DNA from: Peptococcaceae bacterium BICA1-7
Lineage (GTDB): Bacteria > Bacillota > Desulfotomaculia > Desulfotomaculales > Desulfocucumaceae
Direction: 5' to 3'
NCBI GenBank assembly: GCA_000802095.1
Contig: JUEB01000017.1
Coordinates: 248,001 to 312,000, forward strand
DNA: 64,000 nucleotides
In this document: positions 1 through 64,000 of the stretch, piece after piece
How the letters are laid out: each line of letters opens with the position of its first letter
Position numbering within the stretch: the first letter of the stretch is position 1
Translations under genes and position numbers: made by a program
The notes under the pieces: generated by a model
What the model was told of the DNA's origin: nothing
What the model saw: only the letters and a program-made list of their open reading frames with translations
Databases searched by the model: none

Positions 1-1
1 G

Positions 2-553
2 GATGTGGTGCGGCTGGAGTTGCCGGCGTTAAAGGACAGGGTATCAGATATTCCCGAGCTGGCAGACTATTTTATAAACAAGCTGGCCCGCCAGCAGTCC
101 CTGATAAATTCGCCCGCCTTAACCGAAGAAGCTCTCAGTGCGCTAAAGAACTACCATTGGAATGGTAATATCAGAGAATTATATAATGTGATTCAGCAGT
201 TAATGATCAATGAGCTGAAAGGCCATATAACTATAAACGATTTGCCTTCAAAAATATGGAACAAAGACAACAATCCATATAATAGTGGTAGCGTCAGTAA
301 TATGTCTATAAAAGATTATCTACCTATGGAAATTACGTCGCTATTAAATGCCTTAAATGATAAATTAAATGCTTTGGGTCCTGCTACAGACTCAGTTCCC
401 TTCAGCCCCAGGCATTTGTGTGAAGTGGAAAAGGAATATATTGAAAAAACAATAGAATTTTTCAACGGCAATTTAACATTGGCGGCCAGGGCTCTGGGAC
501 TGAGCAGGGCAACCTTGTATCGCAAAGTGAAACAAAATCGTTTTAGAAACTGA
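2..553 (+). CDS. Sigma-54-dependent transcriptional activator, C-terminal part (5' end outside window)
   Basis: This is the C-terminal part of an enhancer-binding protein that drives sigma-54 RNA polymerase by ATP hydrolysis. The reading frame is open at the left edge, so the sensor domain and most of the AAA+ domain are missing. What can be seen is the end of the AAA+ domain, with the family's RLPPLRER-like segment (RLELPALKDR) and the sensor-2 motif GNIREL. A linker and a C-terminal Fis-type helix-turn-helix follow (LTLAARALGLSRATLYRKVK). A hairpin terminator follows the stop. The next two genes (CheW and a chemoreceptor) have a well-formed sigma-54 promoter, so they are the likely targets. 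The signal it senses cannot be told from this fragment. Confidence 0.93.
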   Translation, partial: DVVRLELPALKDRVSDIPELADYFINKLARQQSLINSPALTEEALSALKNYHWNGNIRELYNVIQQLMINELKGHITINDLPSKIWNKDNNPYNSGSVSNMSIKDYLPMEITSLLNALNDKLNALGPATDSVPFSPRHLCEVEKEYIEKTIEFFNGNLTLAARALGLSRATLYRKVKQNRFRN

Positions 554-600
554 CATATGATACAATAATGTACCAAAAAAAGATAAAAACTTTTATTATT

Positions 601-625
601 GCTTTCTTTGTGGAAAGCTTTTTTT
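601..625 (+). terminator. Intrinsic terminator after the sigma-54 activator
   Basis: A 6-bp stem (GCTTTC/GAAAGC) with a 6-base loop is followed by a run of seven T. It separates the activator gene from the CheW-MCP unit. Confidence 0.7.
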
Positions 626-683
626 GTTTATATAAAATGGGCAAAACAGTGCCTCTACTGTAATCTTGTGTTTATATTCTTAA

Positions 684-699
684 TGGTATAAGGCTTGCA
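684..699 (+). promoter_or_regulatory. Sigma-54 (-24/-12) promoter for cheW-mcp
   Basis: TGGTATA-AGGC-TTGCA fits the sigma-54 consensus TGGCAYR-N4-TTGCW. The invariant GG (685-686) and GC (697-698) are exactly 12 bp apart. It lies 45 bp upstream of the cheW start and about 130 bp downstream of a sigma-54 activator gene. A short inverted repeat (ACAGT at 646-650, ACTGT at 657-661) lies upstream, but it is closer than activator sites usually are. Confidence 0.75.
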
Positions 700-743
700 A
701 CTATACTAGCAAAAAAAATTGCCAAAAGGAGGGAAGATATGTA

Positions 744-1157
744 ATGGGGCAAAAACAGGCGGTTATTTTTGAACTGGATAAGGTGCTGTATGGTATTGAC
801 ATTATTGAGGTGCAGGAGATTATCAGGATGGTTGAGATTACTCCTGTTGCGGAGTCGGAGTTTTCAACAGAAGGTATTGTTAATTTACGGGGGCAGGTTA
901 TTCCGGTAATGAATTTATGTCGCAGACTTAATCTGACAACCAAGGACCCGGACAAGGACAGCAGGATTATAGTCACAGAACATAATGGAATTAAGACTGG
1001 ATTGGTTGTGGACCGTGTCCTGGAGGTAGGCACATACGATGAAGCATGTACCGCTCCCCCCGGCGAGATTGGATTTGAATCCAGGTATTTGAGAGAGATT
1101 GTCAAAAAGCAAAATAACCTATGGCTTATTTTAAGCCTGCAAGAGTTGCATCAATAA
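744..1157 (+). CDS. cheW: CheW-domain chemotaxis coupling protein
   Basis: This 137-residue protein is a single CheW/SH3-like domain. Such domains bridge chemoreceptors to the CheA kinase at the inner face of the membrane. Family features include the start (AVIFELDKVLYGIDIIEVQEIIR), the VNLRGQVIPVMNL core and the GLVVDRVLEV strand. The ATG has a Shine-Dalgarno sequence (AGGAGGG, about 10 bases upstream). It sits 18 bases before a chemoreceptor gene and shares its sigma-54 promoter. No cheA is in the window, so the pair probably joins a pathway encoded elsewhere. Confidence 0.93.
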   Translation: MGQKQAVIFELDKVLYGIDIIEVQEIIRMVEITPVAESEFSTEGIVNLRGQVIPVMNLCRRLNLTTKDPDKDSRIIVTEHNGIKTGLVVDRVLEVGTYDEACTAPPGEIGFESRYLREIVKKQNNLWLILSLQELHQ

Positions 1158-1175
1158 GCAGGAGGAATAGACAAG

Positions 1176-2774
1176 ATGAAATTAAGAGTTGGAGCAAAAA
1201 TTAGCCTTGGATTTGCCCTTATGCTGGTTTTAATTTTAATTGTGGGAGGAAACTCATATAATTCCATAAAGACAACTAAAGCCGAACTTTTAGCCTTGAA
1301 TGAAGCCAATGAGAGACTGATACTGGAGCTGCAGATTGAAAACAGCTTTAAGGAAGGAGTCGCCTCAATGAGGGGTTTCATTGCCTACGGCGATGAAACT
1401 TATTATGACAAAACCAAAGAGAATTTGAACAAGACCCTGGAAATGGAAAAAAAGCTTCTGCAGATGGCAAGGGAAGATAAGAAGCAGGATGTCGTAGAAT
1501 TGATTGACTCCACAGGCCAATATACTGACGGGCTGTTAAACACACTTTCCCCGGTGGTCAGGTTATATCATAAAGAGCTTAGTGCGGGTAACTCGGAGCA
1601 GGCCAAACAATATTTTGCAGAGATGAACAGTATCGCCCGGGGCCTTATACCTTTTACCACTCAGCTTACCGAAACTCTTCAGGCACTGGTTAAAAGCAAC
1701 CATGAAATAGTGAATGACAGTATGGGCCTATCAGTAGAGCACGCCAATGAAATAATAACTATGGCACTGATTATGACCAGTATTTCGGTTATTATAGGCA
1801 TTATACTCAGCGTGCTGCTTACCAGAATGATTCGCAATCCCATCATGGAAATGGTGTCCGGAGCCAATAAGTATGCCGAAGGAGACTTCAGGAATGAAAT
1901 AACGGTCAAGTCTTCTGATGAAATTGGTGAGCTGGCCCAGTCTCTTAACGTAATGCAGAGAAGCTTTAAAGATATTGTTCAAAGGTTAAATAATTCTTCC
2001 AATCAGCTGGCTGACTCAGCCCAGCAACTGGCCTCCCAGGCCCAGCAGACATCAGCCGGGGCGTCTGAAACCGCTTCCACAATGAACGAGATAGCCACCA
2101 CTGTGGACAATATGTCTCAAAACACCCAGGAAGTGTCCGGTCAGGCAAACCTGGCCTCACAGCACGCAGATAAAGGATTCCAGGGTATAGAGATGGTTAC
2201 CGGGCAGATGCAGGAGATTTCAACCTCATCCATGCAGGTAAGTAAATCCATTGATACACTAAATGATGCCATAATAAAAATTGGCCAGTTTGTAGAAGTA
2301 ATAACCAACATTGCAGACCAGACCAACCTGCTGGCCTTAAACGCGGCTATTGAGGCGGCAAGGGCCGGAGATGCCGGGAGAGGTTTCGCCGTAGTAGCTG
2401 AAGAGGTAAGGAAGTTGGCTGAAAACTCGGCCCAGTCCACCAAGGAGATAAAGCAGCTTATCGAGGAAATACAGGATCAGTCAGACCAGGCTGTAAAGGC
2501 CATGTCTGTAGGGGCAGAAAAGGTTAAACAGGGCGACCAGGTGGTCCAGGATGTAGGCAGGAGCTTTGCGGAGATTATCAAGGCTGTAAGGGAGCTGACG
2601 GATCAGGTGCAAAACGTAGCAGCCTCAGCTCAGCAAGTTTCTGCAGGAGTTCAAAATGTTGCAGGCACTACTGAAGAGCAGACTGCAGCAATGGAGGAGG
2701 TTTCCGCCGCCACTGAAAGCTTGAATAAACTTGCTGAGGAACTTAAGTCACTGGTTTATAAGTTTAAAATCTAA
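1176..2774 (+). CDS. Methyl-accepting chemotaxis protein
   Basis: This 532-residue transmembrane chemoreceptor has a membrane segment at about 9-25 and a four-helix-bundle-type extracytoplasmic region to about 190. A second membrane segment follows at about 193-217, then a HAMP domain to about 270. The long coiled-coil signalling domain contains the highly conserved hairpin tip ([20 protein letters not shown]). There is no obvious CheR-tethering pentapeptide at the C-terminus. Its Shine-Dalgarno sequence is AGGAGG. It is co-transcribed with the CheW gene under an apparent sigma-54 promoter. The ligand is unknown. Confidence 0.95.
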
Positions 2775-2783
2775 AAAAAATAC

Positions 2784-2815
2784 GGCCGGTAGATGTATTA
2801 ATACAACTACCGGCC
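2784..2815. terminator. Hairpin after the chemoreceptor gene
   Basis: There is a perfect 9-bp stem (GGCCGGTAG/CTACCGGCC) ten bases past the MCP stop. On the plus strand no T-run follows. On the minus strand eight T follow, so it may act in either direction. Confidence 0.5.
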
Positions 2816-2975
2816 AGTTGATGTGGTTTCCATTATTACCCATAAGGCGCAGTATTGAAATTTCCATTTACACAGAGTTATTTACACTCCCTCCTGGCAC
2901 GGTCGATCTTTTTATGAATATCCCCCGGGCCTGCACTGACTTATCGAGTGCCGTCTATTCCTAAAGGCCCAATCC

Positions 2976-3014
2976 CAAAAACAATGCCCTGGCATAGCCA
3001 AGGGCATTGTTTTA
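2976..3014. terminator. Bidirectional terminator
   Basis: A 10-bp perfect stem (ACAATGCCCT/AGGGCATTGT) has T-rich flanks on both strands. It lies just beyond the stop of the minus-strand gene that begins at 3348. Confidence 0.7.
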
Positions 3015-3042
3015 ATTAGATCCTTTAATTGTCCGTTGTTTA

Positions 3043-3348
3043 CTACAGTTTAACGTACAGAGCGTTTTCCTCTGCATTATACTCCGCCTCAAATTTACCT
3101 TTTTGAGCGATTGCGAATTGATTAAAAAAGCCTTTGCCAAACATTTTGGTTTTCTTTAATTCTATGCCGCCTTCGTTAACACCTTTAACTCTAATTACAT
3201 TGCTCTGCTTATCGTATGCAAGTTCCACCCTGCTGGAGCCAAGTTTCTCCCTGGCAACATTATTTAAGACAATGGATGTTTTCGAAAGTGATACGATAGG
3301 TTTCTTCTCTGCCCTTTCTCCACGCGGCCTATAAACTTCAAATGACAC
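3043..3348 (-). CDS. Conserved-looking hypothetical protein (101 aa)
   Basis: I do not recognise this protein. It has 101 residues, is basic, and has alternating hydrophobic strands, suggesting a small beta-rich cytoplasmic protein. It has no signal peptide, membrane segment or cysteines. The frame has coding-like composition, stands alone between a divergent intergenic space and its own terminator, and no competing frame is convincing. A phrase in the middle (VLNNVAREKLGSSRVELAYD) resembles small DNA- or ligand-binding beta proteins only loosely, so no function is assigned. Confidence 0.75.
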   Translation of the reverse strand: MSFEVYRPRGERAEKKPIVSLSKTSIVLNNVAREKLGSSRVELAYDKQSNVIRVKGVNEGGIELKKTKMFGKGFFNQFAIAQKGKFEAEYNAEENALYVKL

Positions 3349-3790
3349 CTGCGAGCCCCCTCTATATTTTTAATAAAAGTTCTATATTAAACAATAAAAT
3401 TGTAAACTGATATGCTATTTTTGTCAATCAGAAAAAGGACTGTTATCTTAACATAAATGAACTATTTATCTCATCACAACTTCAAGACAGACATAACAAA
3501 AACCCTTGTGAAAAATGGGTCCCACTGTGAACAATGAAAAACAAAATATTTTCTATTTGCAAATAGCAAGTAAATGGTTAATCTCCAAACTAACCTCCAT
3601 CACAAACATTAATTGTGCATAACAAATCATTTAGCTAAGCATAAATAATAAGGTAGCTGAAAGCCCAAATCATCATTGCAGTCTATAATCCCGGCGCCAA
3701 TCATAAACGGATAAATGTATCTGCTCAGTTGCAGCATTATATCTACAGAAACGCTTCTTTAGCATAGCATGTTTTAAATTAATTCATCGA
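3349..3790. other. AT-rich intergenic region without a recognisable gene
   Basis: No open frame with a ribosome-binding site was found. The only structure noticed is a perfect 14-bp palindrome (CTATTTGCAAATAG, 3553-3566), which could be an operator. The region separates a small unknown gene from the convergent end of a methyltransferase gene. Confidence 0.4.
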
Positions 3791-4564
3791 TTAACCGGTG
3801 CTATTTGACTGTTTTTTTAAAACCCAGATCATATATGGGCTTTTCTCTTCATCAAAGGGTCCGTAGGAATAATCACCATATAAATTCTCTATACTGAATC
3901 CTAATGCAACAAAAAAATGCTCAAGCTTGACTTTATCCAGTAAACTGAAATTTATAGCAACAAACCTTTTTTCGGTAAGCAAATTATCCTTATTATATAT
4001 TTCATAGAACTGCATGCCACTTATTGTTCCTGAATCCTTGTTATAACTGTTGTAATAGGACAATACCAAGCTGCCTTCATCGTTCATGGAAAACCGCCCC
4101 AGCATTCTTATCAGCCCGTCTGCAGTTTTTAACCTTATTTTGGGATTATGCATTGTGCAAATGAATCTCCCGTTTTGAAGCAGATGCCCGTATATTCTGT
4201 CCAGTGCGGCCAGTTGTTTTTCCTCTGTCAGTATTTCGGAGAAAGAATTAAAGGGTATAAAGATTAAGTTATACTTTTCCCCCAGGGCCAGACTGCAAAC
4301 ATCCATGCTAACCAGTTTTACAGAAATATCTTTCCCTTCAATTTTCCTTGAAAAAACCTCCAGCATGCGCCTTGAATAGTCCACACAGGTCATGCTTATC
4401 CCTTTTTCCAGCAAGGGAATGGAGATTCGCCCGGTGCCGCACATAAGCTCAAGCACATTCCCCCGGCATTTTTTAGCCTCATTATAGAAGAATGGTACAT
4501 CCAGGGTTGTATTGACATAAAAGTCATATAAATCTGCTACAAAATCAAAGTCAATACTCTTCAC
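3791..4564 (-). CDS. Class I SAM-dependent methyltransferase
   Basis: This 257-residue protein has the Rossmann-fold methyltransferase motifs. Motif I, for SAM binding, is at about 37-45 (LELMCGTGRI). An acidic residue ends strand 2 (TCVDYSRRML), and motif IV is NLIFIPFNSFSEI. The second half (antiparallel strands, YEIYNKDNLLTEKRF) resembles small-molecule methyltransferases of the ubiE/YcgJ type. The substrate cannot be told. The gene is monocistronic, followed by a long empty spacer. Confidence 0.88.
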   Translation of the reverse strand: MKSIDFDFVADLYDFYVNTTLDVPFFYNEAKKCRGNVLELMCGTGRISIPLLEKGISMTCVDYSRRMLEVFSRKIEGKDISVKLVSMDVCSLALGEKYNLIFIPFNSFSEILTEEKQLAALDRIYGHLLQNGRFICTMHNPKIRLKTADGLIRMLGRFSMNDEGSLVLSYYNSYNKDSGTISGMQFYEIYNKDNLLTEKRFVAINFSLLDKVKLEHFFVALGFSIENLYGDYSYGPFDEEKSPYMIWVLKKQSNSTG

Positions 4565-4704
4565 TCTCCCAACCCTCCTTCAATTAACAATCAATAATTA
4601 ATATCTATTCTTTATATTAACACAGTTACCGTTTTATGGTAGATAATATTTAAGTAAGTATTAAAAGATCAGCATAAGACCCTGTTGGAGGTGTTGAAAA
4701 TGAG

Positions 4705-4742
4705 GAACCACCCGCCGGATAAATTTCCGGGACGGGTGGTTC
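4705..4742 (-). terminator. Terminator of the sigI-rsgI-CAO gene cluster
   Basis: A 10-bp perfect stem (GAACCACCCG/CGGGTGGTTC) with an inner GC-rich arm lies 24 bases past the stop of the gene ending at 4766. A short T-run follows on the minus strand. Confidence 0.7.
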
Positions 4743-4765
4743 TTTATCTGGGACTGTGTAAATGG

Positions 4766-5665
4766 CTACTGCTGCGTTGTGTCGGTAGCACCTGTTTGAT
4801 CGGTGGTGGTGTCAGTAGAATCGCCGTCGGTTGTTTCATCAGTAGTTGTTTCATCAGTAGTTGTCTCGTCAGTAGTTGTCTCGTCAGTAGTTGTCTCGTC
4901 AGTAGTTGTCTCATCAGTGGTTGTCTCATCAGTGGTTGTCTCGGTGCCGTCGCCGATGTCAACAGTTCCGGTTTCCTCATCCCAGTCAACATTCATATTC
5001 AAGGCCTGGGCAACAAATCTTATGGGAACAAAGGTACTGTTGCTAATCAGCTGGGCCGGCACGTCCATCTCCTGCTCCTCGCCGTTTACAGTAATTACCC
5101 TGCTGTCAAGGGTAACCACCACTGTCACACCGTCCCTGACTATGGTTACTGTTTTGGCCGCCTCATCCCAGGTCACTTCGGCCCCCAGACCGTTCATAAT
5201 GGCCCTCACCGGTATCAGGGTACGTCCCTCTTTAATGACCGGAGGGACATTAAATTTGACATCTTTTCCCTTTAACTTTACTTTGGGTCCTTCACCGGCT
5301 TCAGTCTCAATTCCCTCTCCGACTTCGGCCTCAACTCTTTCCCTGATCCTGAGGTTGTCACGGGCCTGTGTTTTGTCCTGCACTTTGTCCTGCTTTTTTA
5401 GCTGATTCTTGTCAGGCTGGTCAGTATCGCCGGAGTTTTCCACGCCATCCTGGGCTTGTCCTTCTGTACTCTCATCAGAAGCACTGTCAACGCTGGCGGA
5501 TGGAGAACTGGCGGATGGGGAACTCTTTTGGGCTGTGGCCTTGCTGCCGCCATTTCCCCCGCTCTTTCCGGAGGCCCCGTTTCCTCCGGCCTTAGCGTAA
5601 GCCAGTGAACTTACCCCAATGGTAAACAGTAAACATAGCACCGCGATGAAAATACGCCTTTTCAT
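4766..5665 (-). CDS. Secreted copper-amine-oxidase N-terminal domain protein with Thr/Asp repeat tail
   Basis: This 299-residue exported protein begins with a clear signal peptide (MKRRIFIAVLCLLFTIGVSS, cleavage near AYA at about 24). A Gly/Ser/Asp-rich low-complexity stretch follows. Next is a copper-amine-oxidase-like N-terminal domain at about 130-235, with the typical RTLIPVRAIMNGLGAEVTWD and TFVPIRFVAQALNMNVDWD repeats. Despite the family name, this domain has no catalytic copper site and is common in clostridial cell-surface proteins. The C-terminus is a run of TTTDE units encoded by a 15-bp tandem repeat. The gene lies directly downstream of rsgI, so it may be part of the SigI regulon (inference). 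Confidence 0.9.
   Translation of the reverse strand: MKRRIFIAVLCLLFTIGVSSLAYAKAGGNGASGKSGGNGGSKATAQKSSPSASSPSASVDSASDESTEGQAQDGVENSGDTDQPDKNQLKKQDKVQDKTQARDNLRIRERVEAEVGEGIETEAGEGPKVKLKGKDVKFNVPPVIKEGRTLIPVRAIMNGLGAEVTWDEAAKTVTIVRDGVTVVVTLDSRVITVNGEEQEMDVPAQLISNSTFVPIRFVAQALNMNVDWDEETGTVDIGDGTETTTDETTTDETTTDETTTDETTTDETTTDETTTDETTDGDSTDTTTDQTGATDTTQQ
4829..4944. repeat. 15-bp tandem repeat inside a coding region
   Basis: About seven and a half copies of a 15-bp unit (GTAGTTGTCTCGTCA and variants) encode ETTTD repeats near the C-terminus of the secreted protein on the minus strand. Copies differ by single bases (C/T and A/G). The unit is a multiple of three, so changes in copy number would keep the frame. 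Confidence 0.9.
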
Positions 5666-5760
5666 TTATAAACCCTCCCGCAATTTTTTCACCGGCCTTT
5701 AGCGCCGCGAATTTAAACTATACTTCGCCAGTGACAAACATTTTAAGGGGGTTGCCCGGA

Positions 5761-7092
5761 TTATTTTCCTTTTCCGCCGGAACCGCCTCCCCCGCCACGG
5801 CTGCCACCCCCGGATTTTCCTCCGCCTCCAGAACTGCCTCCACTGGATCCTCCCCCACTGCCGGAACTATTACCTTGCTTGACGGACCCTTCTGTACCGG
5901 CTTTTGCTGCTTCGGAGCCAGCAGCCTCAGCCTCTGCAGAGTCAGAGCTCTCCTCAGTTTTGGTATCCTCCTTATCCGGTTTGACTGCATTGTCGGTCTT
6001 AACGGGTCCCTTATCCTCAGTATTCTTACCCTCCGGGCTCTCCGGCGGACCTTCCCGGGGCCCCTTGCTTTCCCTTTGCTCATCCCCGGGCGGGCCGGGT
6101 GATTTTACTTCCCCACCGGGCTGATCTGATTCTTTTTCAGACTTGCCGGCGCCATTATTTCCAGCTTCTGCCGGCTTTGCCTTTGGTTTGGGGCCGGGGG
6201 TACTCCTGGAATCAGGCTTTAAATCCTTAACTTTCGGCACTCCCACTTTTCCACCGGACTCCTGATCATATGGGCTCCCCTCTGCCGGAGCTGCAACTGC
6301 CGGCCCGTCTGAAGGCGGCGTCTCACTACCCGCAGCATCACCGCCGCCAACCTTTTCTTCTTTGTCTGCTGCTATCTCTTTTATCCTTGGGTCACTTATA
6401 GAAACAGACTGCAGAGGGATGGAATACCCCAGCCTGCCGGCCTCTTCCCAAAGCATATACTTAAGGGGAGACACATCCTGCTCCCTGGCCAGCTCCATAG
6501 TATTTTCATCCATGCTGAAATAGCGTACCCTGGCGCTTACGCCGTTTTCCAGAAGGGCGTCCTGGGCGGCTATGTTTACCTTCTGTATAAGGCCACTACC
6601 GTCGGCGCCACCGGTAATACTGACAGACACTGCTATTTCATTGTCATTTTGACCGCTCAGGTAGTTGCCCTCCCGGCAGTCCCTGATAATTGCCCTCAGT
6701 GCGTCATCAATATCTTTATTTAACAGATCCCGGCTGCCGATTAATCTTTTCCCATCATCGTTATACCCCTTAAGCCGGACCACTTTATTTTCACTGTTAA
6801 TTCCTATCTCAATAGATGGGTTTATCTCCATTCCGATATAGGCGTAAACCTTTCCTGTCAGCATGTGCTGAAAGGAGCTGAAGGCTACCAGGCAGACAAT
6901 TATAAACGATGCCGCCACAGCAAGCACCCTGGCTGGAGATCTCCCCGGCCTTATAATATCGCGGGGCAAGTATTCAATCTGGTCACCTGGCTGCAGCGCA
7001 GCAGCCGTTTTCACCTCCAGAAACTGGCACTTCTCATTCATTATGAACGCCCTGTTTCCGAAAGTCCTAATAACTGTTCCCCTGTCTGCCAT
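5761..7092 (-). CDS. rsgI: RsgI-like anti-sigma-I factor with Gly-rich extracellular tail
   Basis: This is a 443-residue single-pass membrane anti-sigma factor. Residues 1-55 form the cytoplasmic RsgI N-terminal domain (GTVIRTFGNRAFIMNEKCQF), which binds SigI. A membrane segment follows at about 60-78. After it comes the family's extracytoplasmic module with the INPSIEIGINSENKVV signature. The remainder is a long Pro/Glu/Lys/Ser-rich linker ending in a Gly/Ser-rich tail. In clostridial homologues the C-terminus often carries carbohydrate-binding modules; none is visible here. I chose the ATG at 7092, which has AAAGGTGG about 8 bases upstream; a GTG lies four codons earlier. It overlaps sigI by 26 bases, indicating translational coupling. 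Confidence 0.9.
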   Translation of the reverse strand: MADRGTVIRTFGNRAFIMNEKCQFLEVKTAAALQPGDQIEYLPRDIIRPGRSPARVLAVAASFIIVCLVAFSSFQHMLTGKVYAYIGMEINPSIEIGINSENKVVRLKGYNDDGKRLIGSRDLLNKDIDDALRAIIRDCREGNYLSGQNDNEIAVSVSITGGADGSGLIQKVNIAAQDALLENGVSARVRYFSMDENTMELAREQDVSPLKYMLWEEAGRLGYSIPLQSVSISDPRIKEIAADKEEKVGGGDAAGSETPPSDGPAVAAPAEGSPYDQESGGKVGVPKVKDLKPDSRSTPGPKPKAKPAEAGNNGAGKSEKESDQPGGEVKSPGPPGDEQRESKGPREGPPESPEGKNTEDKGPVKTDNAVKPDKEDTKTEESSDSAEAEAAGSEAAKAGTEGSVKQGNSSGSGGGSSGGSSGGGGKSGGGSRGGGGGSGGKGK

Positions 7093-7813
7093 GATCTTCA
7101 CCACCTTTATACAAACTTTCCACGTATTCCTTCATGGTGTCCAGTTCGCTCATCAGCACCAGGCAAATGGCTATTATATATCTCCTGTGCCTCTCCACTG
7201 TCTTTCTGTTTATGGTTATCTTCTGCAAAAGCATTTTCAGCGGGATAGTCCTGTATTTAATAAAATGATGGCGGAGCTCCGGCTCGGCGGTAATTATTTT
7301 GGCCATCCGCACGCACAAAAGTCTTGAGTCTGCATGCCTGGGAGTCTCATCAAGCAAATCCTTAAGCCCTATATTGTATAGAGACAGCTTTTTAACAAAC
7401 AGCTCCATCTCCATCCTGATGTGCACCTGATCGGTGGGGCTGAATGTTGCCCGGGGATCGGAAAAAGTCTCTGTATCCAGTACGTACAGGTTTCGCGCCA
7501 GGTAGCTGCTCCGGGAACGGTGATGGTCAATTATCCTTTTCCTGATCACATCCGCCGCAAAGGACTGAAAAGATCTGAGGCCTGGCTTATACCCGTCTAT
7601 GGCCTCGTTAAAGGCCATCAGCCCCACGCTGTATTCGTCCCTGCTATCTATATCTTCGTAGCCGGTTGAATTTTTTGATACTATTTTTTTAATAAAAACC
7701 AGGTTTTCTGAAATAATTTTTTCCCTGGCGGCTGTATCTCCCGACTGGGCCTCTAAAACCAATCTGCCTGTTTCTTTCCCACCCTCACCCAGAATAAAAA
7801 AAATAACTGCCAC
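7067..7813 (-). CDS. sigI: RNA polymerase sigma factor SigI
   Basis: This 248-residue alternative sigma factor of the SigI family has a region-2 core (AREKIISENLVFIKKIVSK, then SVGLMAFNEAIDGYKPG and FQSFAADVIRKRIIDHHR) that is diagnostic. A C-terminal helix-turn-helix-like part (IPLKMLLQKITINRKTVERHRRYI) replaces a normal region 4. It is held at the membrane by the RsgI protein encoded next. The GTG start at 7813 has a G-rich stretch directly before it, so the exact start is uncertain by a few codons. A terminator-like hairpin lies immediately upstream. Confidence 0.93.
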   Translation of the reverse strand: MAVIFFILGEGGKETGRLVLEAQSGDTAAREKIISENLVFIKKIVSKNSTGYEDIDSRDEYSVGLMAFNEAIDGYKPGLRSFQSFAADVIRKRIIDHHRSRSSYLARNLYVLDTETFSDPRATFSPTDQVHIRMEMELFVKKLSLYNIGLKDLLDETPRHADSRLLCVRMAKIITAEPELRHHFIKYRTIPLKMLLQKITINRKTVERHRRYIIAICLVLMSELDTMKEYVESLYKGGEDHGRQGNSY

Positions 7814-7821
7814 CCCCCGTT

Positions 7822-7847
7822 AAAAAACCATGCATTATGCATGGTTT
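7822..7847 (-). terminator. Terminator between the receiver gene and sigI
   Basis: A 10-bp stem (AAACCATGCA/TGCATGGTTT) around a 3-base loop is followed by six T on the minus strand. It ends the receiver-domain transcript and lies just ahead of sigI. Confidence 0.7.
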
Positions 7848-7925
7848 TCGGGAAAAATATTCCATTATCCTTCTTTTTTAGGCTGATCTTGTACTGTTTT
7901 CGACATTTTTTTGCATAAATGAGCC

Positions 7926-8327
7926 TCATGAGGCAAAGGAGGCAAAGTCATTAACAAAGTCCTTCCTTATTTCTGAAACAGTCTTATCAAAATAAAGCTT
8001 CAGGCGGTCAGTCTGAGAGCAGGGGTTGACCAGTATTTCATCGGCAGTGTAATAGCTTATTATGTCTTTTTTGGTGATTACATCCGAAAACAGAATGACC
8101 GTACAGCGGTGTATTTCCTTTATCCTGCTGAGCAGGCCGGGGGAAGTCTTGTCAAAAGCAAGGGCCAGGAATACTATTTCAGGCTTAAATATTTTTATTA
8201 TTGACTCGGCTAAAACAATATTGTCATACTCAAATACTTTACAACCCATATCACTGAATAAAGAACTTAACCTGTTTCTCATGATAGTATCGTTATCAAT
8301 TATTAAAACCTTCTTTTGGAGCACCAT
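7926..8327 (-). CDS. Degenerate receiver-domain protein
   Basis: This 133-residue protein is a stand-alone receiver fold. The acidic pocket of strand 1 is kept (VLIIDNDT, D11 and D13), and so is the Ser of strand 4 (ILFSDV, S81). The phospho-acceptor Asp at the end of strand 3 is replaced by Ala (PEIVFLALAF, A55), and the conserved Lys of strand 5 is replaced by Asn (EILVNPCS, N101). Classical phosphorylation is therefore unlikely. It may act as a binding module or adaptor. It lies between sigI and a large PAS-GGDEF-HD-GYP gene, both on the same strand. Fold assignment is firm; its function is unknown. Confidence 0.85.
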   Translation of the reverse strand: MVLQKKVLIIDNDTIMRNRLSSLFSDMGCKVFEYDNIVLAESIIKIFKPEIVFLALAFDKTSPGLLSRIKEIHRCTVILFSDVITKKDIISYYTADEILVNPCSQTDRLKLYFDKTVSEIRKDFVNDFASFAS

Positions 8328-8651
8328 ACTGACCTCCCCTGATACTGAATCAAAAAGCCGGACGTCTATTCCCGGCGAACGATTAATTTAAATTTAATTT
8401 GCAAATATACTTCGAAAACTCCATTTTTTTTAGGGGGTAAGGTTAAAAAAATAGTACTATAGTCCTATTTAACAAAAGAATAATTTTCCATCTTTAAAAA
8501 CAATAAAAAACACGGCCATGTCAAAGGCAATATCTGCCTAAGTAACAATAGCCGGGCATTTAAAAGGTATGTAGGCAATAATCATTTTGTATGCAGGAGC
8601 TCTTAATACCTCATCGTCAAAAGTTGAATAGCTGATTGAGCTGGTGAATAA
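8328..8651. other. Intergenic region, no gene seen
   Basis: This AT-rich stretch separates the receiver gene from the end of the c-di-GMP gene. No ORF with a ribosome-binding site was found. A segment near 8535-8570 recalls parts of a c-di-GMP-I riboswitch but lacks its core, and I do not call it. Confidence 0.35.
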
Positions 8652-11600
8652 TCAATTATTCATATCCCAGCAGCTTTTTTCCAGCAGCCGGATAAATACA
8701 GGCACCAGCTGCGGGTCGAACTGCGTCCCGGCATTCCTCTCCAGCTCCCTTAAGGCCTCTTCCAGAGACAAGGCCCTTCTGTACGGCCTGTCGCTTGTCA
8801 TGGCGTCGAAGGCATCGGTAATGGCCAGCATCCGGCATTCCAGAGGTATTTCCTCACCCTTGAGCCCAAGGGGGTAGCCGCCACCGTTCCACCATTCGTG
8901 GTGCTTTAAAATCCAGTCGGATATGGATGCCATATCGGGAAGGGACTGGGCTATTCGATGGCCTATTTCACAGTGCCTTTGCATATCATTCTTTTCTTTT
9001 TCGGTAAGGGGTCCGGGCTTAAAAAGGATAAGGTCAGGTATCCCCACCTTGCCTATGTCGTGAAACTGGGCTAAAAGCCTCATATTGGTGACTCTGTATT
9101 CAGGCAGTCCCATCTCTTTGGCCAGACCGGCCACAAGTCCCTGCATCCTCTCGGCATGACCCTCGGTAATAAAGTCCCTGGCCTCCATAGCCTTCATCAG
9201 GGTCATAACTATGGCGCTGCGGGCACTCTGGCTGCTGTGAAGTTTTTCCCTGTACATGTTATTGTCGGCCTCCCTGAAGACAAAGTTCAGGTCCATGTTT
9301 TTCCTGCTGACGGAAAAGCCCAGGGAAAGGCTAAGCGGCAGATCGGGATTGGCCGAATTCAAATCAGATACTGCCTCCCTTATTCTGCCGACGGCACTCT
9401 CGATCTCTGCCCTGCCGCTGTTTGGAAGGAGTATGGCGAACTCGTCGCCCCCTATGCGGGACACCACGTCACTGCTGCGAAAGGATATTTTAATAGCCTT
9501 CGCGGCGCCTTTCAGCAGCCTGTCCCCGGCCTCGTGCCCGAGGGTGTCATTTACCAGCTTAAGTCCATCCACATCGCACATTATAATACCTACCGGGTGA
9601 TGGCGCCCCCCGGACAGGCGGCTCATCTCCTGCTCGAAATACGCCCTGTTGTACAGGCCGGTGAGGGGGTCATGCAGGCTTAAAAACCTCAGCTGCTCCT
9701 CCGCCCGCTTCCTTTCGGTAACGTCACGGGCAACGCTTCTGAATCCACAAACCTTTCCCTCGGAATTTTTTATTGGGGAAACAGAGGCCTCCAGGTATCC
9801 CTGGGAGCCGTCCTTTTTAATTATCTCCCAGTCAAAGAGCTTTTCCGATAATCCAGTTTTGAATATTTTATTAAACACCTTAAACAGCCTGCCGATAACT
9901 TCCGGCGAGGTAAATTTGCGGTAATTGGCCCCGATAAGCTCCTGATACGAATATCCTGATATTATGCTGGCTGAACTGTTAATAAATGTTAGTGTGCCCG
10001 AGAGATTCACCTCAAAATAGCCGTCTTCTATGCTCGAAAGAATAGTCCTGTATTTCTCCTCACTTTCCCTCAGGCCCTCCTCAGCCCGCCTGCGCTCTGT
10101 AATATCGCTGGCAAAGCTAAGGATGGCCGGCCGGCCTTCCCAGGAGATAATAATCGAGCAAAGGTTTATCCACCTTATATCCCCTGCCCTGTCAATTACC
10201 CTGTAAGAATGGGTACTGGGCATTTCCTCACCTTTAAGTCTCCTTGTATACCTTTCAATCATTATTTGCCTGTCGTCTGGATGAATACAGTCCAGCAAGT
10301 ATCTGGAAAGATGCTCCTCCTTGGTGTAGCCGGCAAAGTTATAGGCTTTGGTATTACCGAATTTAAAGATTCCGTCCTGCACAACAAATATAGCCTCATT
10401 GGCGTTTTCCACCACCGTGCGGTATTTTTCCTCGGCGTCCCTCAGCGCCTCCTCGGCCTCTTTTTGCCTGCTTATATCCCGTATGCACTCTATCGCCCCG
10501 GTCTTGTTGCCGGAGCTGTCAAAAAAACCCGAGGCTATAATGCTTATATGGGCGCCCCTCCCGCTGTATACTTTTTCCGAATAGGTTTCTGTATGTAGCA
10601 AATTACCTTTCTTTTCTATAAGGCAGTAAAGCGATTCAGGCTCTATGCCCTCTGTATCTACCAGATCAATAAGCATGGGTCTGGATTCTCCATAGAAAGG
10701 CACGGCATAGGCATAGTCGCTCCGGCCAAGCATTTCCTCCTTTTTTATACCGGTCATATCTTCCATGGCCCTGTTCCAGGCTATAACCCTGCTTTCACCA
10801 TCAATAACCAGGGTAGCGTCCGGCAGGAAATCTATTATATCCTGAAAGCGGTGGTAGGCGGCGAGCACCATTTCTTCAGCCATCTTATGGTCGGTTATGT
10901 CTATTCCCAGATCCAGCACCAAGGGGGACCCGTCAATATCGCAAAAGGGATAGTTATATATCTGATAAATTCTTCCGGAGCGACTTACAGTCTCCCAGAC
11001 CTGGGGCTTTTGGGTTTTAAAGGGAAGGAAGGTCGGACACTCCTCGCAGGGAGCGCTCAGACCATGTATCACCTCGTAACAGTAACGGCCTTCAGGGTTG
11101 CCGTGTTGCTCCCTGAACAGCCTGTTGGCGAACGGTATGGTATAGTCCGGCGCCTGGAGATATATTATGGCCGGCAGCTCATCCAAAACTGAATAAAGCC
11201 TCCGGCGCTCAGCCCTCAGTACCTCCTCAACCCTTTTACGCCCGGTGATATCGTAAAGGATGCAGTAAATCCCTATAAAATTCCCATCATTATCACTTAC
11301 CCTGGTGCCGCTTAGCAAAACATTCAGCCTGCTGCCGTCCCTGTGCAGCATTTCCAGCTCCACATCGGAATTTTCCCCAACGACCACAGGGCATAAAAAC
11401 TGGCTGCTGAACAGATCATCATAGCCGGGCGCAATATACTCCCTGAATTCCCGGCCGGACACATCAGATCTGTTAAACCCCAATAAATCAATCCAGGCCT
11501 TATTTACATCGACAATGCGTCCTTCGCCGTCCAGGATCTGACAGCACATCTGCTCCTTTTCAGACCCTTGCAGATTTCTGAGCAGCACTACCTGCCGGCG

Positions 11601-11672
11601 CAGCTCCTCCAGCTCATTTATTAAATCCTCTTTTGACCTGTCCCAGTCGTTCAAGCGGCTCTTTCCTTTCAA
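8652..11672 (-). CDS. Multi-PAS GGDEF/HD-GYP cyclic-di-GMP signalling protein
   Basis: This 1006-residue cytoplasmic sensor has several PAS domains (about 35-155, 165-265, 275-400, 415-535, 540-660), each ending in the usual DITxRKxAE linker. A GGDEF domain follows with an intact signature (SRIGGDEFAILL) and then an HD-GYP domain with HDIGKVGI, HHEWWNGGGYP and DAFDAMTSDRPYR. It therefore combines a plausible diguanylate cyclase with a plausible c-di-GMP phosphodiesterase. No membrane segment is seen. One PAS contains a CEECPTF motif that could bind a metal or cluster (inference). The gene stands alone. Confidence 0.93.
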   Translation of the reverse strand: MKGKSRLNDWDRSKEDLINELEELRRQVVLLRNLQGSEKEQMCCQILDGEGRIVDVNKAWIDLLGFNRSDVSGREFREYIAPGYDDLFSSQFLCPVVVGENSDVELEMLHRDGSRLNVLLSGTRVSDNDGNFIGIYCILYDITGRKRVEEVLRAERRRLYSVLDELPAIIYLQAPDYTIPFANRLFREQHGNPEGRYCYEVIHGLSAPCEECPTFLPFKTQKPQVWETVSRSGRIYQIYNYPFCDIDGSPLVLDLGIDITDHKMAEEMVLAAYHRFQDIIDFLPDATLVIDGESRVIAWNRAMEDMTGIKKEEMLGRSDYAYAVPFYGESRPMLIDLVDTEGIEPESLYCLIEKKGNLLHTETYSEKVYSGRGAHISIIASGFFDSSGNKTGAIECIRDISRQKEAEEALRDAEEKYRTVVENANEAIFVVQDGIFKFGNTKAYNFAGYTKEEHLSRYLLDCIHPDDRQIMIERYTRRLKGEEMPSTHSYRVIDRAGDIRWINLCSIIISWEGRPAILSFASDITERRRAEEGLRESEEKYRTILSSIEDGYFEVNLSGTLTFINSSASIISGYSYQELIGANYRKFTSPEVIGRLFKVFNKIFKTGLSEKLFDWEIIKKDGSQGYLEASVSPIKNSEGKVCGFRSVARDVTERKRAEEQLRFLSLHDPLTGLYNRAYFEQEMSRLSGGRHHPVGIIMCDVDGLKLVNDTLGHEAGDRLLKGAAKAIKISFRSSDVVSRIGGDEFAILLPNSGRAEIESAVGRIREAVSDLNSANPDLPLSLSLGFSVSRKNMDLNFVFREADNNMYREKLHSSQSARSAIVMTLMKAMEARDFITEGHAERMQGLVAGLAKEMGLPEYRVTNMRLLAQFHDIGKVGIPDLILFKPGPLTEKEKNDMQRHCEIGHRIAQSLPDMASISDWILKHHEWWNGGGYPLGLKGEEIPLECRMLAITDAFDAMTSDRPYRRALSLEEALRELERNAGTQFDPQLVPVFIRLLEKSCWDMNN

Positions 11673-12047
11673 TATAACCCGGCCTGCTATAAGTCATGCT
11701 CACTGCCCTTTTGACCCTGACTTCCAGTAAGTAAATTACCACATTACCTATATCAGAACATCAAATTATGTCAAATTACTATCATAACAGCATAATAACA
11801 GAGAGTGCACCTCACATTCAATATAATCATTCCTAAAACTTCATATTATAATGTTTAATTATTATACACTTATCAAAAAAATAGGCTGGAAGTAGAAATA
11901 GTATGGTGTTTTGAGCCTAATATGCCAGGCTGCATATATATGTCCGGACCACCGGACCAGTAGAAAAACATTGTTAGGGCGCTTTTAATCACCTTCAGCC
12001 CTCCCTGCCAGTATTATGTAATATATTAAGATAAAGGATTGCTGCAC
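11673..12047. other. Intergenic region, no gene seen
   Basis: This AT-rich spacer lies between divergent genes. A small hairpin (GTCCGGACCACCGGAC) occurs near 11943-11958. Nothing else was recognised. Confidence 0.35.
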
Positions 12048-12491
12048 ATGTTTAGCTGCTACAAAAAATTGCGCCTAAGGAAAAATAATTCCCGTGAGAT
12101 AATACCCGTTCAATGCCCGGCTGTTCAGGAAGACAGCATCACCCTGTCCCTGCCCATGCTTGAAATTACCCTGACCAGAAAGCTGAATACCGATGTTCCC
12201 CACGAGGTTTCAATCGTAGTCCCCCGGGCCGAAATAAGGTGCGGCGAAGGATCGGCTGAATGGATATACAGCAGCATAACTGTGGTTCATGCCCCCAGAC
12301 ACCCTATAGCCGGAGAACAGTCCCCGGGGGCAGAGGAAATCAACCCCGGTGGGGCCTCCCTTCCCGCCCCTATAGAAATGCCCTCCGGCACAGAAAATAA
12401 AAGCCCCCCCAAAGCAGGTGCTGCCGGTGAGCTTTCCATTAACGGCTGCAGAATGCAGCCTTCTATTAAAGTGAACTACAGGGGCAGATAA
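12048..12491 (+). CDS. Hypothetical protein (147 aa)
   Basis: I do not recognise this protein. The ATG at 12048 has AAAGGA nine bases upstream; a TTG three codons earlier is possible. The first half is strand-rich (SITLSLPMLEITLTRKL, EVSIVVPRAEI). The second half is Pro/Gly/Ala-rich and looks disordered. It lies alone between two c-di-GMP genes on the other strand. A longer frame on the opposite strand (12210-12587) overlaps it, and I consider that frame spurious. Confidence 0.5.
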   Translation: MFSCYKKLRLRKNNSREIIPVQCPAVQEDSITLSLPMLEITLTRKLNTDVPHEVSIVVPRAEIRCGEGSAEWIYSSITVVHAPRHPIAGEQSPGAEEINPGGASLPAPIEMPSGTENKSPPKAGAAGELSINGCRMQPSIKVNYRGR

Positions 12492-12525
12492 AAATTTTCT
12501 CCACTGGCCACAGGTGTGCCAAGAA

Positions 12526-14844
12526 TTATATTTCCCGGGAAATTCTTCTTTCACGGACATAAACGCTCCCTTCCAGAGACTTGGCATACTTCTTCAGTCC
12601 TGTGGCCTCCCGGGATATGCTGTTTATGGTGTGTGCAAGGCCTGAGTTAACCTCCACCAGCGCCATTGACACTGATACAAAGGGAAACCAACAGTCCTTG
12701 CCATCTCTGTCCATCCCTTTTACTCCTTTTTTGACCCTGTCTTCCACAGGATAGTAAGCAGGCACCAGCCTGTCAAAATACCTTATTGTTTTCCTGCATA
12801 TTTCTTCCACCCTGTCATTGGAAGTGATCAGGACAAAGTCATCTCCCCCCAGGTGTCCCACAAAATCTTCAGGGCTGCCGCACTTTCTGCATACACCGGA
12901 CAAAATCTTTGAGGTAAAGAGAAGCAGGTGGTCACCACTTTCAAAACCATACCTGTCATTATAGGACTTGAAGTTATCCAGGTCCACATAAACCAGCACA
13001 AAGGGCTTTTCCCCCGTGAGCCTTGCATTTATCTCTTCCTCAATAGCATTGTTGCCTGGCATCCCGGTCAGCGGATTGGCCCCTCTGGCAAATTCCAGCT
13101 GGCTGCGGGTAAGCGAGTTCATAAGGTTCTGTACGGTAATTATACCGGCATACCGGCCGTTCCTGGTAACTATGATATTGTCATATATCTTTGACTTCTC
13201 CCTGGACATGGCGGCCTGTGACACTGTTTCCACCGGGGTGACGCTGTCTATTATCATGGGCAGCCTGTCCATCATACTGGTAACCGGCCGGTTTGAATAT
13301 AGGGCAACTCCATACCGGGAGCTGAGATGTCCGTACAAATACTGTTTCATTACAAGGCCCCTGGGTCTTCCTCCCTCAGCCACCACCACCCCGTTAAAGC
13401 CTGACCTCTCCAGCCTTTCCCGGACGGTTCCCACAGGTGTTTCCGGGGCTACCACCATACATTCCTCCACAATGTCTGCCACCGGTATGGAGTGCCGCCA
13501 GGCCAGTTGCTTACGGCGGTTGGAAAGCCTGGCTATATAAATAGTAATATCGATTTCCGGGTGCTTCTTGGGATAAGAGGGCCTGCCAAGATAGTATCCC
13601 TGGCCATAGTGAACCCCCATTTTAATCAGCGTCCTCAGTTCACTTTCAGTTTCAATCCCCTCGGCAATAATAAATGACCCTATCTTTTCGGCAAAGGCAG
13701 TGAAAGTTTCCATCATGGCCTTTTTTACAGGATCACTGTCAACTCCGCGCACCAGGGACATATCTATTTTTATGTAGTCCGGCCTCACCTGGGCAATGGC
13801 CTGCAGGCTGGAAAACCCGGCCCCGGCATCGTCTATGGCCACCAGATATCCCTGTCCCCGGTAGTGCCCCAGGGTGCGCTTAAAGTTGGGCATGGCCCTT
13901 AAGTCGGCCTGCTCGGTTATCTCAAATACAATATTCCTCTGGCTCAGTCCACTTTGCCTTATTGTATTTATTGTTTCACCCTTCACAAAGTTGGGGTCGC
14001 TTATGGTTAGCGGGTTTATATTAAGGAAAACCTTTTCATCCCGGCCAATATCACCAAGATTTTTAATGGCCAGATACCGGCAAACCCTCTCCACTGGATA
14101 AAGAAGATTAACTTCGGCAGCAAAGTTAAATATTACCTGGGGCGACCTGAAATGGCTGTCCCCCGGCCCCCGGGTGAGCGCCTCCCAGCCCAGGACCGTA
14201 CCGGTGGAAAGTGACACTATGGGCTGGTACTTGATTTCAAACTTTTTCCCCTCCAGCAAAAGGTTAAACTCCTCCAGCATTTTGGCATTCTTGGGATCCT
14301 GCCGCCCCCGGGCGTTTTTCTGAGCTTCCCGCATCGCAGAGTAAAGCTTAACATCAATTGTCCCAGCCCCTCCGGGGCAAATGGCGGCGCAGCCGAGGTG
14401 AATATCTATAGCCACGCCGGCCTCGCTGTAAATAGCCCTGTTGAGAGAGTCCTTCAGGGCCACCTGCCAGGATATTGTTATCTTGCTTAAAACCTCCCGG
14501 GACAGTTCTCCTGAGTAAGTATAAAAAACTATAAACTCATCCCCCAGGAGCCTGTCCACAGCAAGTATCTCCTCTCCGTGAGGAATGAGGCCGGGAGCTT
14601 TTCTCTCCAGAAGGCCCGCAGTGTGCCTTAAAAGTTTGTCGGCAGCTCCCGGTCCGACTATCTGCTCAATTAGCCGGAAGTCGGTGATATCAATATATAT
14701 CAATACCAGGGATTTCCCTACTGACAAACGGTTATCAACCTTAGCCGTAAACTGACTGAGATAGCTTCTAAACGGGGATGCCTCAAAATCGTATACAGTA
14801 CGTCTGCCAGTTTTTTTAAGCCTGTCAATAATCTTCCGGACCAT
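12526..14844 (-). CDS. GGDEF-EAL-CBS-GGDEF cyclic-di-GMP protein
   Basis: This protein of about 772 residues has four modules. First is a degenerate GGDEF domain (signature reads LGDEF). Second is an EAL domain with EALTR, NINPLT, EITEQ, IDDAGAGFSSL and the YIKID and AEGIE segments, so it is probably an active phosphodiesterase. Third is a pair of CBS motifs, and last is a second GGDEF-like domain with GGDDF. CBS domains suggest nucleotide control. The ATG at 14844 is preceded by GGAGTGGGG. An ATG 24 bases further upstream has no clear ribosome-binding site. It is a single gene, convergent with nothing close. Confidence 0.9.
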   Translation of the reverse strand: MVRKIIDRLKKTGRRTVYDFEASPFRSYLSQFTAKVDNRLSVGKSLVLIYIDITDFRLIEQIVGPGAADKLLRHTAGLLERKAPGLIPHGEEILAVDRLLGDEFIVFYTYSGELSREVLSKITISWQVALKDSLNRAIYSEAGVAIDIHLGCAAICPGGAGTIDVKLYSAMREAQKNARGRQDPKNAKMLEEFNLLLEGKKFEIKYQPIVSLSTGTVLGWEALTRGPGDSHFRSPQVIFNFAAEVNLLYPVERVCRYLAIKNLGDIGRDEKVFLNINPLTISDPNFVKGETINTIRQSGLSQRNIVFEITEQADLRAMPNFKRTLGHYRGQGYLVAIDDAGAGFSSLQAIAQVRPDYIKIDMSLVRGVDSDPVKKAMMETFTAFAEKIGSFIIAEGIETESELRTLIKMGVHYGQGYYLGRPSYPKKHPEIDITIYIARLSNRRKQLAWRHSIPVADIVEECMVVAPETPVGTVRERLERSGFNGVVVAEGGRPRGLVMKQYLYGHLSSRYGVALYSNRPVTSMMDRLPMIIDSVTPVETVSQAAMSREKSKIYDNIIVTRNGRYAGIITVQNLMNSLTRSQLEFARGANPLTGMPGNNAIEEEINARLTGEKPFVLVYVDLDNFKSYNDRYGFESGDHLLLFTSKILSGVCRKCGSPEDFVGHLGGDDFVLITSNDRVEEICRKTIRYFDRLVPAYYPVEDRVKKGVKGMDRDGKDCWFPFVSVSMALVEVNSGLAHTINSISREATGLKKYAKSLEGSVYVRERRISREI

Positions 14845-14981
14845 GGCATATATACCCCACTCCGACATAATATTTCTAACTAACCAATTTTACCTAAAGG
14901 TCGTTAAAGAAAGATTAAGACAGTATTAATTATAAAAAAACCGCCCTACGGACAGACAGCCATCAGCTATCAGCCGTAAAG

Positions 14982-15425
14982 CTATCTCACCACCAGCACC
15001 GGGCATCTGGAACGCTGGACAACCTTGTTGCTCACACTTCCAATCAGCCAGGCCTCCATGTCATCCAGGCTCCTGCTGCCAATGATGATAAGTTTATAGT
15101 CCCCCTGTTCGGCCTCTCTTAAAATCTCCACCGCAGGGTCCCCCCAAACAGTTTTTTCGGAGAGGGCAACATCCGTCTGGGCAAAATGCCCGGAAGCGTT
15201 TTTTAGCACCCTTATACCAAAACTTTCAACCCTGCCCTTTATTTCTCCATATATATCCGTAGACCCCTCCCGGCCCGGGTCCAGTACCTCCATGGGCAAG
15301 GGCAGCTGCATTACATGCAACAGAACCACCTCGGAGCCGAATTTAGCAGCCACCCTGGAGGCAGTTTTGGCCAGCAGCACCGAGATGTTGGATCCGTCAA
15401 CAGGTACCAGTATTTTCCCAAACAC
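14982..15425 (-). CDS. Universal stress protein (UspA family)
   Basis: This 147-residue protein has the UspA fold: start FGKILVPVDGS, later LLHVMQL, and the ATP-binding-type end (IIIGSRSLDDMEAWLIGSVS, then KVVQRSRCPVLVV, matching the G-2X-G-9X-G(S/T) pattern). I chose the GTG at 15425 because AAAGGGGG lies 8 bases upstream and the protein then starts as family members do. A longer frame to 15503 runs through a terminator hairpin and is not credible. Upstream on the same strand are two terminators and a cobalamin riboswitch. Confidence 0.9.
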   Translation of the reverse strand: MFGKILVPVDGSNISVLLAKTASRVAAKFGSEVVLLHVMQLPLPMEVLDPGREGSTDIYGEIKGRVESFGIRVLKNASGHFAQTDVALSEKTVWGDPAVEILREAEQGDYKLIIIGSRSLDDMEAWLIGSVSNKVVQRSRCPVLVVR

Positions 15426-15469
15426 AGGTCCTACCCCCTTTATTACAAATATTTCTATAATAATAGCAT

Positions 15470-15500
15470 AAAAAAACATTTCCGGCGGAAAACCGCCGGA
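15470..15500 (-). terminator. Terminator upstream of the UspA gene
   Basis: A perfect 8-bp stem (TCCGGCGG/CCGCCGGA) with a 4-base loop is followed on the minus strand by a T-run (15471-15476). It lies only 45 bases before the uspA start. Confidence 0.75.
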
Positions 15501-15581
15501 CAATACATGGAATATGGAGTTGGGTTTAAGGATTACAGTATAAAAATGTAAAAAATAAGAAATAAGTACTCCCTGTACATG

Positions 15582-15607
15582 AAAAGCCCGGCTATAAAGC
15601 CGGGCTT
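15582..15607 (-). terminator. Terminator following the cobalamin riboswitch
   Basis: A 10-bp stem (AAGCCCGGCT/AGCCGGGCTT) with an ATAA loop and a T-run on the minus strand. It lies about 70 bases downstream of the B12 box and could be the riboswitch expression platform. Confidence 0.8.
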
Positions 15608-15659
15608 AAAAGGTAATAAACCTTTTTTATTTCGCCAACGCCAGGCCTTTCTGCGGAAG

Positions 15660-15845
15660 GCTGCAAAAGCAGCGCCCAGGCAGGTCTCCTGACTCACGGA
15701 TCAACACATGCCCCTCGCCTTCCCGGATTATAAAAACCCAGTGGCACTATGAGAAGCCGCTTCCCGTATACAGTGGCCGGACCGTCCGGGATTCTCACCC
15801 GGTTCCCTTTTCACCCCCGTGATTGCGGGGGAACCTGAACAGCGT
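15660..15845 (-). promoter_or_regulatory. Cobalamin (B12) riboswitch
   Basis: Read on the minus strand, the region contains the B12 box (AGTCAGGAGACCTGCCTG at 15677-15694). It also has the conserved core GGGTGAGAATCCCGGACGG and GCCACTG and a GC-rich helix at the 5' end (CCCCCGCAATCACGGGGG). The order and spacing fit the adenosylcobalamin-type aptamer. A terminator follows at 15582-15607, as expected for transcriptional control. The next gene on this strand is uspA, which is not a usual B12 target, so the riboswitch appears to be orphaned. Confidence 0.9.
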
Positions 15846-16025
15846 ATGAAATTATTAATATAATACCAGTTGAGGGGGTATTTGTCCAATAGTTTTAAAA
15901 ACACCCAACAGAACATACCCTTACTACCCTAATCGAATAAAAAAGAAGCCCCGGTAAAAAATATCTTACAGCACTGCATTTTAGGCATTTAATCAATGTA
16001 GAGGCAAAAAAAGGAGGTGACGGCA

Positions 16026-16262
16026 TTGACCGACAGGCAGGTTACCGTCTACACCACCCCTACTTGACCCCACTGCCGAACGGTGAAAGAGTTTCTTTCA
16101 CAAAAAGGTGTCAGCTATACTGAACACGATGTGGCCAAAGACCAGCGGGCCAGGGAGGATATGCTCCGCAAGGCAGGCCGCATGGCTGTTCCCACTATAA
16201 CAGTGGGCGACCAGGTAGTGGTAGGTTTCAACCCCAGTGAGCTGGAAAAGCTGCTGCACTAA
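16026..16262 (+). CDS. Selenocysteine-containing glutaredoxin-like protein (in-frame TGA)
   Basis: This small redox protein of 78 residues is interrupted by an in-frame TGA (16065-16067) exactly where glutaredoxins carry the first active-site cysteine: VYTTPT-U-PHC. The rest is a normal glutaredoxin/NrdH fold with a VPTI motif (MAVPTITVGDQVVVGF). Reading TGA as selenocysteine gives a UxxC active site; selenoproteins of this type (called Uxx-star glutaredoxin-like proteins) are known in anaerobes. The TTG start has an excellent Shine-Dalgarno (AAGGAGGTGA, 16011-16020). A hairpin 16 to 34 bases after the TGA (16083-16101) is a good bacterial SECIS candidate. No selA/selB/selC gene is in the window. 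The alternative is a nonsense mutation, but the intact downstream frame argues against it. Confidence 0.87.
16083..16101 (+). promoter_or_regulatory. SECIS-like hairpin
   Basis: A perfect 8-bp stem (GTGAAAGA/TCTTTCAC) carries a GTT loop whose first base is G. The loop G lies 24 bases after the TGA. Bacterial SECIS elements need a stem-loop with a G at the start of the loop at about this distance. It is within the coding sequence. Confidence 0.7.
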
Positions 16263-16282
16263 ATAATCGCCCTGCGGGCGGT

Positions 16283-16328
16283 GCCGTCTTTACAGACGGC
16301 GGAATCCAGAATTCAGAATCCAGAATGG
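16283..16328. repeat. Dispersed GAATCCAG-type repeat with hairpin (copy 1)
   Basis: A hairpin (GCCGTC/GACGGC) is followed by heptamer-like repeats (GGAATCCAGAATTCAGAAT). A near-identical arrangement occurs at 33458-33509, and related repeats occur elsewhere in the window. Confidence 0.75.
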
Positions 16329-16368
16329 TGAAGGCATTCCTTTGCTGCATACCACGTGAAATAAAAAC

Positions 16369-16406
16369 AACAGGGCGCCCTTAACTTTATTGAAGGGCGC
16401 CCTGTT
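16369..16406 (-). terminator. Terminator of the thioredoxin gene
   Basis: A 14-bp perfect stem (AACAGGGCGCCCTT/AAGGGCGCCCTGTT), with a T-run on the minus strand, follows the thioredoxin stop. Confidence 0.85.
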
Positions 16407-16428
16407 GATTCATCCTGTCATAATAATG

Positions 16429-16746
16429 TTACAGAACACTTTCCAGTTTTCTGGCCAGCACGCTTTTCTGGGTGAAGCCCACCATCTGCTCCACCACCTG
16501 CCCGCTTTTGAATATAATCAGGGTGGGTATGCTCATAATACCGTATTTTCTGGCCAGATCCTGGTTATTATCCACATTGACCTTGGCCACCTTGACCCTT
16601 CCCTCAAACTCCTTGGTTATTTCCTCTATAACCGGAGCCAGACTCCTGCACGGGCCGCACCAGGGAGCCCAAAAATCAACCAGCACCGGCTTATCAGACT
16701 TAATTACTTCCTGATCAAAAGAGCTATCCACTATTTCAACGGCCAC
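16429..16746 (-). CDS. trxA: Thioredoxin
   Basis: This 105-residue classical thioredoxin has the active site WCGPC (in VDFWAPWCGPCRS), the cis-proline region MSIPTLIIF and the terminal GFTQKS segment. It reduces protein disulfides in the cytoplasm. It is one of two thioredoxins in the window (the other is at 39335-39664). It is convergent with the Sec-glutaredoxin gene. An FmdB zinc ribbon and a ferredoxin gene lie upstream on the same strand. Confidence 0.96.
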   Translation of the reverse strand: MAVEIVDSSFDQEVIKSDKPVLVDFWAPWCGPCRSLAPVIEEITKEFEGRVKVAKVNVDNNQDLARKYGIMSIPTLIIFKSGQVVEQMVGFTQKSVLARKLESVL

Positions 16747-16799
16747 CAGCTAATCCCCCTTTTTTTCTGTATAGGCCCACGGCCTATTTGCTAAATACC

Positions 16800-16997
16800 T
16801 CAGCCTCCCCGGAGCCCGGATGAACCGGAGTTTCCTGTGGAACACCCCGACCCGGTCCGCACTGAGCAGCCCGTGATTAGCTGCTCAACCTCTTTTGTGC
16901 CGCACTCAGGGCATACAACCTTATCCCTCTCGGACATTCCGGTCAGAACTGCAAATTTATGCCCGCACTTGCTGCAGCGAAAATCGTATATAGGCAT
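16800..16997 (-). CDS. FmdB-family zinc ribbon protein
   Basis: This 65-residue protein has the FmdB-type zinc ribbon MPIYDFRCSKCGHKF, then VVCPECG, giving two CxxC pairs for one zinc. A short Gly/Ser-rich tail contains two more cysteines. The family is widespread and is thought to be regulatory, but its biochemical role is not settled. It starts 13 bases after the stop of the ferredoxin gene and is probably co-transcribed with it. Confidence 0.88.
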   Translation of the reverse strand: MPIYDFRCSKCGHKFAVLTGMSERDKVVCPECGTKEVEQLITGCSVRTGSGCSTGNSGSSGLRGG

Positions 16998-17010
16998 TTT
17001 GTCACCTCAC

Positions 17011-17178
17011 TTAACCACTTATGGCTCCATTGGGACAGGCAAAAACGCACTCCTCACAGTCATCGCACAGATCAGTATCAATAACGGCCACAGCCCCGTT
17101 AAGTTTTATGGCCCCCCTTGGGCAAATCTGTATACATATGCCGCATCCCTGACAAAGATCCCTGACCACAGTTGCCAT
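17011..17178 (-). CDS. 2[4Fe-4S] ferredoxin, small
   Basis: This 55-residue protein has two CxxCxxCxxxCP cluster motifs (CQGCGICIQICP and CDDCEECVFACP) and ends in NGAISG. That is the classical clostridial ferredoxin of about 55 residues carrying two [4Fe-4S] clusters. It is a low-potential electron carrier; its partner enzyme is not indicated by context. The FmdB gene follows directly. The ATG at 17178 gives the usual family N-terminus. Confidence 0.93.
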   Translation of the reverse strand: MATVVRDLCQGCGICIQICPRGAIKLNGAVAVIDTDLCDDCEECVFACPNGAISG

Positions 17179-17247
17179 TCTTATTCTCCACTAGTTTTTA
17201 TAATACTATATTACATTTACGCTAACGCTTTTGTCAACTGAAATAGC

Positions 17248-18015
17248 TCAATTCAAATCGGCTTTCTTGAACAGCTGGATAAAGTTTAATATAAACTGAA
17301 GTTCCTTCTCATTCAGATTGCAAATCATATTCATCACCGACTGGACATTGGGGTGCATGAGCAGCTCTCTCAGCTCGGGATTCATCAGGCTGAGCATCTG
17401 ATCAACAGCCCCGGGCTCCATTATGAAGTAGCAGGGAGAGACCCCCATAACCTCGGCCAACTTCTCCAGAGTCTTCAGGGAGGGCTGTACCTTTCCCTGC
17501 TCTATCTGCCCCACCAGCCCGGCGGTAACCCCGGCCAGATTGGCCAGATGGGCCTGGGTAAGGCCGTATTCCTCCCTGAGAGATTTAAGCTTGTGACCCA
17601 GTGACCCCTCCTGGCTAATGAGGGCTGATGGAGGAACTCCAAGTCCCTCGGCTATTCTTTTCAGTGTGCTGAGGGCGGGATATACCGTACCCCTTTCAAT
17701 CTCACTGAGGTAGGAAATGGATATCTCGACCTTACCGGCCAGATCCTGCAGGGAAAGATTCTTTTCGCTCCTCATCAGCCTTATTTTATCCCCCAGGGAA
17801 AGGCCGGTCTCAGCCATGTCACCCTCTATAAGCTGGGCCTTGGAAACATTAAGGGCGGTGGCCAGCTTATCGATGGACTTAAGAGAGGGCCTCTTGGAGC
17901 CTCTCTCAATTTCGCTGAGGTAGGAAAGAGAAAGGTTGGCCCTCTTGGCCATATCCTGCAGGGTATACCCGCGCTCTTCCCGCAGGGCGCGTATATGGTC
18001 ACCCCTTACAATCAT
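17248..18015 (-). CDS. Transcriptional regulator with three tandem XRE-type HTH domains
   Basis: This 255-residue protein contains three successive Cro/C1-type helix-turn-helix domains: about 6-61, 72-127 and 138-193. The first two share the YLSEIERG recognition turn; the third has GLVGQIEQG. A short alpha-helical tail (about 205-255) may mediate oligomerisation. Three such domains in one chain would let one protein contact an extended operator. The gene is next to the PBP gene (60 bp away) on the same strand. A target is not evident. Confidence 0.9.
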   Translation of the reverse strand: MIVRGDHIRALREERGYTLQDMAKRANLSLSYLSEIERGSKRPSLKSIDKLATALNVSKAQLIEGDMAETGLSLGDKIRLMRSEKNLSLQDLAGKVEISISYLSEIERGTVYPALSTLKRIAEGLGVPPSALISQEGSLGHKLKSLREEYGLTQAHLANLAGVTAGLVGQIEQGKVQPSLKTLEKLAEVMGVSPCYFIMEPGAVDQMLSLMNPELRELLMHPNVQSVMNMICNLNEKELQFILNFIQLFKKADLN

Positions 18016-18074
18016 TGACTACACTCCTGTACAGTAAAATTATAGGTTTATCCTACTATACTTTCACCAGGCAG

Positions 18075-19778
18075 TCAATGAACACGGGCAGACGCAACCC
18101 CCTCAGCTATTTCCCTGAAAACAGGCGCGGCGGATGCAGCGCCACTGACCCCCTCCCTGACCAGCACTGTTATGGTATACCTGGGCTTATCCAGGGGAGT
18201 ATAGCCTGAAAACCAGGCATTTACCATACTGTCTTCCCCGGCTACCTCGGCGGACCCCGTTTTTCCCGCCGAGCCCCCCCGGGCAACCCAGGCCAACTGA
18301 CCCACTCCCTCACCGGTCACCCCGGCCATCAGCTTTCCCAGCTGACCTGCAGTTTCAGGGGAAAGCGCCCTTACCGGGTCCGCAGGGCCAAAGGACACAG
18401 CCCGGCCTTTAACCCGAAGTATTTCCTTTACCAGCCGGGGCTCCATATAAAGCCCCCCGGAGGCAACTATATTGGTCATGACAGTAATCTGCAGGGGGGT
18501 GGCCAGTACCGGCCCCTGGCCTATGCTGCTGTTAGCCAGGTTATATTTACCGGCTATCAGGTCCAGGTTCTGGCGGGTGTCCGGCGCTAATGGAAAGCCC
18601 AGCACCGACTGGCTGTCAAGCCCCATTCTGCGGGCATAGGCAATTAATCTATCCGCCCCCAGATCCTGACCTATGCTGACAAAGACAGGGTTGCAGGACT
18701 GGGCGAAGGCCTGGCTGAAATTGATGCGGCCGTGACCCTCCGGCTTCCAGCAGCGGAGAGGGCTGTCTTCAGCCCCCCGGCAATAGAATAGGGTCTCCGG
18801 CTTTACCACCCCCTCGGAGAGGGCGGCGGCGGCCACCACCACTTTAAAAACAGAGCCCGGCTGAAATAAGGAAACTGCCTGATTAATAAATCTCTCATCA
18901 TTATATGGGCTTTGGTGCCCCAGTATGGCGGGATCAGGGTTATAGTTGGGGCGGGAGGACATGGCCAGTATGTCACCACTGGCGGTGTCCATAACCACCA
19001 CAGCCCCCTTGCTGATGCTGCGGTCCATTACCCTCTCCACCACATCCTGTATGCCCGAGTCAATGGTGGTAACAATGTCACTGCGGGAAGAGTCCCCCAG
19101 TCCGGTATTAACCAGGGCCGGCAGGCCAGGAAGAAGGCCGCCCCGGGCATCGGTGCAAATCCCGGCGAAGCCGTAGGGATAATTACCCTTAAGCTTCTCT
19201 TCATAAAAATACTCCAGGCCCTGCCTCCCGGTCCAGTCACTGAGCCGGTAAATTTTACCGCTGGATTGCATAAGGTCCTCCATCTCGGCCGGCCCCTCAA
19301 TCCTTCCCAGATGGCCAACCACATGGGCAGCCAGTACCCTTGGCCCGTAACGAAAGCTGTAAGGAGCCACCACCACACCATTAAGGCCCTCCCTCTCAAC
19401 AGCCTCCCTGAGGCTTCCGCTGACCGGATAAGGAAGAACAACCGGCCTATCGGATAAGCTGGTCTTTAGTGCAGCGGGTTCCACTCCCATAAGAGCAGCC
19501 AGGCGCCCTGCCACAGCTCCGGGATCCTCCAGCAGCTGCGGGAATACCACCACCCTGTTGGCGGAATAAGAGCCGGTCAGAGGCACCAGGTTTCTGTCCA
19601 AAATACGGCCCCTGGGGTAATCCTCCAGGGAAACCTGCATTGTTTCCCCCGCCAGCGCCATCCTGGTGTAATATTCTCCCTGATGCACCTGAATGTACCA
19701 TATCCTGGCGGCCGCCGCCAGGAAAAAAAAGACCAATATGGTTAGTGCCCATACCAGCCTCCTGTTTGTTCCCTTCAA
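18075..19778 (-). CDS. Class B penicillin-binding protein (transpeptidase)
   Basis: This peptidoglycan transpeptidase has about 567 residues. A single N-terminal membrane anchor (LVWALTILVFFFLAAAARIW) is followed by a PBP dimerisation domain with the RGRILDRN motif, then the transpeptidase domain. The catalytic Ser is in PGSVFK, with a SCN motif (AQSCNPVF) and KTG (GSAGKTGSAEV). The TTG at 19778 has AAAGGG about 10 bases upstream and gives the usual short cytoplasmic tail. An in-frame ATG at 19880 overlaps the U32 gene and adds 34 unusual residues, so I prefer the TTG. It probably forms an operon with U32 and mltG. Confidence 0.9.
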   Translation of the reverse strand: MKGTNRRLVWALTILVFFFLAAAARIWYIQVHQGEYYTRMALAGETMQVSLEDYPRGRILDRNLVPLTGSYSANRVVVFPQLLEDPGAVAGRLAALMGVEPAALKTSLSDRPVVLPYPVSGSLREAVEREGLNGVVVAPYSFRYGPRVLAAHVVGHLGRIEGPAEMEDLMQSSGKIYRLSDWTGRQGLEYFYEEKLKGNYPYGFAGICTDARGGLLPGLPALVNTGLGDSSRSDIVTTIDSGIQDVVERVMDRSISKGAVVVMDTASGDILAMSSRPNYNPDPAILGHQSPYNDERFINQAVSLFQPGSVFKVVVAAAALSEGVVKPETLFYCRGAEDSPLRCWKPEGHGRINFSQAFAQSCNPVFVSIGQDLGADRLIAYARRMGLDSQSVLGFPLAPDTRQNLDLIAGKYNLANSSIGQGPVLATPLQITVMTNIVASGGLYMEPRLVKEILRVKGRAVSFGPADPVRALSPETAGQLGKLMAGVTGEGVGQLAWVARGGSAGKTGSAEVAGEDSMVNAWFSGYTPLDKPRYTITVLVREGVSGAASAAPVFREIAEGVASARVH

Positions 19779-19873
19779 TTTAGCCCAGCCCTTTACTATA
19801 TACTGGTAATAGCATGACCAGCCGGGACTTTCAATAAACGTGACTATGACGGGAGACGGGAAAGTATTGCCCG

Positions 19874-21100
19874 TTAGCATCTTCTCAACAGGCTGTATTC
19901 CTCCAGGGGATAGGGAGAAGGTATATAAACTCTCTGACAGGGATGGGGGGCCGAGTCAATGGGGCTGCCGCCCTCATCAAACAGCTCTTCCACCCTTAGC
20001 TCTCTATTGGGTCCGGTGGGGCATAATACCTCCAGAGTCTCTCCACGGAAAAAGCGGTTGCGCTGCTCCACCCCGATGAGCTGCCTCTTATGGTCGTATT
20101 CCCTTACCATACCTACAAAGGCACAGCTCCTGCTGTATATCCCCTCCACATCCCCATGGCCCGAAAGCATCCCGTCCCCGGACAGAAATCCTGTGGTATA
20201 GTCACGGTTGCTGACCTTGCCCAGCTCTTCCAGCCAGCCGGGGTCCACCGCAAAGCCTCCGGGGTTATCCATAAGCCTGTCGATGGCCTCCCGGTATACC
20301 TTTACCACGGTAGCAACGTAATGAACACTTTTAACCCTGCCCTCGATCTTAAAGCTGGCCACCCCGGCCCCGGCCAGGTCGGGAAGGCCGGCCAGCAGGC
20401 AAAGGTCCCTGGAGCTCATTATGTATGTTCCCCTGTGGTCCTCCAGTACAGGAAAATACTGCCCGGGCCTTTTTTCTTCCACTAGATGATAGCGCCACCG
20501 GCAGGACTGGGCACAGTCTCCCAGGTTGGCATCTCTTCCGGTCATATAGCTGCTCAGGAGGCAGCGGCCGGAATATGATATGCACATGGCCCCGTGCACA
20601 AATACCTCCAGCTCAACGCCAGCCCTTTTTCTTATCTCTTTTATTTCACCCAGTGACAGCTCCCTGGCCAAAACTATCCTGGATACCCCTCTGTCCTCCC
20701 AGAAGACGGCGGCATAGGAGTTGGTGGTATTAGCCTGGGTGCTCAGGTGAATGGGCAGCCCCGGGGCCTCCTCCCGCACCAGCTGCAGTATACCGGGGTC
20801 GGCCACGATCACTCCGTCAGCCCCAATATCACTGAGAAAGCCCACGTATTCCCGCAGGCCTTCAAAATCTCTGTTATGGGCAAAAATATTAATTGTTATG
20901 TAAACCATGGCCTTTCGCCGGTGAGCCAATTCTACCGCCCGGGACAGCTGGTCAGAGGAAAAGTTATCCGCCCCCATCCTGAGCCCGTACCGTGGGCCGC
21001 CCAGATAAACAGCGTCAGCCCCATAGGCCAGGGCCACCTCCAGCTTCTCCATGCTTCCGGCCGGAGCCAAAAGTTCCGGCTTTTTCATCCCATCACCCAT
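19874..21100 (-). CDS. Peptidase U32 family protein (TrhP/YegQ-like)
   Basis: This 408-residue protein is of the U32 family: N-terminal PELLAPAGSMEKLEVALAYG, then the cysteine-rich U32 signature (VHGAMCISYSGRCLLSSYMTGRD and NLGDCAQSCRW). U32 proteins of this subgroup are involved in 5-hydroxyuridine formation at tRNA position 34, rather than in proteolysis (known for E. coli TrhP and B. subtilis YrrN/YrrO). The conserved cysteines could hold an Fe-S cluster. An internal ATG at 21088 (MKKPELL) is an equally good start. It lies downstream of mltG, as in Bacillus. Confidence 0.9.
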   Translation of the reverse strand: MGDGMKKPELLAPAGSMEKLEVALAYGADAVYLGGPRYGLRMGADNFSSDQLSRAVELAHRRKAMVYITINIFAHNRDFEGLREYVGFLSDIGADGVIVADPGILQLVREEAPGLPIHLSTQANTTNSYAAVFWEDRGVSRIVLARELSLGEIKEIRKRAGVELEVFVHGAMCISYSGRCLLSSYMTGRDANLGDCAQSCRWRYHLVEEKRPGQYFPVLEDHRGTYIMSSRDLCLLAGLPDLAGAGVASFKIEGRVKSVHYVATVVKVYREAIDRLMDNPGGFAVDPGWLEELGKVSNRDYTTGFLSGDGMLSGHGDVEGIYSRSCAFVGMVREYDHKRQLIGVEQRNRFFRGETLEVLCPTGPNRELRVEELFDEGGSPIDSAPHPCQRVYIPSPYPLEEYSLLRRC

Positions 21101-21119
21101 TCTTTATAACCTTTTTTAG

Positions 21120-21283
21120 CCACAGAGGGCACAGAGAACACAGAGAATTTGCTTACAGGCATTACTCTTAGGTTTGAAACCTATGTAGTTAGAGAAGTTT
21201 TTTGCCCAATCAATTTTAATTAAATCATTTTAAAACATTCAAGCAGGTCTTAAAAACCTCTGTGTCCTCTGTGTGCTCTGTGG
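21120..21283. repeat. MITE-like CACAGAG element, copy 1
   Basis: An intergenic element with terminal inverted repeats built from CCACAGAG units at both ends. Its interior (AATTTGCTTACAGGC, TGAAACCTATGTAG, AACATTCAAGCAGG) recurs in copies at 26264-26378 and, inverted, at 38476-38647. It has no coding capacity. Confidence 0.8.
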
Positions 21284-21313
21284 TTACTTGGTGGCCGTAT
21301 TAGGCGGCCCGGT

Positions 21314-21358
21314 TGTCTGAATTCTGAATTCTGTATTCTGACTCCTGTATTCCGACCG
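21314..21358. repeat. Dispersed GAATTCTG-type repeat
   Basis: Imperfect repeats of ATTCTG(A/T) with the end CCTGTATTCCGACC, found also at 26458-26504, 44119-44160, 44230-44272 and 59893-59990. Family function is unknown. Confidence 0.65.
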
Positions 21359-21377
21359 CAGAGAAATACCCTAAAGC

Positions 21378-22418
21378 CTACTTAATGTACATTCTTCTAT
21401 TGTTATTATGCTCCTCCAGTGTAGCGGCGAATGCGTGGGTTCCGTCAGGCTTGGCCACATAGTATAAGTAATTGGTCTGGGCGGGGCTCACCGAGGCCGT
21501 CAGGGAAGCCTCCCCCGGTGAATTGATGGGGCCCGGAGGGAGACCGGCCACCCGGTATGTATTATATGGAGAGTCTATTTCCAGGTCCTTATATAGTATT
21601 CTCTTTACATTTCCGCCCAGAGCGTATTTTACTGTGGCGTCTATCTGCAGGGGCATTCCCAGCCGAAGCCTGTTGTATATTACTCCGGCGATAATAGGAC
21701 GCTCCTCATCCACAGCCGCCTCTCCCTCGATCATTGACGCTATGGTAACCGCCTGGTGTAGGTTGAGGTTCAATTTTGCGGCCTTTTTTTCATAATTGAG
21801 CTTATCCAGCTCAGCATTAAATCTGTTCAGCATTATACTTATGATCTGTTCTTCACCGGTCCGGCTCCCCACGTGATAGGTATCGGGGAAAAGGTATCCC
21901 TCCAGCCCTACACCGGGAGGTATTTTATCCAGAAAGGGCAGCTTGAAGGACCCTGCCCCGGCCAGAGCGGCCTTAAAACGATCCCTGTCGGCCAGGCCTT
22001 TACTGCTCAGCAGATCTGTAAGCTGAGCCAGGGTATAGCCCTCGGGCATGGTAAAAACAATCAAATCCGGAGCCCCTTTGGCCAGCATGTCTATTATTTC
22101 CGGAAGAGACTGGCCCCGGTTAAAAATATAGCGCCCCGGCTTTAGATTCTGGTCCAGTCCGTGCAGCCGGGCATAAAAAGAAACCAGGCCAGGTCCCCTG
22201 ACCAGCCCGTTTTCATATAAAATATCCCCTATTCTGGAGCAGGTGGCATTTCCAGGTATAGTTACGCCAACATCACCGCTTCCCTTTCCGGTTTCTACAG
22301 GAGAGAGCAAAGCCCTCCAGAAAAGAACTCCCATAAAGAGAACCAGCACCAGCACAAAAAGGGTAAAATATGCAACTGTTCGCCTTGAAAGCAGCCATTT
22401 GTCCAAATTATTCTTCAT
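21378..22418 (-). CDS. mltG: Endolytic transglycosylase MltG
   Basis: This 346-residue membrane-anchored protein has a membrane segment at about 15-36, then LysM-like and YceG domains. The catalytic Glu is in ASMIEGEAAVDEE, followed by the conserved VIYNRLRLGMPLQ and DSPYNTYRVAGLPPGPI. It cleaves nascent peptidoglycan strands and helps set glycan length. In Bacillus the gene (yrrL) has the same neighbours (U32 genes downstream; ruvX and DUF1292 upstream). Confidence 0.95.
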   Translation of the reverse strand: MKNNLDKWLLSRRTVAYFTLFVLVLVLFMGVLFWRALLSPVETGKGSGDVGVTIPGNATCSRIGDILYENGLVRGPGLVSFYARLHGLDQNLKPGRYIFNRGQSLPEIIDMLAKGAPDLIVFTMPEGYTLAQLTDLLSSKGLADRDRFKAALAGAGSFKLPFLDKIPPGVGLEGYLFPDTYHVGSRTGEEQIISIMLNRFNAELDKLNYEKKAAKLNLNLHQAVTIASMIEGEAAVDEERPIIAGVIYNRLRLGMPLQIDATVKYALGGNVKRILYKDLEIDSPYNTYRVAGLPPGPINSPGEASLTASVSPAQTNYLYYVAKPDGTHAFAATLEEHNNNRRMYIK

Positions 22419-22494
22419 TTCTCATAATCCGTTTTATATAACATTATAATACTAAATTATTACCAATAAAATAACCGAATTAAATATTCTGTGG

Positions 22495-22668
22495 AGGATA
22501 TACTACTATCAGGTCGCCGAAGGATGCGCCTGAAAAACGCATAAGGCCTGGCGGTTATCGCCGGGGCTCTGTTAAGAGTCCGGAGTTTTGTCAAAACGAC
22601 GCATCGTTAGCGTAAGGCTCTGACTTCCGGCCGGGAAAACCTGTCTTTATGACGGGTTTTCTTTTTTG
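22495..22668 (+). ncRNA. Unidentified structured RNA candidate with intrinsic terminator
   Basis: A 280-bp gap between vanW and mltG contains a run of stable hairpins on the plus strand. Stems: ATGCG/CGCAT (22524-22542), CCTGGCG/CGCCGGG (22547-22565), GGCTCT/AGAGTC (22565-22580, sharing a base so mutually adjusting), AACGA/TCGTT (22595-22608). It ends with a strong terminator (22636-22667). A TATAAT is at 22445. No gene follows on this strand. It resembles none of the riboswitch classes I can recall well; the fragment GTCGCCGAAG is shared with lysine and glycine aptamers, but the rest of those is absent. Confidence 0.5.
22636..22667 (+). terminator. Intrinsic terminator of the candidate RNA
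   Basis: A 10-bp stem (AAAACCTGTC/GACGGGTTTT, one G-T pair) with a TTTAT loop and CTTTTTT tail on the plus strand. Confidence 0.8.
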
Positions 22669-22700
22669 ATAGCTGACAGCTGGCCACCCGGAGGGTGGCA

Positions 22701-24164
22701 CTATTGCATTGCCGGGGGAACAATTCCCCCTGATACGGTGTCACTTACAGCTTCGCCGGGCTGCTCCCGGGACCCGGCCTTATTTTCCTCACCGGGCAGC
22801 AGATCACCCGTTGGCTCAACTCCGGGGCCTAAAAGCACCACCTGGCTTACAGGATGGTATAGGCTGGCCGGAAGACTCTCCACCCTGGTCAAGCCGTTTT
22901 CCACCAGCACTCTTTCAGCAACCACCCGCAGGCCCGGGTTTCCTTTCCTTTTCAGTTTGACCTCTCCTTCCCTGAGGGTCAAATCCTTTTCGTAAGTTTG
23001 TTTAAAGGGTATGGTCTCGACCACCTTTGTTTTTATGATCACCTGCTTTTTGTACTCGGTGTCTCCATACAGCTTTACAGTTATCCTTCCGGGGCTGACC
23101 AGTGTTTTCATGTATATATGGTGAGGGGTGTTATTCTTAAACCGGAAATCAAGATAATTGTCGGCCACCGTGGCATCTCTCCCCGGAGGAACATAGGCCA
23201 CCGGGATAGAGTGGTTCACCCTGTCTACAATTTCCATATCGGCCAGCAGGGCAGCGTTATAAAGGGTGGTGCTTACCTGGCAAACCCCTCCGCCCAGGCC
23301 GTCCACCAATTCGTTGTTTATGATCACCTTGGCATTCTTATACCCGGCCTCGGTGCTCCGGGAGCCTACCACCCCGTTAAAGGAAAATACCTCGGCAGGT
23401 GGAATAATTATTCCGTCCAGGGCTAAGGCCGCAATTTTGATATTGTAGGACCTGTCGGCATCAGCCTGATTGAAGGTAGTGGTGTATGAGGCCAGAAGAC
23501 CGTCCACACCCATATCTGCCACCTCTTGGGTGGGCACCCCGGGGCTGGATTTGATTAGGGCAAGCTTTATTTCCGGCTTAATCTCCGGATTCCGGCAAAT
23601 CTGCTCTATTTCCTGCCAGGCTCTTTCAACATCAATTTTTACACCCTCCCGGGAGGGAACTACTTCCACCGTGTCGTCAGTATTTATTTTAAGCCGGGCA
23701 TCCTCCGGCTCAGCGGCTATCTCCCCGGCCACACTGTTTAACTCCTTTTCCAGGCTGGCCTTATCAACCTTTACATATAATGGTATATCTATTCCCTCTA
23801 CGGAAGCCTTCCGGTACTGCCCCCATCTTTCCAGGGGAGAACCGTTCCTTCCCACGGCCAGAGCCTCATCCAAAACCCTTTCCCGGTCAATGGCCAGCCC
23901 TATTTTACCAGGCGCAAGCTGCCAGGCCCTGTCCTCATATCTTATAACCAGTGGTGAAGCACCTATAAAATCCTTTTCCATGCCTTTTAGCACAGCTTCT
24001 CCTTTATCTCTGCTGAAGCCGGAAAGGTCTGCACCCAGTACCTGTACTCCTGAAATTATGGTCTCCGGCTCCATAGCCAGGGAAACCCCCAGGGTGACTG
24101 TGGCTCCAAGGCAGGCCAGAACCACTGAAACTATTAATATTTTAATTTTTATATCAAGCTTCAA
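22701..24164 (-). CDS. VanW-family protein with PG-binding and G5-like domains
   Basis: This 487-residue exported protein has an N-terminal membrane segment (about 7-28). Peptidoglycan-binding-4-type repeats follow (about 50-220), then a VanW domain (about 240-370) with DRSYNIKIAALALDGIIIPP, FSFNGVVGSRSTEAGYKNA and GGGVCQVSTTLYNAALLA. The C-terminal part (VVETIPFKQTYEKDLTLREG) is a G5-like module. VanW-domain proteins of this kind are common in clostridia and are associated with the cell wall; their biochemical role is not established. The gene is upstream of mltG and its cell-wall neighbours. Confidence 0.92.
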   Translation of the reverse strand: MKLDIKIKILIVSVVLACLGATVTLGVSLAMEPETIISGVQVLGADLSGFSRDKGEAVLKGMEKDFIGASPLVIRYEDRAWQLAPGKIGLAIDRERVLDEALAVGRNGSPLERWGQYRKASVEGIDIPLYVKVDKASLEKELNSVAGEIAAEPEDARLKINTDDTVEVVPSREGVKIDVERAWQEIEQICRNPEIKPEIKLALIKSSPGVPTQEVADMGVDGLLASYTTTFNQADADRSYNIKIAALALDGIIIPPAEVFSFNGVVGSRSTEAGYKNAKVIINNELVDGLGGGVCQVSTTLYNAALLADMEIVDRVNHSIPVAYVPPGRDATVADNYLDFRFKNNTPHHIYMKTLVSPGRITVKLYGDTEYKKQVIIKTKVVETIPFKQTYEKDLTLREGEVKLKRKGNPGLRVVAERVLVENGLTRVESLPASLYHPVSQVVLLGPGVEPTGDLLPGEENKAGSREQPGEAVSDTVSGGIVPPAMQ

Positions 24165-24223
24165 TGTCTTTCCCCCCTGCCTTGAAAGACTCTGGATACC
24201 GCCTTAAAGTTCCTTAAAACGAC

Positions 24224-24264
24224 AATAAGCCGGCTATGAAATATATTCCATGCACCGGCTTATT
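24224..24264 (-). terminator. Terminator after the DUF1292 gene
   Basis: A 10-bp perfect stem (AATAAGCCGG/CCGGCTTATT) with a 21-base loop. It lies 20 bases after the DUF1292 stop. Confidence 0.55.
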
Positions 24265-24283
24265 GAGCTATAAGCACAGTCAA

Positions 24284-24577
24284 TCAGGACTCTTCCTGGG
24301 CCATCATTTCTTCCCAGGCATCCGCTACTTTTTCCCACTCCTCGTCATCTTCAATGTCGACCAGTATCTCATTGCCCTCTTCATCTTCGGCAAACTTCAG
24401 AATAATGGCCTCATCCGACTCTTCCTCCACCGGGAGTAGAATAGCATACTCGGAACCTTCCATTTCCAGTATATCTATAACGGTAAAGTCCTTCTCATCG
24501 CCGTTTTCATCTATCAGAGTAATTATTTCTTCATGCTCACCGCATTCGCAGCCGTCTCCGTGCTCATGGTCTGTCAT
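24284..24577 (-). CDS. DUF1292 family protein (YrzB-like)
   Basis: This 97-residue, very acidic protein has a DUF1292 core (ITLIDENGDEKDFTVIDILEMEGSEYAILLP, read in pieces) and a C-terminus rich in Glu and Trp. A His/Cys-rich start (HEHGDGCECGEHE) may bind metal. Function is unknown. It is conserved in Firmicutes next to ruvX and mltG, and here it lies 89 bp after ruvX. Confidence 0.9.
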   Translation of the reverse strand: MTDHEHGDGCECGEHEEIITLIDENGDEKDFTVIDILEMEGSEYAILLPVEEESDEAIILKFAEDEEGNEILVDIEDDEEWEKVADAWEEMMAQEES

Positions 24578-24665
24578 CTAGGGTCACCTCTCTTTAAAAA
24601 GTTGAGGATATTTTATCCTTTATAATAAATAAAGTCAAGAAAAGGAGAAAAATTAAAAGTTTGGC

Positions 24666-25082
24666 CTATTTTCCCCTGTAATCCAGGTATCCCTGAAGTA
24701 TCACCGCTGCAGCCACTTTGTCGATAACCTTTTTCCTTTTGGCTCTGCTCATATCAGCCTCCAAGAGCGCTCTGCCGGCTGCTGCAGTGCTAAGCCTCTC
24801 ATCCCAGAGCTGTACGGGAAGTCCCAGTCTTTCCTCAAGCTGTCCGGCATACTGTATGGCCTTCTGTCCTTGATCTCCCACAGTTCCGTTCATGTTTTTG
24901 GGAAGCCCCAGCAGTATTAATTCTACCCCGTATTCAGTTATTAATTCCCCAAGCCTTCGTATTTCCACATCGATGCTTCCCTGCCGACGAATAACCTCAA
25001 TGCTCTGGGCGGTCCAGCCCATGGGATCGCTTACGGCCACGCCAATGGTTTTGTCCCCCAGATCCAGGCCCATTATTCTCAT
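24666..25082 (-). CDS. ruvX: Holliday junction resolvase RuvX (YqgF)
   Basis: This 138-residue RNase H-fold protein has MGLDLGDKTIGVAVSDPMG at the start, LILLGLPKNMNGT in the middle and VQLWDERLSTAAA near the end. These carry the conserved acidic residues. It is implicated in pre-16S rRNA 5' processing and Holliday-junction cleavage. It is followed by DUF1292, as in Bacillus (yrrK-yrzB). Confidence 0.95.
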   Translation of the reverse strand: MRIMGLDLGDKTIGVAVSDPMGWTAQSIEVIRRQGSIDVEIRRLGELITEYGVELILLGLPKNMNGTVGDQGQKAIQYAGQLEERLGLPVQLWDERLSTAAAGRALLEADMSRAKRKKVIDKVAAAVILQGYLDYRGK

Positions 25083-25208
25083 ATTCTCACCACATCTAAG
25101 GATAGCTGTCAGCTATCAGTGTTCAGCTTTCAGCTTTACCCAATATAATCTGCGCAGATATAGAAATGAATTTTACTTGCCGCCAATATTTTTTATGATG
25201 GCTGATGG

Positions 25209-26156
25209 CTATATTATTTTAATGCACATCTCCTCGCAGGCTGTGGAGCAGTACCCGCAAAGGCGGCAGTCCTCCTGGGACACTACGGCCTTTCCCCCCG
25301 ACAGGGAGAGCGCCCCGGAGCGGCATCTTTCCACACATTGTCCGCAGCCGGCACACCAGTCCTCGATGTGAAGCCTCCTGTTCCTCTGGGAAACAGCCCT
25401 CTCTATCTCCGGGGGCACCTCGGCTCCTTCAAATACAGCAGTATTGTAAAGAACTTCCTCCGGGCTCTGCATCCCCACCGCCACCGAAGCAAGTCCCGGC
25501 ACCGACAGAGCGAAAGCCAAAGCCTCCTTTCTTTCGCTTATAAGGTTGCCTCCCCCCAGGGCCTTCATTCCGTAAAGCCCCTTTCCAGCCCCGGCGGCCC
25601 CGGCAATGGCCGCCTTCATCTGCTCAACAGAGCCGTCTTTTATCCCAATACCCTTTACATTTATAATGGGGTGGATCACATCAAACTCCGGGACGGCTGC
25701 GGCTGCCATTACACCCCGCACAGAGTGGGTGGATATGCCAATGGCCCTTACCGTGCCCTTATCCCTGGCGCGGATAAGTTCCTCCACCGCCTCCCAGTGC
25801 CCCCTTATGGTCAGATCAGACTCCTGCTCGTGCAGCAGGAATATATCTATATAGTCCCTGTCAAGGGACTTAAGGGCCTCTTCAATACTCTCTTTCACAC
25901 CCTCCCCGGTGTAGTCGTAGGACTTGGTGGCTATCACCACGCTGCCCGCCCTGCCGGCAATGCCCTCCCGTATGTAATTGTAATTGAGGTAAAGCCGGGC
26001 GGTATCAATAAAGTTAACCCCGGCATCCAGGGCTGAGCTGATTACCCTGGCCCCTTCCCGAAGTGGCAGGTTGGCCTGTAGGGGACCCACCGTGAGAGAT
26101 CCGAAGCAAAGCCGGGATACCCTTATCCCGGTCCTGCCCAGAATACCGTATTCCAA
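25209..26156 (-). CDS. Aldo/keto reductase with C-terminal 2[4Fe-4S] ferredoxin domain
   Basis: This 315-residue protein has an aldo/keto reductase TIM barrel (about 1-235) and a C-terminal dicluster domain (CAGCGQCVERCRSG and CRLCGYCSTACEEM). The barrel has the catalytic Asp-Tyr region (FIDTARLYLNYNYIREGI) and the DIFLLHEQ segment. Fusions of AKR and ferredoxin are typical of anaerobic clostridia; the substrate is unknown. It sits alone between ruvX and ireB, with no clear operon partner. Confidence 0.92.
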   Translation of the reverse strand: MEYGILGRTGIRVSRLCFGSLTVGPLQANLPLREGARVISSALDAGVNFIDTARLYLNYNYIREGIAGRAGSVVIATKSYDYTGEGVKESIEEALKSLDRDYIDIFLLHEQESDLTIRGHWEAVEELIRARDKGTVRAIGISTHSVRGVMAAAAVPEFDVIHPIINVKGIGIKDGSVEQMKAAIAGAAGAGKGLYGMKALGGGNLISERKEALAFALSVPGLASVAVGMQSPEEVLYNTAVFEGAEVPPEIERAVSQRNRRLHIEDWCAGCGQCVERCRSGALSLSGGKAVVSQEDCRLCGYCSTACEEMCIKII

Positions 26157-26263
26157 TTTCCGTTACCACCGTTCTTTGTTAAAAAACAATACATCCTACC
26201 GTTTGAAAAACAGACAAGCAGGAAAAGGACCTGCATGCCATTTATGAATGTTCTCTTTTAAAA

Positions 26264-26378
26264 CCACAGAGGACACAGAGAGCACAGAGAATTTGCTCTC
26301 AGGCTTTACTCTCAGGTCTGAAACCTATGTAGACTTTAAACATTCAGGCAGGGCTTAAAACCTCTGTGTGCTCTGTGG
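26264..26378. repeat. MITE-like CACAGAG element, copy 2
   Basis: A shorter version of the element at 21120-21283. Terminal inverted repeats are CCACAGAG at one end and CTCTGTGG at the other, and the interior segments TGAAACCTATGTAG and AACATTCAGGCAGGG are shared. The flanking sequence (26157-26535) holds no gene. Confidence 0.8.
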
Positions 26379-26457
26379 TTTATATATGACTTATAAGGAT
26401 AACATGCAAAAGGTTATTTTCTTACTCTGTGGTTTCCTAATTCTTTACGGTCCAGGC

Positions 26458-26504
26458 ACCTGGATTCTGGATTCTGGATTCTGACTCCTGTATTCCGACC
26501 GGAG
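26458..26504. repeat. Dispersed GATTCTG-type repeat
   Basis: Three consecutive copies of GGATTCT followed by the shared end CCTGTATTCCGACCGG. The same family as at 21314-21358. Confidence 0.65.
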
Positions 26505-26535
26505 GGCAGCGCCCGTAAGCAAGTAGAAGCCCTGC

Positions 26536-26823
26536 TTATCTGCAGGGCTCTTTACTCTCCAGGTAGTTTTTGAGTATTTCCTCCAGCAGCTCGTCCCTCT
26601 CCAGCCTCCTCACCAGACTCCTGGCGTTATTGTGGCTGGTAATGTAGGCGGGGTCGCCGGACAGGAGATAGCCCACGAGCTGATTAATAGGATTGTAACC
26701 CTTTTGTTTAAGAGCGGCGTAGACTGTAAGCAATATATCCCTGGCCTGGTTCAGCTCTTCCGCCTGAACCTTGAACATCATTGTTTCCTCAAAATGTTCC
26801 TGTCCCCTTGTCACGTGATCCAC
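26536..26823 (-). CDS. ireB: IreB family regulatory phosphoprotein (DUF965)
   Basis: This 95-residue protein contains the IreB signature: [46 protein letters not shown]. In Enterococcus IreB is a substrate of the Ser/Thr kinase IreK and modulates cell-wall stress resistance. The protein is conserved in Firmicutes just downstream of alaS, as here (118 bp apart). The stop codon lies inside a hairpin (AGCCCTGC/GCAGGGCT) that may be its terminator. Confidence 0.95.
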
Positions 26824-26941
26824 CCCCCCACATTAAGAGCATAACCTCTTTTAAAATCTATATTCGTCCTTCATAACAGTTTTCCTTTTACCTATAAAAA
26901 AGGATTTTATATAACTTTTGACACATTAGTACTTTTTTCGT

Positions 26942-29590
26942 CTATCCCTTAACCTGCCCGGCTGCCACGGAATATGCCTTATCCAGGGCCTCCTGCAGCC
27001 TTGAGGGGTCTTTCCCCCCGGCGGTGGCCATCTCGGGCCTGCCCCCACCCCCTCCGCCTACCAGAGGGGCAATCTCCTTGACCAATTTTCCGGCATGCAG
27101 TCCTTTGGGTACCAGGTCCTGTGTTACTGCGGCCACCAGGTTAACCTTTTCACCGGCGGCGCTGCCCAACACCACCACAGCTGACCCCAGTTTGTCCCTG
27201 ATCAGGTCGGCCATGGCCCTTAGGCTGTCCATGTCGGGGGAAGACACCCTGGCAGCCAGGAACCGTGCGCCGCTCAGTTCCCTGGCCTGATCTAAGAGGC
27301 TCTGTACCTCGTAGCTGGCCAGCCTTGCCCTTAAGGCCTCAGCCTCTCCCTCCAGCTCTTTTATCTCCCTGGCCATCGCATCAACCCGCTGCACCAGCTC
27401 ATGGGGCATTGATTTTGTGATCCTGGCAATTTCATTTAACTGGTTTTCCTTGGCGCTGATGTATTTGAGGGCTCCCTCCCCGGTAACCGCCTCAATGCGG
27501 CGAAGCCCCGCGCCTACCGAGCTCTCACCGATAAGCTTGAATAGCCCCACCTCGGCTGTTGAGCTTAAGTGAGTGCCCCCGCACAGCTCCAGGCTGAAAT
27601 CTCCCATTCTTATAACCCTGACCACATTGCCGTATTTTTCCCCGAAAAGGGCGGCAGCACCCATAGCCCTGGCCTCATCCAGCGTTTTCTCCATGGACTC
27701 CACCTTTAGGTTGGACAGTACGGCCCTGTTGACAATTTGCTCAATACTGTCCAGTTCCTCTCCGGAAACCCCGGTATAGTGGGTAAAGTCAAAGCGCAGC
27801 CGGTCGGGCTCCACCAGGGAGCCGGCCTGATTGGCGTGATCACCCAGCACTTCTTTGAGTGCCCGGTGCAGCAGGTGAGTAGCCGAGTGATTCCTGGCCA
27901 CAGCCCTGCGCCTTTGGTCGTCTATCTGTACCGTCACGGTGTCTCCGGCCATTACACTGCCGCCCAGAACCTTGCCCCGGTGAACATGTACACCCTCGAC
28001 AGGCTTATAAACCTCATAAACCTCTATTTCCAGGGTAGGAGAGGTGATTTTACCATGATCGGCCACCTGCCCGCCGCTTTCGGCATAGCAGGGGGTTATA
28101 TCCAGTATTATTTCCACCTCTTCCCCGGCCATGGCCGAATTAACCCTTTTACCGCCCTTAACAAGGTACAGCACCCGGGAAGTGGATTCCCGGTCACCGT
28201 AGCCAGTAAATTTAGTCTCTCCCAATTCATCCCTTACATTTCTATAGAGTGCATCCTTTTCGGAAATGTACTCGGTTTCCTGGCGGGCGCTGCGGGCCCT
28301 GTTCCGCTGCTGCTCCATAGCCCCGGCAAACCCGTCTTCATCGACCTCCAGGCCCTGCTCCCGGGCCATCTCCACTGTAAGCTCCAGTGGAAAGCCATAG
28401 GTGTCATAGAGCTTAAAGGCGTTTTGGCCGTTTATATCCGATTTTCCCGACGATTTGGCCTCGGCTATAATCCGGTTGAGCATCTCGGTACCCTGAACCA
28501 GTGTTTCTCCGAATCTTTCCTCCTCGGTCCTGATCACATTCATTATGTGCTTATTATTATTTCCAAGCTCGGGGTAAGCCTTGCCCATCTGCTTTATTAC
28601 CGCCCCGGCAACCTCATGCAGGAAGGGAGTGCTGACATTTAAGGTCCGCCCAAAGCGCACAGCTCTCCTGATCAGTCTCCTGATCACATAGCCCCTGCCC
28701 TCGTTGGAGGGCAAAGCGCCGTCGGACACAGCGAAAGTAACCGCCCGGCAGTGGTCGGCAATAACTTTAAGGGCCAAATCAACATCCTTGTTTTGCCCGT
28801 AGGCCACCCCGGTCTTGGTGGCGGTAAAATCCATTATCTCCCTGAAAATGTCGGTGTCAAAGTTTGTGGCCGCCTGCTGAATAACCGAGGCCGTTCTCTC
28901 GAGGCCCATGCCTGTGTCTATGCCCTTGTTTTCCAAAGGGGTGTACTCCCCTTTTTCATCCCTGAAAAATTGTATGAAAACCAGGTTCCATATTTCCAGG
29001 TAGCGGTCACAGTCGCAGCCCACCCCGCATTCCTCACTGCCGCAGCCCCTGGCCTCACCCAGGTCATAGTAAATCTCTGAGCAGGGGCCGCAGGGACCCA
29101 CACCTATCTCCCAAAAATTGGTGTCCTTGCCCAGCCTGACGATGCGTTCCTCTGGAATACCTACGTCCCCGCGCCATATTTCAAAGGCCTCATCATCATC
29201 AAGATAAATAGTGATCCAAAGCTTTTCCGGGGAAATACCCAGAACCCCGGTAACAAACTCCCAGGCCCAGGGAATGGCCTCCTTCTTGAAATAGTCCCCA
29301 AAGGAAAAATTACCCAGCATTTCAAAAAAGGTATGGTGTCTGGCCGTCTTCCCCACCGATTCTATATCGGGAGTCCGGATACACTTCTGGCAGGTGGTCA
29401 CCCGCAGTGTTTCCGGCTTGGCCGCCCCGGTGAAATAGGGTTTGAAGGGAACCATGCCTGCCGCCGTCCAGAGCAGGCTGGGGTCGTTGGCCGGAATCAG
29501 AGAGGCGCTGGGCAGTATTTTATGCCCCTTGCTCTCAAAAAATTTGAGATAGCTCTCCCTGATCTGGCTGCCGGTCATAGCTCTTGCCAT
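26942..29590 (-). CDS. alaS: Alanyl-tRNA synthetase
   Basis: This 882-residue class II synthetase charges tRNA-Ala and hydrolyses mis-charged tRNA. It has the catalytic domain (SFFESKGHKILPSASLIP-like start, HHTFFEMLGNFSFGDYFK), an editing domain with the HSATHLLHRAL zinc motif and the C-terminal GGTHLSSTAEVG. The DHHA1 end has a GGGGGGRPEMATAGG oligoglycine motif. Length matches the family. No T-box precedes it. Confidence 0.98.
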   Translation of the reverse strand: MARAMTGSQIRESYLKFFESKGHKILPSASLIPANDPSLLWTAAGMVPFKPYFTGAAKPETLRVTTCQKCIRTPDIESVGKTARHHTFFEMLGNFSFGDYFKKEAIPWAWEFVTGVLGISPEKLWITIYLDDDEAFEIWRGDVGIPEERIVRLGKDTNFWEIGVGPCGPCSEIYYDLGEARGCGSEECGVGCDCDRYLEIWNLVFIQFFRDEKGEYTPLENKGIDTGMGLERTASVIQQAATNFDTDIFREIMDFTATKTGVAYGQNKDVDLALKVIADHCRAVTFAVSDGALPSNEGRGYVIRRLIRRAVRFGRTLNVSTPFLHEVAGAVIKQMGKAYPELGNNNKHIMNVIRTEEERFGETLVQGTEMLNRIIAEAKSSGKSDINGQNAFKLYDTYGFPLELTVEMAREQGLEVDEDGFAGAMEQQRNRARSARQETEYISEKDALYRNVRDELGETKFTGYGDRESTSRVLYLVKGGKRVNSAMAGEEVEIILDITPCYAESGGQVADHGKITSPTLEIEVYEVYKPVEGVHVHRGKVLGGSVMAGDTVTVQIDDQRRRAVARNHSATHLLHRALKEVLGDHANQAGSLVEPDRLRFDFTHYTGVSGEELDSIEQIVNRAVLSNLKVESMEKTLDEARAMGAAALFGEKYGNVVRVIRMGDFSLELCGGTHLSSTAEVGLFKLIGESSVGAGLRRIEAVTGEGALKYISAKENQLNEIARITKSMPHELVQRVDAMAREIKELEGEAEALRARLASYEVQSLLDQARELSGARFLAARVSSPDMDSLRAMADLIRDKLGSAVVVLGSAAGEKVNLVAAVTQDLVPKGLHAGKLVKEIAPLVGGGGGGRPEMATAGGKDPSRLQEALDKAYSVAAGQVKG

Positions 29591-29693
29591 TTAATTCACC
29601 CCGGATCATATCTTCCTATATTTAGCATTATGTATATTGATGCTGTATAATTATACAAAGTACAAGCTTTCAGTGTCAAGAAAACCTGGCGCA

Positions 29694-30731
29694 TCAATAC
29701 ACCTTAAGCTTCTTCCAGGCAAAAGCCAGAAGAATCTTGATTATAGCCGCCGAGGGAACAGCCAGAAGCATTCCCGGCAGGCCGAAAAGCTCCCCTGCCA
29801 CCAGGAGTGCCAATATTACCGCCAGCGGGTGCAGTCCCACCCGGTCACCCAGTATTTTAGGAGATATAACGCTCCCCTCCAGCTGCTGTATCACCAGAAA
29901 GACAACAATCACTTTAAGGGCCAGCCACTTTGAGGTTAAAAGGGCCAGCAGCACCGCCGGAAGAGATCCTATAAAGGGGCCGAAATAGGGTATTATTTCG
30001 GTAAGCCCGGCGAACACCCCCAGTATGAAGGCAAATTCCACCCCCAGAAAAAACATGGCTGTGCCGGTCAGCACACCCACTATGAGGCATACTAAAAGGT
30101 ATCCTCTTATATAGCTGTCCAGCACCATATTTATTTCCCCTGCCAGAATAACCACGTCATTCTGCCACCGGTGGGGAATTACCGAGTAAAAATCCTCCTT
30201 GAAGCGGCTGAAGTCCCTCAGCAGGTAAAAGGCAAGCACCGGGGCCAGCACTATGGCAAAAAGCTGCCCCATCAGAGACAACATACCGGATATGGCCCTG
30301 TTTACCAGAGATAGGGCCCTGGCCTCAACCCAGCTGATGCGCTCATCTATTATTCTTTTCATTTCTCCGGGGAGCCCGGCCCTTGAATATCTTGCCTCAA
30401 TTGAGCGGCTTATTTCCTGAACCTGCCCGGTGTAGGCCGGAATGGCCACCACCAGCCTGTCCAGCTGATTCACCCCTCTGGGTATACCATATAGTAAGAC
30501 TCCGGCCGCAATGATGGCGGTGGCCAGATAAACCAGAAGTATTGCGCCTGTCCGGCCGCACCCCCGGCTTTCCAGCCTGTCCACCAGGGGATTGAACAGA
30601 TATACCAGCACACCGGCCAGCAGAAAGGAAACCAGTATCCCCCTGACAATGTAGGCCAAGTATAGTAAAAACCCGGCCAGTAGTATTATAAATGCCTTTC
30701 TTAGGACTTCCCCCCTGTTCCACCTGGGCAG
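29694..30731 (-). CDS. AI-2E family transporter (PerM-like), apparently with a CTG start
   Basis: This protein of about 345 residues has 7-8 membrane segments and the AI-2E/PerM family signatures (LVYLFNPLVDRLESRG, GVFAGLTEIIPYFGPFIGSLPA, SVISPKILGDRVGLHPLAVI). The first obvious start (TTG at 30659) has no ribosome-binding site and cuts into the first membrane helix. The frame stays open upstream and continues that helix (RKAFIILLAGFLLYLAYIV). The only start candidate with a ribosome-binding site there is CTG at 30731, preceded by AGGTGG 5-6 bases away. The family exports or permeates hydrophobic or quorum-type molecules; the substrate is unknown here. Confidence 0.85.
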   Translation of the reverse strand: MPRWNRGEVLRKAFIILLAGFLLYLAYIVRGILVSFLLAGVLVYLFNPLVDRLESRGCGRTGAILLVYLATAIIAAGVLLYGIPRGVNQLDRLVVAIPAYTGQVQEISRSIEARYSRAGLPGEMKRIIDERISWVEARALSLVNRAISGMLSLMGQLFAIVLAPVLAFYLLRDFSRFKEDFYSVIPHRWQNDVVILAGEINMVLDSYIRGYLLVCLIVGVLTGTAMFFLGVEFAFILGVFAGLTEIIPYFGPFIGSLPAVLLALLTSKWLALKVIVVFLVIQQLEGSVISPKILGDRVGLHPLAVILALLVAGELFGLPGMLLAVPSAAIIKILLAFAWKKLKVY

Positions 30732-30821
30732 TTTTTCCCACCTGCCGATCTGATTTCAAAAGGGCTGCCGGCCCCATGGCAAAATTTTACCTTTTCTATA
30801 AACAAAAGTGAGGAGAATTCC

Positions 30822-31016
30822 TCACTTTTCTGTCCTCATTATCCTGTCCACCGTCCTTGACATTCCCTTAACCATTTTCCCGGTCTTCTTCCCCATCCGG
30901 GACTTTTCAACCATGTCCCCTATATCCTTAAAACCGGGCTTCCGGCTGGGTTTTAACATGGTCGCCAGAACCCCCAGAAGGGTCCCCGCCACTATTCCCT
31001 TGACAAAGCTTTTCAT
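30822..31016 (-). CDS. YtxH-like small protein
   Basis: This 64-residue protein has a short N-terminal hydrophobic segment (VKGIVAGTLLGVLATML) and a basic tail, as in YtxH-family proteins. Function is unknown. It is the end of a short minus-strand unit that begins with the zinc-ribbon protein at 31050-31223. Confidence 0.7.
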   Translation of the reverse strand: MKSFVKGIVAGTLLGVLATMLKPSRKPGFKDIGDMVEKSRMGKKTGKMVKGMSRTVDRIMRTEK

Positions 31017-31049
31017 TGGAACACCCCCCGCTTAATTATTGAGAATACC

Positions 31050-31223
31050 TTAAAGGAGCTGTTCGTTATTGGGATCAAAGGATGTCAGGCTCCCGTCCTC
31101 GGCTACTTCATATATCTGAACGCCTTCCTTACCAAGCCTGTACTCAACACAGCAGTCCCAGCAGTAATACTGGTCCATGCCCACCTTTCCGGTAGCCTTG
31201 CCTCCACACACGGGGCAGATCAA
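31050..31223 (-). CDS. Small zinc-ribbon-like protein (57 aa)
   Basis: This 57-residue protein carries CPVC near the start and CWDCC in the middle, likely one zinc site. The remainder is acidic and strand-rich. The TTG start has GGGAGG nine bases upstream. It lies 33 bp before a YtxH-like gene and is probably co-transcribed with it. No function assigned. Confidence 0.8.
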   Translation of the reverse strand: MICPVCGGKATGKVGMDQYYCWDCCVEYRLGKEGVQIYEVAEDGSLTSFDPNNEQLL

Positions 31224-31521
31224 CTGATACCGCCTCCCGATCCTATTAATGTAAGTATTATACCCTTATGTACAGAAAAAAATCCTCCGGAAAAATAAAT
31301 CAAAAGGGATATGATGATATTTTACAGGCGCCCAACCGAGGCTGCATACGGTATACAATATTATATCTATTGTAACTGTCTTGCATTATGTATTATTGAA
31401 GTCTGACCGTAGATCGACACCATCGGATATGTAATAATTAACGGGTGAAGCAGTTAAAAATTTTGCCGCGCCAGTCATTATGGGTTACTGTGCAGTAATG
31501 CAAGACGTGTAATTTAGGAGG
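31224..31521. other. Intergenic region with an operator-like palindrome
   Basis: No gene seen. A perfect inverted repeat (TTACTG-TG-CAGTAA, 31485-31498) lies 24 bases before the start of the transporter gene and could bind a regulator. Confidence 0.4.
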
Positions 31522-32811
31522 ATGAATATGTCGCCAGACAGCCAGGTGATATTTACCGGGATTCTTTTCATATTAACCTACGTGATGATTATAGCGGAAA
31601 AGATACACCGCAGTGTGGTAGCCCTGGCCGGGGGTATTATCGTAATACTGGCGGGGGTGATAAGCCAGGAAAAGGCTGTGGAGTCAATTGACTTCAACAC
31701 CATCGGGCTGCTTATAGGGATGATGGTAATAGTAGGTATTACCCGCCAGACCGGTGTCTTTGAATACATGGCGGTGAAAGCCGCCAGGATTTCCAGGGGT
31801 GAGCCGGTGGCTATTATGATTTCTCTGTCGGTGATCACAGCGTTGGCCTCGGCCTTACTTGACAATGTCACAACAGTGCTGCTGATGGTGCCGGTAACCT
31901 TTGCCATTGCCGAGAAACTGGAATTAAACGTAACTCCCCTGTTAATCTCAGAGATAGTGGCCTCCAACATCGGGGGAACGGCAACCCTTATTGGCGACCC
32001 GCCCAATATTATGATAGGCAGCGCCACCGGGCTGGGCTTTATGGATTTTGTCGTCAACCTGTCGCCGGTCATAGTGGTGGTGCTGATGGCCACGCTGATA
32101 TGGCTAAAGGTTCTTTACCGCAAGGAACTGGTTACCAGGCCCGAGCTAAAAAGCTCAATAATGGCCATGGACCCGGTAGAGCAATTAAGAAACAGGACCC
32201 TCCTCAAAAAATGCCTTTTTGTGATTGGTATAACCATACTGGGTTTTATACTTCACCAGTCCCTGCACATGGAGTCGGCCACCGTGGCCCTTGCCGGCGC
32301 CGCCCTCCTGCTGGTGATTACCAGAGAGGATCCCGAACATGCCCTGCACGCGGTGGAGTGGCCGGTGATATTCTTCTTCGCCGGGCTATTTATAATAGTA
32401 GGGGCGCTTGAAGAGGTGGGCATTATAGAAGCCGTGGCCAGAGAGGCCCTTGAAGTTACCGGGGGAGCGCTGCTGCCCACCGGAATACTCATACTGTGGC
32501 TGTCGGCCATTGCCTCAGCCTTTGTAGACAACATACCCTTTGTGGCCACCATGATACCTCTCATTCAGGATATGGGCCGGCTGGGGGGCATAAACGACCT
32601 GACCCCGCTTTGGTGGTCACTGTCCCTGGGCGCATGCCTGGGAGGAAACGGCACTCTCATAGGGGCCTCGGCCAACGTGGTGGTGGCTGGAATGGCCGAA
32701 AAAAGAGGTATTATAATTTCCTTTGTCCAGTTCACCAGGGTCGCCTTTCCCATGATGATAATGTCTATAGTGATATCCACGGCCTACCTGTATCTCTTTT
32801 TCCTCAGGTGA
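31522..32811 (+). CDS. ArsB/NhaD-type ion transporter
   Basis: This 429-residue protein with about 11-12 membrane segments belongs to the ion transporter superfamily that includes ArsB and the P protein. Diagnostic pieces: DNVTTVLLMVPVTFAIAE, SNIGGTATLIGDPPNIMIG and, in the second half, FVDNIPFVATMIPLI and GGNGTLIGASANVVVAG. The two repeat motifs (DNxxT, GxxTLIGDPPN) mark the binding site. Substrate cannot be decided; no ars genes are near. The ATG has an AGGAGG. Confidence 0.9.
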   Translation: MNMSPDSQVIFTGILFILTYVMIIAEKIHRSVVALAGGIIVILAGVISQEKAVESIDFNTIGLLIGMMVIVGITRQTGVFEYMAVKAARISRGEPVAIMISLSVITALASALLDNVTTVLLMVPVTFAIAEKLELNVTPLLISEIVASNIGGTATLIGDPPNIMIGSATGLGFMDFVVNLSPVIVVVLMATLIWLKVLYRKELVTRPELKSSIMAMDPVEQLRNRTLLKKCLFVIGITILGFILHQSLHMESATVALAGAALLLVITREDPEHALHAVEWPVIFFFAGLFIIVGALEEVGIIEAVAREALEVTGGALLPTGILILWLSAIASAFVDNIPFVATMIPLIQDMGRLGGINDLTPLWWSLSLGACLGGNGTLIGASANVVVAGMAEKRGIIISFVQFTRVAFPMMIMSIVISTAYLYLFFLR

Positions 32812-32821
32812 ACCCCAGATA

Positions 32822-32857
32822 GATAAAAAGGCCCGGCGTTTGCCGGGCCTTTTTATC
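32822..32857. terminator. Bidirectional terminator
   Basis: A perfect 16-bp stem (GATAAAAAGGCCCGGC/GCCGGGCCTTTTTATC) with a 4-base loop. It is T-rich on both strands and ends the transporter and the convergent CGGC gene. Confidence 0.92.
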
Positions 32858-32863
32858 GTAGCC

Positions 32864-33217
32864 TTAATAAGTATGAGTGCCGACGACTACCTTCTTGCCG
32901 AAAACAGTCTCCAGCTTTACCTTCATCGCCTCCAGGTCAATGGGGCAGGCGGCGGTCTTGTTGGCCTTTAGCAGGCAGGTCCCCAGGTGGATGACATCTA
33001 TATCCCTGTCCAGGTAGTCGGCCATCTCCATCAGCAGGGTGGCCTTGGGCATAACCAGTCCGGGGCAGTCCCCGCATCCGGTCATGGCCACAATGCGTAC
33101 ATCATCATACTGGGCGAATTCCCCTTCCTTACGCTCTGCCGCCTTGAAACACTTCAGGCAGCCCACACAGCTTGTGTCTCTTATTTTAGCACAGGTGATT
33201 ATTGCTATCTTAGCCAT
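32864..33217 (-). CDS. CGGC domain-containing protein
   Basis: This 117-residue protein has several cysteines in the CGGC-domain layout: MAKIAIITCAKI, DTSCVGCLKCFKA and MTGCGDCPGLVMPK, then LGTCLLK and ACP. The motif CGDCPG replaces CGGCPG. The family is widespread in anaerobes and may bind a metal or act in redox chemistry; the role is unknown. Confidence 0.88.
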   Translation of the reverse strand: MAKIAIITCAKIRDTSCVGCLKCFKAAERKEGEFAQYDDVRIVAMTGCGDCPGLVMPKATLLMEMADYLDRDIDVIHLGTCLLKANKTAACPIDLEAMKVKLETVFGKKVVVGTHTY

Positions 33218-33457
33218 TCTTATCCCTCCCAGCCGTTTTTCTTTGACTGTCTATTCTACGGACATATGTCAAAAACCTTCATTAATAATAAGCTGAATAA
33301 AAGTTATAAAATTTCTAATCTTCCCAAAAAGAAAGTGAGCGGCAAAATGACCAATACGCAGTCGACCTCATTCCATTATTCACCATATAGTATCAGGAGA
33401 ATTGTTAAAAGTTTTAAAACCTTCACCGAACCTAAAAAAGCCGCCCTTTCGGGCGGA

Positions 33458-33509
33458 GCCGTCTTGACAGACGGCGGAATCCAGAATTCAGAAGCCAGAA
33501 TCCAGAATG
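33458..33509. repeat. Dispersed GAATCCAG-type repeat with hairpin (copy 2)
   Basis: Same arrangement as at 16283-16328: hairpin (GCCGTC/GACGGC) followed by GGAATCCAGAATTCAGAA heptamers. The region 33218-33582 around it has no gene. Confidence 0.75.
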
Positions 33510-33582
33510 AGCATGCATTTCTTACAGCAATATAGACCTCTTAGCAGCATGCATAGAGGGGGAGGGAATGCGACCACTTTAC

Positions 33583-34683
33583 TTATAGTCTTTTTTCTAT
33601 GGTTCCCCCGCCCACCAGCAGGTCTCCCTGGTAGTACACCACCGCCTGCCCGGGGGTAACCGCCTTCTGGGGACTGTCGAAAGCCACCCTGACCCCCCCG
33701 CTCTCCAGAGGGGAGATTTCTGCAGGCTCTGGCCTTCCATTGTAGCGTATTTGTGCCTCCACCCGCAGGGGTCCGGTAAGGCTGCCAAAAGGGATAAAAT
33801 TGTTATCCCAGGCCTCCAGCCCGTGACAGAGCAGGTCTTTCTCCTCCCCCAGCACCACCGCGTTGCGGGCCCGGTCTATATCAACAACGTAGATCCTGCG
33901 TCCGGCAGCTATACCCAGCCCCCTGCGCTGTCCTATGGTATAGTGGGGAATTCCCCGGTGGGTCCCCAGCACTTTTCCCCTGGTGTCCAGGAAAGGACCG
34001 GGCTTTATCCCTTCCGGTGCCCTTTCAGAGATGAAGCGGCCATAATTGTTGTCAGTTACAAAGCATATCTCCTGGCTCTCCTTTTTCTCGGCGGTGGGCA
34101 GGCCCCTTTCGGCGGCCATCCGGCGAACCTCGTCCTTGGTATGGCTGCCAAGGGGCATCAGGGTCCGGGCAATTTGATCCTGGGTCATATTAAAAAGAAC
34201 GTAGGTCTGGTCCTTCTTGCTGTCCCGGGACCTCTTTATGCAGTACCTCCCCAGCTCACCGTCCAGATAAAGCCTGGCGTAGTGGCCGGTGGCCACAAAA
34301 TCGGCCCCCAGGGCCATACTTTTCTGCAGCAGGGTCTCAAATTTGACGTACCTGTTGCAGGCGATGCAGGGATTGGGGGTCCTGCCCCCCAGATATTCCT
34401 CCACAAAATAGTCGATAACCTTTTTCTCAAAGGTCTGCCTGAAATTCATAACATAATAGGGTATACCCAGGTGGTTGGCCACCCCCCTGGCATCCTCCAC
34501 TGCTGAGAGGGAGCAGCACCCCACGTGTTCTCCGTCAACCTCGGTGACCTCCGGGTCCCAGATCTGCATGGTCACCCCTATTACCTCGTAGCCCTGCTCA
34601 AGTAAAAGGGCGGCGGTAACAGAACTGTCCACCCCGCCGCTCATGGCTACAATTACTTTTTTTGATCCAGCCAAATCATCCAC
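33583..34683 (-). CDS. mnmA: tRNA-specific 2-thiouridylase MnmA
   Basis: This 366-residue enzyme makes 2-thiouridine at the wobble position of tRNA Lys/Glu/Gln. The PP-loop ([11 protein letters not shown]), catalytic cysteine regions (PNPCIACN and QEICFVTDN) and C-terminal beta-barrel ([19 protein letters not shown]) are present. It is the last gene of the rrf2-iscS-iscU-mnmA unit and uses sulfur from the cysteine desulfurase encoded upstream. Confidence 0.97.
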
Positions 34684-34689
34684 CTACAG

Positions 34690-35061
34690 TTATTTGTTTT
34701 GCCTTGCCTTGTAATCCTCTATAGCAGAGTGGAGGGCGTCGGCAGCCAGGTTGGAGCAGTGCATTTTTTTTGGGGGAAGCCCTCCCAGCGCCTCTGCCAC
34801 CATCTTATTGCTTATTTTAAGGGCCTCATCCAGTGTTTTTCCCTTTACCATTTCGGTAACCATGCTGCTGGTGGCTATGGCCGCCCCGCAGCCGAAGGTT
34901 TTGAATTTCACATCCTCTATTACACCTTCATTTATCTTCAGGTATATCTTCATAATATCCCCGCAGGTAGGATTGCCTACCTGGCCCACACCGTCTGCAT
35001 CCTGTATTTCTCCCACATTCCTTGGATTTTCAAAATGGTCCATAACCTTTTCTGTATACAT
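34690..35061 (-). CDS. iscU: Fe-S cluster scaffold IscU/NifU
   Basis: This 123-residue scaffold on which Fe-S clusters are built has the three cysteines: NPTCGD, TFGCGAAIA and KMHCSNLAADAL. It follows the cysteine desulfurase gene (59 bp) and is followed by mnmA, so all three are likely co-transcribed. Confidence 0.96.
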   Translation of the reverse strand: MYTEKVMDHFENPRNVGEIQDADGVGQVGNPTCGDIMKIYLKINEGVIEDVKFKTFGCGAAIATSSMVTEMVKGKTLDEALKISNKMVAEALGGLPPKKMHCSNLAADALHSAIEDYKARQNK

Positions 35062-35120
35062 GGCACCGGCCTCCCCGCTTGTTTTATATTATAACTTCCA
35101 CAAAATCCCCTTTTTACCTT

Positions 35121-36368
35121 CTAGGCCCTGCTACAGGAGCTACTGACCTTGCAGGCCGCACAGTCGGAATTCATGTTGAATTCAGTTTCCTGGTCCAGGG
35201 GGGACATGGCCCGCAATCTTTCCACTATGGGAGGCATTACCTCCATGAAATAGCTGACATCTTCAGGCTTATTGTCTATCCCCAGGGTGAGCCTTATAGA
35301 CCCGTGGGCCACCTCGTGAGGAATGCCCATGGAAAGAAGAACGTGGGAGGGCTCCAGGGAGCCCGATGTGCAGGCTGACCCGCTGGAAGCAGCCACTCCC
35401 TTCATGTCGAGGCTTAGCAGCATGGACTCTCCCTCAATAAATTCGAAGGTAAAGCTGGCGTGATTGGGAAGTCTCAAAGTGGGGTGCCCGGTGAGCTTCA
35501 CCCGGCCTATCTTGCCGGTGACCTCACTGATTAAGCTATCCCTCAAACCTTTGAGGTATTCACTTTCCTTTTCCATATTGGCGGCGGCCAGCTCAGCGGC
35601 CACACCCAGGGCGATTATCCCCGGCACATTTTCAGTGCCGGCCCGGCGCAGCCTCTCCTGGGCGCCCCCGTGCAGCAGTGTCTGGCGCCAGCGGGTGCCC
35701 TTGCGGATATAAAGGGCTCCCACCCCTTTAGGGCCGTATATCTTATGTCCGGAAATGGAAAGCAGGTCCACTTCCAGGTCATTAACATCTACTGGAATCT
35801 TTCCAAAGCTCTGCACGGCATCGGTATGGAATATTATTCCCCTGGAGCGGGCCAGTTTTCCTATTTCCTTGATCGGCATAATGGTTCCCACTTCGTTGTT
35901 GGCGTGCATAATAGTGATTAGTATGGTCTTGTCGGTTATAGCATTGGCTACATCTTCAACGCGGACCATGCCGTGTTTATCCACCGGAAGTATGGTTACG
36001 GTAAAACCTTCCTTGCCCAGGGCCTTTACCGTGTTCAACACGGCGTGGTGCTCCACCGCCGAGGTTATTATGTGGTTGCCCTTGTTTTTGTTGGAGTAGG
36101 CTACCCCGTGTATGGCCATGTTATCTGATTCAGTCCCGCCGCTGGTAAATACTATCTCATTGGCAGTGGCCCCTATAGCCGCGGCCACCTTCCCCCTGGC
36201 CTCCTCCAGAGCCTTTCTTATCTTGCGCCCAAAAGAATGAAGGCTGGTAGGATTGCCAAAATTTTCCTCCACAAGATACTCGTACATTACCTTTGCCACC
36301 TCGGGCCTCACCGGCGTGGTGGCGCTGTGGTCAAAATAAATCCTGCGCACCGACTTTTCCTCCTTCAA
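35121..36368 (-). CDS. iscS: Cysteine desulfurase IscS/NifS
   Basis: This 415-residue PLP enzyme removes sulfur from cysteine for Fe-S clusters and thiolated tRNA. Visible: start RIYFDHSATTPVRPEV, PLP-lysine in SISGHKIYGPKG, active cysteine in SSGSACTSGSLEPSHVL. A C-terminal extension ends in cysteines (DCAACKVSSSCSRA), which may pass sulfur on. It is preceded by rrf2. Confidence 0.96.
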   Translation of the reverse strand: MKEEKSVRRIYFDHSATTPVRPEVAKVMYEYLVEENFGNPTSLHSFGRKIRKALEEARGKVAAAIGATANEIVFTSGGTESDNMAIHGVAYSNKNKGNHIITSAVEHHAVLNTVKALGKEGFTVTILPVDKHGMVRVEDVANAITDKTILITIMHANNEVGTIMPIKEIGKLARSRGIIFHTDAVQSFGKIPVDVNDLEVDLLSISGHKIYGPKGVGALYIRKGTRWRQTLLHGGAQERLRRAGTENVPGIIALGVAAELAAANMEKESEYLKGLRDSLISEVTGKIGRVKLTGHPTLRLPNHASFTFEFIEGESMLLSLDMKGVAASSGSACTSGSLEPSHVLLSMGIPHEVAHGSIRLTLGIDNKPEDVSYFMEVMPPIVERLRAMSPLDQETEFNMNSDCAACKVSSSCSRA

Positions 36369-36397
36369 GTATTCAAACTGTTTTTACCTTACCGGTA

Positions 36398-36832
36398 TTA
36401 TTCCTTACCCTGCTGATTCTTTTCCTTATCCCTGCACATATCTGCAAGGCTTATAGAATCCAGAACCTGTACTATACTGTCACGAACTCTCTCCCAGACG
36501 GTCCTGGTTATGCAGAAGTCGGCCTGATCACACTCTGCCGTCTTCAGCTCGCTAACACACTCCACCGGCGCTATAGGTCCCTCCAGAACCCTGATTATCT
36601 CACCCACACGGATTTCTTCCGGGCTGCGGGCCAGAATATATCCCCCCTGGGCGCCCCTGACGCTTTTTACCAGCTGGGCCTTACGCAGTATAGCAATAAG
36701 CTGCTCAAGATAGTGCTCGGATATATTCTGCATTTCAGCTACATTTTTAAGAGGTATGGGACCGGCCCCATATCGGGTGGCCAGGTAGAACATAGCCTTG
36801 AGACCGTAATGTCCTCTGGTTGAAAGACGCAA
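36398..36832 (-). CDS. Rrf2 family regulator (IscR-like)
   Basis: This 144-residue regulator probably controls the Fe-S assembly operon. It has a winged-helix start (LRLSTRGHYGLKAMFYLA) and the dimer helix with cysteines C, C and C in the pattern VECVSELKTAECDQADFC (gaps of 8 and 5 residues). These could hold a [2Fe-2S] cluster. The TTG start at 36832 has GGAGGTGA 4 bases upstream and gives the family N-terminus; an ATG eight codons earlier has no such site. Its position ahead of iscS matches Rrf2/IscR systems. Confidence 0.92.
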   Translation of the reverse strand: MRLSTRGHYGLKAMFYLATRYGAGPIPLKNVAEMQNISEHYLEQLIAILRKAQLVKSVRGAQGGYILARSPEEIRVGEIIRVLEGPIAPVECVSELKTAECDQADFCITRTVWERVRDSIVQVLDSISLADMCRDKEKNQQGKE

Positions 36833-36926
36833 TCCCTCACCTCCAAACCAATCCATACTGTTTTAGTCGGGATTAAAAATATAATAGCACGGGCCAAACT
36901 GGCAGTCAATAAGAAACCCGACCAAA

Positions 36927-38258
36927 TTAGTAAGAATTAAAATTTTTCAGCCTCTCCAGCATTTTTTTAATCTCCTTTTCCTCTCCGCTCTCCGAGGGGG
37001 AATAAAACTCCCTGTCCAGAAGGTTGTCAGGCAGATACTGCTGTCTGACATAGCCGCCCGGGTATGCGTGGGGATATTTATACTGGTTCTTCTTGCCGCT
37101 CCCGGCCAATTTCTCCAGCCTGAAATAGCTGGAGTCCCTCAGATGGTCGGGAACACCAGCTGCCCTTAAGTCTTCCACTGTCTTAATGGCGCTGTCTATA
37201 CCTGTCACCACAGAATTGCTCTTGGGGGCTAAAGCCACGTACAGCGCAGCCTCGGCCATAATTATCCTGGCCTCCGGAAACCCTATTCTTTCCACCGCCT
37301 GGGAGGCAGCCGTGGCCACTAAAAGCGCCCTGGGATCGGCAAGCCCCACATCCTCGGCAGCATGTATCATTATCCGGCGGCATATGAACTCAGGATCCTC
37401 ACCGGCGGATATAAGACGGGCCAGCCAGTACAGGGTGGCCTGGGGGTCGGACCCCCGCATACTCTTTATAAAGGCCGATATAACATCGTAGTGCTCATCC
37501 TGGCGGTCGTACTGGAGAATCCTGCCCCCGCAGGACTCCCTGACTGCCTCCAGGGTAACCACCCTTACCCCTTCCCCGCCCGGAGGAGTGGTCATCACCG
37601 CCATTTCCAGGCAGTTTAGCGCTCCTCTGGCATCCCCGTTGGAGATGGAGGCTATATATTCAAGGGCTCCCTCCTGAAAATCCGTTTTATACTGTCCCAG
37701 CCCATTTTCGCTGTCCTCCAGAGCCCTTTTCAATACTCTCAGTATGGCCCCCTCCGAAAGGGGCTCCAGCCTGAAAAGCCGGGACCTGCTGATCAGCGGG
37801 CGGTTCACTGTAAAAAGGGGATTTTCCGTGGTGGACCCGATAAGGATGACCAGGCCGCTTTCCACAAACGGAAGCAGGGCATCCTGCTGGGCCTTGTTGA
37901 AGCGGTGAATTTCATCAATGAAAAGTATGGTGCCCTCCCCGTAAAGTGAGCGCCTTTCCCCGGCCTCCTTGACAACCTTGCGGATATCCGCCACCCCGGC
38001 CATAACGGCATTAATGGTTTCAAAGTGCGATCTGGTCATCCTGGCCACTATCCTGGCCAGAGTTGTTTTCCCTGTTCCCGGGGGGCCGTGAAGAATAACG
38101 GATCCCAGGCTGTCGTTTTCGATAGCCCTCCTCAGCGGCTTTCCCGGCCCCAGTATGCCTTTTTGCTCTTCGAAATGGATAAGCCTCTCCGGGCGCATCC
38201 TTTCGGCCAAAGGCGATCTTCTGGTATTTTGGCTGGCCTGCTCAAAAAGGTTTTCCAC
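36927..38258 (-). CDS. rarA: Replication-associated recombination protein A (RarA/MgsA)
   Basis: This 443-residue AAA+ ATPase acts at stalled replication forks. Walker A ([14 protein letters not shown]), Walker B ([20 protein letters not shown]), sensor 1 (IGSTTENP) and the C-terminal tetramer region ([20 protein letters not shown]) are present. I chose the GTG at 38258, which has AGAGGG upstream; a longer frame from a TTG at 38282 has none. A terminator-like hairpin lies 30 bases upstream on the same strand, suggesting attenuation. Confidence 0.95.
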
Positions 38259-38287
38259 TGGACATCCCTCTTTTTTAAACAAAATAA

Positions 38288-38314
38288 GCCTGGCTAAATT
38301 ATAAATGGCCAGGC
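38288..38314 (-). promoter_or_regulatory. Terminator-like hairpin in the rarA leader
   Basis: On the minus strand, a 7-bp stem (GCCTGGC/GCCAGGC) is followed by TTATTTTG, 30 bases ahead of the rarA start. Another hairpin (CGCCCG/CGGGCG) lies at 38345-38375, and a third (CCTCTG/CAGAGG) at 38399-38432. The upstream gene has its own terminator, so this could be a regulated leader of rarA. Confidence 0.45.
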
Positions 38315-38475
38315 GGCATAAAGTCCATATAAGCTATAACAAACCGCCCGGAAGAATAAATTCTCCATACGGGCGACCCGCTAGCGACATTGATAGACAC
38401 CTCTGCCGTAAAAAAAACGGCACCACAGAGGAATTAAAATGTTTTTTGCATGCTGTTAATGTATGTCCTAATAAA

Positions 38476-38647
38476 CCACAGCACACAGAGGACACAGAGT
38501 TTTTAGCCCTGCCTGAATGTTTAATAATATTTTTACTAAATTGATCTGGAGAAAGACTGGCATAGCTTCTCGAATTGCAAATTTCCACCCACAGACCTGA
38601 TAGTAGTGCCTGTTAGCTTTTCTCTGTGATCTCTGTGTCCTCTGTGG
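38476..38647. repeat. MITE-like CACAGAG element, copy 3 (inverted)
   Basis: Terminal inverted repeats of CACAGAG units and the interior CCCTGCCTGAATGTT, the reverse complement of the interior segment in copies 1 and 2. This copy has a longer middle part. It lies between rarA and the winged-helix gene. Confidence 0.75.
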
Positions 38648-38735
38648 CTTTAAAAAAGACATTCAGTATTTCCAGGCCAGCCATTCTGACTTTAAGGTAT
38701 CCATAAAGCATAGTATCCTGGTGTAAAAAAAATAA

Positions 38736-38757
38736 AGGCCGGCTTTTTAACCGGCCT
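38736..38757 (-). terminator. Terminator of the winged-helix gene
   Basis: A 7-bp stem (AGGCCGG/CCGGCCT) overlaps the stop codon and is followed by a T-run on the minus strand. Confidence 0.85.
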
Positions 38758-39031
38758 GCTTGATCAGGGAAAGAAACTCATCTCCCAGTCGTGTAAGGCT
38801 GCATATTTTACTTTTTCCCTCGGTGGAAACCTCTACCAGGCCAAGGGCGTATAGCTGCATAACCACATGATCCAATACCGCCCTCTTTACTTTTGCGGTA
38901 AGGGAGAGTTCCTCCTTGTTCATGCTGCCCTGGTCCACCAGCGCCAGCAGCACCCTTTCCGCCTCATCAGGCAGGCGGTCATTAACCTTTAAAAAATAGT
39001 CCGCCAGCGGAGTGCCTACCATCGCACTCAC
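38747..39031 (-). CDS. Winged-helix DNA-binding-like protein (94 aa)
   Basis: This 94-residue protein folds like a small winged-helix domain (about 30-85): SMNKEELSLTAKVKRAVLDHVVMQLYALGLVEV. No effector domain is seen. It could be a transcription regulator or part of one. Its neighbours do not suggest a target. Confidence 0.8.
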   Translation of the reverse strand: MSAMVGTPLADYFLKVNDRLPDEAERVLLALVDQGSMNKEELSLTAKVKRAVLDHVVMQLYALGLVEVSTEGKSKICSLTRLGDEFLSLIKQAG

Positions 39032-39149
39032 CTCCTCACTCCAAATATTTATTGAATATCTAAAGCCCGTTTCTAGACCTTGCTAATAGTATGGTCACTT
39101 TCTCAATTAAATAATACGTACGGTAGAAAAAAATCGCCCTGGCGGGCGA

Positions 39150-39250
39150 TTAAGCTATCAGCTATCAGCTGTCAGCAGTCAGTAAAAAGACTTCCTTGGG
39201 GCATATCTCATAAGTATTTCCGGATGGCTGATAACTGACGGCTGACAGCT
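39150..39250. repeat. GCTATCAGCTGTCAG repeats
   Basis: An inverted arrangement of AGCTATCAGCTGTCAGC and GGCTGATAACTGACGGCTGACAGCT-like segments in the gap upstream of the thioredoxin gene's terminator. Related short copies occur near 14960, 22670 and 25106. Function unknown. Confidence 0.5.
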
Positions 39251-39259
39251 ATAAAAATA

Positions 39260-39280
39260 AAAAGCGCCTTTGGCGCTTTT
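39260..39280 (-). terminator. Terminator of the second thioredoxin gene
   Basis: A 9-bp stem (AAAAGCGCC/GGCGCTTTT) with a 3-base loop and T-rich tail on the minus strand. Confidence 0.8.
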
Positions 39281-39334
39281 AAACAAGCCCCGTCGGGCGC
39301 AATATATATGTACATAAGTTATAAGGCCGTGATA

Positions 39335-39664
39335 TTAAGTGTGCTTATCAAGTATGGTCTTAAGCTCCTTCTTTGTCCTGAAGCCTACGAATCTGTCAAC
39401 CTCTGAACCTCCCTTGAACATTACCAGGGTGGGGATGCTGTTTATCTTATACTCAGCCGGCACACCACGATTCTGGTCAACATTCACCTTGGCTACCTGA
39501 ATCTTACCCTGATATTCGTTGGCTATCTCTTCCACTACGGGAGCAATCATCTTGCAGGGGCCACACCATTCTGCCCAGAAATCCACCAGCACAGGGGTTT
39601 CGGTTGTAGCTAAAAAATCTTTAAAGGTCCCGTCATCCAGGTTTTTTATGAGGTCACTGGCCAA
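39335..39664 (-). CDS. Thioredoxin (second copy)
   Basis: This 109-residue thioredoxin has WCGPC (VDFWAEWCGPCKM) and INSIPTLVMFKGG. It closely resembles the thioredoxin at 16429-16746 in length and motif; the two are not identical. It stands alone with its own terminator. Confidence 0.95.
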   Translation of the reverse strand: MASDLIKNLDDGTFKDFLATTETPVLVDFWAEWCGPCKMIAPVVEEIANEYQGKIQVAKVNVDQNRGVPAEYKINSIPTLVMFKGGSEVDRFVGFRTKKELKTILDKHT

Positions 39665-39761
39665 TAAAATCTCCCCTTCCTTTTCTTTCTACTAAATATT
39701 TGTGATATTTGTGCAAAAAAATTATGCTTATAAAAAATAAAGACCGGTACCTGATATTATA

Positions 39762-40511
39762 TTATTTACAAAAAGTTGTTGTCAATGTATTTTGGTTTCC
39801 GGACCGGCTCTGGCAGAGTTCCCTTACCACCACCCCGGCCAGTATCATGCCGGCCACCGGAGGGACAAAGGATATGCTGGCAGGTACTTTTCTTCCTGCT
39901 TCATCACGGACCTCATTTACCTTCCGGGGCTCTTCGGTGGAAAAAACAACTTTCAGCCCGGAGGTTATACCTTCTTTTCTGAGCCTGGATCTGACCGACC
40001 GGGCCATGGGGCACACCGAGGTCCTGGATATGTCCTCTACCCTGAAAAGGGTGGGGTCCAGCTTATTCCCTGTGCCCATGCTGGAGACAATGGGCAGGCC
40101 CTCTCTGAGACAAAATGCTATAAGGTCCACCTTGGCCTCCATGTCGTCAATAGCGTCCACCACGTAGTCAGGCCGGTCTTTCAGTATTTTTTCTCCATCC
40201 CCGGGCCGGTACCGGTTCCCGTAACTTGCTACCACCGCCGAGGGATTGATTCTCAGTACCCGGCCGGCCATAAGCTCAACCTTGGACAGTCCTACCGTAT
40301 CATCCAGCGCATGCAGCTGCCGGTTTATATTGCTTACTGACACTATGTCGAAATCAATCAGAGTAAAGCTTCCCACCCCGGCCCTGGCCAGGGCCTCCAC
40401 GGCATAGGACCCCACCCCTCCCAGACCAAATACTGAAACTGTACTTTCCCCCAGTATCTTTACAGCCTCCGGACCTATGAGCATTTCGGTCCGGCTAAAC
40501 CTGCTATTCAA
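39762..40511 (-). CDS. tcdA: tRNA threonylcarbamoyladenosine dehydratase TcdA
   Basis: This 249-residue ThiF/E1-like enzyme converts t6A to cyclic t6A at position 37 of tRNA. It has the ATP-binding loop (VSVFGLGGVGSYAVEALARAG) and DFDIVSVSNINRQLHA, then VVDAIDDMEAKVDLI. It is the third gene of hisS-aspS-(6S)-tcdA, the same order as in Bacillus (yrvM). Confidence 0.94.
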   Translation of the reverse strand: MNSRFSRTEMLIGPEAVKILGESTVSVFGLGGVGSYAVEALARAGVGSFTLIDFDIVSVSNINRQLHALDDTVGLSKVELMAGRVLRINPSAVVASYGNRYRPGDGEKILKDRPDYVVDAIDDMEAKVDLIAFCLREGLPIVSSMGTGNKLDPTLFRVEDISRTSVCPMARSVRSRLRKEGITSGLKVVFSTEEPRKVNEVRDEAGRKVPASISFVPPVAGMILAGVVVRELCQSRSGNQNTLTTTFCK

Positions 40512-40578
40512 TACCTAATCACCTATTTCCATACCTAAACTCACGAACTCAATAACATTTCGGATAAAAATAAAAATC

Positions 40579-40598
40579 TTCGATCTCTTCAGATCGAA
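40579..40598 (-). terminator. Terminator downstream of the 6S RNA
   Basis: An 8-bp perfect stem (TTCGATCT/AGATCGAA) with a CTTC loop, followed on the minus strand by a long T-rich tail. Confidence 0.8.
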
Positions 40599-40635
40599 AA
40601 TTATTAAGACAAACACTTAAATGAATTATTCGCAA

Positions 40636-40828
40636 AATCACCCCACAAGTGCCGTAAACCCCAAAGTTTCTTGAACCTTAGCTAAATAAGTGGGTGTCCT
40701 CCTGATTACTTATGTTACCTTCAATACAAAGGTCTACAGCCACAACCAGAGACCGGGCTCCCAATGTCAATGTGTTGGTTTAAAACTTCAAGGTGTCCAC
40801 GCACACAGTAGGGTAATTTGCTTTTGTA
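40636..40828 (-). ncRNA. ssrS: 6S RNA
   Basis: This stretch, read on the minus strand, fits 6S RNA: a long rod with closing stem (CCCTAC...GTGGGG), a large central bubble and a terminal stem-loop (ACCTT...AAGGT; CTCTGGTT pairs with AATCAGGAG). It contains CACCTTGAAG and AAGGTTCAAG, resembling segments of E. coli 6S RNA. It lies between aspS and tcdA, where Bacillus carries its 6S-1 gene (bsrA). 6S RNA mimics an open promoter and binds the housekeeping RNA polymerase. Ends are approximate. Confidence 0.88.
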
Positions 40829-41015
40829 GTATTATGTTATCATATTACTCCCCAACATGCAAGCATCGATATTCTCTAGTCTTTACTCCGGGGCAAATCT
40901 TCTATTAATATTATGAGCAATTCTTACTACATTATACGCGCATATTTCCCCATTGTTTACCAAAAAGTTATTTATTGGACATAATATGACAAGCTCCCTG
41001 TTATGCTGCAGAAAT

Positions 41016-42806
41016 CTACGCCTTAACCTTTACCTCGGTTTTTATATGAAGCTCCCTAAGCTGGGCCCGGTCTACCAGATTGGGGGCGCCGGTCATCAGG
41101 CACGCCGCGCTGGCTGTTTTGGGGAAGGGTATAACGTCCCGTATGCTTTTCTTTCCTGCCAGAAGCATCACCAGACGGTCAAAGCCAAAAGCTATGCCAC
41201 CATGGGGCGGGGTTCCGTACTCAAAGGCCTCCAGCATAAAGCCGAATTTCTCCATGGCCTCTTCCTGGGTAAGGCCAAGGGAGTTGAACATTTTCTCCTG
41301 GATGTCCCGGCGGTGGATGCGAATGCTCCCCCCGCCTATTTCAACCCCGTTGAGCACCAGGTCGTAGGCCCTGGCCCTTACCTGTCCCGGATCGGAATCC
41401 ATCAGTTCAAGGTCCTCCTCCCTGGGAGAGGTGAAGGGGTGGTGCATGGCATAATAACGTTTCTCCTCCTCATCATACTCAAGCAGGGGGAAATCAAGCA
41501 CCCACAGGAAATTAAACCTGTCTTCCGGTATCAGGCCGGTGCGGTCGGCCAGGTGCAGCCTTAGTGCCCCCAGAGAGGCCCCCACCACTGCCGGCCTGTC
41601 CGCCACAAAGAGCAGCAGGTCACCCTCGGCGGCCCCCAGGCGGTCTAATATAGTGTTCATTTCATCCTTATTGAAGAATTTGGCAATGGGTGACTTGACC
41701 CCGTCGGCGGTAACCAGCAGGTAGGCCAGCCCCCTGGCCCCATAGTTGGCGGCAAAGGCTGTCAATTCGTCTATTTCCTTGCGGCTGAAACTTCCGCAGC
41801 CCTTGGCGTTAATCCCCCTGACCAGGCCGCCGGACTCCACCACCGAGGCGAATACCTTGAAGCCGCACCCCCGGGCGATATCTGATATATCCTTCAGCTC
41901 CATGCCGAACCTGGTGTCGGGCTTGTCCGATCCGTAGCGATCCATAGCCTCCCGGTAGGTCATGCGGGGGAAGGGGTTGCTTATCTCCAGTCCCGCCATT
42001 TCCCTGCACAGATAGCTGATCATCTCCTCCATCAGGGAGACTATGTCATCCACATCCACAAAGGACATCTCAATATCAATCTGGGTAAACTCGGGCTGCC
42101 TGTCGGCACGCAGGTCCTCGTCCCTGAAGCAGCGGACTATCTGGTAGTACCTGTCCATCCCGGACACCATCAGTATCTGCTTGAACTGCTGGGGAGACTG
42201 GGGCAGGGCGTAAAATTTCCCGGGGTTAAGCCGGCTGGGAACAAGATAGTCCCTTGCCCCCTCCGGGGTGCTCCTGGTAAGAATGGGAGTTTCAATTTCC
42301 CAAAAGCCGTGATCATCCAGAAAAACCCTTACAGCTCTGGCAGCCCTGTGCCTCAGCTCAATGGACTTTTGCATCTCCGGCCTCCTCAGATCCAGGTAGC
42401 GATAGCGCAGGCGGAGGTTTTCATCCACATCAACACCATCCTCTATGTAAAAGGGAGGGGTTTTGGACCGGTTTAATATCCTCACCTCACTGACCTCCAC
42501 ATCCACCATGCCGGTGGGGAGAGAGGTGTTTTCAGTCCCCTCGGGCCTGGGAACCACCTTTCCGGACACCGCCAGAACATATTCGCTTCTTATTGTTTCA
42601 GCCTTGATAAAGGCCTCACTGTTAAATTCCTGGCTAAACACCAGCTGAACTATGCCGGTCCTGTCCCTTAAGTCTATAAATATCAGGCCCCCGTGATCCC
42701 GGCGGCGCTGCACCCAGCCGGCGAGAACAACCTGGTCACCAGTGTTCCCCGCCCTCAATACCCCGCACATGTGAGTCCTTTTCATGCTGCCCATGCTTTC
42801 CGACAT
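41016..42806 (-). CDS. aspS: Aspartyl-tRNA synthetase
   Basis: This 596-residue class II enzyme has an N-terminal OB-fold ([26 protein letters not shown], in parts), the catalytic domain ([21 protein letters not shown]), a GAD insertion and motif 3 ([16 protein letters not shown]). It begins one base after the hisS stop with GGAGGGG inside hisS, so the two are coupled. The operon is under the T-box. Whether it charges tRNA-Asp only, or also tRNA-Asn, cannot be told. Confidence 0.97.
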
Positions 42807-42807
42807 T

Positions 42808-44079
42808 CTATTCCCCTCCGTACATCTTCTTTTTTATCTGGCCGGCCAGCTCATTCAGGGTCATTTCAACCTGCGCCCCGCTGGCCATATCCTTAACCCC
42901 GGCAGCGCCCCTCTTAAGCTCATTGCCTCCCAGTATGACCACAAAGCGGCAGCCGGTCTTTCCAGCATATTTCATCTGGGCCTTCATACTCCGGCCCAAA
43001 TAGTCCTTATCGGCGCTTAGGCCGCCTTTCCTAAGGGCAAAGAGAATTTCAAAGGCCTCCCTTTCAGTGTCAGGATCGGCATTAACCACAAATACATCCG
43101 GCCTGTCCCTCCCCGGAAGCTCTATGCCCTGCCCCTTCATGGTCAGGAGTATTCTTTCCACCCCCAGGGCAAACCCCACCCCCGGGGTGGGCTGGCCGCC
43201 CACAGCCTCAATCAGCCCGTCGTACCGGCCTCCCCCGCCGATGGAGCTCTGGGCCCCAATGTCCCGGGACATCACCTCAAAGGCGGTATTGGTGTAATAA
43301 TCCAGCCCCCTTACCAGGCGGCTGTCCACCTGGTAGGCTATCCCCAGCCTGTCCAGGTACCCCTTAACGCTGCTGAAGTGGCTCTCGCAGTCAGGGCAAA
43401 GGCAGTCCAGTGTGGTAGGGGCGCCGGACGAAATATCCGCACACTCTTTCTCCTTGCAGTCCAGTATCCTTAAGGGGTTTCTTAGAAACCTCCCCCTGCA
43501 GTTAGAACACAGGCTGCTAAGCCTGGGATCAAGAAACTGCTGCAGCCTTTCTCTCAGGTCCGACCTGCACCTGGGGCAGCCCACGCTGTTTATGTGGAGC
43601 TCAAGCCCCTTTAGTCCGAGGCGCCCGTAAAATTTCATGATCATGGCGATAAGCTCGGCATCAACAGCCGGCAGCGGAGAGCCCAGCACCTCGGCGCCCA
43701 GCTGGTGAAATTGCCTGAATCTGCCGGCCTGGGGCTTATCGTACCGGAACATGGGGCCGGTATAATACAGCTTCACCGGCTGGGGGCCCGCATTAAGATT
43801 GTTTTCCAGATAGGCCCTTACCACCGGGGCAGTCAGCTCCGGCCTGAGGGTGATGCTGCGGTCCCCCTTGTCCCGGAAGGTATACATCTCTTTCTCTACT
43901 ATGTCCGTGGTATCCCCCACTCCTCTTTCAAAAAGCTCGGTATGCTCGAAAATGGGGGGCCGAATCTCCTCATAGCAGTATTCCCGGCAGATAGTCCTGA
44001 AGGTATCCTCCACGTACCTCCACCCGGCCGCCTCTTCGGGAAGAATGTCGGCCGTGCCACGGGGCCTGGCGGTAATCAT
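42808..44079 (-). CDS. hisS: Histidyl-tRNA synthetase
   Basis: This 423-residue class II synthetase has motif 1-2 ([22 protein letters not shown], in parts; [16 protein letters not shown]), the HisRS signatures [15 protein letters not shown] and [14 protein letters not shown], and the C-terminal anticodon domain. Motif 3 is [10 protein letters not shown]. It is the first gene after the T-box and is followed by aspS. Confidence 0.97.
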
Positions 44080-44118
44080 AACGGTAAACCTCCTTCTATT
44101 TGCTAACAGGTACTACTT

Positions 44119-44272
44119 ACCGGTCGGAATACAGAAGCCAGAATTCAGAATTCAGAAGTCTTTACATGGCTACGTGGGCGGGTATCCTGCCCCAAACGGC
44201 GCTAACAAAGGAAAAATAGGAATGCACTATTATTCTGGATTCTGGATTCTGAGTTCTGGATTCCGACCGGCA
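44119..44272. repeat. Paired inverted GAATCC/GGATTC repeats
   Basis: The segment at 44119-44160 (GGTCGGAATACAGAAGCC...) and the segment at 44230-44272 (…CTGGATTCCGACCGG) are roughly reverse complements. They could form a long hairpin between the T-box and hisS. Both belong to the dispersed heptamer family. Confidence 0.6.
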
Positions 44273-44287
44273 ATCCTTACTTATAAG

Positions 44288-44640
44288 AAAAAAGTAAACC
44301 CCCATACCCGACCTTAAACAGAAGGTCAGGGACGGGAGTTCCCGCGGTGCCACCCTGAATTGGAATAGTATCCCACTCTTAAGCCTGTAACGGGGCCTCC
44401 GTGCCTTCTTACTAAGGAATGGGGACACACCTCTCTTAAAAGCTGTGCTCTGGGGGTCAGAGGAATGTCCCCGATCGGGGTGGTTGTTGGTCTTTCCCAA
44501 TTCCTAATTCCCAATTCCCAATTTTCAGAAGGCCGCTCCCGGGTGTTCTTTCGGCGGCTTTCCACAGAGGAGCTTGCAGTCTTGGGGCTCCCCCTCCCTG
44601 TCCGGAAAGTGATCGCTTACTGGTCCCGGTCATCGCTTTA
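44288..44640 (-). promoter_or_regulatory. T-box leader of hisS-aspS
   Basis: On the minus strand, the T-box sequence AGGGTGGCACCGCG (44343-44356) is followed by a terminator helix (GACCTT/AAGGTC core, 44310-44327) and T-run (44288-44293). The stem I region lies near 44535-44640, with GACTGCAAGCTCC and GGGGAGCCCC. A CAC (His) triplet in GAACACC is a candidate specifier, matching hisS as the first gene, but I am not sure of it. Between stem I and the antiterminator lies a dispersed repeat (44414-44523). Confidence 0.88.
44414..44523. repeat. GGGGACA/TGTCCCC repeat, copy A (inside the T-box leader)
   Basis: Contains AAGGAATGGGGACACACCT, then GGTCAGAGGAATGTCCCCG and ATCGGGG, followed by repeats of the TTCCCAATTCC type. 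A related copy lies at 44690-44885. It separates stem I from the antiterminator of the T-box. Confidence 0.75.
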
Positions 44641-44689
44641 AATATACTTCCCCCAAAATTCTATGCAATTGCTTAATATTTGTCAATAA

Positions 44690-44885
44690 CAAGGAATGGG
44701 GACACACCTGCTGAAGCAAAGGATACTTAAAAGGAAAGGGGACACACCTCCCTGATGAGACCTACTCTGAGGGTCGGAGGAATGTCCCCGATCGGGATAA
44801 TGTCCCCGATCGGGATGGCTTTTGGTCTCCCCCAACCCCTAATCCCCAACCCCAATTCCCAATAATGTCCCCGATATGAATGTCT
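44690..44885. repeat. GGGGACA/TGTCCCC repeat, copy B
   Basis: The same segments as in copy A, partly doubled: AAGGAATGGGGACACACCT, GGGGACACACCTCCCTG and GGAGGAATGTCCCCGATCGG, then a second ATGTCCCCGATCGGG. It fills the gap before the DUF896 gene. Confidence 0.75.
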
Positions 44886-44945
44886 TCGTGACAGGAATGT
44901 TCCCCATATGCTGTGATATAATACCATTAAGGGGTGATATGAAAA

Positions 44946-45176
44946 GTGATTACAAAGGAACTGGTGGACCGGATAAATGAACTGGCCCGCAAGCAGAGGT
45001 CAACAGGCCTTAACGAAGAGGAAAAAGAAGAGCAGCACAACCTGCGCCAGCAGTACCTTCAGTGCATAAGGACCCAGGTGGTGGACGCACTGGACTCGGC
45101 CGGGATAAAGCCCAAAGCCCTGGATCATTCCAATTGTTCATGCCCTACCTGCAAGGGGGATAAAAAAGTACACTAA
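44946..45176 (+). CDS. DUF896 family protein (YnzC-like)
   Basis: This 76-residue protein has the DUF896 core: RINELARKQRSTGLNEEEKEEQ, LRQQYLQCIR, and a tail with two CxC/CxxC cysteines (NCSCPTCKG). The GTG start is preceded by AGGGGTGAT. In Bacillus the family includes SOS-linked YneB-operon proteins, but the function is unclear. Confidence 0.9.
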   Translation: MITKELVDRINELARKQRSTGLNEEEKEEQHNLRQQYLQCIRTQVVDALDSAGIKPKALDHSNCSCPTCKGDKKVH

Positions 45177-45360
45177 AAATGAACTACCCTGGGGCTGTTC
45201 CAGAATAAAAGTTGGGAATCTCCCTGGCATAAAAATAAAGGGACCCTCCTGCTACTAACCAGGACAGCCCCTCTTTACCCTTAAATATCTCTTTGGTAGT
45301 TACCGCCATATAAGCCTATGCAGCCAGGACAGCAGCTTCATGGAAGGAGATACAAAGACC

Positions 45361-45990
45361 CTACCATTTCCCGTTAAGAAAGGGGTTGTGCCTACCCTCC
45401 TCCCCGACGGTTGACGCCGGGCCGTGGCCTGGATATACCGGGGTTTCCGGAGGAAATACCATTAGCTTTTCCTTGATGGCTTTAATCATCTGGTCATGGT
45501 TGCCGCCCGGAAAGTCTGAACGGCCCACCGACCCCGCAAAAAGGGTGTCCCCGGTGATAAGCTTATCACCGGCCGATATGCTTATACCCCCCTGGGTGTG
45601 ACCCGGGGTATGAAGTATTTTAAGCTCCACCTTGCCTACCGTTACCGCGTCACCATCTTTCAAAAGCCTGTCGGCGGCCTTGAATTTGAGGTTCATGCCG
45701 GTAAACATAGAAAGGTTCCTGCCGGGGCTGGTAAGCATCTCTGCGTCCTCCCCGTGGATCATCACCTGAGCCCCTGTGGCTTCCAACACCTGGCCCAGTG
45801 CCCCCATGTGGTCGGCATGGCCGTGGGTTAGTATTACACAGCTGCATTTAAGCTTTAAATCTTCCAGCTTGCGCAGAATCCTGCCACCTTCCGCGCCGGG
45901 GTCAATTACCGCCGCCTCACGGGTCTCCTCGCAGCCTATTATGTAGCAGTTGTTATCCATAGGCCCCACCGAAAGTCCTTCAAAAATCAA
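45361..45990 (-). CDS. Metallo-beta-lactamase-fold hydrolase
   Basis: This 209-residue protein has the zinc motif HGHADHMGAL, then HTPGHTQGG and PGHGPAST, as in the glyoxalase II-like (YqgX/BaeB) group. It probably hydrolyses a thioester. It follows dtd (30 bp) and rel, in one unit. Confidence 0.92.
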   Translation of the reverse strand: MIFEGLSVGPMDNNCYIIGCEETREAAVIDPGAEGGRILRKLEDLKLKCSCVILTHGHADHMGALGQVLEATGAQVMIHGEDAEMLTSPGRNLSMFTGMNLKFKAADRLLKDGDAVTVGKVELKILHTPGHTQGGISISAGDKLITGDTLFAGSVGRSDFPGGNHDQMIKAIKEKLMVFPPETPVYPGHGPASTVGEEGRHNPFLNGKW

Positions 45991-46020
45991 AAATTTTACC
46001 CCCCCATATTTATTTAATAG

Positions 46021-46470
46021 TTAAAACTGCTTTTTACTGTCCAGTAAAAGTGTAACCGGCCCATCGTTGATTATTTCCACCTGCATGTGGGCCTGGAATA
46101 CCCCTGTGGCTACCTCTACGCCCATTTCCCGCATACACTCCACGAACACCTGATACAGATCCCTCCCGGCCTCCGCCGGAGCGGCCCCGGAAAAGCCCGG
46201 CCGGCGTCCCTGCCGGCAGTCTCCATACAGTGTGAACTGGGAAACCACCAGAGCACTTCCCCCCACATCTAAGAGGGAGCGGTTCAACTTACCCTCTTCG
46301 TCCTCAAATACCCGCAGGTTGGCAATCTTCCCGGAGAGATAGGCCGCATCACCAGGCCCGTCATCCCTTCCAACCCCCAGCAGTATGACATAGCCGGGGC
46401 CTGTTTCACCCACAGTATTTCCTTCCACCGACACAGATCCCCTGACTACTCTCTGAACAACAGCCCTCAA
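46021..46470 (-). CDS. dtd: D-aminoacyl-tRNA deacylase
   Basis: This 149-residue enzyme recycles D-aa-tRNA. Family motifs: [50 protein letters not shown] and the C-terminal [11 protein letters not shown] prefer the TTG at 46470 (AGGAAG upstream; gives MRAVVQRV). An ATG three codons earlier is also possible. It lies downstream of rel, as in Bacillus (yrvI). Confidence 0.95.
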
Positions 46471-46627
46471 TGAAAACACTTCCTACGCTTATACTGATAT
46501 TCTTATTCTGTCAGGAGATTGCTTACAGGCACTGCTTGCCGGGTCGGGTTGACATGTCAGTAATACCCTGGTCATTCTCTCTCCCGTCTCCTGTCTCCCG
46601 ACCCTTAATCCCAGCCCTCTGGGCTAA

Positions 46628-48784
46628 TTAGCTGGTTCTCCTTACTTCGTATACGTCTTTCACTCTGTTTATCTTGGAAATAATATATTCAAGCTGCTCC
46701 TTGCTTTTCATCTCCAGGATCATCTCTACTATGGCAGTATCCTTCCGTCCCCTGGCATTGATCCAGTTGGCGCTTATTTTCATTTCCACCAGCACCGCCA
46801 GTATATCGCTTAAAAGACCCGCCCGGTCAGATCCGGATATCTCCAGCTTTACCTGGAAGGAGGTCTGCACCTCACTGTCCCAGGCCACCTCCACCAGCCT
46901 GCTGTCCTCTCCCTGCCCGAAAAATTGCAGATTACGGCAGTCCCCCCGGTGGATGGATACCCCCCGGCCCCTGGTGATATATCCTACTATGGGGTCGCCG
47001 GGAATTGGATTGCAGCAGTGGGCCAGCCTAATCAGCAGATTATCAACACCCCGCACCTTTATTCCCTGGGTGGGGCGGCCCCAGTCGGGCTTACGCTGGT
47101 CACCCACCAGCGCCTGGTATTTTTCAGACAGCACTATCCTCCTGTCAGGTCTTCCTTCTCGTATCCTGTTCAGTACAGTAGTGGCTGTTATCGATCCCTC
47201 TCCTATGGATGCATATACATCATCAACGGTAAAAAGGGTATACCTCTTGCCGGCCTCCAGAAGAGCCTGGTCTTTAAAGGAATCCTGCTCCATCCCCAGC
47301 CTTTTCGCCTCACGCTCCAAAAGCTCTTTGCCCCGGGCCATGTTCTCCTCCCGGTGCTCCTTTTTGAACCACTGGCGAATACGGTTTTTAGCCTGGGAGG
47401 TCTTTACCATGTTTATCCAGTCACGGCTGGGTCCGGCCGGGTGCCTGGAGGTTATTACCTCCACTATATCGCCGTTCTTAAGCTTGTATTCCAGGGGCAC
47501 AATTCTTCCGTTAACCTTGGCCCCCACGCAGCTGTGACCCACCTGGGTGTGTACCCGGTAGGCAAAGTCAATGGGCACCGACCCGGCGGGCAGCTCATAG
47601 ACATCTCCCTTGGGGGTAAAAACAAAAACAGCATCGGCAAAGAGGTCTACCTTGAGAGTTTCCATGAATTCCCTGGCATCCCGCAAATCATGCTGCCACT
47701 CCAGCAGCTGCCTCAGCCAGGCCAGCTTCTTATCAAAGTCCTTGTCCCCCCGCCCGCCTTCCTTGTACCTCCAGTGTGCGGCAATGCCGTATTCGGCCGT
47801 CCGGTGCATCTCCACGGTGCGTATCTGTATTTCCAGGGGCTCTCCCTGGGGGCCCACCACGGTAGTGTGCAGTGACTGGTACATATTGGTTTTGGGCATG
47901 GCTATAAAATCTCTGAACCGCCCCGGAATAGGCTTCCACAGGGTATGCACGGTACCCAGGGAGGCATAGCAGTCCCTTATGGAGTGAACCAGTATTCTTA
48001 CCGCCAGCACATCGTATATCTCACTTAATTCTTTTTGCTGTTCCTTCATTTTTTCGTAAATACTGTAAAGATGCTTGGGGCGGCCCTGGATATCGGCCTC
48101 TATACCTACCATGGCCAGCTTTTCCCTCAGTATCTGGATGACATTTATAATAAATTCTTCCCTTTTAACCCGGGTCTGGGACACCTGTTCGGCCATTTGA
48201 TAATAGTTATCAGGGTAGAGATATCTAAAGGAAAGATCCTCCAGCTCCCACTTAAGGTGGTATATACCCAGACGGTGGGCCAGAGGAGCATATATCTCAA
48301 TAGTTTCCAGGGCAATTTCCTTCTGCTTTTTTTCTGACTGGTATCTAAGGGTGCGCATGTTATGTAGGCGGTCCGCCAGCTTAATCAGTATGACCCTTAT
48401 GTCCTTGGCCATGGCCAGGAACATCTTGCGCAGGTTCTCAGCCTGCTGCTCCTCCTTGGATTTGAACTCCAGTTTTCCCAGCTTGGTGACCCCGTCCACC
48501 ATAAGGGCCACTTCCTCACCGAAAGCACTGCTTATCTGCTCAAGAGAGCAGGAGGTATCCTCCACCACATCATGAAGAAGCGCGGCCAGAAGAGTTTGCT
48601 CATCCATCTCTATTTCCGCCAGGATCATAGCCACCGACAGAGGGTGGGTAATATACTCCTCTCCGGAAATACGGGTCTGCCCCTTATGGGCCTCCCGGGC
48701 ACACTCAAACGCCCGGCGGATGACAGACAAATCGGCCTGGGGATTATAGTGAATAAGTTTTTGTACAAGATCATCCAGTGTCAT
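46628..48784 (-). CDS. rel: Bifunctional (p)ppGpp synthetase/hydrolase
   Basis: This 718-residue RSH protein has an N-terminal HD hydrolase domain (HPLSVAMILAEIEMDEQT and LLHDVVEDTSC), a synthetase domain (DVLAVRILVHSIRDCYASLG), TGS (VFTPKGDVYELPAGSVPIDF) and C-terminal ACT. It controls the stringent response. The usual apt gene between recJ and rel in many Firmicutes is absent here; recJ ends 46 bp upstream of the rel start. Confidence 0.96.
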   Translation of the reverse strand: MTLDDLVQKLIHYNPQADLSVIRRAFECAREAHKGQTRISGEEYITHPLSVAMILAEIEMDEQTLLAALLHDVVEDTSCSLEQISSAFGEEVALMVDGVTKLGKLEFKSKEEQQAENLRKMFLAMAKDIRVILIKLADRLHNMRTLRYQSEKKQKEIALETIEIYAPLAHRLGIYHLKWELEDLSFRYLYPDNYYQMAEQVSQTRVKREEFIINVIQILREKLAMVGIEADIQGRPKHLYSIYEKMKEQQKELSEIYDVLAVRILVHSIRDCYASLGTVHTLWKPIPGRFRDFIAMPKTNMYQSLHTTVVGPQGEPLEIQIRTVEMHRTAEYGIAAHWRYKEGGRGDKDFDKKLAWLRQLLEWQHDLRDAREFMETLKVDLFADAVFVFTPKGDVYELPAGSVPIDFAYRVHTQVGHSCVGAKVNGRIVPLEYKLKNGDIVEVITSRHPAGPSRDWINMVKTSQAKNRIRQWFKKEHREENMARGKELLEREAKRLGMEQDSFKDQALLEAGKRYTLFTVDDVYASIGEGSITATTVLNRIREGRPDRRIVLSEKYQALVGDQRKPDWGRPTQGIKVRGVDNLLIRLAHCCNPIPGDPIVGYITRGRGVSIHRGDCRNLQFFGQGEDSRLVEVAWDSEVQTSFQVKLEISGSDRAGLLSDILAVLVEMKISANWINARGRKDTAIVEMILEMKSKEQLEYIISKINRVKDVYEVRRTS

Positions 48785-48830
48785 ATGAACTCCCCACTAA
48801 ATCATGGAGTGGCGGGCAAAACGTCCTCTT

Positions 48831-51503
48831 TTAACGGAGGCCGGCATACCCCAAACTTTCCCACCAGTTCCCGGCTGCTGCCTTAATATCCTGCCCGGCC
48901 CGGAAAACAGCTGAGAGATTTATATCCCGCTTACTGTCAACCCTGTCTGGTAAAACATAGTAACCCCCATTGTGAAGACTGTGCTTTAAGAGCCCCAGGT
49001 CAGAAAAAACCGACAGGCCGAATGCAATGGTGTGAATTCCGGCCCTGGTCAGCCCCTGGGCTCGCATAAACCCCGCCGCATGTTCAGGGTCAACCAGCTC
49101 AGGATCCCTTAATCTGGACAGGTAAGTATAGAGCTGAGCCAGCCTTTCACGTCCGGGCGCCATGGACTCCAGGAATTCTATTCCGGCGCTGAAGTCCTCC
49201 TTATTGAAAAGGGCATAAACCGATACCCCTTCCCCGGCGGCCCTATCCATGGCCTCCGGGCTGTACGGAACATCGTACAGGATAACTGTGCGGGGCTTTA
49301 TATCAAGTAGGCCCTGGCATTCATAGGTACTGACAACTGACTGGACAAGGCCGTTTATATAGGCTTCCCGCACATCTCCGGCACTGCCTGTAACACCGGC
49401 ATGAAAGAAAGAAGCCCTTACCCCCGACCTGTTCAGCAATAAGGCTGTTTCCACCGCCCGGGCCGGAGAGCCGACCAGTATCATACTCCCCTCAGTGCGT
49501 CCGGCCAGGGCCAGTAGTGATCCCACCCTATCCCGGGGGCCGGGATCAATTATTTGGGGGACCTTTCCCTGCGGGCCTCCGAAAAAAACCATTTCAGTTG
49601 CAAAGCACTTAAGGTCCCCTGTAAAAACAAAATTTGGAGACACTACAGCAAACCGTTTAAGAGCTGCGGCAATAAATTCAGGCATATGAGCCAGGGCGCC
49701 CATTCTTTTAAGCGAATCCAGCGCTCCCGGCAAAGTATCAACAGCATCAGCCCCTGCGCCCTCATGGGCCGGGCTGCAAGTTTCCCGGTCATTTACCGAG
49801 GGGCGAATATCCTTTACCTCCAACTGAATGGACCGCCGCCCCTTCCATTCGTTGAATGACGGGAAAAAGGCCACGTCCACCTCCGCGGCGGCGGCTATCT
49901 CCCCGGCGCAGGAAGCCATTTTAAAGCCTATCCCGTCCATTAAGATACCCTTATCCCTGATCATCATCTTCAGGTGCCCCCCGCTCCTGCCTATCTTACG
50001 GCTGGAAGCAATGTTCACTCCCCTGCAGCCCAGCACAGGGCCGGGGTTGCAGTGCCCAAAAGGCGCCAGCATCTGTATTTCCCTGATAAATCCTTCATTT
50101 ATTTCATTAAGAGAAACCAGGGCATCCAGCTCAATGCCGGGGGTATACACCCCCTCTTCCGCCATCAGCCCGGCATACCCATTTACAGCCCTTCGAAATA
50201 CTTCCACCTTATCCTGGCTTATAGTAAAACCTACTGCCTGAGCGTGTCCTCCGAACCTGACCAGATAATCGGCACAGTGACTAAGGGCATCATAAAGGTG
50301 CAGACCCGGGATACTTCTGCCAGAACCCTTACCCTGCCCGTTTTCCAGGGCAATCATCAGCACCGGCCTGTAAAACCTCTCCACCAGCCTTGCGGCCACA
50401 ATACCCACAACACCTGAGTGCCACCCCTCAGAAGCCAGCACTATTACCTTTCCGGAGGTTATACCGGGATCGGCGTCCAGCATGCCCATGGCCTCGGCCA
50501 TTACCAGGCTCTCAATTCTCTGCCTTTCCTGGTTGCCTTTATCCAGAAGATTGGCCAGACCCGCTGCCTGGGCAAGGTCGTCGGTAAGGAAGAGGTCTAC
50601 CGCCAGGCTTGCGTCTCCTATACGTCCCGCGGCATTCAGTCTTGGCGCCAGGGCAAAGCCCACTTCCCTGGTCCCAAGGCTGTCCGGCTTTACTCCAGCC
50701 ACCTGCATAAGGGCTTTCAGTCCGGGACTGTCTGTAGCGGCAAGGGCGGAAAGCCCATATCTGACTATAATCCTGTTTTCCCCTGTAAGGGGGACGATAT
50801 CGGCCACAGTCCCCAGACAGGCCAGATCAAGATACTGCCTCCAGTCACCGGCCCCCGGGCCGGCATCCGCTAAAAGAGCCTGGGCAAGCTTAAGGGCCAC
50901 TCCCACCCCGGCCAATTCCTTAAACCTGTATGGGCAGTCAGCCCGCTTGGGATTAATTACTGCCACCGCCCCGGGCAGTTCTCCCGGTGGCTCGTGGTGA
51001 TCGGTAATGATTACATCAGGGCCTTTTTCGTCTATATTAGCAGCTACTTCCTGCGCCGAGCTTATGCCGCAGTCCACCGTAATCACCAGCCGGTAGCCTT
51101 CCCGGCCAGCCCTGCGCAGGGCGTCAAGGTGAAGCCCGTAACCTTCCTCCATACGGCTGGGAACGTAATAGCCCACCTGTCCCCCAAGTCTCTTTAAAAT
51201 CTTTACCAGGATTGCTGTGGCCGTGGTTCCATCGGCATCATAATCACCGTATACAAGAATCTTCTCACCACTGGACAGGGAATTCCTTATTCTTCCAACC
51301 GCCTTATCCATGTCCGCCATAACAAAGGGGTCATGCAGCTGATCCAGGCTCCCGTCCAGAAAGTCCCTGGCCTCCTCAACAGTGGCGATTCCCCTGTTGA
51401 CCAAAAGACCTGCCAGCACCGCAGATATTCCCAGTTCCTGCCGGAAAATGTATTGTAGGGCAGGGTCTGCCTGCCGGACTCGCCATGTTTTCCGCCTAAT
51501 CAT
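48831..51503 (-). CDS. recJ: Single-stranded-DNA exonuclease RecJ (long form)
   Basis: This 890-residue protein has the DHH/DHHA1 core: GDYDADGTTATAILV, TVDCGISSAQEV, ITDHHEPPG, INPKRADCPY and FGGHAQAVGF. It degrades ssDNA 5'-3' in repair. It is longer than the 560-800 residues usual for RecJ, with an extra C-terminal part of about 300 residues. That part contains a helicase-like or nucleotide-binding look (GSMILVGSPARAVETALLL) and is seen in some clostridial RecJ. It precedes rel. Confidence 0.92.
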   Translation of the reverse strand: MIRRKTWRVRQADPALQYIFRQELGISAVLAGLLVNRGIATVEEARDFLDGSLDQLHDPFVMADMDKAVGRIRNSLSSGEKILVYGDYDADGTTATAILVKILKRLGGQVGYYVPSRMEEGYGLHLDALRRAGREGYRLVITVDCGISSAQEVAANIDEKGPDVIITDHHEPPGELPGAVAVINPKRADCPYRFKELAGVGVALKLAQALLADAGPGAGDWRQYLDLACLGTVADIVPLTGENRIIVRYGLSALAATDSPGLKALMQVAGVKPDSLGTREVGFALAPRLNAAGRIGDASLAVDLFLTDDLAQAAGLANLLDKGNQERQRIESLVMAEAMGMLDADPGITSGKVIVLASEGWHSGVVGIVAARLVERFYRPVLMIALENGQGKGSGRSIPGLHLYDALSHCADYLVRFGGHAQAVGFTISQDKVEVFRRAVNGYAGLMAEEGVYTPGIELDALVSLNEINEGFIREIQMLAPFGHCNPGPVLGCRGVNIASSRKIGRSGGHLKMMIRDKGILMDGIGFKMASCAGEIAAAAEVDVAFFPSFNEWKGRRSIQLEVKDIRPSVNDRETCSPAHEGAGADAVDTLPGALDSLKRMGALAHMPEFIAAALKRFAVVSPNFVFTGDLKCFATEMVFFGGPQGKVPQIIDPGPRDRVGSLLALAGRTEGSMILVGSPARAVETALLLNRSGVRASFFHAGVTGSAGDVREAYINGLVQSVVSTYECQGLLDIKPRTVILYDVPYSPEAMDRAAGEGVSVYALFNKEDFSAGIEFLESMAPGRERLAQLYTYLSRLRDPELVDPEHAAGFMRAQGLTRAGIHTIAFGLSVFSDLGLLKHSLHNGGYYVLPDRVDSKRDINLSAVFRAGQDIKAAAGNWWESLGYAGLR

Positions 51504-51687
51504 TTTACCCCCGAGCTAATTATAAGTTGCTTAAAATTATATACCCTGTCCGGTTAACCTGTAAACCTGAGTTGGTCTATATTACACCCGGCCTCGACAC
51601 CCTTTCGGCTAACATAAAAATACTGGGCAGGAAAAAGAAGGTAATAAGTCTTTATCCGTCGAAACCCATACCTGTGAGGCGATTGCA

Positions 51688-52050
51688 ATGACTATAAAAA
51701 GGTTGGCCCTTGGGCGTGCCGGTGAAGAGGCGGCAGCAGATTATCTAAAAAAAAGAGGATTTCGCCTCCTGCAGAGAAACTTCAGCTGCATGCTGGGAGA
51801 ATTGGATATTGTGGCTATGGACGGCCCCTGCCTGGTATTTGTGGAGGTCAGAACAAAGTCCGTCAACTCCTTCGTACTGCCTCAGGAAAGCATTACCCGT
51901 AAAAAGAAACATAAACTAAAGCAGGTGGCCTCCTTTTACCTGCTGGTAAAAAATATAAAGGACAGGCCCCTGCGCTTCGATGTAATAGCAATATCTGTTG
52001 GGCCGGACGGCCGGATTGCCAATATTGATCATATAGTAAACGCCATATGA
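51688..52050 (+). CDS. YraN family protein (UPF0102)
   Basis: This 120-residue protein has the UPF0102 endonuclease-like fold: GRAGEEAAADYLKKRGFRLLQRNFSC, LGELDIVAMDGPCLVFVEVRTKS. The D-ExK motif looks intact, so it may cut DNA. It is in an operonless position, divergent from recJ. The ATG has GAGG nine bases upstream. Confidence 0.93.
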   Translation: MTIKRLALGRAGEEAAADYLKKRGFRLLQRNFSCMLGELDIVAMDGPCLVFVEVRTKSVNSFVLPQESITRKKKHKLKQVASFYLLVKNIKDRPLRFDVIAISVGPDGRIANIDHIVNAI

Positions 52051-52276
52051 ACAATATTCTCCTTCCATATCATTAACATTCCTTCACCGAACCTATTACA
52101 GAATGGCACTATCACCCGTATACTGCTTATAGTGTATTCCTGGAAAGACTAAAATGATTTTACCACTGAATACAAAATTAGGATTATAGTCCCATGAAAA
52201 TAGTAAATAGATTCTATTTATTATTTTTTTATTTGGCGAAAAATAGTAGTATAACAGTAAATAAGGGTGTTCGATT

Positions 52277-52480
52277 ATGGCTATCAAGTCTCTTATAACC
52301 AGACTGACATCCATAGGCTACAGCCGGGGAGAAATAGAGTACTCACTAACTGAAATACTGCAGCACAAAAACCCCTGTGTCTTGAATAAAACTGATATCA
52401 GGATACTTATTTCTATGATGGAAGAAAGGATTCAGTTTGAAAGGGCCGAACAGATAAGAAATATTTCAAAATGTTACTGA
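52277..52480 (+). CDS. Small hypothetical protein (67 aa)
   Basis: I do not recognise this. It is a mainly helical 67-residue protein with two candidate helices and a single C-terminal cysteine. The ATG follows AAGGGTG. It ends before a bidirectional terminator. It may be a small regulator, but the evidence is thin. Confidence 0.6.
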   Translation: MAIKSLITRLTSIGYSRGEIEYSLTEILQHKNPCVLNKTDIRILISMMEERIQFERAEQIRNISKCY

Positions 52481-52550
52481 AACAAATTCTGCAAAAGTCC
52501 CGGCTGCTTAATGATCATAATAAAGGAATCATTGCGGTATAAAAAAGCAT

Positions 52551-52590
52551 AAAGATACCCGTTTACAATAAGAGCGGGTATCTTTCTTTT
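52551..52590. terminator. Bidirectional terminator
   Basis: An 11-bp perfect stem (AAAGATACCCG/CGGGTATCTTT) with T-rich tails on both strands between convergent genes. Confidence 0.85.
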
Positions 52591-52602
52591 TGTCCAGTGC
52601 CC

Positions 52603-52944
52603 TCATGATCTTATAAAATGTGGAGTGTCAAAGGGTATTTCCACTACAAGCTCTACAAATCCCATGTATTCGCCGCCGTCATACCAGGGGGACTGGTATA
52701 CCATTTTTTTGACCCCGTTTTTTTCTATGGTATAGCAGTTGGCAGACTGACTGGCCAGCATATTTTTGATCTTTTCCCGGGCGCTTTCCGGGTGACAATC
52801 CAGAAGGTTCTTCCCTATTAAAGCTGCTCCTCCGTCCTTTTGGAACATACGGCAGGATTTCTCATTCATTTCTATTATTTTTCCTTCGGTATCACAAACG
52901 GTGACAGCCCCCGGAAACTCCTTGATCCATGCTCCGCCATTCAT
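52603..52944 (-). CDS. Single PAS-domain protein
   Basis: This 113-residue protein is one PAS domain: PGAVTVCDTEGKIIEMNEKSCRMF and LIGKNLLDCHPESAREKIKNML. It has no output domain, so it may act by binding a partner or as a sensor subunit. Similar stand-alone PAS proteins occur in clostridia. No operon partner is near. Confidence 0.85.
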   Translation of the reverse strand: MNGGAWIKEFPGAVTVCDTEGKIIEMNEKSCRMFQKDGGAALIGKNLLDCHPESAREKIKNMLASQSANCYTIEKNGVKKMVYQSPWYDGGEYMGFVELVVEIPFDTPHFIRS

Positions 52945-53141
52945 TTTTGAAAATCCACCTGCCTTCTATATAAATACTTTTATTTAAAGCATATTAGATT
53001 ATACACCATAAATTTAATATAAATCAATTATCCGGGGGCTTTTTACGTTTTAAGCAATGCCGGTAAGTCGGAAGGTTTTTTTAAAAGAATATCCAATATT
53101 CTATGGTGAATAATACAGTTACAGCAGGAGGCACCGAAAAA

Positions 53142-53594
53142 ATGCGTTTTTTTAAGTCCTGGAAGGACATGCGGGTAGGGGACAGCGTTACCTTTTACCG
53201 GACCTTTACCGAAGGCGATGTTTCCACCTTCACCGGGGTAACCGGGGATTTCAACCCAATACACATGGACCACGGCACAGCACGAGCCTGCGGCTTTGAG
53301 GACCGGGTGGTGCCGGGGCTCCTTACCGGAAGCATGCTTACCCACGCAGGGGGATCCCTTCTGCCCGAGCCCTACCCGGCCTCCCAGATGAATTTTCGGT
53401 TTCTGGCCCCGGTTTATATCGGAGAGACAATTTGCGCCCATGTTGCCGTTACCGAGAAAAACAGTGCCAAAAACCGGCTGACATTACAAATAACCTGTGT
53501 AAATTCAGCTGGAAAGACCGTTCTTGAGGGAGAGGTCTCCGGTAAGATTATTCCTTTTTTTAAACAAGAGGGTAGTAATAATGGAAGTCTTTAA
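53142..53594 (+). CDS. MaoC-like (R)-hydratase
   Basis: This 150-residue hotdog protein has the hydratase-2 motif (FTGVTGDFNPIHMDH) and GLLTGSMLTHAGG. It probably hydrates enoyl-CoA. The ATG at 53142 is preceded by GGAGG ten bases upstream; an earlier ATG at 53103 adds 13 non-family residues. It stands alone. Confidence 0.9.
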   Translation: MRFFKSWKDMRVGDSVTFYRTFTEGDVSTFTGVTGDFNPIHMDHGTARACGFEDRVVPGLLTGSMLTHAGGSLLPEPYPASQMNFRFLAPVYIGETICAHVAVTEKNSAKNRLTLQITCVNSAGKTVLEGEVSGKIIPFFKQEGSNNGSL

Positions 53595-53898
53595 TTTTCT
53601 TTTCAGTTGTAATAGAAAGGTTCCAGGAGAAGACTTGCTTACGTCCTCTACTATACCGCCTGGCCAGGTATTTGCTGTATTTTAAAAGCAGAATAATTGT
53701 TCTTTTATACAAAAAATTACCTCACTATCTTCCAAAGAAGGAATTAGGGGAATTATTATCGTATATATAGACAAGTTTCTTATTATATAGTGTTGGTATA
53801 TTTACCAGTTCATTATAACAAGCCGGTAAGTTTAGGAAAACAGGCCCATATACAGAATTCATTCATCTTAGCGGATTAGGATGAGGGGGAAACTAATT
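53595..53898. other. Intergenic region, no gene seen
   Basis: AT-rich. No convincing ORF, hairpin or RNA was seen. Confidence 0.35.
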
Positions 53899-54963
53899 TT
53901 GAAAATTATACGCCAGTTGACAGATGAGCTTCAGCCGGGAATGGTTATTAATCAAGACATCTACAACAGGAATAAAGTGCTGCTGCTGGCCAAAGGGGCA
54001 ACATTAAGCGACGAAAATATCAAAACAATCAAACGATTGGGGTACTCTGTTGTCAGTGTGCAGAAAAGCCACGGAGATGAAAAGGCCGAGTTCTGGACCA
54101 GATTTGACGAGGAAAAATACGCAGAGTTCCAAAAATCTTACAGCGACTCCCAGGAAGAAGTAACCGGTCTTCTTAAAAAGCTCAATGAAGGGGACAAGGT
54201 TGATATAAACGAGGTATACCAAGTTCCCCAGACCATATTGAATGAAGCGCGGTCCCCCTATAACCTGTTTATTTATTTGAGTCAGGTGGAACAACTGGAC
54301 GACCACACCTATTCTCACAGCATAAATGTATCACTCATATGTTCAGCCATATGCCAGTGGCTGAATATAGATCCGGATACCACCAAAGACATAATTGTGG
54401 CCGGCCTGCTGCACGATATTGGGAAAAGCCGGATCGACCAGGAAATACTCAATAAGCCGGAACAACTAACCCCCGCAGAGTGGGAGGAAATGAAAAAGCA
54501 CACAATTTACGGATACAGGATTCTGGAGGAGGCCGAGGCCCCGTATAATGTCAGGATCGGTGCTCTGTTCCACCATGAGCGCATGGACGGAAAGGGATAC
54601 CCAACGGGTCTTCCGGGCAAGGAAATACCCTTAACAGCAAAAATAGTCGCCGTGGCAGACGTTTATGATGCAATGACCTCCAAGCGGACTTACAGGTCCC
54701 GGGTATGCCCATTTAAGGTAATCGACAAGCTGCAGGGCGATTTCTACACTGTGCTTGATACCAAGATTTTATTGACCTTCCTGTCCAGGATTGCGGAGTG
54801 TTATGTAGGGGAACTGGTCCGCCTCAGTGACGGCCGCACCGGCCAGGTGGTGGTAATCAACCGGCTGCAGCCCTCCCGTCCCATGGTGCGCACCAGTGCG
54901 GGAATAGTTAATCTATTTGAAGAAACCAATATTGAAATAGCAGAAATTGTCCCTGCTGAATAA
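53899..54963 (+). CDS. HD-GYP domain protein
   Basis: This protein of about 354 residues has an N-terminal region (QLTDELQPGMVINQDIYNRN) of the type seen in c-di-GMP phosphodiesterases. The HD-GYP domain (about 125-290) has LLHDIGKSRIDQEIL, HHERMDGKGYP and ADVYDAMTSKRTYR. I chose the TTG at 53899 because GAGGGGG lies upstream; an ATG six codons earlier has no spaced site. It is followed by a terminator and then a histidine kinase. Confidence 0.92.
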   Translation: MKIIRQLTDELQPGMVINQDIYNRNKVLLLAKGATLSDENIKTIKRLGYSVVSVQKSHGDEKAEFWTRFDEEKYAEFQKSYSDSQEEVTGLLKKLNEGDKVDINEVYQVPQTILNEARSPYNLFIYLSQVEQLDDHTYSHSINVSLICSAICQWLNIDPDTTKDIIVAGLLHDIGKSRIDQEILNKPEQLTPAEWEEMKKHTIYGYRILEEAEAPYNVRIGALFHHERMDGKGYPTGLPGKEIPLTAKIVAVADVYDAMTSKRTYRSRVCPFKVIDKLQGDFYTVLDTKILLTFLSRIAECYVGELVRLSDGRTGQVVVINRLQPSRPMVRTSAGIVNLFEETNIEIAEIVPAE

Positions 54964-54994
54964 TACAAGTCTAGACTTTAAAAATGAGACTTAT

Positions 54995-55024
54995 AAAAAG
55001 GACTTGGGAAGTCCTTTTTGTTTT
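54995..55024 (+). terminator. Terminator after the HD-GYP gene
   Basis: An 11-bp perfect stem (AAAAAGGACTT/AAGTCCTTTTT) with a 3-base loop and T-rich tail. Confidence 0.85.
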
Positions 55025-55141
55025 TCTTTACATGAATTTACAACAAGTAAATTTATGATATATTTAAACATATACCATACAAATAATGGTGTATAATAAT
55101 GTTGAGCCGTATAAAAGCATCCTTTGCGGGGGGAACATGGT

Positions 55142-57013
55142 TTGAAAGATGAAGATGAATACAAATGTAGAGAAGAGCTTATCAAGGAAATTAAGCGTCT
55201 GCGCGAAAGGATTCAGCAACTTGAGGTTCCCTCCTCAGACTACCGTGATATACTGGATGCTTCCAACGATGTAATTTTTATACACGATATAAAGACTGGT
55301 AAAATAATCGATGCCAACCAGAAGGTCTTCGAGGTTTACGGCTATCAACCCGGGGAGATTATCCAGTTTTCTACGGAGGCTTTAAGCGCAGGGACTCCTT
55401 ATACCCAGGACCTGGTCCTTTCCTTTATAAAAAAGGCTGCCGGCGGGACACCCCAGACCTTTGAGTGGATGGGCAGGAATAAAAAAGGCGATGTTTTCTG
55501 GGTGGATGTCAGTCTAAAGCCGGTCACTATCAATGGCCGTAAAAGAGTAATGGCCACTGTACGGGATATTACAAAATACAAAAATGACGAAGTAGCCCTC
55601 AAAGAGCAGCTTCATTTTTTACAGCTGCTGATCAACACAATCCCCAACCCGGTCTTTTATAAGGATGCCCAGGGCCTGTTCCGGGGCTGCAACACCGCCT
55701 TTGAACAGCTGGTTGGCCTGCCCGGGGAAAAGATAGTGGGAAAAACATCCCACGACATATATCCGACGGACTTTGCCGACAGGTACAGCTATATGGACAA
55801 TCTTCTTTTCAGGGAGCCGGGAATCCAGGCCTATGAATCTCCATTTCCGGGCAGGGATGGTAAAATACACAATATACTCTTCAACAAGGCCACCTACCTT
55901 AGTACCGATGGAAAGGTGGCCGGGCTTGTGGGTGTAATCCTAGATATAACCGAGAGAAAGCAGGCCGAGGCTGCCCTCCGCAATAATGAAAGATTTCTGA
56001 ACAGTATATTTGACAGTATACTGGACCCCTTTACCATCATAGATAAGGACTTCAATATAATCCGCATAAACTCCAAGACGGAGGAATTATTCAAAAATAC
56101 CCCATTAATTGGGGAAAAATGTTATAAGGCTTTCCATTACAGCCCGGTAATCTGTGAAGACTGCCCCAGCCTAAAGACTCTGAAAACGGGCCTGGCAGCA
56201 CACGCAATAATCCCCAAAAAGGCCCCCGGGGGGGAAATATTTGGCTGGGAGGAGCATTACAGCTACCCCTTTGTGGATATGATCACCAATCAGCTCAACG
56301 GTATAATCATTTATGTGCGGGACATAACCGCCAAATTGGGGGTAGAACAGGAGATGGCCCGCCTGGAGAGACTTAACCTCATTGGGGAGATGGCCGCCGG
56401 AATAGGTCATGAAGTGAGAAACCCAATGACCACTGTTAGGGGGTTCCTGCAGTTGCTGGGTGGCAAGAAGGAGTGTGCCAGGTACAGGGAGTTCTATGAT
56501 CTTATGATCGAAGAGCTGGACAGAGCCAACTCCATAATAAGCGAATTCCTTTCACTGGCCAAAAACCGGGCGGTGGACTTAAGGCCGGTAAACCTCAACT
56601 CGGTGGTGAATACCCTCCTGCCGCTTATTATGGCAGACGCCACCAACCTGGATAAGAATATAAAAACAAATCTGAAGGCTATCCCAAGTATTCTCCTGGA
56701 TGAAAAGGAAATTCGCCAGCTTATCTTAAACCTTGTCAGAAACGGGCTGGAAGCCATGTCCCCGGGTGGAAGCCTGTCCATAAAAACATACTCTGACGGC
56801 ACAGGCGTTATTATGTCGGTGGAAGACCAGGGTGAGGGAATAATGCCTGAGCACCTCAGCAAAATAGGCACTCCTTTTTTTACCACCAAGGAAAACGGCA
56901 CCGGTCTGGGGCTGGCGGTGTGCTACAGCATAGCCGCCAGGCACAACGCCTCCATAAAGGTGGATACCGGTCCCAACGGCACCACCTTTTCAGTAGTATT
57001 TAGAGGCAGCTAA
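55142..57013 (+). CDS. PAS-containing sensor histidine kinase (sporulation-kinase type)
   Basis: This protein of about 623 residues has an N-terminal coiled segment, three PAS domains (about 40-155, 160-275, 280-400) and a HisKA domain with the phospho-His ([19 protein letters not shown]). A HATPase follows with N (LVRNGLEAM), G1 (DQGEGI) and G2 (TGLGLAV) boxes. HisKA sequence and the following [11 protein letters not shown] resemble Spo0A-directed kinases of Bacillus (KinA/B/E type); this is an inference. No response regulator is next to it. I chose the TTG at 55142 (GGGGGG upstream). No membrane segment. Confidence 0.9.
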
Positions 57014-58011
57014 AGCATTTCTCTAATTCTCCCCTCAATCTCGTCCGCCATATCCCGGTGAGAGATCAGGAATTTGCGGACATTTTCCCGGCCCTGGCCC
57101 AGGCGTGCGCCGCCATAGGAGTACCAGGCCCCGGACTTCTCCAGTACCCCCAATTTTTCTCCCAGATCCATAAGACCTGCCTCCCTGGAAATACCCTCCC
57201 CGTAATAGAGCTCCACCTCGGCTGTTCTAAAGGGCGGGGCCACCTTGTTTTTGGTCACCTTTATTCTGACCCTGCTGCCTACAATATCGGTGACCATCTT
57301 TATGTCCTGGAGCTTCTTTACCTCAAGCCTCACCGAGCTGTAAAATTTAAGCGCCCGGCCTCCGGTGGTTACCTCGGGACTGCCGTAAACCACCCCTATT
57401 TTTTCCCTCAGCTGGTTTATGAACACCACCAGTGTTTTCGATCTGCCCGCTGCCGCCGTCATTTTCCTCATGGCCTGGGACATGAGCCTGGCCTGGAGGC
57501 CCACATGAGAATCCCCCATCTCCCCGTCTATTTCAGCCCTGGGCACCAGGGCCGCCACACTGTCCACCACTATCACCCCGACTACCCCGCTGCCTATAAG
57601 GGTATCAGCTATCTCCAGGGCCTGCTCCCCGGAGTCCGGCTGGGATACCAGCAGATCATCAATATTCACCCCCAGATTCCGGGCGTAAACTGGGTCCAGG
57701 GCATGCTCAGCATCTATAAAGGCGGCGATGCCACCCATTTTCTGCACCCCGGCAATAACGTGCAGCGCCACCGTGGTCTTCCCTGATGACTCCGGGCCGT
57801 ATATCTCCACGATCCTCCCGCAGGGCATTCCGCCTGCTCCCAGGGCCTCATCAAGAAGCATTATTCCGGTGGAAACCACCTCCACACCCAGGGCTGACTC
57901 ACTGTCCCCCAGGCGCATGAGGGCGCCCTTCCCGAACCTTCTTTCAACCTCGGCCAGGGTGCGGCATAAGGCGGCCTCTTTACCCCTGACCTCCTCCCCA
58001 ACCTTCACCAC
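57010..58011 (-). CDS. recA: Recombinase RecA
   Basis: This 333-residue RecA has Walker A ([10 protein letters not shown]), [47 protein letters not shown] and the C-terminal domain. The usual acidic tail at the C-terminus is missing. The GTG at 58011 has GAGGGGGG 7 bases upstream. A longer frame to 58116 would cover the LexA box and is not credible. It is convergent with the kinase gene (stop codons overlap by four bases). Confidence 0.95.
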
Positions 58012-58035
58012 TGCGCCACCCCCCTCAAACCATAT

Positions 58036-58049
58036 AGAACATGTGTTCT
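58036..58049 (-). promoter_or_regulatory. LexA (SOS) box upstream of recA
   Basis: A perfect 14-bp palindrome AGAACATGTGTTCT fits the Gram-positive LexA/DinR consensus CGAACRNRYGTTYC in its GAAC-N4-GTTC core. It lies 25 bases before the recA start. Confidence 0.88.
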
Positions 58050-58218
58050 GTATTATATCAGTAACAATGTCACCCCGCAATAGCATTTTACTGGTATAAT
58101 ATGGTGAAACACCCACCCCCGGGATGTATATTTAAAGTAAAGGGAGGTTTCTTCCCAGGGCTGCCGAAAAATGCTTAAAGATATTTTTTTGAACACAAAA
58201 AGACTAAGGTGGATTTAT

Positions 58219-58863
58219 ATGCCCTACACATACATGCTACGGTGCTCTGACGGGAGCTATTACACAGGCTGGACCACAGATCTGGAAGCAAGGCTGAAAG
58301 CTCACAATGCCGGGAAGGGCGCTCACTATACCAAAACCCGCCTGCCGGTGCTGCTGGTTTACTGGGAGCCTCAGCAGGACCGCAGTCTGGCCCAGAGCAG
58401 GGAGGCTTTTATCCGTAAGCTCAGGCGGGAGCAGAAAGAAAAGCTGATCACCGCTTTTGAGTCCCGGCATACCCTTGCTGCCTGCCCTTTTTGCGACCAC
58501 CAGGCAACGGCCGGGGCTATGGCCCAGAAAGGGACGGTGTTTGCCATAGAGGACCGGTACCCGGTTACTCCCGGGCACCTTCTCATAATTCCCCTAAGGC
58601 ACACCCCGGACTACTTTTCCATGACACCCAGGGAGCGCCGGGACGCGGAAGACCTGATCAAAAGGCTCCGGGATAAAATAACCGGATCCGACCCCTCGGT
58701 AACCGGGTTCAATATAGGAATAAACTGCGGATGTGATGCCGGGCAGACAATAATGCACGCCCATATACATCTTATTCCCCGGCGCAGGGGGGACACAGCC
58801 TCCCCCAGGGGAGGGGTCCGGGGAGTGATACCGGGAAAAATGTCATACCTGGAGGATAATTAA
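58219..58863 (+). CDS. GIY-YIG nuclease-HIT domain fusion protein
   Basis: This 214-residue protein has a GIY-YIG endonuclease domain of the UPF0213 type at about 1-80 (YTYMLRCSDGSYYTGWT, then HYTKTRLPVLLVYWE and SREAFIRKL). A HIT domain follows at about 88-214: CPFCDH, RYPVTPGHLLIIPLRH, NIGINCGCDAGQTIMHAH and the histidine triad HAHIHL. HIT proteins hydrolyse nucleotide-phosphate bonds. The two are usually separate genes. The ATG at 58219 has AAGGTGG upstream; the frame is open through the junction. The next gene starts at the stop codon (TAATG), so the three genes down to 59866 are coupled. Confidence 0.9.
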   Translation: MPYTYMLRCSDGSYYTGWTTDLEARLKAHNAGKGAHYTKTRLPVLLVYWEPQQDRSLAQSREAFIRKLRREQKEKLITAFESRHTLAACPFCDHQATAGAMAQKGTVFAIEDRYPVTPGHLLIIPLRHTPDYFSMTPRERRDAEDLIKRLRDKITGSDPSVTGFNIGINCGCDAGQTIMHAHIHLIPRRRGDTASPRGGVRGVIPGKMSYLEDN

Positions 58864-59249
58864 TGCAAAGTCTTGCTTTACTTTCTGAAAAGCTATGTGT
58901 CTGCCGGCTGGATTCCAAATCAGACTTGCCTGGCTGGGCCTTGTTGAGTACCGGCTTTTTTTCCATAACCAAAACAGCAGACGAGCTCTCGGTGGTCTGC
59001 CCTGAAAGCTGCGTACCCAAAGGAATCAGGCATGAAGGAACATTCCGCTGCCTTAAGATAGAGGGGCCGCTGGATTTCTCCCTGGTGGGGGTGCTGGCCC
59101 CCATAGCAGGGCTGCTGGCTGAAGCAAAGATAAGCATATCCACCTATGACACCGATTACATAATGGTGAAGCAGTCTGTTCTGACAGAGGCCATCAGGGT
59201 GCTGGAGGCCGGGGGCTATTCAGTGGCAGGGCAGGAGGAGGGCAGATAA
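58863..59249 (+). CDS. ACT domain-containing protein
   Basis: This 128-residue protein resembles the ACT_7/CASTOR-type ACT proteins: GFFSITKTADELSVVCPE, DFSLVGVLAPIAGLLAEA and ISISTYDTDYIMVK. Such domains bind amino acids. It overlaps the GIY-YIG-HIT stop codon by one base and the next gene by one base. Confidence 0.92.
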   Translation: MQSLALLSEKLCVCRLDSKSDLPGWALLSTGFFSITKTADELSVVCPESCVPKGIRHEGTFRCLKIEGPLDFSLVGVLAPIAGLLAEAKISISTYDTDYIMVKQSVLTEAIRVLEAGGYSVAGQEEGR

Positions 59250-59866
59250 TGAGAGACAGGACCTTCTTTGGGCTAATGATATCCGCCGTGCTGGCAGTGT
59301 TTATCTGGTCCGGGATAAACCCCCACGACCGGTTCACCTGGATTTTAGAGGTTCTCCCCGCCATTATAGGCTTTATAGTGCTGGCAGCTACCTACCCAAG
59401 GTTTAAATTCACCAGGCTGACCTATTTTTTAGTTGCCCTGCACATGGTGGTTCTTATGGTGGGGGGCCACTATACCTACGCTCTGGTGCCCCTTTTCGAC
59501 TGGATCCGTGATGCCCTGGACTTAAGCCGCAACCACTACGACAGAGTGGGACACATCACCCAGGGATTTGTGCCGGCCATAATCGCCCGGGAAATACTTC
59601 TAAAAAACTCTCCACTGAAAAGAGGCAAGCTGCTCTTTTTAATAGTGGTCTGTATATGCCTGGCCATAAGCGCCTTTTATGAATTCATAGAGTGGTGGGT
59701 GGCCGCCGCCACCGGCACCGCCGCCGATTCCTTCCTGGGCACCCAGGGGGATGTCTGGGACACCCAGTGGGACATGTTCCTGGCCTTTTGCGGGGCCATA
59801 GCCTCTCAACTGCTCCTTGCCAGGATCCACGACCAGTTTATCGACAACCAGCCCTACAGATTTTAG
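59249..59866 (+). CDS. DUF2238 (YjdF) membrane protein
   Basis: This 205-residue protein has five or six membrane segments and the DUF2238 segments GGHYTYALVPLFDWIRD, RNHYDRVGHITQGFVPA and FYEFIEWW. Function is not known. It overlaps the ACT gene by one base and ends the operon. Confidence 0.92.
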   Translation: MRDRTFFGLMISAVLAVFIWSGINPHDRFTWILEVLPAIIGFIVLAATYPRFKFTRLTYFLVALHMVVLMVGGHYTYALVPLFDWIRDALDLSRNHYDRVGHITQGFVPAIIAREILLKNSPLKRGKLLFLIVVCICLAISAFYEFIEWWVAAATGTAADSFLGTQGDVWDTQWDMFLAFCGAIASQLLLARIHDQFIDNQPYRF

Positions 59867-59892
59867 AACCACTTATAGGCACTACTTTCCGG

Positions 59893-59990
59893 TCAGAATA
59901 CAGGAGTCAGAATTCAGTAGTCAGGAGTTTTTATGATGTGCCCTGAGGAAGAAAGCCTGTTCTCCTGTCTCCTGACCGGAAATCCTTCCT
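59893..59990. repeat. Dispersed GAATTCAG/CTCCTG repeats
   Basis: GGTCAGAATACAGGAGTC and AGAATTCAGTAGTCAGGAG are followed by the inverted CTCCTGTCTCCTGACCGG. Same family as at 21314 and 44119. Confidence 0.6.
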
Positions 59991-60089
59991 TTTAAGCAGT
60001 CTCCTGACCGGAGGTATTACCCGTGAGAATATTATTCCACTGTATAACAGAAAAAAAGAGGGCCATGCTAATTCCGGGAGGTGTTAAAT

Positions 60090-60218
60090 ATGGAACGGCA
60101 AAGGCACCGCTTGATAAAAGGCAGGCCGGCCACAGTAACCAGCCCTGGCCGAAGGTTCCACAATACAGGCCCCCTCTCCGGCCCTGAAAGGCTGTCCGAT
60201 AAGGACAAAAGATCGTAA
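60090..60218 (+). CDS. Small basic protein (42 aa)
   Basis: This 42-residue protein is rich in Arg/Lys/Pro. The ATG has a strong Shine-Dalgarno (GGGAGGTG, 7 bases upstream). A terminator follows at 60257. I do not recognise it; coding status is inferred from the RBS. Confidence 0.5.
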   Translation: MERQRHRLIKGRPATVTSPGRRFHNTGPLSGPERLSDKDKRS

Positions 60219-60256
60219 GGGATAAAAAGATTTACAGAGAACCATAAGTATAGCTT

Positions 60257-60285
60257 GTGCATGTCTATCATGCACCATTTTTTTG
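60257..60285 (+). terminator. Terminator after the 42-aa gene
   Basis: A 7-bp stem (GTGCATG/CATGCAC) with a TCTAT loop and eight T. Confidence 0.8.
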
Positions 60286-60378
60286 CTTTGAGGGAATAAA
60301 AGAGATTATTGCAGGCGCTTATTTACCTGGCTATAAATAGTATAGGGCCCGCCAAAAGGGCAGGCCCCAGGATATAAT

Positions 60379-60513
60379 TTAAAAATCACCGAATACAGTG
60401 GTTCTTACCTTGTTTTTCCCTACCACATCGTCTATGCCCTTCATACTTCCCAGATCTATTCCAGGGGTAACCATGGTGGTTTCCTCGTGAAACTCTCTTT
60501 CAGATTCGGCCAT
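60379..60513 (-). CDS. Small hypothetical protein (44 aa)
   Basis: This 44-residue, slightly acidic protein reads cleanly from ATG to TAA and has AAGGGGG 7 bases upstream of its ATG. A GC-rich hairpin follows. No domain recognised; coding status is likely. Confidence 0.6.
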   Translation of the reverse strand: MAESEREFHEETTMVTPGIDLGSMKGIDDVVGKNKVRTTVFGDF

Positions 60514-60702
60514 ATAAAAACCCCCTTATTTTATTTGATCTATTATTCTTTAAAAGCCCGCCGGATATAATAAGTTATTTTGCCCATGTTTGCAAATATA
60601 AGCATGCAGTTTAGCTCTCGTACATGTTATTATTTTGTAAGGCACACCAGGAATAGTAAACATGCCCTCAACTTTTAAGCTTAAGAGGAGGTGTCCATTA
60701 GA

Positions 60703-61410
60703 ATGGCAATGGTTCACCGGGTCCGCCTGGGGACCTGCAATACCTATCTGGTACAGGGGAACAGCGGATATATACTGGTAGATGCGGGTAACGCAAACAG
60801 AGAAGGGGTACTCTTTGACTACCTGAAAAAAAAGGGCATATCCCCGGGCCAAATAAAGCTGATCGTTATTACCCACGCGCACTATGACCATGTAGGCAGC
60901 CTCAGCGCCATAAAGAAGGTTTGCCAATGCCCCGCCGCGGTACACGCAAAGGAGGCCACTCTGCTCCGGGAAGGGAAATTCATCATGCCCCCCGGCACCA
61001 GCCTGCTGGGAAAAACCATTTCATCCATCGGGAAAAGGGCCGCCTGGACAGGGTTTTTCAAATACAGCCCCGTTGATCCTGAAATTGAAATCACCCAGGA
61101 AATGAGCCTCACCCAATTCGGAATCGACGGCCTCATTCTCCCCACTCCCGGCCACACCGAGGGGTCCGTCTCAGTAGTGCTTCCAACCGGTGAGGCCTTT
61201 GTGGGCGACCTGGCCGTGAACTTTATGGGCTCTGTTTTCCCCCCCTTTGCCGAAAACCCCCGGGAAATAATGATGAGTTGGAGAAAACTGGCCAGATTGG
61301 GCGTAAACACCATATTCCCCAGCCACGGGCCCCCCTTTGGCATCAATCTGATCAAGAATAAAATAGATTCCCGGGTCAAGTCATTACGGCCTGAAGGGCA
61401 ACTGACATAA
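60703..61410 (+). CDS. Metallo-beta-lactamase-fold hydrolase
   Basis: This 235-residue protein has the zinc motif THAHYDHVGSL, then LPTPGHTEGSVSV and SHGPPFG. It is a second MBL protein in the window (the other is at 45361-45990). The ATG at 60703 has AGGAGGTG upstream; a GTG at 60691 is within the RBS. Substrate unknown. Confidence 0.92.
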   Translation: MAMVHRVRLGTCNTYLVQGNSGYILVDAGNANREGVLFDYLKKKGISPGQIKLIVITHAHYDHVGSLSAIKKVCQCPAAVHAKEATLLREGKFIMPPGTSLLGKTISSIGKRAAWTGFFKYSPVDPEIEITQEMSLTQFGIDGLILPTPGHTEGSVSVVLPTGEAFVGDLAVNFMGSVFPPFAENPREIMMSWRKLARLGVNTIFPSHGPPFGINLIKNKIDSRVKSLRPEGQLT

Positions 61411-61506
61411 CTTTTTAACCACCAACCCAACAGTGATAGAAATGTGGTATTTTTCCGGTATATACTGCACCAGGGAGGGTATCATAAACATACCGGAGGA
61501 TTAAGG

Positions 61507-61677
61507 ATGGATCTTGACTGGAAAAAGAACCTGGGCAACACCGACAGATTCATAAGAACACTTATAGGGTTATTGCTGCTTGGCCTTGCCGCCACCAAAA
61601 CATTAACCGGCTGGTGGGCAGCGGCGGCGGTAGTATTTGCCCTTTTTCAATTCATTGAGGCAGCCTTTGCTTACTGA
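61507..61677 (+). CDS. DUF2892-like small membrane protein (56 aa)
   Basis: This 56-residue protein begins KKNLGNTDRFIRTLIGLLLLG and has two membrane segments, as in DUF2892 proteins. I chose the ATG at 61507, with GGAGG about 7 bases upstream. A longer frame from 61444 is not supported. Function unknown. Confidence 0.85.
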   Translation: MDLDWKKNLGNTDRFIRTLIGLLLLGLAATKTLTGWWAAAAVVFALFQFIEAAFAY

Positions 61678-61755
61678 ATTGTATATGACCTGATGGGTTG
61701 GTCAACCCGGAAAAGGAAGATAGAGTAAAAAGAATAATAACAATATTTCCTTATA

Positions 61756-61780
61756 TTAAACCACCTTCAAGGTGGTTTAA
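61756..61780. repeat. Near-perfect palindrome
   Basis: TTAAACCACCTT-C-AAGGTGGTTTAA, a 12-bp inverted repeat around a single base. It lacks a T-run and may be a terminator or operator. Confidence 0.6.
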
Positions 61781-61863
61781 CTTGCCTGGACAACGCCCTA
61801 TATTTACCTGCAAAAAACTTATTTCAAAAACAAGCAACTAATGATATAATAAATACCTGCCAG

Positions 61864-61939
<76 letters not shown>

Positions 61940-62051
61940 GCTTGAGAAGTGAGATATGAGAAGTTAGAAGTGCGAATATAGAAGGAATTAGCCAAAAGCT
62001 AATACCAACACGAATCACACCTCCAACTTCCCGCTTCCCACCTCTAAAAAT

Positions 62052-62137
62052 GGAGGGGTTCCCGAGCGGCCAAAGGGAGCAGACTGTAAATCTGCCGGTA
62101 GACACCTTCGCAGGTTCGAATCCTGCCCCCTCCACCA
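62052..62137 (+). tRNA. tRNA-Tyr (GTA)
   Basis: An 86-nt tRNA with a long variable arm, acceptor GGAGGGG/CCCCTCC, anticodon GTA (CTGTAAA loop) and encoded CCA. Confidence 0.96.
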
Positions 62138-62141
62138 CCAG

Positions 62142-62172
62142 GGCCGGGTATTTTTTACCCGGCCTCTTTTGT
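62142..62172 (+). terminator. Terminator after tRNA-Tyr
   Basis: A 9-bp stem (GGCCGGGTA/TACCCGGCC) with a T-rich tail. Confidence 0.85.
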
Positions 62173-62245
62173 TTTTCTGCCCAGTTTTATAACACCCCGG
62201 TATTTTAAGGAATAGCCCCTAAACTATTATTAGGGGGTGAAATAC

Positions 62246-62404
62246 ATGAAAAGTGGTAAATATCTTACCCTTGAAATACTAATTGAGCACCGGCGGCTTG
62301 AGTCCATGATTAAGAGGTTTGGCCCCATGCATCAGAGGGTCCTTCGCCAGAACAGAAAGGTTTCTATACTGCTGCATCAAATTCAGGAAAAAGTTGCCTC
62401 TTGA
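62246..62404 (+). CDS. Small Spo0E-like protein (52 aa)
   Basis: This 52-residue helical protein has AGGGGGTGA before its ATG. The pattern LIEHRRLESMIKRFG...VLRQNRKVSILLHQIQ recalls Spo0E-family phosphatases (helix-turn-helix hairpin of about 50 residues). The SQELD catalytic motif is not present. Assignment is tentative. Confidence 0.5.
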   Translation: MKSGKYLTLEILIEHRRLESMIKRFGPMHQRVLRQNRKVSILLHQIQEKVAS

Positions 62405-62639
62405 TAAGCGACAGAGATATTCCTTGTATTTCACATGACAATTGACCGCCACGGCGGTTTTTCTATTTTCGAAGGGGTAAAAATCTCCTTAATTATCGCA
62501 TACCATCTTTTAGGCAATATGAAGGAGACCTGCCAGACATAGTCGAAATAGACATATGCAATAAAAGCCATGGAAGAAGACATGCCGGCGCCTAGAGGTG
62601 GGGTCAGAGGAGCAATTTCAGAAAAGGTGAGTTACTGAC

Positions 62640-62843
62640 ATGAAGGAGAAAGACCATTTCTCATCTACGGAAAAACCAAATTGCTTTAATTGCATTCATT
62701 TTTATATAACCTGGGAAAAAACTACTCCCAATGGCTGCAGACTTTATGGAATTAAAACCAAACATAATCCGTCAAAAGTAGTCTTGTCTTCAACGGGCAC
62801 AGGCTGCCTGGGGTACGAAGAAAAAATAAGAAATAAATCTTAA
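62640..62843 (+). CDS. Small Cys-rich protein (67 aa)
   Basis: This 67-residue protein carries CFNC, a Cys in NGCRLYG and one in GTGCLGY: four cysteines that could bind a metal. I do not recognise a family. Similar short proteins are found in clostridia as lone ORFs. Confidence 0.65.
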   Translation: MKEKDHFSSTEKPNCFNCIHFYITWEKTTPNGCRLYGIKTKHNPSKVVLSSTGTGCLGYEEKIRNKS

Positions 62844-63012
62844 TTTACGGGAAGATACCCTGGGCAATAGAATAAAAAAAGCCCGTGTATTCTACGGACT
62901 ACGACTATGGGAAGAGATCATAAAAAGCCGATCCAGAATGGACAAATTAGTAATTCATCTAAAAGTCATCTACCAATAATGAGCAAGAAAAAATATACTC
63001 CACAAAAGAGTT

Positions 63013-63040
63013 GACCCCCTACAAAGGGGTCTATTTTTTT
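63013..63040 (+). terminator. Terminator after the Cys-rich gene
   Basis: A 6-bp stem (GACCCC/GGGGTC) with a T-run of eight on the plus strand; it overlaps the stop of the next minus-strand gene. Confidence 0.75.
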
Positions 63041-63162
63041 TCAAAGTTCAATGTTATTTTAGAAATCTCTTCTGCAGCCTTATTTAAATCATATTTGCCA
63101 CTGCTATAATCGTTAGGCTTGTCCTTCTTTTCGGTACTTTCCAGGGCCATCCAATCGGTCAT
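63031..63162 (-). CDS. Small hypothetical protein (43 aa)
   Basis: This 43-residue protein has a strong Shine-Dalgarno (GGAGGTG, 5 bases upstream) and reads cleanly to TAG. Lys-rich, no domain recognised. It is divergent from the XRE regulator at 63229. Confidence 0.65.
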   Translation of the reverse strand: MTDWMALESTEKKDKPNDYSSGKYDLNKAAEEISKITLNFEKK

Positions 63163-63228
63163 GTAAACACCTCCAGAAAGTATTATAACCTTAACACTGT
63201 ATGCATATACTTAAACGGAGGTGGTCGT

Positions 63229-63618
63229 ATGGATCTGGCAAAAATAAAACTGCCTGCTGATATGATTGATACAATAGAGCAATTATATGTGGCAGCAAAG
63301 GGAAAAAACCCTCAAATAAACGAGAGTATATTTTTTGAAAATATAATTAGTCAATGGCTTGAACAATTTGAAAAATATACCGAAATATTACCCCGAAATA
63401 AAGTAGTTTTAAAAAATAATTTAAAACAAGCCTTTAAGCTTTCTGAAAAAAGCCAAAAACAAATAGCCGAAGAAATTGGAGTAAGCCGGACATATTTGTC
63501 ACAGATGGCAAATGGAAAGTACGAACCATCAATAACATTAGCCCTATTGCTTTTAAGATCTCTTAATTATCCTCCTGGCAGGATCAGCAAACTCTTTTAT
63601 TTAGAACCAATGGAATAG
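63229..63618 (+). CDS. XRE-family helix-turn-helix protein
   Basis: This 129-residue protein has a Cro/C1-type HTH near the C-terminus (KQIAEEIGVSRTYLSQMANGKYEPS). The N-terminal half is helical. It may act on a nearby small gene, since 43-aa and membrane proteins flank it, but this is a guess. The ATG has GGAGGTGG upstream. Confidence 0.88.
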   Translation: MDLAKIKLPADMIDTIEQLYVAAKGKNPQINESIFFENIISQWLEQFEKYTEILPRNKVVLKNNLKQAFKLSEKSQKQIAEEIGVSRTYLSQMANGKYEPSITLALLLLRSLNYPPGRISKLFYLEPME

Positions 63619-63640
63619 TACACTCCATTGGTTTTTTTTG
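63606..63640 (+). terminator. Terminator of the XRE gene
   Basis: An 8-bp stem (CCAATGGA/TCCATTGG) overlapping the stop codon, with eight T following. Confidence 0.85.
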
Positions 63641-63721
63641 TCAGGTCTAACTTTTATTCAGAGGAATAAAATAACCTAACATCTGTAGAAATACATCACA
63701 CATGAGTAGAATACTTAACAG

Positions 63722-63931
63722 ATGCCATATCTAGAAGGGGGTGAAGATATTGTATCATTAGAAAAATTGCTTTTCATTTTTGCCCAAACAATGAACACTA
63801 TATCTCTAATATGGAACGCATATAAAGATGGAGCCTCATATCTGGTTCTTGTGGCTATTTTCATAAGCTTTTTTCTTTTTTATATGCATATAAAAAAAGA
63901 ACAGCGCCATAAACGCCGTAATTTAAAATAG
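63722..63931 (+). CDS. Small membrane protein (about 60-69 aa)
   Basis: This small protein has one membrane helix (YLVLVAIFISFFLFYMHI) and a basic tail. The first ATG (63722) has no RBS. AGAAGGGGGTGA lies inside the frame and points to an ATT at 63749, so a non-canonical start is possible. A terminator follows at 63942-63974. Function unknown. Confidence 0.6.
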   Translation: MPYLEGGEDIVSLEKLLFIFAQTMNTISLIWNAYKDGASYLVLVAIFISFFLFYMHIKKEQRHKRRNLK

Positions 63932-63941
63932 TATTTCTATT

Positions 63942-63974
63942 GAAGGCCTTGGGTACTGCCATACCCAGGCCTTC
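63942..63974 (+). terminator. Hairpin after the small membrane protein gene
   Basis: An imperfect stem (GAAGGCCTTGGGTA/TACCCAGGCCTTC) with a short loop, followed by T-poor sequence; probable terminator. Confidence 0.6.
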
Positions 63975-64000
63975 TAATAAATATTTCCACTTGAATTATT

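Follow-up and report, generated by a model that had tools for sequence, protein, structure and literature searches.

The cobalamin riboswitch lying on the minus strand of the window (the whole stretch of 64,000 nucleotides analysed here) is likely to be a B12-OFF switch that determines whether transcription reads through into a small RNA acting in trans, which would repress a main B12-dependent enzyme of the cell when B12 is scarce. The riboswitch is followed by its own terminator (T1), by a short C-rich element (the seed) and by a second terminator (T2). This anatomy is conserved, seed and T2 are associated with matches to the cobalamin riboswitch family RF00174, and the seeds are complementary to the ribosome-binding sites of two B12 enzymes. 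More broadly, Desulfotomaculum- and Pelotomaculum-type bacteria probably possess a family of such B12-riboswitch trans-acting small RNAs, in which a shared sensor is combined with exchangeable seeds silencing the B12 enzyme of central carbon flow, either CoFeSP of the Wood-Ljungdahl pathway or the methylmalonyl-CoA mutase of propionate oxidation.

The riboswitch and its expression platform

The initial annotation had described a B12 box and core intact on the minus strand, and this is borne out by a full-length match to the RF00174 covariance model, the check proposed there, at 15662-15853 (minus strand; 132.4 bits, E 4.5e-33), which places the aptamer, in sequence and structure, far above the gathering score of 31.5 bits. 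The aptamer extends 8 bases past the interval annotated at first and has the top RF00174 score among the seven cobalamin riboswitches of this 4.75-Mb genome; several of the six others are followed by ORFs whose translations resemble cobalamin or cobalt transport and synthesis genes. Upstream of the aptamer, a promoter scan and a four-genome alignment point to a promoter at 15860-15888 (minus strand; TGGACA and TATTAT separated by 17 nt, with an extended TG -10). Downstream, alignment and platform comparison define a conserved hairpin, GCCTTCCG-NNN-AAAGGC (15645-15661, minus strand), which we take to be P13-like.

Both of the terminators annotated before the downstream gene are present. T1, the intrinsic terminator of the riboswitch (AAGCCCGGCT-TTAT-AGCCGGGCTT, 15607-15584, minus strand, with its tail at 15583-15576), was recognized from its sequence and from platform comparison; its T tail is short, and a simple terminator scan (rule: 5 T in 8) missed it. 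T2 (TCCGGCGG-TTTT-CCGCCGGA, 15500-15481, minus strand), an intrinsic terminator with a T run that would end the small RNA, was flagged by the simple scan and lies outside the interval of the initial annotation.

The 3' arm of the conserved hairpin and the bases next to it may pair with the 5' arm of T1, as a predicted antiterminator. Of 22 platforms, 12 have as their best antiterminator helix the one that joins GGCC-GG, in the 3' arm region of the hairpin, to the 5' arm of T1. In the others the best helix starts in the 3' strand of P1 or at another site, and in the window pairing with the 3' strand of P1 outscores pairing with the hairpin arm. No support for the antiterminator was found in covariation, which speaks neither for nor against it because these stretches hardly vary.

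Promoter, aptamer and T1 are about 88% identical in a relative of the same genus (G002), where the T1 stem has another length and yet is retained, and where the same selenoprotein-like glutaredoxin and thioredoxin genes lie upstream; the G002 contig stops just past T1, the seed region lying beyond its end. No close copy of the locus was found in G001, also of the same genus. The promoter words, the aptamer, the hairpin and T1 are common to G003 and G007, which represent two other genera of the same family.

This conservation bears on the earlier suggestion that the riboswitch is a remnant whose cobalamin gene has been lost. The synteny comparison proposed along with it did reveal, in G003, a similar riboswitch followed by a gene reading like that of the corrinoid adenosyltransferase, cobO, and a cobO-like gene is found further downstream in G044. 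However, the seed and T2 of G003 sit between the riboswitch and cobO, the window aptamer is the best-scoring one of its genome, and promoter, platform and T1 are kept both in the same-genus relative and across genera. We therefore regard a remnant as very improbable.

Genes downstream of T2

The gene past T2 encodes, as annotated, a universal stress protein (uspA, 14982-15425, minus strand; PF00582, 100.4 bits), with GTG at 15425, after the ribosome-binding site AGGGGG, as its likely start as read from the sequence. Because uspA comes next on the strand of the riboswitch, the latter had also been considered as a B12-responsive switch on it, which would act through transcription past both terminators or through antitermination that depends on B12. 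However, T2 intervenes before uspA, whose position is not conserved: judging from translations, the genes past T2 vary between loci (uspA, cobO-like, permease, DtxR-like regulator, hypothetical proteins, a convergent gene), and in several loci the next ORF is on the opposite strand. Furthermore, in G005, G007 and G002 the regions examined around the relatives of UspA contained no cobalamin riboswitch. A switch on uspA is therefore hardly credible, and the gene is probably independent of the RNA. The remaining suggestion of the initial annotation, a riboswitch-controlled small RNA, is the one that gained support, through the tie of seed and T2 to RF00174, and a predicted target can now be added to it.

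A conserved seed between the terminators

The sequence of the window continues past T1 with TTAAACCCAACTCCATATTCCATGTATTG and then T2. The C-rich element between the two terminators (15529-15506, minus strand), beginning with TTAAACCCAACTCC, is marked by pattern searches, duplex predictions and a covariance model as the putative seed of the small RNA, TTAAACCCAACTCCATATTCCATG, complementary to the Shine-Dalgarno sequence (SD) and start codon of acsC. The same element is present past T1 in G007 and G003, and a looser form of it in G022 and in G028/G014, the G028/G014 members having been found by eye in a relaxed motif scan.

The covariance model, R1, was built from the seed and T2 of the window, G007 and G003 only (three-sequence alignment A3), with no riboswitch sequence in it, and was run against 113 genomes of the class. 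In addition to the three training genomes it returned five new matches of 27.7-47.3 bits (G045, G044, G050, G038 and G040). All five of these matches above 27 bits lie on the same strand as, and directly downstream of, RF00174, and in each of them the riboswitch terminator precedes a conserved segment that has a terminator of its own, an arrangement of the AspocR/Rli55 kind discussed below. Four matches at 23.7-26.8 bits were not downstream of RF00174, and no match was obtained in the same-genus G001. It should be considered that R1 is not sensitive (G022, G043 and the second copy of G044 score 22.2, 21.5 and 14.6 bits), and the count of 8 of 113 genomes is a lower bound because the strict filters missed members known otherwise.

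Only 4-11 nt separate the seed from the T1 stem in 14 of 21 loci, too little for a separate promoter, which argues for read-through from the riboswitch; the gap in the window is 54 nt. The small RNA transcript has no evident coding sequence, unlike those of cis-acting RF00174 riboswitches, with which the window locus shares the aptamer, the B12 box and a terminator-type platform. When the window RNA is folded in silico at full length, part of the seed is paired (mean unpaired value 0.56), whereas the seed is mostly open (0.94) if only the 3' part is folded.

Two other readings of the element were rejected. It does not appear to be a dispersed repeat, as its reverse complement is not repetitive in the relatives searched and the window genome contains two copies of the corresponding gapped word. 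The opposite strand was also read as coding (short ORF M-E/K-Y-G-V...), but the frame is not kept between genomes, and this reading was dropped.

Related modules were observed elsewhere. In G003 (L059, 7041-7100, minus strand), T1 and the acsC-type module are separated by a second seed-like module, AATAACCCCTTCCCCC with a hairpin and a T tract, so that two seeds are possibly arranged in tandem. In G030 (L010, 451-700, plus strand), a cobalamin riboswitch precedes a cobO-like gene, and the CU-rich stretch ATCTCCTCTCCTTTCTCC with a hairpin, perhaps another seed, is found past its terminator. Two contigs from public MAGs, L136 (labelled Actinobacteria) and L155 (labelled Dethiobacter), bear a riboswitch of the clade studied here, and these bins may be mislabelled or mixed.

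Complementarity to acsC

The SD and start codon to which the window seed is complementary belong to acsC (G000:C26, start near 281419, minus strand), whose product was assigned by family search to CODH/ACS gamma (AcsC), the corrinoid protein of the Wood-Ljungdahl pathway. When the seed pattern of G007 was searched in the antisense direction, with up to two mismatches, in 31 genomes, nine matches were obtained, one of them the seed locus of G007 itself; the pattern matches the SD and start codon of acsC in G001, G002 and G024. The gapped word GGAGN{1,3}TGGGTTTAA has exactly two occurrences in the whole window genome, namely the antisense of the seed and the acsC start, and likewise only these two in G007. 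Over seven genomes it gave 12 matches, seven at acsC, two at seed loci and three within other reading frames (one in G014, two in G028).

The final duplex energies were calculated for the seeds only, leaving out the T2 stem. The predicted seed-acsC duplexes of 11 genomes range from -20.8 to -28.7 kcal/mol. Among 76 start regions (the background being 75 start regions of the window genome), the own acsC ranked first for seven of the 11 seeds, second for three and seventh for one, the first seed of G044, it being understood that C-rich seeds pair to some extent with any SD. Shuffled seeds were equal to or better than the real one in 0-3 of 1000 cases in six genomes, in 17-62 in four and in 235 in G044. 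The duplex of G028 contains 15 unbroken base pairs; that of Desulfotruncus alcoholivorax (G043) reaches -31.4 kcal/mol, and the second RNA of D. arcticus gives -26.0 with acsC. The seed of the Dethiobacter-labelled contig L155 fits the acsC of that bin poorly (-20.0).

The acsC-type seeds show no cognate preference, the window seed giving -26.7 with its own acsC and up to -33.4 with the acsC of other species; covariation is scarce in this set because acsC starts are highly conserved. For 11 of 12 acsC-type seeds, acsC pairs better than every paralogue of mcm, the methylmalonyl-CoA mutase gene, in a comparison whose mcm starts were chosen by script, a few of which look wrong (G007 L201, G028 L196), and which leaves out G040, where no mcm match was found. 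The exception is the first seed of G044, with -20.8 for acsC and -21.3 for mcm.

One of the two riboswitch RNAs of Desulfotruncus arcticus (G044, L116) carries the seed ACCUACUCCUUCUCUC, whose fit to acsC is moderate; the main target of this RNA may be another mRNA.

Pelotomaculum-type seeds and methylmalonyl-CoA mutase

A scan of the named genomes yielded 22 riboswitch loci. Those of the Pelotomaculum type have the same layout and their own T2, but a different conserved seed, AUCUCCUUCUUCC. For this seed acsC was rejected as a partner, as pairing was weak (-16.7 for G013), and mcm took its place. The antisense of AUCUCCUUCUUCC was searched in six Pelotomaculum-type genomes with one mismatch at most and with no gene named; of 59 matches, 30 were reported with loci. 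The mcm ribosome-binding site was matched in three genomes, and two more of the listed matches proved to be the same site, which brings the count to five of six. The mcm product is methylmalonyl-CoA mutase (PF01642/TIGR00641, the G013 copy being tested), a B12 enzyme. The predicted duplexes of these five genomes lie between -23.2 and -31.3, and that of G119 has 19 uninterrupted pairs.

The sixth genome, G120, in which mcm had not been found by the pattern search, served as a test of the prediction. A protein search located its mcm, which reads GGAAGGAGGAGGTATA; the seed of G120 is TATACCTCCTTCTTCC. Both differ from those of the other five genomes, and yet they pair at -28.8. Against the mcm sites of those five genomes the G120 seed reaches only -20.1 to -22.2. 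The sequences thus indicate that seed and target have changed together. Overall, the mcm ribosome-binding site is complementary to the seed in all six Pelotomaculum-type genomes tested, and mcm ranks first of 98 starts (97 of them background) for five of the six seeds and fourth of 98 for that of G117. Conserved complementarity to the ribosome-binding site of a target, as in trans-encoded base-pairing small RNAs, is therefore found for both acsC and mcm.

Two distant methylmalonyl-CoA mutase paralogues, L220 (G000:C11:189118-190575) and L224 (G043:C18:61171-62538), contain one in-frame TAG each.

Discussion

The mechanism that we propose is as follows. When B12 is sufficient, the aptamer of the transcribed locus would fold and T1 would form, leaving only a short leader; when B12 is scarce, T1 would be prevented by antitermination, and the polymerase would read through the seed and stop at T2. 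This direction, with T1 favoured by B12 and read-through in its absence, is the most likely one by analogy to other terminator-type B12 switches. The seed would then cover the SD and AUG of acsC, which should block translation and so repress AcsC synthesis in the cell. In Pelotomaculum-type relatives, the same device with a different seed would be aimed at methylmalonyl-CoA mutase.

It is also conceivable that the RNA made of seed and T2 is real and riboswitch-controlled, but acts mainly on other mRNAs, by binding a protein, or by stabilizing the acsC or mcm mRNA. G044 and G003 do bear further seed-like modules with no identified target, and seeds resembling an anti-SD could reach several mRNAs. 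The seed matches, however, extend over the SD and the start of B12 enzyme genes, where pairing would normally prevent initiation, and two clades converge on such enzymes, so that we consider another mode of action unlikely and repression of the B12 enzyme the preferred reading.

Enterococcus EutX is a B12 riboswitch-regulated non-coding RNA of the same kind and logic as Listeria Rli55. In the available excerpts of PMC8079631, Rli55 has a B12 riboswitch that causes premature termination with B12 and gives a longer RNA without it, the logic being that no B12-dependent enzymes are made when B12 is absent, as proposed here; Rli55, however, uses an ANTAR element to sequester the protein EutV, whereas our RNA is predicted to base-pair with an mRNA. 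The same excerpts describe AspocR of Listeria monocytogenes, a roughly 1,400-nt RNA that is antisense to pocR and controlled by a B12 riboswitch: there too the non-coding transcript is terminated when B12 is present, and the long form made without B12 represses its target (PMC8079631). While AspocR is encoded antisense to a regulator, the predicted target here is the B12-dependent enzyme itself, reached by a short imperfect seed, and the two genes are not antisense to each other, acsC being on contig C26 and the RNA on C17. Listeria SreA, a SAM riboswitch transcript, is described as pairing in trans with the prfA mRNA and blocking its translation, as predicted here, but it acts as the terminated, ligand-bound product, whereas here the read-through form bears a dedicated seed past the terminator (PMC8079631). 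As far as these excerpts go, AspocR, Rli55 and SreA each match part of the design, and none couples a B12 riboswitch to a trans-encoded seed against a B12 enzyme. No report of a B12-riboswitch small RNA directed against acsC or mcm was found in the full-text literature covered, which comprises few subscription papers and parts of PMC8079631, PMC4285132 and PMC6239172.

If the proposed mechanism is true, a metabolite sensor is wired to a distant mRNA through a dedicated base-pairing seed, and serves cofactor economy, stopping the synthesis of a B12 enzyme when B12 is short, as opposed to the usual control of uptake and synthesis. This bears on the way in which corrinoids are rationed by bacteria that rely on them, namely syntrophic and Wood-Ljungdahl bacteria. 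A riboswitch is normally interpreted by the gene that follows it, and orphan riboswitches are for this reason easily dismissed as remnants; looking past the terminator for a conserved seed offers a route to decode others.

Other features of the window

The glutaredoxin gene upstream of the riboswitch (16026-16262, plus strand; PF00462, 72.2 bits) has an in-frame TGA at the expected first Cys of the CxxC motif (TPT-U-PHC), which is kept in G002, and its product is, judging from the sequence, a probable selenoprotein. A short degenerate repeat, AATCCAGAATTCAGAATCCAGAAT (16300-16330), lies between the glutaredoxin and thioredoxin genes and is present in G002 too. Elsewhere in the window, a 6S RNA was found at 40636-40817 (minus strand; 79.2 bits).

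Follow-up and report, generated by a model that had tools for sequence, protein, structure and literature searches.

A conserved in-frame TGA as the probable selenocysteine codon of a small glutaredoxin gene in Peptococcaceae bacterium BICA1-7

The question raised by this locus is whether a TGA lying within the frame of a short glutaredoxin gene ends translation or is decoded as selenocysteine (Sec). The gene is on the forward strand of the window, by which we mean the whole stretch of 64,000 nucleotides that was analysed, and its features are as follows.

16011..16020, forward strand: Shine-Dalgarno sequence AAGGAGGTGA, read directly; most of the relatives shown have a similar GGAGG-like stretch ahead of the start
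16026..16262, forward strand: Sec-glutaredoxin coding sequence, with a TTG start, 78 amino acids when TGA is taken as Sec, and a TAA stop
16065..16067, forward strand: TGA codon of Sec14, which opens the UPHC motif; 58 distinct Sec genes have TGA in the same alignment column
16074..16076, forward strand: TGC codon of the resolving Cys17, invariant in 40 aligned homologues
16083..16101, forward strand: bSECIS stem-loop GUGAAAGA-GUU-UCUUUCAC, within the coding sequence and in keeping with the constraints of the published model

The TGA at 16065-16067 is the sole in-frame TGA of this frame, and in a codon alignment its column holds TGT or TGC in 11 Cys homologues. Translated with TGA as Sec, the product (LTDRQVTVYTTPTUPHCRTVKEFLSQKGVSYTEHDVAKDQRAREDMLRKAGRMAVPTITVGDQVVVGFNPSELEKLLH) is a full match to the Pfam glutaredoxin family (PF00462, 72.2 bits, 3.9e-20), and its predicted model has a thioredoxin fold (pLDDT 89.5). 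The first-pass annotation had placed the TGA at the first active-site cysteine of a glutaredoxin (UPHC) behind a strong ribosome-binding site; coordinates, frame and motif all agree with this, and the Shine-Dalgarno sequence is found before the TTG at 16026. In a mechanical listing of open reading frames the gene appears just as a 59-residue fragment that starts at the in-frame GTG 16083, so plain gene calling misses or truncates it. Its description as hidden thus holds for standard ORF calling, but not for the curated NCBIfam selenoprotein models, which already score the protein above cut-off. We believe, with a probability of about 96%, that the TGA is a conserved selenocysteine codon and that the gene encodes a selenium-containing glutaredoxin; we infer the insertion of Sec at position 14 from the decoding machinery and the signals in the gene, both of which are present.

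The selenocysteine reading of the TGA is supported by the genome itself (4.75 Mb, 33 contigs, 100% complete), in which the full set of sel genes proposed earlier as a check was found: a tRNA-Sec with anticodon UCA (selC; 68.4 bits, cut-off 47), selA (626 bits) adjoining selB (368 bits, counted with a neighbouring piece), and selD, which also has an in-frame TGA. SelB and Sec-tRNA(UCA) would bind the hairpin 16-34 nt past the UGA, and Sec would be put in at position 14. The same genome carries a Sec-like tRNA-Cys whose variable arm is long, and since selC* tRNA-Cys species with opal anticodons have been described (PMC7609411), one may ask whether a tRNA of this kind reads the UGA as Cys. Its anticodon is GCA, however, which reads UGC and UGU, and with a genuine tRNA-Sec(UCA) and a SECIS present we regard this reading as very improbable. 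Slighter still is the chance that the TGA is a true stop and that the 59-residue protein of the ORF listing is made separately from GTG 16083, as it would have neither the first strand nor the two active-site residues, 16083 has no Shine-Dalgarno sequence ahead of it, and the segment between the start and the TGA is conserved as protein (YTTPT). A nonsense mutation or sequencing error in an ordinary Cys glutaredoxin, which would look alike in leaving a lone TGA in an otherwise open frame, is the least credible of all and is refuted by the orthologues, since over 50 species, each sequenced independently, have the same TGA and conserve both the frame beyond it and the protein.

In a GTDB contig collection, all 21 homologues (from Desulfofundulus, Pelotomaculum, Desulfotruncus, Desulfovirgula and other genera) carry the TGA at this codon, and their frame is open on either side of it; the cultured Desulfofundulus australicus DSM 11792 and Pelotomaculum propionicicum are among the bearers of the TGA form. 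Disrupted frames after the TGA in relatives, which the first-pass annotation had named as evidence against the gene, are thus not the case. The TGA aligns with the Cys of homologues and the frame is conserved beyond it, as in a selenoprotein decoded by SelABCD. A homologue is present in 76 of 150 related genomes, and 57 of these 76 have at least one TGA form. selA was found in 54 of the 57, the other three being only 64-84% complete, while the three near-complete genomes that are without selA have Cys forms only; this co-occurrence is weak alone and serves as support, since selA-less genomes are few and selA was counted in homologue-bearing relatives only. Within the genome itself no second glutaredoxin of the same family and no Cys paralogue was found, the one other match being the neighbouring thioredoxin, which is weak and non-significant. 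A plasmid search returned homologues at less than 60% identity only.

Two Cys (TGT) versions, L073 (genome G094) and L106 (genome G045), keep a SECIS-like hairpin, and their host genomes still have selA. Because the hairpin is kept and both are nested in Sec branches, they look like recent Sec-to-Cys switches; the glutaredoxin tree has too few columns to resolve its deep branches well. On an IMG/VR contig that also has phage-like genes aboard, an IS110-like transposase adjoins the first part of another Sec-glutaredoxin gene belonging to this family, a part that includes the TGA and the SECIS (L121:13781-13896).

The SECIS-like hairpin had been claimed at 16-34 bases downstream of the TGA with a G at the start of its loop, and this is what is seen at 16083-16101. 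It has 7-8 bp, a loop of (A)GUU(U), a distance of 22 nt to the AGUUU loop and an energy of -8.5 kcal/mol, and it satisfies all the constraints of the bacterial SECIS model quoted in PMC13188914. An Rfam scan of the gene region gave nothing relevant for a SECIS family, its best match (12.6 bits) being to an unrelated sRNA on the opposite strand. The hairpin energy alone proves little, because it differs only modestly from dinucleotide shuffles (z about -1.3 to -1.7); against synonymous-codon nulls it is likewise unexceptional (z -1.4, p 0.095). A chance origin is nevertheless excluded, since TGA and hairpin recur together in more than 50 species.

The codons that form the hairpin are also almost invariant in their synonymous choice. 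In the main Sec group (51 distinct genes in an ungapped codon alignment, with pairs counted directly), Val is GTG in 51/51, Glu is GAG in 50/50, Leu is CTT in 48/51 and Phe is TTT in 40/45, whereas a little farther along Val and Gly are encoded by all four synonyms. Relative codon entropy averages 0.33 over codons 7-12 (numbered from the TGA as 1) and 0.85 elsewhere, with a Mann-Whitney p of 0.0007 that is a guide only, the species being related. Helix pairs are formed in 92% of main-group cells; shifting the 3' side by 1-3 nt lowers this to 40-73%, and in old Cys homologues, which have lost the hairpin, it is 40%. Folding relative to synonymous-codon nulls follows the same division, with a mean z of -1.23 for the Sec genes and +0.42 for all Cys genes. 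The pair 20-36, second from the stem base, is broken in 18 of the 51 main-group genes, and no double change at any helix pair was found within these 51. Between groups, position 20 is U in the main group and C in a second, diverged Sec group, where G36 restores the pair in 3 of 7 genes; C20-G36 against U20-A36 is thus a compensatory change between Sec groups. In the second group (L103 and L107-L112) the stem starts GCG-AAR, and some of the host genomes carry the main form too.

As to its family, the protein passes the curated cut-offs of GlrX_YruB (TIGR02196, 99 bits, cut-off 88.55) and, by a narrow margin, of Uxx-star (NF041212, 68.5 bits, cut-off 66), the family with which a comparison had been proposed and with which it shares Sec at the first position. 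It scores far under the cut-offs of UXX-star subfamilies 1-3 (40/72, 44/100 and 35/97) and, in contrast to these named subfamilies, keeps the resolving Cys (UPHC). It also falls outside Grx3 (TIGR02181, 66 bits, cut-off 90) and NrdH redoxin (TIGR02194, 56.2 bits, cut-off 85.75). Since the curated families fit and Sec-glutaredoxins of Moorella, Alkaliphilus and Geobacter were a recognised selenoprotein family by 2006 (PMC1794560), we regard the gene as a new addition to a known class, in line with the first-pass annotation, which had held the class not to be new. Desulfotomaculum reducens has no glutaredoxin in that selenoprotein survey (PMC1794560), whereas the TGA form is found here in many Desulfotomaculum/Pelotomaculum-type genomes. 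The find itself is therefore ordinary, the glutaredoxin selenoprotein family being already known from anaerobic bacteria, and confirming that ordinary ORF calling truncates the gene leaves present understanding unchanged. Its use lies in the set around it: 58 distinct Sec genes and 11 Cys homologues of one small enzyme make a deep, clean Sec/Cys set, which with its two apparently recent switches that keep the SECIS is useful for studying Sec loss, and also for calibrating bacterial SECIS models.

The closest solved structure, by both sequence and fold, is cGrx1 of Clostridium (Alkaliphilus) oremlandii (PDB 7c10, 7c12 and 7c13; PMC7642778), with a sequence match at 5.7e-20, a TM of 0.89 and 51% identity over the aligned structure. 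cGrx1 is a native selenoprotein of the same size and fold, with Sec first in its UPxC site, and it is described as glutathione-reduced and proposed as a reducer of MsrA (PMC7642778). It differs in belonging to another lineage, with about half of the residues changed, and its client cMsrA is a selenoprotein, whereas the MsrA of the genome here has Cys. Members of GlrX_YruB, which include Cp9 of Clostridium pasteurianum, share with the present protein a small fold of Grx type that lacks the features of a GSH site. Cp9 itself has Cys, and its gene is flanked by a TrxR-like gene on one side and a peroxiredoxin gene on the other (PMC3720550); neither of these adjoins the Sec-glutaredoxin gene.

From what is known of the family, the Sec14 selenolate would attack the substrate disulfide, and the mixed selenide-sulfide would then be resolved by Cys17. 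Re-reduction would most likely be by a thioredoxin-reductase-type flavoenzyme and not by glutathione. In the C-terminal part, the protein has GFNPSE, which resembles NrdH/Cp9 redoxins, at the place where glutathione-binding glutaredoxins have GG(C/D)D. A search of the genome for the GshAB family (TIGR01435), which covers neither every GshA type nor imported or other thiols, was negative, and a clear TrxR is present (393.6 bits, cut-off 343; G000:C9:216487-217380). Because of these three findings we favour a TrxR-driven Sec redoxin, with TrxR as the probable reductant. A classical glutathione-dependent glutaredoxin, the competing view of this step only, would agree with the Pfam Glutaredoxin match and with the described reduction of the similar cGrx1 by GSH; the score under the Grx3 cut-off speaks against it together with the GFNPSE motif and the GshAB result, and we consider it unlikely.

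For the clients of the TrxR-driven redoxin, two candidates were rejected. A NrdH role with class Ib ribonucleotide reductase does not fit, as the class I small subunit (PF00268) is absent from the genome, and a peroxiredoxin client on the Cp9-AhpC model is unsupported, as a PF00578 search of the genome gave just a thioredoxin and a TlpA/ResA-like CPPC protein, the latter adjoining a CcdA-like membrane protein. The genome does have an msrA-msrB pair, whose MsrA is without a C-terminal recycling Cys pair. Methionine sulfoxide reductase reduction is our best guess, because there is no class I RNR small subunit, no AhpC-type peroxiredoxin (PF00578) and no recycling pair in MsrA; MsrA and MsrB would thus be plausible clients, a suggestion that we make tentatively.

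The next genes downstream are all on the opposite strand.

16429..16746, reverse strand: thioredoxin (CGPC), convergent with the Sec-glutaredoxin gene (TIGR01068, 135.8 bits; in 8/22 loci)
16800..16997, reverse strand: FmdB-family zinc ribbon protein (TIGR02605, 66.4 bits; in 14/22 loci)
17011..17178, reverse strand: 2x[4Fe-4S] ferredoxin, from its cysteine pattern and family matches (in 14/22 loci)
17248..18015, reverse strand: HTH regulator with three XRE-type repeats, the repeat being seen in the translation (in 14/22 loci)

The gene had been said to sit beside thioredoxin, FmdB and ferredoxin, which is right as adjacency and wrong if taken as co-transcription, and an operon with these genes is rejected since they are convergent on the other strand. 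The thioredoxin is related to the Sec-glutaredoxin by function and is not an operon partner, and the conserved order of thioredoxin, FmdB, ferredoxin and XRE points to a common ancestry and perhaps to a common use. That the Sec-glutaredoxin, as the only glutaredoxin of its lineage, forms with this block a selenium-dependent, glutathione-free module whose donor and clients are unlike those of known glutaredoxins is an idea we hold to be doubtful.

Some further observations concern the surroundings and the tRNA-Cys mentioned above. A cobalamin riboswitch (132 bits) lies on the reverse strand at 15662-15853. After it come a strong hairpin resembling a terminator and, beyond that, a gene for a universal stress protein, which is an unusual target for such a riboswitch; the riboswitch recurs at a same-genus locus (L011:92-284). 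The window also contains, both on the reverse strand, a second thioredoxin (WCGPC) at 39335-39664 and a 6S RNA at 40636-40817 (79 bits). The tRNA-Cys (L002:1497-1592, reverse strand, corresponding to G000:C11:224813-224904) has a GCA anticodon, U73 and a long variable arm, exceeds the Rfam tRNA-Sec cut-off (48.2 vs 47), and fits the selC* tRNA-Cys class (PMC7609411). It is closely followed downstream by a gene for a YedE-family selenium transporter (TIGR04112, 475.7 bits).
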